The notes beneath the pieces are model-generated. The model was not told where the DNA came from and made no database searches. It saw nothing but the letters and a program-made list of their open reading frames with translations. The position numbers were made by a program, and so were the translations under genes. Positions 1 to 39,790 of a stretch of 39,790 bases of DNA are shown here, one piece after another (within the stretch, counting starts at the first letter, position 1; every line of letters begins with the position of its first letter). The stretch is from Planctomycetota bacterium. GTDB lineage: Bacteria > Planctomycetota > SZUA-567 > H5-PLA8. Location: assembly GCA_026692735.1 (NCBI GenBank), contig JAPLOD010000149.1, positions 1 to 39,790 of the forward strand. Reading direction: 5' to 3'.

Positions 1-20
1 GTGTGCATCACCGGACTTGC
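1..20 (+). repeat. Left terminal inverted repeat of the IS
   Basis: GTGTGCATCACCGGACTTGC is the exact reverse complement of 1664-1683. Beyond base 20 the two ends no longer match. It lies 53 bp upstream of the transposase start. Confidence 0.92.
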
Positions 21-73
21 TGAGGCAAAACGCCGATACCTGAACTGTGGGGGACAGTTTGGGGAGCGGCGAC

Positions 74-1655
74 ATGGCAGAGCAGACACCGGAATGCAAA
101 GCACGGCGGGCGAAGTTCCTGGAGGAAGCCGGGGCGGCCTTTGACCGCATGATGAAGGAAGACCAGGAACAGATGATAACCTTCGATCAGATGGAGGACC
201 GTGCGCTGGAGGTTGGCGGGAAGTTGCAGCGCTGGTTGGTGGAACAATGTCTGGCACAGGCTGCACGGCGGAGGGCAGCGGCTCCGCCGGCGTGCTGCCC
301 GAAATGTGGAAAGACGCTGCAGTTCGCGCCGACGCCCAAGGAGCGACGCATCCGCGGACGCACGGGAGAAGTCGCTGTGGAGCGCCAGGAAGGGTATTGT
401 CCTTCTTGCCGGAAGGCTTTTTTTCCCTCTGGACCAAGCGTTGAAGCTGGGGGTTGAGGGGTACGCACCAGCCTTGTTTCGGAAGATCGTCAGCCAAGGC
501 GCGCGTTACGCTTTCGCCGAAGCTGCCCACAATCTCCAGGAACTGGCCGGCCAGGAGATCAGCGCGCAGCACGTGATGCGCCTGACGGAACGCATCGGGA
601 CGGAATGGGCGGCACAGCGGGACCGGGATGTCGAGGCGTTCAAACAAGACCGTCTGGCCCGCACGTATACGCAGGCGCCCCCGTGCGCTGTGGCCGTGAT
701 GCTTGACGGCGGCCGGTTGCAGGTCCGCGAAGACCCGTCCGGCCCCGGCGTACAGAAGCCGGAATGGAACGAACCGAAGTACGGCTGTTTCCTGACCTTG
801 GACACCAAGCCGACGCGAGACGACCCGCAGCCGGAGCCCCCGGCCAGGTTCCTCGACCGTGCAGGCGTGCCCGCGCTGGTACGGCAGGTGCAACGCCTGC
901 GCGCCGCGTCCACGACGCGAGAAGAGCCGCAGAAAGCAGCCGCGCCGGTGAAGCGCCGGAAGCGCACGCGTCCGAGCCGCATACTGTTGCGGACAGTGAT
1001 CGCCACCATGGCCGGCGTCGAAGTGTTCGGCTACTATGTGGCCGTGGAAGTCTACAAGCGTGGCCTGGACTTGGCGCCGCACAAAGGTTGTATCTGCGAC
1101 GGCCAGAAGTCGAACTGGACAGTGTATGAACGCCACCTCAAGGAATGGGGTTTCATCCCCATTCTCGACTTCCTGCATCTGCTGACGTACCTGTACGCGG
1201 CGGCGCAGGCGGCCGGCGGCACGGAGAAGGAGCGCTGGGCGCGTTACACCCAATGGCTGACGTGGGCCTGGCAAGGCCAGCGCGAGAACGTGCTGGTGGC
1301 GCTCAACCGTGCCTGCCAGCGCGCCGGCGAACCGCCTGCGGGCGCGTCCGAATCCGATCCGCGCTGTGTGCTGGAAACGGCGCGCACATACGTGACGAAC
1401 AACTGCGATAAGATGGACTACCCACGCTATCGCAAGCTCGGGCTGCCGGTCAGCAGCGCCCCCGTCGAATCCACGATCAAGCAGTTTAACAAGCGCGTGA
1501 AAGGCACGGAGAAGTTCTGGCGTCCGAAAGCTGCGGAAGCCGTCCTGCAAGTTCGCGCCGCCCAACTCAGCGGCGATGCCCGCGAAGACCGTCTCTGGGC
1601 CACGCCGCGTCCGCTGCGCGCTGCCCGTTACAAGCCGCTTCGCCCGGCCGCGTGA
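74..1655 (+). CDS. ISKra4-family DDE transposase, read through a +1 frameshift
   Basis: This is the transposase that cuts and joins the ends of the surrounding IS. ATG 74 follows GGGGAG at 61-66 with 7-nt spacing, better than the upstream GTG at 47. Frame one runs 74-427 and holds two zinc-ribbon CxxC pairs (CPKC, CPSC). The protein continues in the +1 frame from 429 to the stop at 1653-1655, about 526 aa in all. The join reads KAFFP then LDQALKL, the conserved FFPLDxALxL stretch of ISKra4 transposases. The likely DDE residues are D211 (MLDGG), D365 (ILDFLH) and E465 (APVEST), and all are present. Without the shift the first frame stops at 457. All catalytic motifs and both inverted repeats are intact, so programmed frameshifting is as plausible as a disabling mutation or a sequencing indel. 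Confidence 0.85.
418..428 (+). other. Candidate +1 frameshift site in the transposase
   Basis: Seven T are followed by CCC-T. In the first frame the codons read TTT TTT CCC TCT. Slipping +1 on CCC-T keeps proline pairing and goes on with CTG GAC CAA, which restores the family consensus. CCC-T is a known kind of +1-prone Pro codon context; that it works here is inference. Confidence 0.5.
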
Positions 1656-1663
1656 GGTTTACT

Positions 1664-1683
1664 GCAAGTCCGGTGATGCACAC
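1664..1683 (-). repeat. Right terminal inverted repeat of the IS
   Basis: GCAAGTCCGGTGATGCACAC is the exact reverse complement of 1-20. It begins 8 bp after the transposase stop codon, a compact layout typical of a complete IS. Confidence 0.92.
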
Positions 1684-1815
1684 TCTCAGTCCTGCGGCCG
1701 CAGAAGTGCTTTGCCTGGAGGATGGCGACGCCTACAATGCCACGAGGTCGGGCAGCCGGAGCGGCTCGGAGCGGTTCATCCAGGGAAACCCGGGCTGACA
1801 GCGCAACCGACTCGG

Positions 1816-4095
1816 ATGCACGCCATGAAGATGCGGCTGACGGTGCGAGGCATAGCCATGGTGTTGATGGCCGGCGGTTCAATGTCCTGCCGCGGCGGCG
1901 AAGGCGGCGCCTACGCTCTTCCAGCGGCCATCTGTTCCCGGGCATGTTTCCTGACCGTGCTCGCCTGCCTTTGGTTCGGGCAACTGGGACACGCGCAAGC
2001 CCAGGTGGCGCAAGAGTGGATCACCCTGTGGCAAGACGTGTTCAAGGACCTGCCCGAGCGGTTCAATCCGGAGCGGCTCACCTACGCAATAGCATTCGCC
2101 GACCGCACGACCGGCGAGGCATACCTGTCACTGTGGAACTATGGGGTGTGGAAGAGCACCGACGGCGGCAAGAGCTTCGCCCGCGTTGACGGCGGCAAGA
2201 TCTCCGGAGAAGGCTGCGGGCCGATCGGCTACAGCGCGCAGATCAGCCCGGAAGGCAAGAAGATCGCGCTATTCAACATGAACAACGGCCCGGGACCGTC
2301 GGGCTATTCCGTTGATGGGGGCAAGTCTTGGGAAAGCTTCACCTCCGTCGGCCGCAACTGGGACTTCGGCGCGATGGACTGGGACAGCAAGACCGTGATC
2401 GCGGCCAGGCACGAAGACGATGGACTGCACCTGAGTCTCGACTCAGGCCGGACCTGGACGCGATTGGCTCGTTCCCGCGGCAATCCCTGGATCACGGGGC
2501 TAGGCGTTGCCGGGGCGAAAATGCTCTTGCTCGGAACCGGCACTACAATCGAGCGCAGCACGGATGACGGCGCCACGTGGGTCAGGATCTCCGACCTCGG
2601 CGGCTGGGGGCCGGCGGTGACCTTCAACAACAAGCTCTGGTGGTTCTCCGGTCCAAGCAAGCACAGCATCATCACCAGCGACGATCAGGGCAAGACCTGG
2701 TCGGTCCGGGGGGCGCCCCTGCCCGAAGCGCCGATGTTCGGACCGCAGTTTGGCAAGGACGACAACCATATCGTGATGGTGACCAAGGCCGGCTTTTACG
2801 AGACCACCGACGGCTGCAAGACCTGGATGCTCTCGGTCCCCACGCCCGACGATTCCACGCTGCACGCCGGCGCCTTCGATCCGATCCACGATATCTTCTA
2901 CGCGATCTGCCACAACCTGTCGAATCACATCCGCTGCGTGATGAAGTACGAGCGGTCGGGCGGCCCGCAGCACGCCGTATCCGTGGCGACGACGCCGCAA
3001 GTACTGGCGGTTCAGCCGCGCCCGAAGGCCCAGTTCATTGACGTGCCCAGACCCAAGCTCCGCGTGCTCAACGCGTTCGCCATGGACTATAGCGGCGACT
3101 ACTTCTACGTCGGCGGTGAAGACGGCATCATCTATTTCAAGCGGGATTCAGCGACGGGCAAGCTGAATTTCATTGATCAACTGGGCGAGTTCAAATGCGG
3201 CGGCTACACCGTCGCCTGCGCCGGCAACCGCATGTACGCCGTGACGCCGCACAACGGCTACCGGAGAATGAGCTGGCACGGCCTGGCCTGGTACGAATTC
3301 GACGCCACCGGCAAGCCGTGCAAGAAGGGAATCGTGGAGTGTCCAGCCTCCCGGCAAGTGGTTGTCGGCCCGGGCCAGAAGGACCTCTACCTGAAGTCCT
3401 GCGGCGACCGCGGCGACACGCTATTCTGGTATCAGATCGCCGCCGATGGCAAGCCCGCCAAGGCGGGCGAAGTGACGGGAAAAGGCATCGGACCGAGCAG
3501 TCACGGCATTCACCCGGGCATCCTGCAAATTGCGCCGGACGGCAAAAACCTGTATTGCGTCTCCGGTGAGGACTATGCAATCGCCTGCATTCAGCGGGCG
3601 CCCGGCGGCGCGATCACCTACCATGGCTCGGCCGATCTGACGCCCGTCGCCAGGCGCGATCCGGCCAACGACCGCTATCAGTGGGTCTCCGTGGGTATCA
3701 GCGCCGACAGTAAGTGGCTCTACGCCGGCGTCAGGAATGGAAAGCCGAGCGAAAACTTCTACGGCATCTTCCAACGCGACCCCGCCACGGGAGACCTGAC
3801 GTTTCGCCAGACGATCTCCGGCGACAAGGACCCGCTGGCCAATCAACACGCCTGGAACATGGTCGTCTTGCCCGGCGGGGGCGGCGGCTTCGTGGGCAGT
3901 TGGACCGGCCCGATCATGAGCTTCACCTACGATCCGCAGACCGGGCGCTTGGCCAATCCGGGCCTGGTCAAGGACACCAAGGCTTTCGGCTCGCCGCTGT
4001 TGATTCTCGACGCCCAGCGCGGGCTGCTGTACGCCGGCGGCGGCGAAATCGGAACCTCCGACAACACGCTCTCGGTAATCAAAGTCGAGGAATAG
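1816..4095 (+). CDS. Secreted double beta-propeller protein (Asp-box plus lactonase-like)
   Basis: A predicted exported protein of about 759 aa with two beta-propellers. After an N-terminal region with a hydrophobic stretch ending near LGHAQA come at least six Asp-box (BNR) motifs: STDGGKSF near residue 113, SVDGGKSW 165, SLDSGRTW 206, STDDGATW 249, SDDQGKTW 289 and TTDGCKTW 333. They are spaced like sialidase/Vps10-type propeller blades. From about residue 416 the pattern changes to YFYVGGEDG and LYAGVRNG repeats, as in 6-phosphogluconolactonase-type seven-bladed propellers. No sialidase catalytic Arg triad can be assigned, so a binding or scaffold role is as likely as catalysis. No clear ribosome-binding site is seen; 1816, 1825 and 1831 are all possible ATG starts. 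It heads a group with two hydrolases downstream. Confidence 0.8.
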   Translation: MHAMKMRLTVRGIAMVLMAGGSMSCRGGEGGAYALPAAICSRACFLTVLACLWFGQLGHAQAQVAQEWITLWQDVFKDLPERFNPERLTYAIAFADRTTGEAYLSLWNYGVWKSTDGGKSFARVDGGKISGEGCGPIGYSAQISPEGKKIALFNMNNGPGPSGYSVDGGKSWESFTSVGRNWDFGAMDWDSKTVIAARHEDDGLHLSLDSGRTWTRLARSRGNPWITGLGVAGAKMLLLGTGTTIERSTDDGATWVRISDLGGWGPAVTFNNKLWWFSGPSKHSIITSDDQGKTWSVRGAPLPEAPMFGPQFGKDDNHIVMVTKAGFYETTDGCKTWMLSVPTPDDSTLHAGAFDPIHDIFYAICHNLSNHIRCVMKYERSGGPQHAVSVATTPQVLAVQPRPKAQFIDVPRPKLRVLNAFAMDYSGDYFYVGGEDGIIYFKRDSATGKLNFIDQLGEFKCGGYTVACAGNRMYAVTPHNGYRRMSWHGLAWYEFDATGKPCKKGIVECPASRQVVVGPGQKDLYLKSCGDRGDTLFWYQIAADGKPAKAGEVTGKGIGPSSHGIHPGILQIAPDGKNLYCVSGEDYAIACIQRAPGGAITYHGSADLTPVARRDPANDRYQWVSVGISADSKWLYAGVRNGKPSENFYGIFQRDPATGDLTFRQTISGDKDPLANQHAWNMVVLPGGGGGFVGSWTGPIMSFTYDPQTGRLANPGLVKDTKAFGSPLLILDAQRGLLYAGGGEIGTSDNTLSVIKVEE

Positions 4096-4193
4096 GCGGC
4101 CTGCGCCGCGGCGAGCCGGAGGAACAGGCTGCCTCCGTGAAGCGAGGTGATTGTGCAAGCCATTGTGGACCGCGGATAAGGAGAGTTGCTTTC

Positions 4194-6083
4194 GTGAAAG
4201 CGAAATCTGCTGCCGGAAACACTCTGTCCGTCGAGAATCGCTTTTTGCGTCTGGATATGGATACCCGCGATGTGACCTGGACCCTCACGGAAAAAGCCAC
4301 CGGCGTGGTCTGGCAGATGGCGCGATCGTCTTCACAGGACGTCACACTGGAAGACGCCAACAAGAGTCGCACGCAACACGCCTTCGCTTCTTCCCAAGAC
4401 AAGGAAGTCCGGCCGGCGCGCAATGGCCTGCCCGGCGCTTACATTTTCCTGCGTGATCTCGGGATCGGTATTCACGTATTCTTGGATGCCCGTTCGCTGG
4501 TCGTGGAAGTCGAACGGTTCGTCGGGAGGGGGCCGGCCAAGGTTCGCGACGTCCTCTTTTCCCGCCATTTCCTTCTGCCCAGGAAACCCGACACGTTTTC
4601 AACATGGACAATCGGTCAGGGCGCGATTGTGCCCGCCACCATGAAGTCCCGTTTCCACCATCCCGAGGGCTACAGCGAACAGGACATGGCGTTCCATGGC
4701 GCGATCACAGGTGGTTGCGGCATGGTGGCGATCGCCGAAACGCCGTTCGACCTGTATGTCGCCATGAGCCACCTGGAGAAAGAGGCGCCGGCCACATTCT
4801 TTCACTGGCTGCCCAGTCTGGGCGATCTCCGCTACACGCGCCGCGTTCGCTTCACGTTCGAAAAAGGGCTCGACTTTGTGCGGCAGGCCAAACTCTATCG
4901 CCGGTACATGAAGGACCTCGGGTATTTTGTCTCCTTGAAGGACAAGGCCAGATTCAACCCGAATGTGGCGTCACTCAAAGGTGCCGCGTGGGTGAATACC
5001 AGCACGGCCATGCGCCGAATGAGACCCCTGTCTTACTTCTGCAATACGTTTGCGGATCAGACTGCGTGGATCACACGGCTCAAAGAGCGCACCGGTCTGA
5101 AAACAGGCGTCGTGCATGTGGACGGTTGGGGCGCGTTTGGTTATGACTCGGTACACCCCGAAGTGCTGCCGCCTCACGCCGCTGCCGGTGGGGCCGCGGG
5201 GTTGAAACAGTTTCGCGAAGCGGCCCGCAACATGGGATGGCTGTTCGGCCTCCACGACCAGTACATTGACATCTATGCCGATGCGCCATCCTATGATCCG
5301 GCGCGGTTCATGATCAGGGAAGACGGCAAACCCAACATCCTGAACGTATGGGCCGGCGGCCCTTGCTCGCATATGTGCAGCTCGGAATCGCTCAAATTCG
5401 TGAAGCGGAACTTTGTGGAGGGCGTGCGCGATCAATACATGTACCACAACTCGCCATCCATCTACGACATCTGCCAGCCGGACGCTTCCTATCTGGACTG
5501 CTTCTGCCGCATCCACGAATGCTTCAACCCATTGCACCCGCTGACACGGGCTGAAACCGTGTATTACCAGCGGGAATGTCTCCGCACCGTGCGCGAATGC
5601 GGCAAGAAGGTTGTGCAGTCGTGCGAGCATGCCAAGTGGTATGCCATCCCGGACCTCGACTTTAGTTACGGTCTCGCCCACCAGAAAGCCGATGTACAGG
5701 TCGAGGGCGGCGGAAGCGCCACGGAGGCTATCGGGCTTCCGGTGCCGTTGTGGAATCTGGCCTTTCATGACGCGATCTGGACGCCTGAATGGCAAGACGA
5801 AGCCTATGGTCGAATGCTCCTCTATGGCTCCAGTCCGTTCTTCACTGCAACGAAGGACGGCCCAACCCCGCAGGAAATTGAGTGGAAAATGAAGGCCTGC
5901 AAATTCAATGAATTCGTGGGTTTCGACGAGATGACGGATTTCAAACTCCGCGATGATGGCGACACCCTGTACAGCGAATTCTCTTCAGGTGCAGGGGTGA
6001 CCTACAATCCCAGGGAAAGAGTCTGTCGCATCGAGGGGCCGCGTCAGGTTGCAACCGCAGGCACTGTGAAACTGCCCAAGTAA
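4194..6083 (+). CDS. Glycoside-hydrolase-like TIM-barrel protein (DUF5696/alpha-galactosidase-like)
   Basis: A 629-aa protein. GTG 4194 is fixed by AAGGAG at 4178-4183 with 10-nt spacing; no ATG fits as well. The N-terminal ~270 residues look like a beta-sandwich, opening with SVENRFLRLDMD and TLTEKATGVVWQM, as in retaining alpha-glycosidase-like and DUF5696 proteins. From about 270 a TIM-barrel-like part follows, with HVDGWGAFGYDS near 308, GLHDQYIDIY near 352 and YDICQPDASYLDC near 424. The Asp residues in these strand-end motifs are candidate catalytic residues; I cannot name the nucleophile. There is no signal peptide, so it should act in the cytoplasm on imported oligosaccharide, unlike the exported propeller upstream. 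Spacing to the next gene is 19 bp, so the two are probably co-transcribed. Substrate unknown. Confidence 0.7.
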   Translation: MKAKSAAGNTLSVENRFLRLDMDTRDVTWTLTEKATGVVWQMARSSSQDVTLEDANKSRTQHAFASSQDKEVRPARNGLPGAYIFLRDLGIGIHVFLDARSLVVEVERFVGRGPAKVRDVLFSRHFLLPRKPDTFSTWTIGQGAIVPATMKSRFHHPEGYSEQDMAFHGAITGGCGMVAIAETPFDLYVAMSHLEKEAPATFFHWLPSLGDLRYTRRVRFTFEKGLDFVRQAKLYRRYMKDLGYFVSLKDKARFNPNVASLKGAAWVNTSTAMRRMRPLSYFCNTFADQTAWITRLKERTGLKTGVVHVDGWGAFGYDSVHPEVLPPHAAAGGAAGLKQFREAARNMGWLFGLHDQYIDIYADAPSYDPARFMIREDGKPNILNVWAGGPCSHMCSSESLKFVKRNFVEGVRDQYMYHNSPSIYDICQPDASYLDCFCRIHECFNPLHPLTRAETVYYQRECLRTVRECGKKVVQSCEHAKWYAIPDLDFSYGLAHQKADVQVEGGGSATEAIGLPVPLWNLAFHDAIWTPEWQDEAYGRMLLYGSSPFFTATKDGPTPQEIEWKMKACKFNEFVGFDEMTDFKLRDDGDTLYSEFSSGAGVTYNPRERVCRIEGPRQVATAGTVKLPK

Positions 6084-6102
6084 TCTCAGGGAGGAGCATG
6101 GG

Positions 6103-6822
6103 ATGAACCAGTGGATCAAAGATGTGGCATGGGTTTCAGAGACTAAGAATCCGGTGCGCGGCGTGATTCTGGCATTTCACGGTCTGGGCGCACCGGCAGT
6201 GCGTGAGGGGCCTGCCAACGCACAGGAACTGGCGTATATCGCCGCCGGAGGCCTGGTGGTCTTCCCGTATTACGGGCCGTGGTCCTGGATGAACCGCCAG
6301 GCGCGGGCCTTCGTTGACGAGTTGGTCGGTACGATTTATGCGGAATACACACTGGCGGATTCGGTGCCACTGATCTCCACCGGCGGCAGCATGGGCGGCT
6401 GCAGCGCGCTGTTGTACACGCGTTACGCCAGGAAACCCGTGGCGGCCTGTTCGGCGTCGTGCCCCGTCTGCGACGTGCCCTACCATGTTACCGAGCGGGT
6501 GGACTTGCCGCGCACGTTCCGGAACGCCTTCTATGGTTACGAAGAACCGTTCGAAACCGTGCTGCAGGAACATTCGCCGCTGGCCCAGGCGAGCCACATG
6601 CCGGACGTTCCTTATCTGGTCGTACACGGCGACGCGGACACAGCCGTAAACAAGGAAAAGCATTCGGACCGATTTGTCGCCGCGATGAAGGCGCACAAGC
6701 GCCGCGTCGAGTATGTCGAGGTGCCCGGCATGGGGCACGGTGGCCCGCTGCCGCTTGCCGTGATCCAAAAGGAGATTGAGTTCGTTGTCTCGCACATGAA
6801 ACGCTGTCCCCGCTCTGACTGA
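6103..6822 (+). CDS. Alpha/beta hydrolase (esterase/peptidase-like)
   Basis: A 239-aa single-domain alpha/beta hydrolase. ATG 6103 follows GGGAGGAG at 6089-6096 with 6-nt spacing; the ATG at 6098 is in another frame. The oxyanion region reads AFHGLGAP. The nucleophile elbow GGSMGG places Ser at residue 96, the acid is in HGDADT (D177 or D179) and the His is in GMGHGG (H212). This is a complete triad in the usual order, closest in style to S9/dienelactone-hydrolase-type enzymes. There is no signal peptide. Lying 19 bp after the glycoside-hydrolase-like gene, it may remove ester groups such as acetyl from the same glycan; that role is inference. Confidence 0.85.
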   Translation: MNQWIKDVAWVSETKNPVRGVILAFHGLGAPAVREGPANAQELAYIAAGGLVVFPYYGPWSWMNRQARAFVDELVGTIYAEYTLADSVPLISTGGSMGGCSALLYTRYARKPVAACSASCPVCDVPYHVTERVDLPRTFRNAFYGYEEPFETVLQEHSPLAQASHMPDVPYLVVHGDADTAVNKEKHSDRFVAAMKAHKRRVEYVEVPGMGHGGPLPLAVIQKEIEFVVSHMKRCPRSD

Positions 6823-7010
6823 CTTGGGAAGATGGGATAAAAGAACGATCCCTAGTAGACGTGCAACATGCGGTTTCGATACCGCTATTGGAGGCGAATT
6901 CCGCCAGCTTCGCGGCATCCAGCAAGCGATCGGATGACGGCGTTCTTCCGCCCTGCCGTCCGGGTTGTCTTGACCTCGGGTCAGAACGCCGCCGCCGTCC
7001 GCGGCGTGGC
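6823..7010. other. Convergent intergenic region with two small hairpins
   Basis: Between the 3' ends of convergent genes are two short inverted repeats: GCGGT/ACCGC around a 6-nt loop at 6870-6885, and GGCG/CGCC around AATTC at 6893-6905. There is no T-run, so a terminator role is only possible. Nothing else was recognised here. Confidence 0.25.
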
Positions 7011-7712
7011 TCAGAGCCGCGCCCGCGTTGCCCCGACGTGCTGTTCCCGGATGCCGTGGAAGTTCTGCTGCAGGCCCCCGCCCTTGAGCACGTCAAACTC
7101 GAAGCGGCTCACCGCTTCGAGTTCGGGATCGCGGACTACGAAGACCGTCACCCGGGAAATCTCCTCGCCGCTCGCCTCATCCTTCATCGCCGCGACCTTC
7201 GGTGCCTCGATCGCGATCTCCTTGTTCCCCACCTTGGGGGCCTTGGCCGGATCCTCGATGACCGTCAACCGCGCCACTTCCAGCGCCGTGCGGACCAGTT
7301 TCAGCGCCGCCTCGGGGTCAGCGGCCTTGAGGTCCTTGCAGAACTCGGCCACCTCGCTCAGCGGCGGACTGCCGGGCTTGGAGGGCCGGTTCTCGTAGGC
7401 CCACACGACCTTTCCGTCGCGGTACGCCGCGCAGTAGTTGCTCCTCCGTTCGATGCCCATGGCAAACGTGTGAACCATCACGTTGTAGAAGGCCGTGCCG
7501 GGAAAGCCGCCCGCCAGCAGCGGCGATACGACGGGGGTGGCCCTGATGTCCCTGGTAAACTGCCCGCCGTACTTCTGCTGCGCGGCGGCCGTCACCGCTG
7601 CGGCCCCATCCTGCGCGGCCTCCGCGGCCCGCACCGCCCGCGGCACGCCGCCGGAGACCAGCACGATCCCCACCAGCACCGCCGTCGCCTTCACTTTCGC
7701 CAGACACGTCAT
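7011..7712 (-). CDS. Secreted or membrane-anchored protein of unknown function
   Basis: A 233-aa protein. The start is set by AAAGGAG (complement of 7721-7727), 8 nt before ATG 7712. Residues 1-32 are a signal peptide or anchor (MTCLAKVKATAVLVGIVLVSG, then VPRAVRAAEA). The rest is soluble, with YGGQFTRDI, GFPGTAFYNVMVHTFAMGIE and RVTVFVVRDPELEAVSRFEF; I do not recognise the domain. The frame stays open upstream to 8027, and the peptide just before the start (ALLSAVAAGIPEP) resembles the Ala-rich tail that precedes the membrane helix of large planctomycete ECF sigma factors, so the leader could descend from such a tail. It converges with the alpha/beta hydrolase gene. Confidence 0.6.
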   Translation of the reverse strand: MTCLAKVKATAVLVGIVLVSGGVPRAVRAAEAAQDGAAAVTAAAQQKYGGQFTRDIRATPVVSPLLAGGFPGTAFYNVMVHTFAMGIERRSNYCAAYRDGKVVWAYENRPSKPGSPPLSEVAEFCKDLKAADPEAALKLVRTALEVARLTVIEDPAKAPKVGNKEIAIEAPKVAAMKDEASGEEISRVTVFVVRDPELEAVSRFEFDVLKGGGLQQNFHGIREQHVGATRARL

Positions 7713-8106
7713 TGTCAGCGCTCCTTTCGCCATCCACGCGCCGGCCCCGGGCGAAGCCGGTTCTGGGATCCCTGCCGCCACGGCAGACAGCAGCGCTACG
7801 TCCGTCATGCGCCCCGGCCTCTCCGAGCGCAAGCCGCACCACGCCCGTTTACGATGGCCTGTGTCTTGGGACGCCCGAGACTCCGGGAAGTTCCTGAAAA
7901 AGGCTGGCGGCAATCCAAGGCGGGCGTGCGGCAGAGCTTCGGCTCGCCGTCCTTCGTGGGCAGCACGTCCGCCCGCTTCTGGCGCCGTGGAGTGCCTTGC
8001 TTGCCAGGGGTATCGGGCCGCCAGCAAACGGCGGTGGGCGTCGGACCAACAGCGGGGCCGGTAGGGGTTAACTGTATTCCGGCACCGGCCCTGATAGTCT
8101 CACAAC

Positions 8107-8349
8107 ATGGAAGCTATTCACCATGGCAGGCTGTGCGTCATCGGGGCGGCGTTGTGTTGGAGCGTCGTCGGAGCCGGCGTTAAATTCGTCTCGCCGCCGC
8201 TTAACGGCTGGCAGGTCGCCGCGGTGCGTTCGCTGTTTGCCTTCTTCTTTCTGTGTGCAGTGCTGCGCCCCTGGCGCGGGCGGCTGCTGCCGAGCCTGAA
8301 AGGCGCGTTACTGGCGCCGGTCTACATCAATGCCGGCGCCCCAGCATGA
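8107..8349 (+). pseudogene. Truncated EamA/DMT-family transporter (N-terminal fragment)
   Basis: The 80-residue ORF opens like a drug/metabolite exporter of the EamA (RhaT) family: a first helix with IGAALCWSVVGAGVKFV, then NGWQVAAVRSLFAFFFLCAVL, which carries the usual AxRsLfA motif of helix two. The family has about ten helices and ~290 residues; here the homology stops after the second or third helix near 8340 and a TGA follows at 8347-8349. The break coincides with a degenerate GGATACAGGA-like repeat. A deletion or insertion removed the rest. Confidence 0.7.
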
Positions 8350-8390
8350 CGGACACCGGATACAAGATCCAGGATGCAGGACACGGGACG
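8346..8390. repeat. Degenerate GGA(T/C)AC word repeat
   Basis: Within about 45 bp the words GGACACCGGATACAAGATCC and AGGATGCAGGACACGGGACG repeat a loose GGAYACMGGA theme four or five times. It sits exactly where the transporter remnant loses homology, so it may mark the deletion or insertion joint. Confidence 0.4.
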
Positions 8391-8455
8391 GCAGTATGGG
8401 GCTCGCGCTCTGCGACGCTGTTGTGCTCGGCGCTGCGGAGCCGGGCGTGGTGGTG

Positions 8456-8602
8456 TTACGATGCCAGCACCGCCCTGCCCACCGCCTCCGCGGCCGCCGC
8501 CAGCCGCTCGTGCCGCACCTTCGCGGAGAGCGCGAGTGCGATCCGCGGGTCCGAGTGACGCGCCAGTTCCTGGACCGTCAAGTGACGCGCCAACACACCA
8601 CC
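8456..8602 (-). pseudogene. Tyrosine recombinase (phage integrase) C-terminal remnant
   Basis: On the - strand an open stretch of 48 codons between TGA (8603-8605) and TAA (8456-8458) reads LTVQELARHSDPRIALAL, then SAKVRHERLAAAAEAV. This matches the end of tyrosine recombinases, where LARHSDPRxTLxxYAKV holds the box II His and the catalytic Tyr. The His of ARHSDPR is present but the nucleophile position is Ser (ALSAKV), so it is catalytically dead, and the rest of the gene is missing. It is probably the relic of an integrative element that also damaged the adjacent transporter gene. Confidence 0.6.
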
Positions 8603-8619
8603 TCAACGCATTCCCCGCA

Positions 8620-8786
8620 GCCTCTGTGATTGACTGTTTGTTGCTCCATCATACATTGTGGCTGAGTCTTCTGCCTTTTCCCGGTGTTCCACACGGCCAT
8701 GTACTCGGCCGCGTCCATTCCGGGTGGAGGTCCTCGTGCTCCTGAATCAAGGCCTTCGCGAGTTCGTACGGCTCTGCCAGGCCCAT
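8620..8786 (-). pseudogene. Possible frameshifted remnant of an unknown small protein
   Basis: The - strand reads YELAKALIQEHEDLHPE in one frame and continues after a 1-nt shift at about 8716 as DAAEYMAVWNTGKRQ. The join gives a plausible amphipathic peptide, with no stop until well after it. I recognise no family. The rest of 8603-8957 holds nothing I can identify. Confidence 0.25.
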
Positions 8787-8970
8787 CGCCCGGCCACGCC
8801 TCCCGAGCCGTCTGCCCACAGCGCCAATGTTGCACGAATGAAGGCCGTGGTCAGGTCGCCGGCCGCAAGGGGCGGCATGATTCCAAACTTGCTGGCGCAC
8901 TTGGGCGGCGTAGGCGTTCGACGGCACGGCAGCGGAGCCTTCACCTCCAGCGGAGACAGGAGTGCCGCAC

Positions 8971-11895
8971 ATGAGTGAACAGCCGAAGAAGCGCCGCAGG
9001 CTACCGCACCTCCGGCTTTCGCCGTTTGTTGCGGTCGCGCTTCTGCTGCTCGGTTCCGATGAAGCTGGCGCCGTCGAGTGGACCAAGGCGGCTACCGTGC
9101 GGGTGAATGTTTCGGGCGAGGAAGGGCGTTCTGTTGCCGGCGCCCGCATCTCCCTGAAGCCCCCAGAAGGCGCCAGCGCGCCTGACGCCAAGACGACGGA
9201 TGCGCGCGGCGACGCCACGTTCGAGCTGATTCATCCCGACTGGGACGCCAATCTGGACATCGCGTGGAACGTCGGCGTCAGGGTCGAGGCAGATGGCTTT
9301 CTGCCGCTCAACGCCGACTGGCAACTTTTCCCTGGCGCCGAAAAGGCAGAGAGGCTTGTGCTCGAGAGCGGCCAGACCACGCGCTTTAGGGTGCGCAACA
9401 CCCAAGGCGTCCCGCTTCCAGGCGTGTCACTGCGCTTCCATAGCGCTACCAAGCAGAATCTGGGGCGCATGGACTTCGGTGAGACTGATGGACAGGGCGT
9501 CTGCGTGTTCGTCCACCCGCAGCTGAGCGCCCGCGCGTCTGTCTATGTGGGAACCGTTGAAGAACGGTTCAGTCCGGAGGCGACAGAGGTCACCGTGGTT
9601 GTGCCGCCGGACAAGATGCCGCCTGGCTATCCGCTGCGGGATCTGACAGTCAGAGTTCTCGACCCCAACGGACGTCCCGCCGCCGGTTGGTTCGTTGCCG
9701 GACGCGTAGCCCGAGGCGTCAGCACATCCTCCACCCACAGCACGATCCAATACCATTGCTACTCGGCCTGGGACGTCTCAGCGCTAGGGGCGGATGGTGT
9801 TATCGTGGCCCGACATGTTGGCGAGCATCTGGCGGTGATTTCGCCCCAAGGCGTTCCTTTCCTCTATCCGCTTTCACCGCGCAACTGGCCGGAAGGCGAG
9901 CGCCGAGTCACCATCAGAATCCCACCAGTGCGCCGGACGCACAGCGGCCAACTCGTCACGGGCGCGGGCGCCCCAGTCGCCGGCTTTCCTCTACGGGTCC
10001 AGAACGTGCAATCGGGCGGCCAGCACTGGGGTGTCTCGTACTACCAAACGACACCGGGTGCGTCCACGCCGGGATGGTGGGGTTTCGGCTCAGGCGCGCC
10101 AATGCAGGTCGGCACATGGACGACTGATGCCGATGGGCGCTACCAGATTCCAATCTACTTCGGGATGCTCTACAGCGTGTATGGAGGCACTCGCGGATTC
10201 TACACGTCCGACCTTGCGTCGGAAACCGTGGCGACCCTGCGAAAATCGGCAGACGACAAGCGCAAGTACAAGCAGGTCATGTTCCGATTCAAGGATGAGA
10301 AAGGAGCCTTGGTCTCTTTCAACTCCTGCAGCTACAGCGGCTACGCCGGACAGAAGCAGTTGACCTCGTCCGGCGGGGGCTTGCTGTCTGACACGCGCGG
10401 TTGCCATCTGTTTGTGGGCGACAAGACGGACCGGATCGAGTTCAAGGCGCGTTCTCACGAGTGGAAGGAGTTCTCAAGGACGTTCAACCTGGACGCCGCC
10501 GGCGACCAGCAATTCGAGGTTACGTTGCCCGAGGACCTGCGCCTGCCGCCGCTGAAAGGAAGGGTCCTTGATCCTGCCGGCAAACCTGTGGAAGACGTCA
10601 GTATCGGCCTCTACCGGCCGCGTGAACGCGGAGCACGGAAAACAGATCGTGAGTATCTCGGCTACAACGCGACAACGGACGCCGAGGGACGGTTCTCTTT
10701 CCCGGCGGCGCCGGACGAATGCCTCGTGAACATGTACCGTTACGCTCCCGATGGGAACACCTCCAGCTTGCCGGGCTGGTGTGAACCGCCGGCGGTGACG
10801 CCGAAGGACCGGGACATCACGGTCCGCTTGCAGCCCTGCGGCTCCGTCCGAGTGCTGCTGCCGGACACGTTCCCGCGTGATCAGAGGCTTTACGTGGCTA
10901 ATGCCAGGGATACGGAAGCGATGGGTTACAGCCTGGTGCATGACGCGGCGGCCCGCGCTTGGGTCGCGCCTTATGTACAACCCGGCCACTTCACTCTGAC
11001 CTCCTATGGCAGCACACTGGACCTTGTTGCCACGGTGGACATGAAGGCTGGTGAGGAAACCGTCGTTGATCTGCGCGAACGCAAGTTCGCCGCCGCCGTG
11101 GAAGCAGAAGCGTGGCACGAACTGATTGTGACATCCGCTGGCCAGCCGGCATCCGGTGCCATCGTAACGCTGTATACCATGCCGCGAGGCGATACGGCTG
11201 CGATTCGGAAACTGATAGCGGAGCTCGGAGACAAAGACTTCGACACGCGCGAGCGGGCCCAGAATCAACTGGCGGAGATGGGCGCCACTGCAATCATGCC
11301 TCTGCGGGAATCCCTCGCGCAGGATAATCCGGAAGTTCGCACCAGAGCGGCGCGCATACTCGAGAAGATCGGCGCCTACGACGATGGATACAGGCGAGTC
11401 GGGGCTGACTTGGCGAACGATGGCGGCCATGTGCGTTTTCGCGGGGTCACAGGCGTGCGCCACGTGGCCGTTGCGCGAGTCCATGGCCGGCAGGTTGGGT
11501 GGCGCGCGTTCACGCTCGAAGAAGGCGGGAAGACTACGATCGAACTCCTACCCGCGCGAACGCTTGTCGTCCAGATTAATGCTTTGAACGACAGCCAATC
11601 CTACGACTGGCGACAGGCGAGACTGAGCGTGCCCGGCTTGGCCGTTGACGAGAGTACGGCGCTCTGGCGAGCCCTGGACCTTGCCGAAGAGGGTGTGTAT
11701 TTCGGCAGCGCCAATCCGCAACGCCTGTTGCGGGACGGGCCGTCCACACGGATCGCGGCAGACCTGCCGGTGGGAAGAACATACTCGGTGGAAATACTCG
11801 GCCAAGGGAACGCGGTCCTGGCCAAGCAAGATGTCCTTCTCCAACAGCAGGACTCGGCAGTCGAGGAGCTTCGGATCAATACGGCGACGAAATAG
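8971..11895 (+). CDS. Secreted protein with carboxypeptidase-regulatory-like repeats and a HEAT-like insert
   Basis: A 974-aa exported protein. AGGAG at 8958-8962 lies 8 nt before ATG 8971. Residues 1-35 are a signal peptide (KKRRRLPHLR, hydrophobic FVAVALLLLG). Most of the protein consists of repeated beta-sandwich units of the carboxypeptidase-regulatory/CNA-B type: VSGEEGRSVAGARISLKPP with TDARGDATFEL, VLDPNGRPAAGW, VTGAGAPVAGFPLRV with TDADGRYQIP, and VLDPAGKPVEDVSIGLYRP with TDAEGRFSFP. About residues 744-804 are a helical insert, LIAELGDKDFDTRERAQNQL followed by AATxI- and ARILEKIG-like turns, matching the HEAT-like segments common in planctomycete secreted proteins. No catalytic motif is seen. 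It is likely an extracellular adhesion or scaffold protein. The gene is intact although its surroundings are decayed. Confidence 0.8.
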   Translation: MSEQPKKRRRLPHLRLSPFVAVALLLLGSDEAGAVEWTKAATVRVNVSGEEGRSVAGARISLKPPEGASAPDAKTTDARGDATFELIHPDWDANLDIAWNVGVRVEADGFLPLNADWQLFPGAEKAERLVLESGQTTRFRVRNTQGVPLPGVSLRFHSATKQNLGRMDFGETDGQGVCVFVHPQLSARASVYVGTVEERFSPEATEVTVVVPPDKMPPGYPLRDLTVRVLDPNGRPAAGWFVAGRVARGVSTSSTHSTIQYHCYSAWDVSALGADGVIVARHVGEHLAVISPQGVPFLYPLSPRNWPEGERRVTIRIPPVRRTHSGQLVTGAGAPVAGFPLRVQNVQSGGQHWGVSYYQTTPGASTPGWWGFGSGAPMQVGTWTTDADGRYQIPIYFGMLYSVYGGTRGFYTSDLASETVATLRKSADDKRKYKQVMFRFKDEKGALVSFNSCSYSGYAGQKQLTSSGGGLLSDTRGCHLFVGDKTDRIEFKARSHEWKEFSRTFNLDAAGDQQFEVTLPEDLRLPPLKGRVLDPAGKPVEDVSIGLYRPRERGARKTDREYLGYNATTDAEGRFSFPAAPDECLVNMYRYAPDGNTSSLPGWCEPPAVTPKDRDITVRLQPCGSVRVLLPDTFPRDQRLYVANARDTEAMGYSLVHDAAARAWVAPYVQPGHFTLTSYGSTLDLVATVDMKAGEETVVDLRERKFAAAVEAEAWHELIVTSAGQPASGAIVTLYTMPRGDTAAIRKLIAELGDKDFDTRERAQNQLAEMGATAIMPLRESLAQDNPEVRTRAARILEKIGAYDDGYRRVGADLANDGGHVRFRGVTGVRHVAVARVHGRQVGWRAFTLEEGGKTTIELLPARTLVVQINALNDSQSYDWRQARLSVPGLAVDESTALWRALDLAEEGVYFGSANPQRLLRDGPSTRIAADLPVGRTYSVEILGQGNAVLAKQDVLLQQQDSAVEELRINTATK

Positions 11896-12175
11896 AAGAC
11901 GCCAGCATTGTGCCGGCCCATCGATTTGGCCCAGTGCTCGATAAGCACGATTCCGGAGCCTTCTCTGAACCTTCAGGCCACTGTAGGGGTTCAGCGACCT
12001 GAGACACAACCGAAATGCCGTTTGTCGCGCCTGAGTTCTCGGTTTTCGCAGCGCGCACTGCCGACGCCGTTGTTGGCGGCTGGCGCCGCTAGCCGTCGGC
12101 CACCGCCGGCTTGACCAGCAGCGCCGTGCTTTCCGCCTTGCCCCGCAATCCGACGCGGCCGATAACGCAGGGACG
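11896..12175. other. Intergenic region with a possible coding remnant
   Basis: No gene can be called. On the - strand 12089-12175 reads CVIGRVGLRGKAESTALLV then KPAVADG and a stop, which resembles the end of a beta-rich protein and may belong to the decayed glycosyl-hydrolase locus next door. Nothing else was recognised. Confidence 0.25.
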
Positions 12176-13015
12176 TCAATCTCTGCCGGATTCAAGCACG
12201 AGTATTCGCGCGGATTCAGCCGGAACTGCGATGGTCGTCTGAGCGCCTGCGGTGACGGCACCCAGGTCTTCGATCCCGCCGGTCTCCGGATTCCACAAGG
12301 AGACCTGGCCGGGTGCGGGGACCGTCATCCAACCTTGGGCCGGAGTCTTGCCGGGGTTGGCGATCAGTATGATCCGGCGACCGGGCTCTTGCCGCTGCAG
12401 GAGTCGGACGCCTTCAGGACCGTCCCACGCGACGGGGTTGGGAACCCGGGCGTTCAGCCAGTTCGTGAGCGGCGTCAGCTTCCCGATCTGTTCCACGTGA
12501 AGGGTTCGCTGCGGGAACTCAGCCAGCAAGGATTTTGCCGCTTGCGTGATGGTCGTGTCCGTCCCTTGGCCCGGCGTTCGGAACGGCAGCGAACCAACGA
12601 TGGCTGCATAACTGCCGGCCTCGACAAAGGAGCGCACGGCCGCCAGTGTCTTGGGATGGAGCATCCGGGGCTCGGGCAGAATCAAGACGCGAAAAGCCTC
12701 CGGACCGACGTGCAGCCGGCCATCCCGGACCAGACCCTGTTGCAGGAATTGCTCACTGATCGTATCGAAGTCGCGTTGCCGACGGAGGAGTTCGTGGCAG
12801 GTGTCGCGGAAGATGCTGTCGATCCGCATGGCGTCCGGATTGCGCTGGATGTAGCGACCGAAGGTGGCGCCGTCGGGAGGCGTGTAGGCGACCCAGACGG
12901 ACGCCTCCGGCACCAACACGGCAACATCCGCCACGTGCGATCCGCGGCGGCAGAGCACTCCCCAACGCCCGGCGAAGTCGGAGAAGGCGGCGTAGAGTCC
13001 CAGCTTGAACCGCGT
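12176..13015 (-). pseudogene. Glycosyl hydrolase, C-terminal part only (GH106-like)
   Basis: The - strand ORF ends at 12176 and stays open well upstream, but recognisable sequence begins only near 13015 (FKLGLYAAFSDFAGRW). It continues with GSHVADVAVLVPEASVW, DFDTISEQFLQQG, FRVLILPEPRMLHPKTL and a closing beta-domain ending in ESARILVLESGRD. This order (HVADVAVLxP, DFDxI, LVLPxxxxL) is that of the region after the catalytic domain in large rhamnosidase-like glycosyl hydrolases (GH106 and relatives, usually ~900-1100 aa). The catalytic part is missing and no plausible start or ribosome-binding site precedes the fragment. I call it a decayed gene; translation from an internal start into a stand-alone domain cannot be excluded. 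Confidence 0.6.
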
Positions 13016-13108
13016 CGGGGATCTGCTGGCGCTCGTCTCCGACCCCTTGCTGCAAGAGCGCGGAGGAGTGTTCGGCTTTTGGGGTGAATGAGGGCTGCGG
13101 GCCGTGCG

Positions 13109-13228
13109 TCAGAGTTCCTTGGGAACAACATGCACGAATCCGGTGTCCTGGTCGAGACTGTGGGCCTCGTCAATGATCAGCAACTGCCGGTCCGCCATCG
13201 AGACAGCGCAGGCCAGGCCGTGGAACGC
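13109..13228 (-). pseudogene. Short C-terminal remnant, sialidase-like or NTPase-like
   Basis: Between TAA (13229-13231) and TGA (13109-13111) the - strand reads GLACAVSMADRQLLIIDEAH then SLDQDTGFVHVVPKEL and stops. LLIIDEAH looks like a Walker B/DEAH box, but no Walker A or other helicase motif is near. The pattern AVSMxDxxLLI, then DTGFVHVVxxEL and a stop also fits the last blade of a secreted sialidase-type propeller, which suits the neighbouring carbohydrate genes. The remaining sequence from 13232 to 13438 shows nothing recognisable. Confidence 0.35.
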
Positions 13229-13438
13229 TTACTTCTACCAGGACCTCTCGCCCTCTGGCAGGATGCGGCGGCGCCTGGATTGCCCATGCAGAGCAAGGAT
13301 CACGAATACCGGTGACAAACTCCGTCCTGGCTGCTTCCCGTCTGGGAAGCGGCCGTTGTGTGCCGCACTTTGGCTGTCAGCTATTTCGGGCCGGGATGCT
13401 CAATAGATGGTGGGAGTACTACGGGATAATCATGGGCG

Positions 13439-14872
13439 TCAGTCGCGCCCGCGGAGCAGGCCCCTGATGATCGTCGGCAGGCCTCGCGCGGCGTAGAAGC
13501 CGGACTTGGCCACCCGTGTCAACTCCTCGAGATCCCGTATCCGGACGATCCTCCGCCAGACATAACCCGGGCTATAGTAGAAGGACCGGAACGCCTTGCT
13601 GCAATAATACTCTACCGTACCAGGTGGGAGGCTGGGAGTGACCATCGTGTACGTGGTGCTGTCGAGACGCTCGTAACTCGGCTGCGCCAAGTAGCCGTTC
13701 TCAAGGGCCCACGTGCGCAGCTCGGTCCCCGGATAGGGCGTCGCGATGTTGAACGAAGCGAAGTTGAGCTTGAGCCGCTTGGCGAAGTCAATCGTGCGCT
13801 GCATCGTCTCTGGCGTCTCGTGCTGGTTGCCGAACATGAAGGAGCACCGCGCGTCAATCCCCGCCTCCTGAGTCATCCGCACCGCCGCACGCACTCGATC
13901 CAGGTCGAGGTTCTTGTGAATGACTTTCTGGATCTCGGGGTCGCCGCTCTCCACACCGAAGCAAAGCTGGTGGCACCCGGCCCGCCTCATCAGGGCGAGT
14001 TTCTCGGGGTTGACGCTGTTCACGTGTGTTTGAGCCACCCACACCACGTCGAGCTTCCGACGGATGAGGCCCTCGCAGACACCGGTCACGTGAGCCGTGT
14101 TGCCAGTGAACATGTCGTCCGAGAAGAACAGTTCACGAACCCCGTAGTCCTTGACGATGTACTCGATCTCGCCGAGGACGTTCTCGGCGGAGCGGAAGCG
14201 CACGGTCTTCGAGGGGGTAGGGTTCAGGGCCTTCGACGAGCAGAACGTGCAGCGATGCGGGCAACCTCGCGAGGTGATGAGGTACGAGGCGGGATGACGC
14301 TTCGCGATGCCCTTGGTCGTGTGGTACTGTGTGATGTCGAATAAGTCGTATGCCGGGAACGGGATCTTGTCCAAGTCCATCACGAACTCGCCCGGCGGGT
14401 TCTGCACAGTCCGCTGGCCGTCGCGGTACAGAATGCTCCCGATCTCGGCAAGGGGCCTCCCGCGGGCGAAATCCTGGATGGTCAGGTCGGCCTCGGAGGT
14501 GAAGACCACGTCCACGCCAGGGATGGCAATGATGTCGTCGGGTAGCAGCCGCGCATGCGGCCCGCCCACGATGACGGGCGTATCCGGCAGCTCTTCTTTG
14601 GCGATCCGGGAAACTCGCGCCAACTGGCCGAGCGTCGTGGAGACAGACGTCAAGCCGACCGCCCGGACCTCCCCCTTGTAGCGGCGGAAGAGATCCCGCA
14701 TGCCGGCGTCATCCAATTCCTTCAGGTTGTCGTCGTGGAGGACGGACTTTACCCCGATCTGCCGGAGGATGGATGCCAGGTATGCGATCCCGAAGGGCGG
14801 CATCCTCGGCCGGAACCGGTTCATGATGAAATCGGCGGCGGGTTGCTGACAGAGATTGATGAACAGGAACAT
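13439..14872 (-). CDS. Radical SAM enzyme with N-terminal B12-binding-type domain
   Basis: A 477-aa enzyme of the BchE-like radical SAM class. Residues 1-140 form the Rossmann-type B12-binding domain (PPFGIAYLASILRQIG, VIVGGPHARLLPDD), but the cobalamin-ligand motif DxHxxG is not seen, so B12 may be absent or bound base-off without a protein His. The core domain carries SRGCPHRCTFC with Cys 204, 208 and 211, the [4Fe-4S] ligands that activate S-adenosylmethionine, then FFSDDMFTGN and CFGVESGDPEI. It is the last gene of the - strand polysaccharide cluster, 151 bp after the GT4 gene, so it may modify the sugar or its lipid carrier. No strong ribosome-binding site precedes ATG 14872. Substrate unknown. 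Confidence 0.88.
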   Translation of the reverse strand: MFLFINLCQQPAADFIMNRFRPRMPPFGIAYLASILRQIGVKSVLHDDNLKELDDAGMRDLFRRYKGEVRAVGLTSVSTTLGQLARVSRIAKEELPDTPVIVGGPHARLLPDDIIAIPGVDVVFTSEADLTIQDFARGRPLAEIGSILYRDGQRTVQNPPGEFVMDLDKIPFPAYDLFDITQYHTTKGIAKRHPASYLITSRGCPHRCTFCSSKALNPTPSKTVRFRSAENVLGEIEYIVKDYGVRELFFSDDMFTGNTAHVTGVCEGLIRRKLDVVWVAQTHVNSVNPEKLALMRRAGCHQLCFGVESGDPEIQKVIHKNLDLDRVRAAVRMTQEAGIDARCSFMFGNQHETPETMQRTIDFAKRLKLNFASFNIATPYPGTELRTWALENGYLAQPSYERLDSTTYTMVTPSLPPGTVEYYCSKAFRSFYYSPGYVWRRIVRIRDLEELTRVAKSGFYAARGLPTIIRGLLRGRD

Positions 14873-15023
14873 GGGTCATCACCATTGGGCCAGGACGCGC
14901 AGTGGCGCGTGCCTCCGGCGCGGCACCGCCATGCCGTACCTGCGCCGGCAACCGGTGGGCGACTGGCAACTATATCACGGCGGCGGCGCCGTGGCACAAC
15001 AGATTACCTTGACCGCCCGACCC

Positions 15024-16205
15024 CTACGGTGTGTTGACGTTGCCCGTTCCGCTGGGGCGCGTTATGAGGGACGCTAGGCGCGGCACGACTTTCGACATCT
15101 CGTAGCGCTCGGTAAAGAGCCGCCATGCGCTGCGGCCCTCTGCCAAACGACGCGCGGGATCGTCCAGGTATGCTTCGCATGCGCGCGCGAAGCCCGCCGC
15201 GTCGTCCTCGCCAACCTGCACGCCACATTGCCCAAGCGCCAGGATCCTGGTCACTTCGCACGCCGGAGAGCCGACCAACAGGAGCGGCAGGCCCGCCGCC
15301 AGAAGGGCGTATGTCTTGCTTGGCGTGCCTACGCCGTTGAACGACGTCTTGATCGAGACGAGGCCAACGTCTCGCGCCACGAAGTTCTTGAACGCAGGCA
15401 GGGCCTTGCCGCCTCCGACAAATGCGAACACGGCCCGCTCATTGTGCGCGACGACGTGTCGAATGCCTTCGTAGAGCGCCGCCGTGTCCTGCGCCAGACC
15501 GTAGTTGCCGAAATACAGGAATACCACGCTGTCCGGCGCGGCGCCCAGGTCCTGGCGAAACTGTATGCTGGCCGGCGGTCGCAGGGGGCGTTCCTCTGCG
15601 CCGGCGATGGCACGGTCCCAATTCGGTGACACGCTTATCGTTGCCCGGGGGACGCCGTGGTCCTGCAGCCGCTGTGCCATCGGCTCGTCCAGCACAATAA
15701 TACGTTCGCAAGCGCGGTATCCCTTCTCTGCCAGACGGGACAATACACCGTATGTCCACTGCGTGCCGCGCACCATGCCTTGTGCGAGCATGGCGTCGGG
15801 GTACGTGTCCATGTTCCAGAGTATTAGGCGGGCCCGTCCCAGTCGGGATGCCAGCGCGCCTGGTATAGCCAGGAGTGGCGGTGTGGTCATGACCACGAGC
15901 ACGTCCGCATTTCTGTGGCGCAGCATTCGCAGACTGGCGCCAACAAAAAAGGAGGCGTAGTCGGCAAGCCGGCCCGCGACCGTCTTGCGTGTGGAGCCGA
16001 GGCACCAGACGCGGCGCACCTTGATGTTCGCCATGGTCTCGTTGCGGGGCGGACACAGTCCGGCGTCCTCGGCGACATAGGGCGTTGAGCCGGTGACGAC
16101 GTGCACGTCATGCTCGCGCGCCATGTGCGACGCCAGGTCCCACAACAGATGCGAGGTCGAGGCGTTAAACGGCGGGAAGTACTTGTTGACGAAGACGATT
16201 GTCAC
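15024..16205 (-). CDS. GT4 glycosyltransferase (WbuB/WcaI-like)
   Basis: A 393-aa GT-B fold glycosyltransferase that should add a sugar to the lipid-linked repeat unit on the cytoplasmic face of the inner membrane. It opens with IVFVNKYFPPFNASTSHLL, typical of the WbuB branch of GT4, and has the donor-site region FLYFGNYGLAQDT and the family motif PSKTYALLAAGLPLLLVG (PSKxYxxLAxGxP). Length is normal. The start is GTG 16205 without a clear ribosome-binding site. It lies 140 bp after the epimerase gene; that gap holds nothing recognisable. Confidence 0.88.
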   Translation of the reverse strand: MTIVFVNKYFPPFNASTSHLLWDLASHMAREHDVHVVTGSTPYVAEDAGLCPPRNETMANIKVRRVWCLGSTRKTVAGRLADYASFFVGASLRMLRHRNADVLVVMTTPPLLAIPGALASRLGRARLILWNMDTYPDAMLAQGMVRGTQWTYGVLSRLAEKGYRACERIIVLDEPMAQRLQDHGVPRATISVSPNWDRAIAGAEERPLRPPASIQFRQDLGAAPDSVVFLYFGNYGLAQDTAALYEGIRHVVAHNERAVFAFVGGGKALPAFKNFVARDVGLVSIKTSFNGVGTPSKTYALLAAGLPLLLVGSPACEVTRILALGQCGVQVGEDDAAGFARACEAYLDDPARRLAEGRSAWRLFTERYEMSKVVPRLASLITRPSGTGNVNTP

Positions 16206-16345
16206 GGCTCGATGGCGTCCGGAACGGGGCCCCTGAACGTTGTGGCATGCCGCAATCGCACCATGCGTTAGGGCCGGCCATTAGAGCCGTCGCCCGAAAC
16301 GCCAACGCGAAAGCGCTCCGCCGGTGATGTTGACGATCGCGACTC

Positions 16346-17281
16346 TTATATCGGGCAGGCCGCCGCCAGCCGGCGTATCCCCTCGGGGAATGGAACGCGT
16401 GGTACGTACCCGAGCAGTTCGCGCGCGCGGGAGATGTCTGCGAGCGAATGCGCCACATCTCCAGCTCGCGGCGGGCCGTATGTCGGCGTGAGACTGGTTC
16501 CAAGCGCATCATTCAGCGCCGCGACCAGGGCATTGAGTGAACTGCGCTCGCCGCAGCCGACGTTTATCGCCTGCCCGTTCAGCGGGCCGCGCACGCGCAT
16601 GGCCAGCAGATTGGCGTGGACGACGTTCACGACGTAGGTGAAATCGCGCGTCTGCTCGCCGTCGCCGTGGATGTGCGGCGCTTGGCCCTGACGCATCAGC
16701 TTCAGGAACAGCGCGATCACAGCGGAATAGGGGCTGTCGGGGTCCTGGCGTGGACCGAAGATGTTGAAGTACCGCAGACAGACCCCGTCCAGCCCGCGGC
16801 AGTGAGCGTACGCGCGCACGTAGTATTCACACGCCAGCTTGCTTGCGGCATACGGACTCATGGGCGCGGGCGGCATTGTCTCCGCGCGTGGCAATCCCGG
16901 CGCGTCTCCGTAGGCGCTTGATGAAGCCGCATACATGATGCGTTTCACGCCCTGTGCCGCGCAGGCATCCAGCAGGCGTAGAGTGGCGATCTCGCCCGCA
17001 CGCTGGGTGGAGAAAGGGTCCTTGACGGAACGCGGGACGCTCGGGATGGCGGCCTGATGGAAGACGTATTCGACGTCCCGGCAGGCCGCCAGCGCGATGT
17101 CAGGATCGCCCACGTCGCCTTCCAGCAGCGAGATGCGAGCAAGGCAGTGCGCCAGGTTGTCGCGCGAACCGGTGCTGAAGTTGTCCACGACGCGGACCGC
17201 GTGGCCTTGTGCCAGCAGCGCGTCCACCAAATGGGAGCCGATGAAACCGGCGCCACCTGTTACGAGAACAGCGTTACCCAT
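16346..17281 (-). CDS. NAD-dependent sugar epimerase/dehydratase (UDP-glucose 4-epimerase-like)
   Basis: A 311-aa short-chain dehydrogenase of the extended type. GGAGFIGSH near residue 9 binds NAD, YAASK carries the catalytic Tyr and Lys, and YFNIFGPRQDP and DFTYVVNVV are signature stretches of the GalE/WbpP group. It would make or interconvert a nucleotide sugar for the glycosyltransferases of the cluster; 4-epimerase is most likely but specificity is not visible. GGAGG lies 5 nt before ATG 17281 in a purine-rich leader. A truncated, mutated copy of its 5' end lies upstream at 18231-18380. Confidence 0.88.
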   Translation of the reverse strand: MGNAVLVTGGAGFIGSHLVDALLAQGHAVRVVDNFSTGSRDNLAHCLARISLLEGDVGDPDIALAACRDVEYVFHQAAIPSVPRSVKDPFSTQRAGEIATLRLLDACAAQGVKRIMYAASSSAYGDAPGLPRAETMPPAPMSPYAASKLACEYYVRAYAHCRGLDGVCLRYFNIFGPRQDPDSPYSAVIALFLKLMRQGQAPHIHGDGEQTRDFTYVVNVVHANLLAMRVRGPLNGQAINVGCGERSSLNALVAALNDALGTSLTPTYGPPRAGDVAHSLADISRARELLGYVPRVPFPEGIRRLAAACPI

Positions 17282-17449
17282 TCCTTCCTCCCCCTATATA
17301 AGGGGCCGCGAGAGTACCGGGAAAATGTGAATCAGCCAATGGGTAGGGCCTCTTTTTTCGCATCCACCAGCGTCTGCAGTTCCGAAGCGGCCACGTGTGG
17401 GTGAGGCTATCCGCGGGCCGGCCACGTGACTTCAGGCAGCGCGCCGGAC

Positions 17450-18163
17450 TCAGGTGTTCTTGGCGTAACCACAGATGATATTGACCCGCAGGAACTCGAG
17501 CAGTCCGGTGGAATTCACGAGGCGTTCGTACAGTGTCCCGCACAGGAAGGCCGGAACACACCATTTGAGGTAGTTGGGTTCGACTTCTATTGTCTTGAAT
17601 AGGACCTGCTCAAACCCGCGGGAAAGAAAACACCGGTTAAGGGCACGCTTGGTGTTTAGTTGGTAAACTGTAGAAAACGTGTCCTCATCACACCGTCCCC
17701 TTTTTCGGTTGAACCAACGGTGAAAGGCGTGCGGAGTGCAGGAGGCGACTAAGGATACGTAATGGTATCGGTTTGGCGTCAGGGCCAGAAAGCGTCCGCC
17801 GGGCTTTATGATGCGATGAAGCTCAGTGACGAACGCGGCAGGGCTGGTGACATGCTCAAGGGTATATATAGAGAACGCGACGTCAAAGGAATTGCCATCG
17901 AAGGGAGTGTCCATCATGTTCCCGACGACGCCTCTGTCGAGGAGCGGGTTCTCGAGGACACGCGGGTCCAAGTCTATCCCGACCACTTCAGCGCATTTGC
18001 CGCGCAGGGCGTAGGTATTGGCCTTTCCGGCGCCGGCGCCAATATCGAGCACGCGGCTATCCGGTTTCACATGCCGGTATAGCTCCTCGCTAAACACTGC
18101 CGCGGGGTTCTTGGCCCGCTGGGGGGGGTAGAGACGCTCTTGCCACCATCGCACAGTCAGCAT
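17450..18163 (-). CDS. Class I SAM-dependent methyltransferase
   Basis: A 237-aa methyltransferase. Motif I is VLDIGAGAGKANTY, the acidic strand-2 end is GIDLDPRVL, motif II is FSIYTLEHVTSP and motif III is IIKPGGRFLALTPN. The C-terminal ~80 residues (YQLNTKRALNRCFLSRGF, YLKWCVPAFLCGTLYERLV) resemble those of methyltransferases from surface-polysaccharide clusters. ATG 18163 is chosen because AAGGG precedes it and the sequence further upstream does not look coding, although the frame stays open to 18301. It probably methylates a sugar or the chain end of the polymer. The epimerase gene follows after 168 bp. Confidence 0.82.
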   Translation of the reverse strand: MLTVRWWQERLYPPQRAKNPAAVFSEELYRHVKPDSRVLDIGAGAGKANTYALRGKCAEVVGIDLDPRVLENPLLDRGVVGNMMDTPFDGNSFDVAFSIYTLEHVTSPAAFVTELHRIIKPGGRFLALTPNRYHYVSLVASCTPHAFHRWFNRKRGRCDEDTFSTVYQLNTKRALNRCFLSRGFEQVLFKTIEVEPNYLKWCVPAFLCGTLYERLVNSTGLLEFLRVNIICGYAKNT

Positions 18164-18230
18164 TGGGTGTTTCCCTTTGGAGATGGGGAGGAAGAGGGCG
18201 CTTGGGTTGCGGCGGCCTGCCCCGGGTTCT

Positions 18231-18380
18231 CTATTGCGGGAGGTGCCTCCACCCAGCGTTGCAGCACGGACTGGGGCACGAGCCGGTGAGGCGGAGCGCA
18301 TGGCCTTCGGTCAACAGCGCATGCATAAAATGGGAGCGGATGAAGCCGGCACCACCTGTTACCAAGACAGCAGTGCCCAT
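18231..18380 (-). pseudogene. Truncated duplicate of the sugar epimerase 5' end
   Basis: From ATG 18380 the - strand reads MGTAVLVTGGAGFIRSHFMH then ALLTEGHALRL, closely matching the first 31 residues of the intact epimerase (start 17281). Homology then stops and a TAG follows at 18231-18233. The dinucleotide-binding motif is damaged (GGAGFIR instead of GGAGFIG). By eye about three quarters or more of the first 90 bases match the intact gene, so this is a homologous 5' end and not chance. Confidence 0.75.
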
Positions 18381-18438
18381 TGTGGTGCTATCCCCTTCAA
18401 AGAGAGCGGCACTGTCTACACGGAAGCGGCGCGCTACC

Positions 18439-18579
18439 TCAGCATGTGAATCCCGACTGCTGGGAAACCGCTGCGTCGTCTCCGAGCCCGCACCCGATAT
18501 CGAGCAAGCGCCTTTCGTCGCCGGGAAGATGCTTTGTCACCTGTGCCACGACGTGTGCGATCTTCAGCATCTTCCCCAT
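18439..18579 (-). pseudogene. Methyltransferase N-terminal remnant
   Basis: From about 18579 the - strand reads MGKMLKIAHVVAQVTKHLPG then DERRLLDIGCGLGDDAAV and stops at 18439. LLDIGCGxGD is motif I of a class I SAM methyltransferase; everything after the first strand is gone. It is not a copy of the intact methyltransferase at 17450-18163, whose N-terminus differs. The frame stays open upstream to 18897, inside the GT2 gene, but that part does not look coding. Confidence 0.6.
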
Positions 18580-18739
18580 GCTCACGTAGCCGGGGAAAGG
18601 CGCTGGCCACCTGCTTTTTGGGTGGCTCCCTGAATGACAAGGAACCAACCGACGGCAGAAGGCACCAAGTGGCGCAAGCAGAGCGGCAAGTACCGTTCCG
18701 CCCGCACAGCGAAGCGCAAGGCAGAAGCGGAAGTTCCAA

Positions 18740-19741
18740 TCAGAGCCATGAATGCTCATTGCCGTGATCCGTCTTCTGTTGATCATCGCACCCGACGAGC
18801 ATGGCAAATGCAAACACGTACCGATACAAAAGGGGACAATACAGCCACGGCACGCCGTCGGTCCACTTGAGAAAGCTGCGGAGGGGCGAAGCAACAAAGC
18901 GATTAACGGCTAACCGCCAGAAGCCCTTTGCCAGCTTGAGTTGCCAGGCATCCGTCCCTTCGACAGGCTGTAGAAACCGCATCCAAGACTCATTAAGGAA
19001 CTCAGGAGCGAGTGTTGCGAGAAGTGGAAGACTGTATCGCGTCATCGTGTAACACTTGCGCTCAAAACCGGCAATGGGATCTTCTTGATTCGAGTCCTCG
19101 TAGTGAAATGCTACGGCACTCTCCAAATACTCCGCATGGATTCCGGTGTTCTTCAGACGCCATGCAAACTCGTGATCCTCGCAGCCGTAACGACGGAACT
19201 GCTCGTTCATGAAACCAAGCGGCTCAATCTCGGGCTTTTTCAAGGAGAGATTCATAACGACGAGCATGCGAGGGGGAAGATCCCTTGGGTCAATGCCGCA
19301 ACGCGCCGGACCAAGATGGCGCGAATCCCGGAACCGTACATAGTTGCTCTTTTGCACACGATCTGGCGGAAAACGGACTTGGCCACAGAACACAACGCTC
19401 CTCCGCCCATGATGTGCATCCACGTGAGCCTGGATGAACTCGCAGCATACCCGGAGATCATCATCAAGCAGGACAATTAGCGGCGCATGAGTGTATCTAA
19501 ACATTGCGTTCCGCTTTGCGGCTAACGTATTCGCTGCAATGTTCAGATATACAATGTTGCCGAACTGTCTGGCCTGTTCTCGCACCATTTCGTCTGTTCC
19601 GTCTCCACTATTGCTGTCGCACACCAGAATCTCGTAGCAGTCGCGCGGGACCGTCTGGCGCTCAAGCGAGCCGAGTAGATCTTGTAGGAGAGCTCTGCGC
19701 CTCCACGTCGGAATCTGCACGGACACGACAAGGTTACTCAT
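18740..19741 (-). CDS. GT2 family glycosyltransferase
   Basis: A 333-aa GT-A fold transferase. It starts VQIPTWRRRALLQDLLGSL and has CDSNSGDGTDEMV, the metal-binding LLDDDLR in place of DxD, NLSLKK, and GCEDHEFAWRLKNTG, the family ED-xxx-RL acceptor/base motif. The C-terminal ~80 residues include a hydrophobic stretch (YCPLLYRYVFAFAMLV) that could bind the membrane. ATG 19741 overlaps the polymerase stop as ATGA, so translation is probably coupled. It would add a sugar to the lipid-linked repeat unit. Confidence 0.88.
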   Translation of the reverse strand: MSNLVVSVQIPTWRRRALLQDLLGSLERQTVPRDCYEILVCDSNSGDGTDEMVREQARQFGNIVYLNIAANTLAAKRNAMFRYTHAPLIVLLDDDLRVCCEFIQAHVDAHHGRRSVVFCGQVRFPPDRVQKSNYVRFRDSRHLGPARCGIDPRDLPPRMLVVMNLSLKKPEIEPLGFMNEQFRRYGCEDHEFAWRLKNTGIHAEYLESAVAFHYEDSNQEDPIAGFERKCYTMTRYSLPLLATLAPEFLNESWMRFLQPVEGTDAWQLKLAKGFWRLAVNRFVASPLRSFLKWTDGVPWLYCPLLYRYVFAFAMLVGCDDQQKTDHGNEHSWL

Positions 19742-21078
19742 TTGTTTCGAATGCAAGACAATCTGGCCGCCCGTTTGTGATACCACCCCATGGCGAGCCC
19801 AATCGACATGTAGAACACCGTTGATTCGTTGGGCTGAATCAGCATACCGCTATTTCCAAGGCAATTCACATACACCACTACCAGCATTGCGAGTATAGTA
19901 TCCACGTTGTTCTGCATCATCTCGTTGTGGGTGTGGTGCGCCAATGTGGCGAGTGTCCAGAACGCGCGAAATAACTGCACCTGCAGTGCGATCAGGAGTA
20001 GCGCGAACAGAAACCCGCCCGCAAAGAGCACATCGCCATAGGTAGTGTGGGCCATCGTGTACTGTGGCAACCCGACCGTGCCTGCAAGGCCACGCGCGCC
20101 CGCGCCAAATAGCACAGACATGGGCCCGTTCTCTTCGAGCATCTGTGGTACGTAATTCGAGAGCCGATCGGACATGCTCGCCGACAGGGACGGGTCGTCC
20201 ACTGTGGCGGGCCTGCTGATGACATCATCTCCGGCGATTTTGCTGAGGAGGTACTCACCATGATGCCCAAAGCGTTCATCGGCGACCGTTAGATAAGCGA
20301 TGATCAATAGTATGAAGCCAAACGTAAGTAGTAGTCGGGACGCGCGTTGTGTGACACGTTGGCGACTGAAGAGCAAGTAGACGAAAGGGACAAGAAGAAG
20401 GTTGACGACGGCCGCCTTTTGCAGGGAGCAGAGCAGCCCAAGGCAAATCGCGCATGCTAGAGTGAGGCGAAGCAAAACGTGCATATGAAGCATCAATACG
20501 GCGATAAGGCCAATGGCGCCGACTATGCCAACGGCTGTGAGATTGCCGAAGAGCGAGGCATACCGCTCGAGGCTGGCGCGAGCGGACGCTTCGTGGAACC
20601 ACGAGATCGGAGCGAACACGAGTTGGAAGGGAACAGACAGGCAGCCAACGGCAACGAGAGTAATGTATGTCAACAGAAGAACACGTACGTGCGACTCTTT
20701 GTTGACTGACGCCATTACGACCAGCGCAAACGGCAACGTGAACCAAAGCCTGGGCACAGCAATAAGCACTTCGTCAAGCTCCACCCAGAATGGCGATATC
20801 GTGGTAACGTATACCGTCGCGAAAAGGTAGAGATAATAGAGTCTGCGAACGTCAGGCAGGAGGCCTCCAGTGGCGTTTGGGGTTCGTGCGAATGGGAAGA
20901 CAGATGTCTGGCATAATGCAGCGGAGAACAGATACAAGGCTAGGGGCGCGCCCAAGTAGATGCTGGAAAGGTTCCGCAGGGTGTGAAGGTTAAGCACGAC
21001 AAGGAGCAACAGCGCGACGATAAAGGGCAGCCGATCACCCCCGTGAGCGGGGTGATCGTCGCTGTTGTTTGTATACAC
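19738..21078 (-). CDS. Polysaccharide polymerase/ligase (Wzy/O-antigen-ligase-like)
   Basis: A polytopic membrane protein of 446 aa with about ten hydrophobic segments and one large periplasmic loop in the second half (FGHHGEYLLSKIAGDD to VLFGAGARGL). That layout is shared by Wzy polymerases and WaaL-type ligases; the AHTTYGDVLFAGGF stretch after the loop resembles the HNxxL-type region of the superfamily. GTG 21078 lies 7 nt after GAGGAGG, which itself overlaps the stop of the upstream methyltransferase gene. It would join flipped repeat units in the periplasm. Sequence is weakly conserved in this family, so the call rests on topology and context. Confidence 0.75.
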   Translation of the reverse strand: MYTNNSDDHPAHGGDRLPFIVALLLLVVLNLHTLRNLSSIYLGAPLALYLFSAALCQTSVFPFARTPNATGGLLPDVRRLYYLYLFATVYVTTISPFWVELDEVLIAVPRLWFTLPFALVVMASVNKESHVRVLLLTYITLVAVGCLSVPFQLVFAPISWFHEASARASLERYASLFGNLTAVGIVGAIGLIAVLMLHMHVLLRLTLACAICLGLLCSLQKAAVVNLLLVPFVYLLFSRQRVTQRASRLLLTFGFILLIIAYLTVADERFGHHGEYLLSKIAGDDVISRPATVDDPSLSASMSDRLSNYVPQMLEENGPMSVLFGAGARGLAGTVGLPQYTMAHTTYGDVLFAGGFLFALLLIALQVQLFRAFWTLATLAHHTHNEMMQNNVDTILAMLVVVYVNCLGNSGMLIQPNESTVFYMSIGLAMGWYHKRAARLSCIRNK

Positions 21079-21081
21079 CAA

Positions 21082-21093
21082 GCAACCTCCTCA
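21082..21093 (-). promoter_or_regulatory. Ribosome-binding site overlapping the upstream stop codon
   Basis: The - strand reads TGAGGAGG: the TGA of the methyltransferase gene is part of the Shine-Dalgarno sequence of the polymerase gene. A ribosome ending the first gene could start the second directly. This favours GTG 21078 as the start over TTG 21081. Confidence 0.6.
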
Positions 21094-21726
21094 GTTCTTC
21101 AGAGTTGCCGTCACAATTAAGCCTTCGCGAATGCGGGCCGAGGCGACCATGGAAAAGAGACGTACACAGCCGGATGCAAGTCGCATCACATGCGACTCGG
21201 CGGGTACGCTGTAATAGCTTACGGCGTCCACCTTCCATCCTGTCCGGCTTAGGAGCTGCGAAAGCGTCTGCGTACTGAAGAGAACGGTGTGATCCGGATG
21301 GCATTCCTCTCTGCCGAACACTGCTCGAAGGGCACTTTTCAACGATTGCGCATTGTTTGTCGTAATGATGAATTGCGTGGTTGGCGATGCCCACTGGGAT
21401 ACACACCGCAGCAATTGACCGGGGTTTTCGAGGTGCTCGATGATCTCGGATGCGACAACAACGTCAAAGCATTCATCTGGCCGGAAGGTGCAAGCGTCGG
21501 CGAGAATTAGGGGCCACGCAGGGTTATGCGCCTGCATCGCATGTATGCCGAGAGCGGAGATGTCAACGCCAACGAGGTAGCTTGAAACGGCTGCAATCTG
21601 GGAATGCAGCAATTCGCCCGCATTGAGTTTGTCTTGTGTAAATGGCCAGTCCGTGCAGCCAAGGTGCAGCACCTTCTTGCCGCGACATGCAGCGACAACG
21701 GCGACCTTTCTTTCCTCAATCCTCAT
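21091..21726 (-). CDS. Class I SAM-dependent methyltransferase of the polysaccharide cluster
   Basis: A 211-aa methyltransferase with motif I VLHLGCTDWPF, an acidic GVDISALGI end of strand 2, ADACTFRPDECFDVVVASEI and the motif II tail EIIEHLENPGQLL. The remainder (LFSTQTLSQLLSRTGWKV) fits sugar O-methyltransferases of cell-surface clusters. ATG 21726 has a weak GGAG upstream. It sits between the flippase and the polymerase, 24 bp after the flippase stop, and probably methylates a nucleotide sugar or a growing unit. Confidence 0.82.
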   Translation of the reverse strand: MRIEERKVAVVAACRGKKVLHLGCTDWPFTQDKLNAGELLHSQIAAVSSYLVGVDISALGIHAMQAHNPAWPLILADACTFRPDECFDVVVASEIIEHLENPGQLLRCVSQWASPTTQFIITTNNAQSLKSALRAVFGREECHPDHTVLFSTQTLSQLLSRTGWKVDAVSYYSVPAESHVMRLASGCVRLFSMVASARIREGLIVTATLKN

Positions 21727-21750
21727 CTGGATCCGGGATCTCCGAATGGG

Positions 21751-23244
21751 TTAAAGGCGGCTCCTAAGCTCACTAACCAGACGTATCATAAACGTGTATG
21801 CGAGGATACTGTAGACGCATCCAAAGACGACAATTGTGGCCCCTAGCTGAACGGCTGGCGAATGTGCTGAAACGGGCCGGAGCGCCGCCCAACCAGCCAA
21901 ACCGCTCAGAGCGACGCACAGGAACGGGCGGGCGATGGTCGTAGCCAACGCTAGGATTCCTTGCCCGTACTCGCTGAAAGCCGCCCAGCCATACAACAGG
22001 CCGCTGATGAACATGGCGCAAGCCACGTTGCGCGCGACCAGCGCAGCGCTGCCTTCGTGCGCTCCCAATATGGCCGCCGTCGCCACCGCCGCTGCTTGAA
22101 TAGCTCCGAGCAACGCAACGAAGCCATAGCGGCCGCGGGCCATCAGTAGCGCTGAAGACACTATGACGATGGGTTGGGTGAGCATGCCGAAGCTGAGCCA
22201 GGAGACAACCGCCGCTGCCTGCAGCCAGCGATCATGAAACACCAGATCCAATGCCGGATAGGCTGTTACCATCTGCAGCACACAAAGGGGCGCCAGCGCG
22301 GCCAAGATCGTCATGATGCTCTGCCTGAATGCTGCAAACTGGCGCTCAGATTCCTGCGTAAGCCTCGCCAAAGCGGGAAACAAGACCTGCTGAAGGTTCG
22401 CTGAAAGGAGGTATGCCGCTTGGGAGGCCAGCCCGAGACCCCAGGCGTATAGTCCTGCTTGCGTCGGCCCGCAGTGTATCCCAAGCACAAAACTGGCGAC
22501 GTTCGAGTAGATTGCAGCAAAGAGCCCGGTCAGCATCAGCCAGGCTGCGGGCCCAAGCAACGCTGGCCATTCCCGCAGGTGAGGCTTGCCCAAGGGTATC
22601 CTGCCAGCCGCCAAACGCATTCCAAGAACTCCCGTAAGGCGACGTGCGACAGGCGCGAAGGCAAGCGCGTATGCGCCGCATCCGCGCCACGCTAAAACCG
22701 CCGCTGTGCCGGTATGAGCCATTCCCATAAGCAGACAGACCAGTGCGAGCGGCTTAAAGCGAAGCTCCTGCTTCAACCTGGCGACGTAGACCGTCATGGC
22801 TCCGTCGCAGGGCCAGCAAAGGGCTTCAATCACAATGAACGGAACCACGCGCGCGTCGTGGAAGATGGCTCCCCCCAGCGGCGAGATCAACGCCACCGCC
22901 GCCGCGCCGAAAGTGGAAGCGGACAAGGATAGCCAGAAGACTTGTGGCGCGTCCTCACGGAAGCGGCTATGCCGTTGAACCAGGACATCGCTCAGCCCCC
23001 CCAGTGTCAGTAGATTGCCGATTGCCGTGAATGAGCAGGCCATGGCGATCAGCCCGAAGTCGTCAGGGACCAGGAACCACGCCAGAACGATCTGCCCAAT
23101 GACCGTGAGCACTTTATTGGCGGTGGCCATGCCCACCGTCCACGCAGCACCGGTCACAGCGTGCATGCCGACTGGCGGTGCCGGGGCGGCTCGCGGGAAA
23201 TCGCCTGTAGTTTCGCTCAACGGTTCAACCAACTGCTGCTTCAT
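21751..23244 (-). CDS. Polysaccharide flippase (Wzx/MOP superfamily)
   Basis: A membrane protein of 497 aa with about 12-14 hydrophobic segments. It begins with AVTGAAWTVGMATANKVL and YxxPDDFGLIAMA-like sequence (VPDDFGLIAMACSF), the N-terminal signature of the lipopolysaccharide-translocase branch of the MOP exporters. The middle has GLYAWGLGLASQAAYLLSAN and LFPALARLTQE, typical of this branch. It should move the undecaprenyl-linked repeat unit to the periplasmic side. ATG 23244 is chosen; TTG 23259 is the alternative. The start overlaps by 20 bp the tail of a truncated flippase-like ORF (23225-23443). Confidence 0.88.
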   Translation of the reverse strand: MKQQLVEPLSETTGDFPRAAPAPPVGMHAVTGAAWTVGMATANKVLTVIGQIVLAWFLVPDDFGLIAMACSFTAIGNLLTLGGLSDVLVQRHSRFREDAPQVFWLSLSASTFGAAAVALISPLGGAIFHDARVVPFIVIEALCWPCDGAMTVYVARLKQELRFKPLALVCLLMGMAHTGTAAVLAWRGCGAYALAFAPVARRLTGVLGMRLAAGRIPLGKPHLREWPALLGPAAWLMLTGLFAAIYSNVASFVLGIHCGPTQAGLYAWGLGLASQAAYLLSANLQQVLFPALARLTQESERQFAAFRQSIMTILAALAPLCVLQMVTAYPALDLVFHDRWLQAAAVVSWLSFGMLTQPIVIVSSALLMARGRYGFVALLGAIQAAAVATAAILGAHEGSAALVARNVACAMFISGLLYGWAAFSEYGQGILALATTIARPFLCVALSGLAGWAALRPVSAHSPAVQLGATIVVFGCVYSILAYTFMIRLVSELRSRL

Positions 23245-23443
23245 GTGCTGCAGGTGCAACTAAAGTGCTCCCGTCGTGGTGAGCGGCCGGTCCGGTCGGC
23301 ATACTGGAACGAAATCCCATCCGTTCTAGCGACCAGAAGGCGCCACGTGCCAAACGGTAGCCCAGGGGCGAGGCTTCAATGCGCGCTGCATAGCGCTTCA
23401 GTGGCGGAGGCAGAAGCGTGTAGAGTACGGTCTTGACGCTCAC
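23225..23443 (-). pseudogene. Truncated N-terminus of a second flippase-like gene
   Basis: From GTG 23443 (GGAAG 7 nt before) the ORF reads VKTVLYTLLPPPLKRYAARI then GYRLARGAFWSL, after which it turns to unrelated sequence and stops at 23225. RLARGAFWSL is the usual lead-in to the first helix of Wzx-type flippases. The ORF breaks just where the first helix should start, and the full flippase gene begins there in another frame. It reads as the left-over 5' end of a flippase gene that was replaced. Translation of a short leader peptide that couples to the flippase is another possibility. Confidence 0.55.
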
Positions 23444-23456
23444 GCGTGGTCTTCCG

Positions 23457-25058
23457 TTATCGCGAAGTCCTGGGGCCTTTGTCGTCGCTGCGCCAGAGCA
23501 GCAGCGCGGGGCGCGAGACGGGGCCGGCTTCGACTGGGGCGCTTAGCTGGGAGCGGCCGGCCTTGGGGTAGAGCTGCTCAGCGCGCCCGAGCGCCCGATG
23601 CATGAACTCGGACATGAGCACACGGTACTCCACGTCAATGTCCTCTTCGCGGGCGGTCGGTTCGAACGTCCATTCGGCGCTAGTGCCAGGACATAGCTCG
23701 GTTCTATCGGAGAACCCGGCGGATCCCGCCGTGCCGGATTCGGCGAGCTGCTCGCTGTCGCCGGTCTGCGGCTCTCGTCGCCACGAGAACTCGTGCTTCC
23801 CGGCCTGGCCGTCCGTTGTGGCCACAGTCAGCGACATGCACTGTACGCCGAGTTCGGAACAGGTCTGTGCCAGAAGCGCATGCAGGTCGGCAACAGACTC
23901 TGCCATGTCCAGTTTGATCCTCTGCATGGCGATGAAGTGGTTAACAAGAAGGAAATGCGGCCGCGTTGTCTTGATGACCGAGGAACGGAAGTCGTCGAGC
24001 ACGCCGCAGAAATGCAGCCCAACACCGACTGTCAGGGCACTGGCCACCAGGAACCATACGGCGGCACCACGGGACTGGACCAGGTAGTAGATGACGGCGC
24101 CTCCCGCCAGCAGGGACACGAAGACTGCGGCGAAGCAGATGTACGGAGGCGTCCAGCCCTGATCTATGAGGCGGTGGTGGATGTGGCCCCTGTCTGCGCT
24201 GCCGATGGGTTTGCCACGCAGCAGGCGGCGCGCGACGGTCAGGAGGATCTCCAGAACCGGATACGCCGCGACGAGAGTCACAAGTGCCATCTGGTAGTAG
24301 AATGGTTCACTGCTCCGCCGGCCCAGCCCAAAACTGCAGTCCTGGCCCAGGCTGACCAAGGACGTGGCAACGAGCATGCCCAGAGCGAGGCTGCCAGCGT
24401 CTCCCATGTAGATTCGTGCCGGGTGCCAGTTGAACCAAAGATAGGCGGCCAGTGCCCCTCCCGCCGCGAGGACAACCGCGACCACGACCGTGTCGTTGAA
24501 GCAGTTCGCTAGTAGGCCCGCAATGACGCAGATGACCAGCACCACCGAAGCGGCCAACCCGTCCACACCGTCTATGAAGTTTACGGCATTGACGATCATC
24601 AGGATCCACAGGACCGTCAGAGGCGGGCCCAGAAGCAATAGATCCACTGTCTGTATGCCGGGGAGTCGGAGCGCCTGGAATCTGTACCCGAACGCCACGA
24701 ATGCCACGGCGATGAGGAATTGTCCTGCCAGCTTATAGCGCGGGCGCAGCAGGAACTTGTCGTCGGCCAGGCCAAGCACGGCGGCGAGCGTGGCGGCGCC
24801 AATGACAAGCAGGGCCTTCTTTGTCTCCACATAGTGGAGGGTCGGAGACAGCAGCAGGAAAACGCCCGCTCCACCGGCGAACCCCAGGAGTATCGCCACG
24901 CCGCCAAGGAACGGCACAGGCTCGTTGTGTATCTTCCGGTGCGTGGGCCTGTCAATCATGTCCAGGCGGCGAGCCAGAAGCATCATGATGGGAACGAGGG
25001 CCAGCGTCAGCACAAGGCTCGCACCGCCCGCCAGCCACGTGGCCGTGTACGTGCTCAA
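23457..25058 (-). CDS. Undecaprenyl-phosphate sugar-1-phosphate transferase (WecA/MraY type) with cytoplasmic tail
   Basis: A 533-aa integral membrane enzyme that starts repeat-unit synthesis by moving a HexNAc-1-phosphate (GlcNAc in WecA) from UDP to undecaprenyl phosphate. Family motifs are in order: HRKIHNEPVPFLGGVAI, GLADDKFLLRPRYKL (DDxxxL), NAVNFIDGVDGLA, GDAGSLALG and the HIHHRL motif typical of the WecA branch. About 11 membrane segments take up the first ~360 residues. A further ~170 residues are soluble (MAESVADLHALLAQTCSELG onward, regulatory-like), an extension absent from the short WecA form. The start is TTG 25058: GGAGAGG lies 5 nt before it and it overlaps the upstream stop as TTGA; no ATG or GTG fits. 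Confidence 0.85.
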   Translation of the reverse strand: MSTYTATWLAGGASLVLTLALVPIMMLLARRLDMIDRPTHRKIHNEPVPFLGGVAILLGFAGGAGVFLLLSPTLHYVETKKALLVIGAATLAAVLGLADDKFLLRPRYKLAGQFLIAVAFVAFGYRFQALRLPGIQTVDLLLLGPPLTVLWILMIVNAVNFIDGVDGLAASVVLVICVIAGLLANCFNDTVVVAVVLAAGGALAAYLWFNWHPARIYMGDAGSLALGMLVATSLVSLGQDCSFGLGRRSSEPFYYQMALVTLVAAYPVLEILLTVARRLLRGKPIGSADRGHIHHRLIDQGWTPPYICFAAVFVSLLAGGAVIYYLVQSRGAAVWFLVASALTVGVGLHFCGVLDDFRSSVIKTTRPHFLLVNHFIAMQRIKLDMAESVADLHALLAQTCSELGVQCMSLTVATTDGQAGKHEFSWRREPQTGDSEQLAESGTAGSAGFSDRTELCPGTSAEWTFEPTAREEDIDVEYRVLMSEFMHRALGRAEQLYPKAGRSQLSAPVEAGPVSRPALLLWRSDDKGPRTSR

Positions 25059-25411
25059 GAGGGCCTCTCCACCGCGCGATCCTCGATCTGTGCCTCGTAG
25101 GTCTTCGCGTCCTGGGCGGACGTGCCGAACCAGCGGTCGAAGTGGTCGCGGCACACACTGGTCGCCCGCAGAACCGCAGAGGGATCGCCGCCGCTGATCT
25201 CCACAAGCCAGCAACCGTCATGGCGCGCCAAAGAGACCCGGAGAATCCGCTTCATGCCACGCCCGAACCAGAGTGTACCCCGCGCGGAACTCTTGGACTC
25301 GGCAACGTAGAGCCTGTCGAACTCGATGAACCGACGCATTCGCCCCGGCAGAGCGAAGAGGATGCCCTCCGTCTTGCTGTAGGCGTCAACGTATACCAGC
25401 GTATTGTTCAC
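25055..25411 (-). CDS. Unknown 118-aa protein between antiterminator and initiating transferase
   Basis: I do not recognise this protein. It is soluble, without signal peptide or membrane segment. Visible stretches are VDAYSKTEGILFALPGRMRR, FIEFDRLYVAESKSSARGTL and CWLVEISGGDPSAV. The start is GTG 25411, 18 bp after the antiterminator stop, with no clear ribosome-binding site; the stop overlaps the transferase start (TTGA). Its place as second gene of the cluster, tightly coupled to the initiating transferase, suggests a role in regulation or assembly of that enzyme; this is inference only. Confidence 0.6.
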   Translation of the reverse strand: MNNTLVYVDAYSKTEGILFALPGRMRRFIEFDRLYVAESKSSARGTLWFGRGMKRILRVSLARHDGCWLVEISGGDPSAVLRATSVCRDHFDRWFGTSAQDAKTYEAQIEDRAVERPS

Positions 25412-25429
25412 TGCGGGTGGGGACTGCGG

Positions 25430-26011
25430 CTACAGGATGGGCTCTACGAAGGCTTCATCAATGGCCAACTCGGCGGCCTTCCCCAGGAAGGTAATCTGGA
25501 CCACCAACTGGCTGTGGGCGCCGTACCGAACGAGCTTGCCGTAAAGGCCTTTCAGCACGCCACGCGCGACCCAGACGGGGCGTCCGGGCTCGCCGAAGAT
25601 TGTCTCGCGCATGGTCTGGTCGTGCTGAAGGGCAAGCGCCAGGTTATTGAGCTCGCGCCAAAGCTGCGCGGGGTCGGGCGGAGTGAGTATCTGGGCGACT
25701 CTGCGCGACGCGAACACTCGTTCCGGTGAGAGCGGCAGCGAATCGTAGAACACATACCCGGAGAAAAGGGGAACCTCGTAATCACGCACGCGGCGGCCGT
25801 ACACGTGGCGACGGGTGACCAATGGCAGAAAAGAGCCCACGTTGTGCAGGTTAAGGAACTCGACCAGGCGTTTCTCACAGCGCGGCTTCGTGTGAGCGAC
25901 GACCCATGAAGCAACCAGGGACGGCGTGCCGCTGTTCAGACTGGGAACTGGAGTTTCTGTGAGTGCCATCTCAAACTCCGTCCCCGTCACGTCCCGGGCG
26001 TGCTGGATCAT
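25430..26011 (-). CDS. NusG/RfaH-family transcription antiterminator of the polysaccharide operon
   Basis: A 193-aa specialised NusG paralogue. The NGN domain starts with SWVVAHTKPRCEKRLVEFL, the family's WYVxxTKPRxE signature, followed by FLPLVTRRHVYGRRVRDYEV and PLFSGYVF (the PLFpGYvF motif). The C-terminal KOW-type part is PVWVARGVLKGLYGKLVRYG. Proteins of this kind (RfaH, LoaP, UpxY) bind RNA polymerase and let it pass terminators in long polysaccharide operons, which fits its place as first gene of a ~12.6-kb operon. Two starts are possible: ATG 26011 with GAAGAG upstream, or ATG 25969 with GGAG 6 nt before. I found no ops-like GGCGGTAG motif in the leader. Confidence 0.87.
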   Translation of the reverse strand: MIQHARDVTGTEFEMALTETPVPSLNSGTPSLVASWVVAHTKPRCEKRLVEFLNLHNVGSFLPLVTRRHVYGRRVRDYEVPLFSGYVFYDSLPLSPERVFASRRVAQILTPPDPAQLWRELNNLALALQHDQTMRETIFGEPGRPVWVARGVLKGLYGKLVRYGAHSQLVVQITFLGKAAELAIDEAFVEPIL

Positions 26012-26050
26012 CGTAACTCTTCAGAAAGACACCGCTTACGACAGTACAGC

Positions 26051-26060
26051 AACGGCCGTT
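26051..26060. promoter_or_regulatory. Perfect palindrome next to the operon start, operator candidate
   Basis: AACGGCCGTT is a perfect 10-bp palindrome 12 bp downstream of the predicted -10 box, covering about +5 to +14. The place suits a repressor site; no family is assigned. Confidence 0.35.
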
Positions 26061-26071
26061 ACCTCGCATAC

Positions 26072-26100
26072 TTCATAGCAGCGCCCTTGTGCCTCGTCAA
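26072..26100 (-). promoter_or_regulatory. Sigma70-like promoter of the polysaccharide operon
   Basis: On the - strand TTGACG (26100-26095) is followed by a 17-bp spacer and TATGAA (26077-26072). TGC just before the -10 box makes it an extended -10. The start of transcription would lie near 26065, about 55 bp before the antiterminator ATG. Confidence 0.55.
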
Positions 26101-26237
26101 CGGCCTTCTTCAAGAGACTGTTCCAGAATGCATCATGGCGTCTGCTTGCGGCGCCCAGCGCGTGGCTTCGTCAGACTCGCGCAACATCTGCTCGGGAGAT
26201 ACGGCTTTACTCGCCTTCCTCGCCACCCCCGGCTGAC

Positions 26238-26265
26238 GCCGGCGACTAGGCCGGCTGCGCAGCCG
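26238..26265. terminator. Hairpin-rich stretch after the squalene/phytoene synthase gene
   Basis: GCCGGC-gactag-GCCGGC (26238-26255) can form a 6-bp stem, and CGGCTGCGCAGCCG (26252-26265) is a perfect 14-bp palindrome. They lie about 30-60 bp after the synthase stop on the - strand and upstream of the polysaccharide promoter. There is no U-run, so a terminator function is uncertain. Confidence 0.3.
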
Positions 26266-26296
26266 CTCTCGATGCGTTCTGAAACACTCGCTGATT

Positions 26297-27274
26297 CTAC
26301 GAACCGATGCGTAGAAACTTCTTCCAGGCGAAACCGGCGGCGAGGCGCAGTTTCTCCGCTTTGCTCAACGACACGCGGCGGGACAAGACGTCGTAATCGC
26401 GCCGTTCGATCTCTTCGAGCAGGCGCTGGTAAATCGCGACCAGGCTGCCCAGCGCGTCGCGGCTTTCAGCGGCGATCAGCGGCACCAGTTCACGCCCCGC
26501 AGCGTAGTACGTCTTGGCGCGTTCCGTCTCGAACTTCACCAGCCGGCGCATGGCGGGCGAATCCTTAACGGCGAGCACAGCGGCTTCGGAGACGCCGTGG
26601 GCGCGCAGGTCCTCCAGCGGCAGGTAGATGCGGCTGCGGCGGGCGTCCTCGGCCAGGTCGCGCAGGATGTTGGTCATCTGAAACGCGATGCCGGTCTTTT
26701 CCGCCAGGGGGATGGCGCGCTTATCCTCGAAGCCGAACACATGAATGGTCATCATGCCGATGACCGACGCCACGTGGTAGCAGTAGCGGTAGGTGTCCTC
26801 CCATGTCTCGTAGCGCGCTTGCCGCGCGTCCATCTCCGTGCCCGTGATAAGGTCGTGCATGTACTGCGGCGGGATCTTGTAGCGGTGCATCGCGTCGGCC
26901 ACGGCGGGCAGGATGCAGTGCCGCTCTCCAGCTCCCCGCCGCGCGGCTGCGGAGAAGTCGCCTGCCATGGCACGCTCAAATGCCGCGCGCCAGGCCTGCG
27001 ACGCGGCCAGCGCTTTCCGCGGGTCGGCTTCGTCGTCGGAGAAGTCATCGGCCGTGCGCGTGAAGGCGTAGAGCGCACAGATGGCGCGGTAGCGGTCCTT
27101 GGGAAGGATGGAGAAAGCGAAATGGAAGTTGCGCGCGCGCGTTCTAGTCAGCTCAACGCACTGAGCGTAGGAGTCCTCCAGCGATGCGGCGTGAGGCGTG
27201 AGGCGTGAGGCGTGAGGCGTGCGAAAATGGAGGTCGCCAATTCTGCATTTTGAATTTTGCATTTTGAATTCCAC
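26297..27274 (-). CDS. Squalene/phytoene synthase family enzyme (HpnD-like)
   Basis: A 325-aa head-to-head prenyl synthase. It has both Asp-rich motifs for the two Mg-diphosphates: TADDFSDDEAD (residues 75-84) and NILRDLAEDARRSRIYLP (D206, D210), plus ARNFHFAFSILPKDRYRAI. It makes presqualene diphosphate (HpnD, hopanoid route) or phytoene (CrtB); HpnD is my guess and the sequence alone does not decide. The start is unclear: GTG 27274 directly follows the thioredoxin reductase stop and ATG 27262 is the other choice. The first ~30 codons run through two simple repeats, including a 7-bp unit repeated five times, so the N-terminus is not conserved protein. Recognisable family sequence begins near residue 31. 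Confidence 0.85.
   Translation of the reverse strand: MEFKMQNSKCRIGDLHFRTPHASRLTPHAASLEDSYAQCVELTRTRARNFHFAFSILPKDRYRAICALYAFTRTADDFSDDEADPRKALAASQAWRAAFERAMAGDFSAAARRGAGERHCILPAVADAMHRYKIPPQYMHDLITGTEMDARQARYETWEDTYRYCYHVASVIGMMTIHVFGFEDKRAIPLAEKTGIAFQMTNILRDLAEDARRSRIYLPLEDLRAHGVSEAAVLAVKDSPAMRRLVKFETERAKTYYAAGRELVPLIAAESRDALGSLVAIYQRLLEEIERRDYDVLSRRVSLSKAEKLRLAAGFAWKKFLRIGS
27189..27223. repeat. Heptamer tandem repeat inside the synthase 5' end
   Basis: GCGTGAG is repeated four times, with a fifth unit GCGTGCG. On the coding (-) strand it encodes about residues 18-29 of the synthase ORF. Seven is not a multiple of three, so a gain or loss of one unit shifts the frame between the start codon and the enzyme body. 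Confidence 0.9.
27245..27272. repeat. A/T-rich 14-bp direct repeat at the synthase start
   Basis: TGCATTTTGAATTT and TGCATTTTGAATTC stand in tandem on the + strand. They cover the possible start codons of the synthase (GTG 27274 and ATG 27262). Such A/T word repeats look intergenic and differ sharply in composition from the surrounding genes. Confidence 0.75.
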
Positions 27275-28240
27275 TCACGCCAGCCTGTGCAGCGTCATGT
27301 ACCGTTCCACTTCCAGAGCTGCCTTGCAGCCCATGCCCGCGGCGGTGACCGCCTGCCGGTAACGGCGATCATGGCAGTCGCCTGCGGCGTAGACGCCCGG
27401 GACGCTGGTCTCTTGGCGGTCATTCACCTTGATGTACCGCTGCTCGTCCATCTCGACCTGGCCGTACAGGATGCCGGTCGTCGGGACATGGCCGATGGCG
27501 GCGAAGAGAGCGGCGACCTGCAGTTCCTTGGTGGCGCCGGTGGCCACATGCTTCAGTCGCAGTCCGGTCACGGTGGGGATGGGCTTGCCTTTCGGGTCGC
27601 CCAGGATCTCATCCACGACCTGGTTTAACTCCCAGCGGATTATCGGGTTAGCGCGGGCGCGTTCGAGCATGATTTTGGCGGCGCGGAAGCCTTCGCGGCG
27701 GTGGATGAGCGTGACTGAGGAGCACAGCTTGGCCAGATATGTCGCTTCCTCCATCGCGCTGTCGCCGCCCCCGACGACCGCCACGGGCTTGTTGCGGTAG
27801 AAGCTGCCGTCGCATACGGCGCACGAACTGACCCCCATGCCCTTCGGCGGCGAATACTGCGTCTCGCCAGGAAGCCCCAGCCAGCGGGGGGCGGCCCCAG
27901 TGGCGAGGATGAGCGTGTGGGTCTTGAGTGTTGCGCCGTCGCTGGCACGCACCGAGAACGGGCGAGTCTTGAGGTCAACGGCCTCGGCGCTTTCGTAGAC
28001 GATCTGGCCGCCGCAGAACTTGACTTGTTCGAGCATCTCCATCATTAAGTCCGGTCCGTTTATGCCTTTGCGGAAACCAGGGAAGTTCTCGACCTCGGAT
28101 GTTTTCGTCAGTTGGCCACCCGGGGTCGCTCCGCCCAGCACGACGGGCTTCAGGTTCGCGCGAGCGGCATAGATCGCCGCGGTGAGACCTGCGGGGCCGG
28201 AACCTATGATCAGTGTGTTGAGAACGTCATCGGTGGGCAT
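27275..28240 (-). CDS. trxB: Thioredoxin reductase
   Basis: A 321-aa NADPH-dependent flavoenzyme that reduces thioredoxin in the cytoplasm. IIGSGPAGLTAAIYAARA binds FAD, the redox pair is C140-A-V-C143 (SSCAVCDG), GGGDSAMEEA binds NADPH, and GVYAAGDCHDRRYRQ is the C-terminal FAD motif. Length and motif order are standard for the low-molecular-weight bacterial enzyme. GAGG lies shortly before ATG 28240. The synthase gene starts right after its stop, so the two are probably co-transcribed. It diverges from the porin gene. Confidence 0.95.
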   Translation of the reverse strand: MPTDDVLNTLIIGSGPAGLTAAIYAARANLKPVVLGGATPGGQLTKTSEVENFPGFRKGINGPDLMMEMLEQVKFCGGQIVYESAEAVDLKTRPFSVRASDGATLKTHTLILATGAAPRWLGLPGETQYSPPKGMGVSSCAVCDGSFYRNKPVAVVGGGDSAMEEATYLAKLCSSVTLIHRREGFRAAKIMLERARANPIIRWELNQVVDEILGDPKGKPIPTVTGLRLKHVATGATKELQVAALFAAIGHVPTTGILYGQVEMDEQRYIKVNDRQETSVPGVYAAGDCHDRRYRQAVTAAGMGCKAALEVERYMTLHRLA

Positions 28241-28287
28241 GAGACCTCATTCCTGTGGTTTCGTCCTGCGCGCAGCAGCAAGCAGCA

Positions 28288-28316
28288 AGTGTAAGGGAGC
28301 GAAGGCAAAAACGCAA
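28288..28316 (-). promoter_or_regulatory. Possible trxB promoter
   Basis: On the - strand TTGCGT (28316-28311), a 17-bp spacer and TACACT (28293-28288) form a moderate sigma70-like pair. Transcription would start near 28281, about 41 bp before the trxB ATG. Confidence 0.35.
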
Positions 28317-28341
28317 AATCGAAAAGCGCCGGGAATGAGCC

Positions 28342-28369
28342 TTGACAGCCGTTGGAGAAATGCTAACGT
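28342..28369 (+). promoter_or_regulatory. Sigma70-like promoter of the porin gene
   Basis: TTGACA (28342-28347) matches the -35 consensus. After a 16-bp spacer comes TAACGT (28364-28369), preceded by TGC as an extended -10. The start would lie near 28376, leaving a ~27-nt leader. Confidence 0.55.
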
Positions 28370-28402
28370 TGCCCTGTCCTACACTGTGGGAAGGGATACC
28401 TC

Positions 28403-30052
28403 GTGATGCGACTAGCTCGCGTTGTCTCTGCGGTAGTCTGTGTCTCCTGCGGTTCGGTGTTCGCCGGCACGACGGTCAACGATCTGAAGCAGGAAGTCGA
28501 GAGGCTGCGCAAAGAGGTTGCCGAGCGTGAGGATGCTAAGTCGGCGCCGATAAAGGAAGTAGACGCAAAGACTACCGGCCGTTATGGCCCGAACGCGGCC
28601 GTCGTTACCAAGGCGGCTAACGAGCACCAGAAACTGGAGATATCCGGGCTGGCGCAGGTGTGGTACGAGTCCATACAGAACGACCACCTTTCCGTCTCGA
28701 GAGAGCCGTTCGATTTCAAGGTAGCTGCGCCCCAGACGGCCAAGCTGCTGGGCGAGACCAATGAAGGTTCTGACAACGATACCTTCCGCGTCCGGCGCAT
28801 GGAATTGCGCTTCCGGTGGCACGCCAGCGAGTACATATATGCGCACGTGATGATTGACCCGGCGCGAGAGCAAAATGAGTCCTTCGTGCCGTTCCCCACG
28901 TATCCGCGCCATAACACGGTGTTAGGGCCGCTGAGCGACCAGACCCTCCCGAGCACGCAGTTGCTGCAGACCGGCCAGATCAAGCCGGAGAACGTGAAGC
29001 CTCACCTGCTGCAAGACGCGTATATCGTCTTCCATGACTACGTCCCGCATCACAACTTCAAGATAGGCCAGTTCAAGCCTCCGGTGGGAGAGGAGGCGTT
29101 GCGCGACACGGGCTACCTGGACTTCGTGGACCGCGCGATGGTCACCAGCATCAACAACGTGCGCGACATTGGCGTGCAGGCGAGCGGCTCATGGCTTGAC
29201 GGCCGCGTCCAATACGACCTGGGGCTCTTCAACGGCCCTACAGGTACGATTCTTTCCGACCCCGAGATCACTGAAGCCGGTAACCGCGCCGACGACAACG
29301 ACGAGAAGGACTTTGCGTGGCGCGTCCAGGTGCACCCGGTGTGGAACAAGGACAAGTGGTACGGGCGGCTGGAATTGGGCTACCACCGCACTGAGGGGAT
29401 CCATGGTGAATCAGGCCAGGAATTCAACCCGAACTTCGCGGTAAATGCCGAAAACCTGACGCGTACGGCCATCAACCGCCAGGGCGCGTGGGCGTTCTAT
29501 CGCCCCGGCGGGCCGGTGCGTGGGTGGTGGATGCGCGGCGAGTGGGGCTCCGGGAAGGACCGCTTCGGCTACGGAGCCAATACGAGCCTGCTGGGCATCG
29601 GCAGCGTTGACTTGGGCGTGCAGGGGCCGCGCGGCGGCAGCGCGTTTACGCAGGCGAACCCGGCGCCGCTTACCGTGCAGGGCTGGTTCGTCTCCAGCGG
29701 CTACAAGCTTGCCGAGAGCCGTTTCTTCGGCGAGGGAGAGCGGAGAGACACGACGCTGGACAGGCTTCTGCAGGACCTGGAGTTCGCGATCCGCTATGAG
29801 ACCTACCAGAACATCACGACGGAGGACCTGGTATTTCCCGACCGAAAGAGCGACCAGTTCAAGACGCAGGTGCTGACGTTCGGCATAAACTATTACATCA
29901 CCGGCCAGGACATTAACGAGCGCTACGCCAAGACGCATAATGCGAAGGTGCAGCTCAACTATCTGATTGTGGATGAGCCGGAGAGCAAGAGCCATTTCCT
30001 GCGTGGAGTTCGCAACAACGTGTTCGTGGTGAACTTTCAGGTTGGCTTCTAA
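28403..30052 (+). CDS. Outer-membrane porin, phosphate-selective OprO/OprP type
   Basis: A 549-aa outer-membrane protein. A short signal peptide (LARVVSAVVCVSCGSVFAG) is followed by a coiled coil, VNDLKQEVERLRKEVAERED, which could anchor or trimerise the porin. Then come beta-strand repeats with family marks of OprO/OprP: DNDTFRVRRMELRFRWHA, FKIGQFKPPVGEEALRDT, RDIGVQASGSWLDGRVQYDL, and the closing strand NVFVVNFQVGF, which ends in Phe as the assembly machinery requires. It forms an anion (phosphate) channel in the known members; specificity is not shown here. GTG 28403 and ATG 28406 are both possible after AAGGG. Confidence 0.85.
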   Translation: MMRLARVVSAVVCVSCGSVFAGTTVNDLKQEVERLRKEVAEREDAKSAPIKEVDAKTTGRYGPNAAVVTKAANEHQKLEISGLAQVWYESIQNDHLSVSREPFDFKVAAPQTAKLLGETNEGSDNDTFRVRRMELRFRWHASEYIYAHVMIDPAREQNESFVPFPTYPRHNTVLGPLSDQTLPSTQLLQTGQIKPENVKPHLLQDAYIVFHDYVPHHNFKIGQFKPPVGEEALRDTGYLDFVDRAMVTSINNVRDIGVQASGSWLDGRVQYDLGLFNGPTGTILSDPEITEAGNRADDNDEKDFAWRVQVHPVWNKDKWYGRLELGYHRTEGIHGESGQEFNPNFAVNAENLTRTAINRQGAWAFYRPGGPVRGWWMRGEWGSGKDRFGYGANTSLLGIGSVDLGVQGPRGGSAFTQANPAPLTVQGWFVSSGYKLAESRFFGEGERRDTTLDRLLQDLEFAIRYETYQNITTEDLVFPDRKSDQFKTQVLTFGINYYITGQDINERYAKTHNAKVQLNYLIVDEPESKSHFLRGVRNNVFVVNFQVGF

Positions 30053-30242
30053 AGCGGCGTGGATAGTGGATCGGAGACGACGGACGGGAGAGGGCATCCG
30101 CGGGACATGAGATGCCGATTCCGTGGTAACCCCACAGGCCGCACTCTGGTACTCACAAACAGCCCGAAAATGCAGTCTGGGCCATGCCACGTCGCTGTTC
30201 GGTGTGGGGGCGATTCATTCCTTGGCACTGCGGTGGCCGCGC

Positions 30243-30262
30243 GCTAAGCACGGTGCTTTAGC
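30243..30262. promoter_or_regulatory. Imperfect palindrome before the surface-protein gene
   Basis: GCTAAGCAC-G-GTGCTTTAGC is an inverted repeat with one bulged base, 8 nt upstream of the AGGAGG ribosome-binding site. It could be an operator. The single-base centre makes an RNA hairpin of full length unlikely. Confidence 0.3.
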
Positions 30263-30284
30263 TTTGTACCAGGAGGTGTTTGTC

Positions 30285-33200
30285 ATGCTGCGCAATGTGA
30301 ACAGGATCCACTGGGGTCTGGCGGTCGGGCTGGCGGTGCTGGTGGCGATCGCGCCGGCAACGGCAGGGGCACTAGACACGCTCGCGATCACCCTCGGCGT
30401 CGGCGACAGTGATGTCACCGTCACCGTGACGGGATCGAACAGCTTCACGGTGACTGGTGTTGCCCCCGTCACGATCACCGGCACAAACGTCGGCGTATTG
30501 ACCATTACCGGCGATGGCGGCCCCAACAAGCTGACCGTTGACTTCAGTACGAACATGTTCGCGGGTGTCATTAACTTCAACGGTGGTGCCGGGAACAATA
30601 CGCTGGTCATTAAAGGGTCGTTCACGACCGCCACCTGCAACTACACCAATGCCCATGACGGAAACATCAATCTCGACGGCACGGTGGTCAGCTACCTCGG
30701 CCTGTCGCCGGTCAACATCGGCAGTGCGGCAGACGTGATCTTCAACCTGCCTGCTGCGCCGTCCGGGCCGAGCGACGCCATCCTCGAAGATGACGGCACA
30801 CCCGGCGATGGCGTTTGGCGGCTGCGCAGTAACCCTGTCACCTTCGAACAGACCGACTTCAACGCCACGAATTCAGTCACGATCAACCGCGGCGACCCCG
30901 CCGACACGCTGACTATTAACGCCCCGGCGGACTTCAACGTGGGGTTGACGGTGGGCAGCGGGGCTTCGCTTGCCACGGTGACGGTCAACAATCCGCTGAC
31001 TCTGAATGCCGGCGCGGGCAACCTGGCGGTTGACGCGGGGGCCATCAACCTGAACGCCGACGTGAGCACGAGCGCAACCCAGGCGTACAACGGCCCGGTG
31101 ACGCTGGGCGCGAACGCGAACCTGACCGGCACGACGGCGACGTTCAACAGCACGGTGGATGGCGCGCACACGCTGACGGTGACGGGGAATGCGGTCTTCA
31201 ACGGGATAGTGGGGACCACGGCGCTCAGTTCGCTGCAGGTCACGGGCACGACGAACATCAACACGACGGCCGTCACGACGAGCACCACGCAGCGGTACGA
31301 CGGCGCGGTGACGCTGGCCAGCAGCACGGTACTGACGGGCACGACTTCAGTGAGCTTCAACGGGAACATTGTGGGCGGCGGCTTTGACCTGACGGTTAAC
31401 TCGCCGGCGACGGCGTTCGGCAACGCGGGGGGTGACAGCGTGACGGGCGTCGGGACGTTGACGACGGACGCCGCGGGCGCGACCACGATCACGGCGGGCA
31501 CGGTCAGCGGCGTGGTGCTGACGTTTAACGACGATGTGACGCTGGGGGCGAACACAATCCTGACGGGAACAACTTCGGTGAGCTTCAAGGGGAACATTGT
31601 GGGTGGCGGGAACAACCTGACGGTGGACTCGCCGGCGACGGCGTTCGGCGACTTGGCGGCTGACAGCGTGACGGGCGTCGGGACGTTGACGACGGACGCC
31701 GCGGGCGCGACCACGATCACGGCGGGCACGGTCAGCGGCGTGGTGCTGACGTTCAACGACAATGTGACGTTGGGCGCGAGCGCGACGCTGACGCACACGG
31801 GCGCCAACTCGCTGACCATCAGCGGGACGCTGACCACAGGCGGCAACACGTTAACCGACTACGCCGCAGCGCCGGCCAGCACCAGCGGCACGATCTCCGG
31901 GCAGATCGCGGGTGCTGGCGGGTTGACCAAGGACGGTCCCGGCACGCTGCTACTGACGAATAGCAGCCCTGGCTACACCGGCTCGACCACTGTCACTGCA
32001 GGTACGCTGCAGGTTCAAGCGACGGCATCCATCGCCAGCAGCGCCGTCACCGTGGACAGCAACGGCACGCTGAGCGGGACAGGGGCCACGGGCGCGATCT
32101 TTGTTACGGCACCGAATACGGGCACGGTGAGCCCCGGCAGCCCCGCGAACACAGCGGGGATGCTGACGTGCGGCGGGGTCTCTTTCGGCGACAACAATGC
32201 GACGTTCGTCGTGCAGCTCTTCGGCACGGCCACCTATGATCAACTCAATGTGACGGCGGGGGGGACGGTCAATCTGAACGGCTGCACACTGAACGTGTCG
32301 GTTATCGGCGGCTTTCTCCCCGTGGTTGGCAGCCAGTTCACGATCATTAACAACGTGGCTGCTGGCCTGATAGGGGGTACCTTCAATTCACTGCCGGACA
32401 ACGCTACATTCACGGCCAGCGGATACGGATTCCGGATCACGTATACGGGCGTCGGCAATCACGTGGTACTGACATGTACGCAGGGGGCGTTCGTCTGGAC
32501 CGGCCAGGGCGTCGACGGCGGCGGCAACCCCGATCCCAACTGGACGATAGGGAACAACTGGCAGGGCGGCGTTCCGCCGAATCCTGGCGCGAATCTGGTC
32601 TTTGGCGCTGGTGCGCTGCAGAAGACGACCTGCAACAATGATTACGCGGACCTCACAGCGTTCAACTCGATCAACTTCGAGGATAACGGGTATACCATAA
32701 GCGGCGTTAACAGGGTGACTCTCGGGGCTGGCGGCATCTTCACAACCGCGGCAGCAACGGGCGCGAACACGTTGGGTGTGCCGCTGGTCATTCCGGCGGC
32801 GTGCCCGGTCACGACGACTGCCGGCACACTGACGTTGAGCGGTGTTGTAAGCGGCGCGGGCGGCCTGACAAAGGGCGGCACCGGCACCCTGGTCCTCAGT
32901 GGCAACAACAGCTACGGCGGCGTCACGTCGGTCAACGCGGGTATCCTGAACATCCAGAACAGCAACGCGCTGGGGGCGACGGGCGCCGGCGCTGACACGA
33001 CCGTGGCGAACACCGGGACGCTGCAATTGCAGGGCGGCATTGCCGTGGCCAACGAAGTGCTGACGCTGAACGGAACAGGCGCGGCCGGGAACGGCGCGCT
33101 GGATAACGCCGGCGGGAACAACTCGTGGGCCGCGCAGGTCACGCTTAACGCCGGCTGTTCGGTCGGGTCGGCTGCCGGCACGCTGACGGTGAGCGGGCAG

Positions 33201-35429
33201 GTAACCGGAGCCACCGACCTGATCAAGGCGGGCGCCGGGACGTTGGTCCTGAGCAATGGAACGAATAATTACACGGGCGCCACCATTGTTAACGGCGGCA
33301 CACTGTCCGATGGCGCCGCCAACGCAATCCCGGCGGGCAGCGCACTGACGGTGGCCGGAGGCGCCACCTTCGACCTCAACGGCATCAACCTGACGGTGCC
33401 CAGTGTCACGGGCGCGGGCACGGTGACAAACAACGGCGCAGCAGCGACGTTCACCGTGAACAACGCGGCAGCGGACACGTTCGACGGGGTGCTGGCGGGC
33501 GGGGCGAACCTGAACGTGACGGCGAATGGGACCGCCGCGCTGACACTGACGGGCACGAGTGCCGGCTATAGCGGCACGACGACGATCGTCAGTGGAGCCA
33601 CCTTGGTCGTGACCGGTTCGATCGCCAACAGCACCGTGGAGGTCCAGACGGGTGGGACGCTGAGAGGCACGGGCACGGTGGGGCAGATCAACTGCGCCGG
33701 GACCGTCGCGCCGGGCACGGCGGCGGCTGTCGGGACGCTGAACTGCAGCGGCGCGAGCTTCACGACCGGAACGCTGCTGGTCCGGATACCGGATGCGGGG
33801 GCCGGCGCGACCGATACCGGCAGGACCACGGTAGACAGGCTGATCGCCAGCGGCGATATGAGCTTTGGGTCGGGTTCTCACCTGGCGGTGAACCTGAACG
33901 GAGCGCCAGCGTCGTGCTCGAACACGCAAGTGGCTCACGCCGGCGGCACGGTCACGGGCACATTCGGGGCGCTCGATGTCACCAATAACGCGACGGGCAA
34001 GGACGTGACGACCGAGTACCTGCCGGAGGGTGCTCCGCAGGACGTCATCGTGCACGTGAATATCGCGCCGACCGGCGACCTGAAAGTTGATTTTGACCCG
34101 ATCGGCTTTGACGTGCAGCAGGGGTTCCATGCGACGGTCACCGATAAGGACGGGAACACGCTGACGTACACGTGGAATTTCGGCGAGCCGCCGAATTTCC
34201 TGGACTCGACTGACAGCAGCACTAACGCGCCTGACACCACATACAGCTATTCCAGTACTAACGTGCCGTACTACACCTTCGATGCGGCCGGGCTGACCAC
34301 CGTCACGGCAACGGTGACGATAACGGACGGTTTCGGCGGGAAACTGGTCAAGACGGTGACCTTTACCCTCTTTAACCCGTTGGGCAACGAACAGAACGTG
34401 GCCAATGACCTGAACGAGACGGACCCGACCAATGGCGTGACCATCCTGACCAAGGGCAAGCAGGGCGTCATGAAGATTGACGTTGTGCAGGTCTACGACC
34501 CCGTCACGCAGGCGGCGGTCAACACGCGGCCCACGGGCACCACAACTATGCTCACAGGGCCGAACGGCATCACCGGCCCGGCGGGGACGCCGCTGTGGCA
34601 GACGGACAAGCCCACGTTCTATTACGTGTTCCTTCCTCCCGCGGGCCCTGGTCCTGGAGTCTACCTGATCACGGTTCTTGACAGTGCCGGGAAGCCGCTG
34701 GCTCGCAAGATGCTCAACATCACGGAGGCGGAACTGGACCCCACGGGCAAGGCGGTGCGGCGCAATGCGACCTTCAGCAACAAGGATAGCTTCATCACGG
34801 GCAGGTTCTCCTTCAAGGACAGCAGGCAGGATCAGGTGAAGTTCCTGGGGAAGTTCCCCCTGGAGAAGGAGTACAAGGATCCGGCCACGGGCAACATGGT
34901 GCCGACGCTTGCCCCCACAGTGCCGCACCTGTTTACCGTCGGCATTGGCAACATTATCGGCAACGCGACAATGCAGTTGACGGCGAATGGGCGGGGAACG
35001 CTGAACGGCAGGGGACCTTTGACGAGCGTCTACGATGCACAGCAGGCGCTGCGGACTGACGCCGTCACGCGGGTCAAGTTCAGATACGACCCGGGCACGG
35101 CTGTAGCCATTCTGGATGTGATGCTCCGTCTCAAGAACATGTCGAAGGCCGGGTTCGACACCGAGGGCGTGATCGCGACGTATGGCAAGGTGGGAACGGC
35201 AACCCAGCGGGTCACTGTCTATGACCCGAATGTGTACACTGATGCGCAGGGAACGGCGCGCCCGCAAGGCGTCCGCACGCTGGGTGTGAGCGAGCTGACG
35301 CCGTTGGCCATCCAGATATCGCTGCTGATTGACAATAACATCTCGTACTACTCGCTGATTCCATCGGGCTTCCTTGTGAGGAATGGCGTCGGCCAGATCG
35401 TAGGTCACAAGACGTCTCGCACGAAGTAG
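30285..35429 (+). CDS. Large secreted surface protein with autotransporter-associated beta-strand repeats
   Basis: A 1714-aa exported protein. AGGAGG at 30271-30276 fixes ATG 30285 (8-nt spacing). A signal peptide spans residues 1-28 (LAVGLAVLVAIAPATAG). Residues 342-493 are two nearly identical 76-aa units. Passenger-type repeats follow: GAGGLTKDGPGTLLLT near 543, GAGGLTKGGTGTLVLSG near 857, GATDLIKAGAGTLVLS near 975 and a weaker unit near 1072. They match the autotransporter-associated beta-strand repeat that builds beta-helices. Near 752 the NW-rich NPDPNWTIGNNWQGGVPP occurs. About 1260-1364 is a PKD-like domain (DGNTLTYTWNFGEPP). The last ~350 residues are unassigned and show no type V beta-barrel, so export of the passenger must use another route. 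Thr, Gly and Asn are very abundant. The gene ends in a strong hairpin. Confidence 0.82.
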   Translation: MLRNVNRIHWGLAVGLAVLVAIAPATAGALDTLAITLGVGDSDVTVTVTGSNSFTVTGVAPVTITGTNVGVLTITGDGGPNKLTVDFSTNMFAGVINFNGGAGNNTLVIKGSFTTATCNYTNAHDGNINLDGTVVSYLGLSPVNIGSAADVIFNLPAAPSGPSDAILEDDGTPGDGVWRLRSNPVTFEQTDFNATNSVTINRGDPADTLTINAPADFNVGLTVGSGASLATVTVNNPLTLNAGAGNLAVDAGAINLNADVSTSATQAYNGPVTLGANANLTGTTATFNSTVDGAHTLTVTGNAVFNGIVGTTALSSLQVTGTTNINTTAVTTSTTQRYDGAVTLASSTVLTGTTSVSFNGNIVGGGFDLTVNSPATAFGNAGGDSVTGVGTLTTDAAGATTITAGTVSGVVLTFNDDVTLGANTILTGTTSVSFKGNIVGGGNNLTVDSPATAFGDLAADSVTGVGTLTTDAAGATTITAGTVSGVVLTFNDNVTLGASATLTHTGANSLTISGTLTTGGNTLTDYAAAPASTSGTISGQIAGAGGLTKDGPGTLLLTNSSPGYTGSTTVTAGTLQVQATASIASSAVTVDSNGTLSGTGATGAIFVTAPNTGTVSPGSPANTAGMLTCGGVSFGDNNATFVVQLFGTATYDQLNVTAGGTVNLNGCTLNVSVIGGFLPVVGSQFTIINNVAAGLIGGTFNSLPDNATFTASGYGFRITYTGVGNHVVLTCTQGAFVWTGQGVDGGGNPDPNWTIGNNWQGGVPPNPGANLVFGAGALQKTTCNNDYADLTAFNSINFEDNGYTISGVNRVTLGAGGIFTTAAATGANTLGVPLVIPAACPVTTTAGTLTLSGVVSGAGGLTKGGTGTLVLSGNNSYGGVTSVNAGILNIQNSNALGATGAGADTTVANTGTLQLQGGIAVANEVLTLNGTGAAGNGALDNAGGNNSWAAQVTLNAGCSVGSAAGTLTVSGQVTGATDLIKAGAGTLVLSNGTNNYTGATIVNGGTLSDGAANAIPAGSALTVAGGATFDLNGINLTVPSVTGAGTVTNNGAAATFTVNNAAADTFDGVLAGGANLNVTANGTAALTLTGTSAGYSGTTTIVSGATLVVTGSIANSTVEVQTGGTLRGTGTVGQINCAGTVAPGTAAAVGTLNCSGASFTTGTLLVRIPDAGAGATDTGRTTVDRLIASGDMSFGSGSHLAVNLNGAPASCSNTQVAHAGGTVTGTFGALDVTNNATGKDVTTEYLPEGAPQDVIVHVNIAPTGDLKVDFDPIGFDVQQGFHATVTDKDGNTLTYTWNFGEPPNFLDSTDSSTNAPDTTYSYSSTNVPYYTFDAAGLTTVTATVTITDGFGGKLVKTVTFTLFNPLGNEQNVANDLNETDPTNGVTILTKGKQGVMKIDVVQVYDPVTQAAVNTRPTGTTTMLTGPNGITGPAGTPLWQTDKPTFYYVFLPPAGPGPGVYLITVLDSAGKPLARKMLNITEAELDPTGKAVRRNATFSNKDSFITGRFSFKDSRQDQVKFLGKFPLEKEYKDPATGNMVPTLAPTVPHLFTVGIGNIIGNATMQLTANGRGTLNGRGPLTSVYDAQQALRTDAVTRVKFRYDPGTAVAILDVMLRLKNMSKAGFDTEGVIATYGKVGTATQRVTVYDPNVYTDAQGTARPQGVRTLGVSELTPLAIQISLLIDNNISYYSLIPSGFLVRNGVGQIVGHKTSRTK
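31308..31763 (+). repeat. Two tandem 228-bp in-frame repeats
   Basis: Copies span 31308-31535 and 31536-31763, with the first part of a third after 31764. A run of about 90 bases (31433-31525 and 31661-31753) is almost or fully identical. The unit is 76 codons, so changes in copy number keep the frame. Confidence 0.88.
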
Positions 35430-35461
35430 ACGTCACGGAAGGTGGACGAGCGGGGTTTCCA

Positions 35462-35494
35462 GAGCGCCGGGCGGGAAGTAGCCGCCCGGCGCTT
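35462..35494 (+). terminator. Rho-independent terminator after the surface-protein gene
   Basis: GCGCCGGGCGG (35464-35474) and CCGCCCGGCGC (35482-35492) form an 11-bp perfect GC stem with a 7-nt loop, followed by TTCTCT. It lies 35 bp after the stop codon and separates the two giant genes. Confidence 0.75.
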
Positions 35495-35653
35495 CTCTGC
35501 GGTAACAGTTGCAGACTCGAGCCCTTTCGGTGTTCGGTGCGGACGTACCTGTGCGCGCCTGCGAGTGTCGGTGCGCTGTATTCCGGAGCTTGAAACCTGG
35601 TGTCAGCGTTGGGGATCACATTACGGGGTGCTGCGCCTGCGTCACCTGCCTGC

Positions 35654-38600
35654 GTGCAGAGGCGACCGTCCTGGGCGTGGCGTTCCGCGGTTGGCGGCCT
35701 GCTGGTCTATCTGCTTAGCGCTGCTGGAACCGCCGGCGAGGGAACAACTCGTCCAACGCTCATCTCGCCAGGGATGGCGCCATACACAGAGACGTGGACT
35801 CAGATGCAGCGGCGCTCGAAGGAGACGCAACCGCCCCGGCGTGTCTCACGGCCTCGCATATGGTTCACAAAGCCCAACGCGGACAGCGCGGCTGCGGGGA
35901 GCCGCGCGCAACCCGGTCCGGTGTCAGGTGGAACCGCGGCCCCCGCGCCTGCCGCGTCTACCAGGGCGCCCCAGACGAAGGGCACGAGTTTCGCCGGGAT
36001 CGGCCTGCAGGATGAGATCAACAGCGACTATGGCGAGTATATTCCGCCGGACACCATGGGTGTCATCGGGCCCAAGCATTTTATTGAGCTCATCAATGGC
36101 TCAATGACCGTCTTCGACAGGTCGGGCACCAAGCTCGGCCGGGTGTACATTGATGCCTTCTTCACGGCGGTTGACAGCGGCACAACGTATCCGCGCAACG
36201 GCGCCTTCGATCCCCGCTTGCGTTATGACAGGCGGAGCGGGCGCTGGTTTGCCAGCGCTCTGGAGTCCGGACAGGCCGACAAGAACAACCATATCATGTT
36301 TGCGGTCTCGCGCACGAGCGACCCGACGAAGATCTGGGACAAGTACGTGATACCCGTGGGCGTGCCGGATGCCGGCACGGTGACCTACTTCACGGACTTC
36401 GATACTATCGGCCTGGATGACAACGGCGTGTACTTCGGCATGACGATCTTCCCGTCGGATACCTCCCCTTCGTACGCCAAGATCGCCGCGACACCGAAGG
36501 CTCCGCTCCTGGCGGCGTCCCCCAGCCTTGGCACGGTCAGCCAGTTCACCAGCATCACAGACATGTTCTCGTCGCCGCAACCGGCGCAGAACCTCGACGC
36601 CATAAGCGACACGGCGCCGGCGTGGTTTGTCTCTTCATCAAAGGCGCCGCGGTACGTCAACATACTCCACCGGACGCTGACGTGGAGCGGCGGCGTGCCG
36701 ACGCTCAGTGCAACTACCGCCGTGACGACCGCGCTGTACGCCGCGCCCTTGAACGCGCCGGCCAGGGGGCAGCGATCGACGGAATACGTGGATGTTGGCG
36801 ACGACAGGGTCCAGATGGCGGCCATCCGCAACGGCCGCCTGTGGACGTGCCGCCATATCGGGGTCAACAGCAGCGGCAGCGAGACCAGCCCTGACCGCAC
36901 GGGCTGCGAGTGGATGGAACTCGCGTTGAACGGCACGTCGGCGTCGGTGAACCAGCAAGGCCGCGTGTACGACACAGCAGCCACCAACCCCCGCTTCTAC
37001 TACTACCCATCAATCATGGTCAGCGGACAGGGCCATGCCGCCATGGGTTTCTCGGGCTCCAAATGGCCACGGCTGACGGGGGAGTATATCGGCGCCTACA
37101 CCTGCGGCAGGCTGGCTGGAGATGCGGCCGGCACCATGCAGCAGCCAGTGCTGGCGTTGCAGGCAGGCGCGGCGTCATACGTCGTCCCGGGCGGCAACAA
37201 CCTGACCCGGTGGGGCGACTTCAGCTTCACAAGCCTTGACCCCAACGACGACATGACGCTGTGGACCATCCAGGAATATGCCGCCACCACGGACAGTTGG
37301 GGCACCGTGGTCTCGCAGCTCCTGGCGCCCGCGCCCACGCTCGACGCGACAACTGCCAGTGCCGCTCGCGGCGACCACGTCACGCTGAACCTGACAGGCA
37401 CGGGGTTCTACGACCCGGGGCCGGGCTACGCCAACCGGCTGAGCATCACGCTCTCCGGTTCAGGCATCTGGAACTATGCGGTGACGTACACGGATTCCGG
37501 GCTCGCGAGTGTGACATTCGACATCTCGGTCACTGCGGCCACGGGCGCGCGCGACATCATCCTGACGAACCCTGACGGCCAGAAAGCAACGCTCACCGGC
37601 GCCTTCACCATCAACGCGGGGACGGCCAACCTGTCCCTGGGCAATCTGGTCTGGAACGACGCCAACGGTGACGGGCTGTTCAACAATGGCGAGTCCGGCA
37701 TAGACGGCGTCGCCGTGAAGCTCTATGAGGACTCCAACCGCAACGGCAGCTATGACTGCGGCGTGGACACTCTCGTCAGCTCCACGACGACGAGCGGCGG
37801 CGGCCTGTACACGTTTGGCAACCTCGTCGCGGGCAGGTACATCGTCCTGGCGACGCCCGGCAACGAAAGTGTCGGCCAGCCGCTGTACGGCTTCCACTGC
37901 AGCGCAGGCGCCGGTTCGGTGCTGGATCCCAACAACAATGCGGACAACGATAACAACGGCTCCACGATGCCGGGAGTCGGCGTCGTCAGCAGAGCGCTGA
38001 CGCTCAGTGCCAACAGCACGACGCTGGATTTCGGGTTCACGCATTTCGCGCAGCAGCCTCTTGCCATTGCCGGCGTGACCTCAAGCCCAGGCAGCGTGCC
38101 GAAATATCACAAGGTTGAGCTGGAGATTGGTCTGCAGAACGTGGCGGGCACGCAATACTATGAGTGGGACCCGCTGCAGGGCGGCCTGGACCTGTCGGCC
38201 ACGTTCGCCAGTCCTTATGGCCAGCAGTGGCTGATCAACGGCTTCTACGATGGCGCGACCCAGAAATGGCTTGTGCGCTTTGCTCCCGACACGGAAGGAA
38301 CGTGGAACTTCAGCGTCTCGGCGCGGGACGCAAGCGGCACAGTTGTCTGGAACGGCACCGGGAACACGTTCGCCTGCACTTCGTCGGCTCTCCCCGGACA
38401 CCTGCGCATCGCGGGGAACTACCTTCGCCATAAGGAGGGCCAGTTCTTCTTCGGAGTCGGCCACAACACGGGCTGGCAGCCCGACGTGGAATATCCTCCG
38501 CTGAGCACCATGCGCGACAAAGGCGAGAACCTGCTGGCGTTCTGGCTGGCCATGCCGTGGGCACAGCCGTCGTGGTCGTCGTCGGCTGAGCCCTTCTGGG

Positions 38601-39790
38601 ACAAGCGCGCGCCGATAGAGAACATCGAGCAGGGCGTCGGCAACTACTGCCAGGCCGCTTGCGCGTACATGGACGGCGTCGTTGACCGCGCCGAGCAGAA
38701 CGGCATCTACCTCCTGCCGGCCATCTGGGCGCATGACCAACTCGCGGACGACCAGCCCTCAGGCTGGAACAAAGCGTGGCAGAACAATCCGTACCAGACC
38801 CTCTGCACAGCCACCGATTTCTACAAGACGACGAGTGATGGCACGAACGATACGCCGCAGTGGCGCTATCAGAAGAACTTCTACCGCTACCTGCTGGCGC
38901 GCTGGGGCTACAGCCGGGCGATCGCAGGCTGGATGGCTGTGGCGGAGATTGATGGCACGACCGGCTACTGCTCCAACCCAACGCAGGCGGAATCGTGGTG
39001 CTCAAGCGTCCGCGCGTACTTCGCCGGGAGCGACCCGTTCAGAGTCAACGAGTCCGGCCAGTATCCCATCGTGGCGATGAAGACGGACGAAGCGTCCGCC
39101 GATGCGGCGACGTGGGACGTGGGATTCAACCTGCGCGCCGCGGACACCTACCTGAAGAAGACAGACAGCATCGAGATCGCCAGCACGGTTGCCTCGGAAA
39201 CCGCCACCATGCGCGGTTCCGGCAAGCCTGCGCTCCACACGGAGGCAGGCGGCTACCTGCCCACGGCCAGTCAGCCGCAGCACCTGCACAACGCCATCTG
39301 GGCCGGCGCGGCAGCGGGCGCGTGCCTTACGCCGCTATCCTGGGGCGACGACGAATACTACCCCAACCACTATCCGATGGTCTCGCCGGGAATGCAGGAG
39401 CAGCTTGAGTACCTTGCGCAGTTCATGCGCGGGATCAGCTACCTGGGCGACACGGGCCTGACGCCGATCTCAACGTCCAGCGGCGGGCTGACCATCGGCG
39501 GGACGAGCAGCGGCGACTACCGCGGCTGGGGACTGCGGCAATCCGATCGGGGATGGGCCTGGATACAGCGGAACCTGAACGGCAGCACGGGAGTCGGCGG
39601 CGGCACGCCCGCGCCCGCGACAGTCCAGTTCACGGGGCTGGCGGACGGCACGTACAGTGTCGAGTGGTACGACGTGTGGGCGAGCGGCCAGACGCCCTGC
39701 ACGGTTGTGCAGGCGACTGTGACAGGCGGGAGCTTCTCGCCGGTGCTGGCAATGCCGACGCTGACACCAAGCCGGGCCGACATCGCCTTG
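35654..39790 (+). CDS. Giant chimeric secreted protein with C-terminal glycoside-hydrolase-like domain (partial)
   Basis: The frame is open to the right edge: 1379 codons without a stop. A stop at 35591-35593 limits the start. GTG 35654 gives a good signal peptide (QRRPSWAWR, then SAVGGLLVYLLSAAGTAG); GTG 35600 is the alternative, and neither has a clear ribosome-binding site. Domains in order: a Pro/Arg-rich linker to ~110; a large beta-propeller-like domain ~111-565 (YIPPDTMGVIGPKHFIELIN to WGDFSFTSLDPNDDMTLW); a TIG-like domain ~568-655; an SdrD B-like calcium-binding domain ~659-795 (GNLVWNDANGDGLFNNGE); a DUF5060-like sandwich ~803-905; then, from ~915, a TIM-barrel-like domain starting FFFGVGHNTGWQ (DUF4038-like), with GWMAVAEIDG as the candidate acid/base strand. 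It is probably a surface-bound polysaccharide hydrolase; specificity unknown. Confidence 0.8.
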   Translation, partial: MQRRPSWAWRSAVGGLLVYLLSAAGTAGEGTTRPTLISPGMAPYTETWTQMQRRSKETQPPRRVSRPRIWFTKPNADSAAAGSRAQPGPVSGGTAAPAPAASTRAPQTKGTSFAGIGLQDEINSDYGEYIPPDTMGVIGPKHFIELINGSMTVFDRSGTKLGRVYIDAFFTAVDSGTTYPRNGAFDPRLRYDRRSGRWFASALESGQADKNNHIMFAVSRTSDPTKIWDKYVIPVGVPDAGTVTYFTDFDTIGLDDNGVYFGMTIFPSDTSPSYAKIAATPKAPLLAASPSLGTVSQFTSITDMFSSPQPAQNLDAISDTAPAWFVSSSKAPRYVNILHRTLTWSGGVPTLSATTAVTTALYAAPLNAPARGQRSTEYVDVGDDRVQMAAIRNGRLWTCRHIGVNSSGSETSPDRTGCEWMELALNGTSASVNQQGRVYDTAATNPRFYYYPSIMVSGQGHAAMGFSGSKWPRLTGEYIGAYTCGRLAGDAAGTMQQPVLALQAGAASYVVPGGNNLTRWGDFSFTSLDPNDDMTLWTIQEYAATTDSWGTVVSQLLAPAPTLDATTASAARGDHVTLNLTGTGFYDPGPGYANRLSITLSGSGIWNYAVTYTDSGLASVTFDISVTAATGARDIILTNPDGQKATLTGAFTINAGTANLSLGNLVWNDANGDGLFNNGESGIDGVAVKLYEDSNRNGSYDCGVDTLVSSTTTSGGGLYTFGNLVAGRYIVLATPGNESVGQPLYGFHCSAGAGSVLDPNNNADNDNNGSTMPGVGVVSRALTLSANSTTLDFGFTHFAQQPLAIAGVTSSPGSVPKYHKVELEIGLQNVAGTQYYEWDPLQGGLDLSATFASPYGQQWLINGFYDGATQKWLVRFAPDTEGTWNFSVSARDASGTVVWNGTGNTFACTSSALPGHLRIAGNYLRHKEGQFFFGVGHNTGWQPDVEYPPLSTMRDKGENLLAFWLAMPWAQPSWSSSAEPFWDKRAPIENIEQGVGNYCQAACAYMDGVVDRAEQNGIYLLPAIWAHDQLADDQPSGWNKAWQNNPYQTLCTATDFYKTTSDGTNDTPQWRYQKNFYRYLLARWGYSRAIAGWMAVAEIDGTTGYCSNPTQAESWCSSVRAYFAGSDPFRVNESGQYPIVAMKTDEASADAATWDVGFNLRAADTYLKKTDSIEIASTVASETATMRGSGKPALHTEAGGYLPTASQPQHLHNAIWAGAAAGACLTPLSWGDDEYYPNHYPMVSPGMQEQLEYLAQFMRGISYLGDTGLTPISTSSGGLTIGGTSSGDYRGWGLRQSDRGWAWIQRNLNGSTGVGGGTPAPATVQFTGLADGTYSVEWYDVWASGQTPCTVVQATVTGGSFSPVLAMPTLTPSRADIAL

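Follow-up and report, generated by a model that had tools for sequence, protein, structure and literature searches.

Why does a polysaccharide biosynthesis operon in a member of the Planctomycetota contain three short 5′ gene ends, each shortly upstream of a complete gene of the same class? The window, i.e. the whole stretch of DNA that was analyzed (39,790 nucleotides), is one entire contig of a 9.1-Mb metagenome-like assembly of 1014 contigs (completeness 86%, contamination 3.6%); the best named matches of the epimerase point to the Planctomycetota as the probable phylum. The operon lies on the minus strand and is a polysaccharide biosynthesis cluster, with WecA-like, flippase, glycosyltransferase, epimerase, methyltransferase and UpxY genes. 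The features considered here, in operon order, are as follows.

25430-26011, minus strand: UpxY/RfaH-like antiterminator of the NusG family, first gene of the operon
23457-25058, minus strand: WecA-like glycosyl-1-phosphate transferase, the constant head of the operon, with a long C-terminal extension
23225-23443, minus strand: flippase stub, an ORF of 72 codons with a GTG start, of which about 23443-23327 is homologous to MOP flippases
21751-23244, minus strand: intact flippase (PF13440/PF01943), ATG start without a clear Shine-Dalgarno (SD) sequence
21091-21726, minus strand: methyltransferase MT2, low GC3
19738-21081, minus strand: putative polymerase-like (Wzy-like) membrane protein, judged from position and hydrophobic sequence
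18740-19786, minus strand: GT2 glycosyltransferase, low GC3
18580-18739, minus strand: stretch from GT2 to the methyltransferase stub, non-coding or decayed, GC content 0.62, unlike that of GT2 (0.54)
18439-18579, minus strand: methyltransferase stub with motif I (LLDIGCGLGDDA), 46 codons and TGA, class I by Pfam
18288-18380, minus strand: epimerase stub, first 31 codons, 78% DNA identity to the start of the intact epimerase gene, Pfam match
18164-18287, minus strand: unassigned DNA that separates the epimerase stub from the intact methyltransferase gene, no match to epimerase C-termini
17450-18163, minus strand: intact class I methyltransferase (MT)
16346-17281, minus strand: intact NAD-dependent sugar epimerase/dehydratase

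On the minus strand, the order is thus WecA, flippase stub, flippase, MT2, Wzy-like protein, GT2, methyltransferase stub, epimerase stub, MT and epimerase, and genes for a WcaI-like glycosyltransferase and a radical SAM protein lie 3′ of the epimerase gene. No Pfam or NCBIfam family matched the Wzy-like protein. Polysaccharide operons headed by UpxY/RfaH are known, as in the capsule loci of Bacteroides, and here too a NusG-like antiterminator comes first; it matches NF033644 (E = 7e-16, under the curated cut-off). Unlike those operons, this one has a second gene of 118 aa that matched no Pfam or NCBIfam family, and only one UpxY gene of this kind was found in the genome. The C-terminal extension of the WecA-like protein lies outside the transferase domain, and open frames of >500 codons also occur in several of its relatives in the phylum.

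The evidence for truncation is most direct for the epimerase stub. Positions 18380-18288 align with the start of the intact epimerase gene (17281-17189), which lies 1.1 kb downstream, at 78.5% DNA identity over 93 bases (blastn, E ~1e-16), and the match begins exactly at the start codon. An SD-like GAAGGGG precedes the ATG, the Pfam Epimerase profile matches (E = 0.0004), the third glycine of GxxGxxG is replaced by arginine, and the frame stays open to position 18231. Among the sequences collected for comparison, none was closer to the stub than the intact epimerase. Across the 31 codons, the mismatches at codon positions 1, 2 and 3 number 9, 1 and 10, respectively, and this pattern indicates that the stub and the intact gene were separate genes that diverged while coding constraint acted on both. 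An origin by recent partial duplication followed by decay is contrary to this pattern. After the divergence, the stub lost a dinucleotide-binding glycine and its reading frame past codon 31.

The flippase stub begins 13 nt past the WecA stop codon, with GGAAG preceding the GTG, and its frame terminates 20 nt within the intact flippase gene. About 39-40 codons (to approximately position 23327) match the N-termini of MOP flippases, and 33 unrelated codons follow. In a search of other genomes of the phylum, the first 40 residues matched only the N-termini of flippases of 450-509 aa (E = 1.7e-7 and 2.5e-6, plus a weaker match at 0.0075), and two of these full-length relatives were recognized as Polysacc_synt proteins by a Pfam scan. 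When full-length flippase homologues were compared with the window by tblastn, the sole significant match was approximately 23443-23327 (E = 1.8e-6 and 1.6e-5). No DNA or protein similarity between the stub and the intact flippase was detectable by BLAST, and the full-length relatives of the stub did not pair with the intact flippase by blastp. Since only 23446-23327 was matched by tblastn and blastp gave no such pairing, the old flippase was of another lineage, and only its start is left in this operon. In genome G295, a flippase of the stub type lies two genes behind a WecA gene.

The methyltransferase stub is the weakest of the three. It matches Methyltransf_23 (E = 0.0019), several NCBIfam methyltransferase families match at the corresponding place, and 22 further genomes of the phylum contain matches at E ≤ 0.01, almost all of which fall in the N-terminal or motif-I portion of a longer frame. 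Frames of 235-249 aa were seen for relatives in the phylum whose motif is of the GCGLGDDAE or GCGLGEDAE type. The DNA that the stub shares with the intact MT gene is confined to 36 nt of motif I (72% identity). The assignment to a methyltransferase gene is consistent and moderately supported.

Thus, the stubs can be described as truncated homologues of full-length genes, clearly so for the flippase and the epimerase, where the matches are far beyond chance, and moderately so for the methyltransferase. For each, the operon also contains an intact gene of that class, and these intact genes probably share the functions of the old ones. These results confirm the observation in the original prediction, which had reported three broken 5′ ends standing before full-length genes of the same class: its coordinates (flippase ORF 23225-23443, methyltransferase stub 18579-18439 and epimerase frame to 18231) are correct, the classes agree at the family level, and the methyltransferase and epimerase stubs do precede an intact methyltransferase-epimerase pair in the same order, with the methyltransferase stub the less certain member (Pfam E = 0.002). 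The DNA homology claimed for the epimerase piece was found as well, and it is the only such pair of the three. Matches to a flippase, a methyltransferase and an epimerase were obtained for the respective remnants in profile and homology searches, that for the methyltransferase being weaker. The alternative that the remnants are conserved small ORFs of identical length in many genomes disagrees with the data, in that the matches to the flippase and methyltransferase stubs lie in longer frames (454-509 aa for the clear flippase matches), and none of 80 other named loci with a related full-length epimerase contained a piece restricted to the epimerase N-terminus. The latter result also indicates that the epimerase stub is not a conserved element.

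We further analyzed the DNA around the stubs. Each stub breaks off 90-140 bases into the gene, and 58-124 bases of unassigned DNA follow before the new start. The possibility that 18164-18287 represents the old epimerase 3′ end, left by an internal deletion, was rejected, as its three frames matched 79 epimerase C-termini no better than shuffled sequences did. Continuation of the methyltransferase stub as far as the epimerase stub, in a different frame, was likewise no better than shuffles and gave no Pfam hit. No convincing short repeats flanked the breaks, and of the old genes, nothing but 5′ pieces was recognized in the window. As a control, 31-residue pieces taken along most of the epimerase length would be recognized in most of the 80 loci; the survival of 5′ ends only is therefore not simply a matter of the detection limit, at least for the epimerase. 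Full copies of the flippase stub and of the 571-bp stub region were searched for elsewhere in the same genome, and none was found. In the same-family genomes G001 and G005, a UpxY gene at 55-60% identity is followed by epimerase-methyltransferase or unrelated genes. The nearest WecA relatives have approximately 43% identity, and no close relative was present in the searched genome contigs.

Nucleotide composition divides the operon. GC3 is 0.76-0.84 for UpxY, the 118-aa ORF, WecA, the epimerase, the WcaI-like glycosyltransferase and the radical SAM protein, and 0.60-0.69 for the flippase, MT2, the Wzy-like protein, GT2 and MT (0.60-0.66 for MT2, the Wzy-like protein and GT2 at 18740-21726). 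A low-GC3 block thus sits between an operon head and tail of host-like composition, with the flippase stub at its left edge and the methyltransferase and epimerase stubs inside it, between GT2 and MT. The stretch with the latter two stubs has a GC content of 0.58-0.67, again above that of GT2. Part of the GC3 contrast could reflect the composition of membrane or variable genes.

The reading that we favor, with a probability of roughly 0.7, is that the three stubs are the 5′ ends of older polysaccharide genes, left after replacement by genes of the same class and subsequent deletion. The variable middle of a Wzx/Wzy-type cluster would have been rebuilt with genes from elsewhere, and the old flippase, methyltransferase and epimerase genes, now redundant, would then have been cut down by deletions. 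The old genes presumably once worked in this locus, the new ones probably took over their roles, and the breaks seem to have been made by deletion rather than by a single crossover. However, all three remnants are 5′ ends, which random deletion does not explain, although three of three is a small number.

A route that would yield 5′ ends was part of the original prediction, which attributed the pattern to modular swapping by recombination at conserved gene starts: a crossover within the old 5′ end would leave the old start in place with the new gene behind it. The replacement of genes by others of the same class stands as the best reading, but the proposed crossover is unsupported and, in our view, unlikely. 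In its favor, the two epimerase sequences share 93 bases, and the classes and their order repeat; yet the flippase stub and the intact flippase lack DNA homology, and the methyltransferase pair shares just the motif-I segment. Moreover, a crossover in a shared start would create a hybrid gene, whereas here a stub, 58-124 bases of unassigned DNA and a second complete start come one after another. Crossing-over in conserved starts does not fit these two observations. It is quite unlikely that the stubs are instead retained as short leader ORFs, on which ribosomes would load so that translation is coupled to the new genes. The survival of 5′ ends alone would suit such a role, as would the start codon and SD-like site of the flippase stub, whose frame ends just inside a flippase gene without a clear SD sequence, and the good SD-like site of the epimerase stub. 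Against this, the MT gene that follows the epimerase stub is provided with its own AAAGGG, and the frame of this stub ends approximately 68 nt ahead of the gene, the methyltransferase stub overlaps nothing, and such stubs are not conserved in the 80 epimerase loci.

A related idea, that gene starts and ribosome-binding sites are selectively kept upon replacement, because they would serve translational coupling and hold the operon open to the antiterminator, we consider very unlikely; if it were true, 5′ stubs should occur regularly in clusters of this type within the lineage. Least probable of all is an assembly artefact in which reads from two strains, differing in their clusters, were merged in a metagenome bin. 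The number of contigs, the completeness and the contamination given above are those of an assembly in which misjoins may occur, but several independent ones would be needed, each with a gene start set, within one operon and in the matching orientation, before a gene of its own class, and the flippase stub occupies a normal operon position directly behind WecA.

Replacement followed by deletion, our preferred reading, has a parallel in Salmonella enterica, in which O-antigen groups B1 and D1 contain wzy remnants: once another wzy had taken over, the older copies were degraded by successive deletions. Genes with parallel roles there occupy the same cluster position (PMC3715488). In both cases, partial, non-functional copies of polysaccharide genes are left beside a successor that has, or here probably has, the same function. 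In Salmonella, sister serogroups supply the full-length parent, and remnants of IS or H-repeats are located close by in some cases and are not required; here, no mobile element was noticed, and the remnants comprise three stubs of three gene classes, all of them 5′ ends. The remnants are thus of a kind already described for the O-antigen clusters of other bacteria, and what is new is the place, namely this lineage. The polysaccharide cluster of a poorly studied bacterium with a large genome carries replacement scars like those of enteric O-antigen clusters, and these scars suggest that the surface polymer has probably changed. The established view of how such clusters evolve is unchanged.

Several further observations were made. 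The leader of the intact epimerase gene (17282-17310, minus strand) contains CCCCTTATATAGGGGGAGGAAG, a possible hairpin beside the ribosome-binding site, and a related epimerase gene in genome G002 has a similar, TATATA-containing leader. The match of an ORF at 12176-12958 (minus strand) to the GH106 alpha-L-rhamnosidase profile is confined to the last quarter of the profile (positions 557-739 of 743), and the ORF may be either a stand-alone domain or another gene remnant, in that case a 3′ end. The ORF at 30123-35429 (plus strand, 1768 aa) contains passenger-associated-transport repeats (PATR) and is autotransporter-like.
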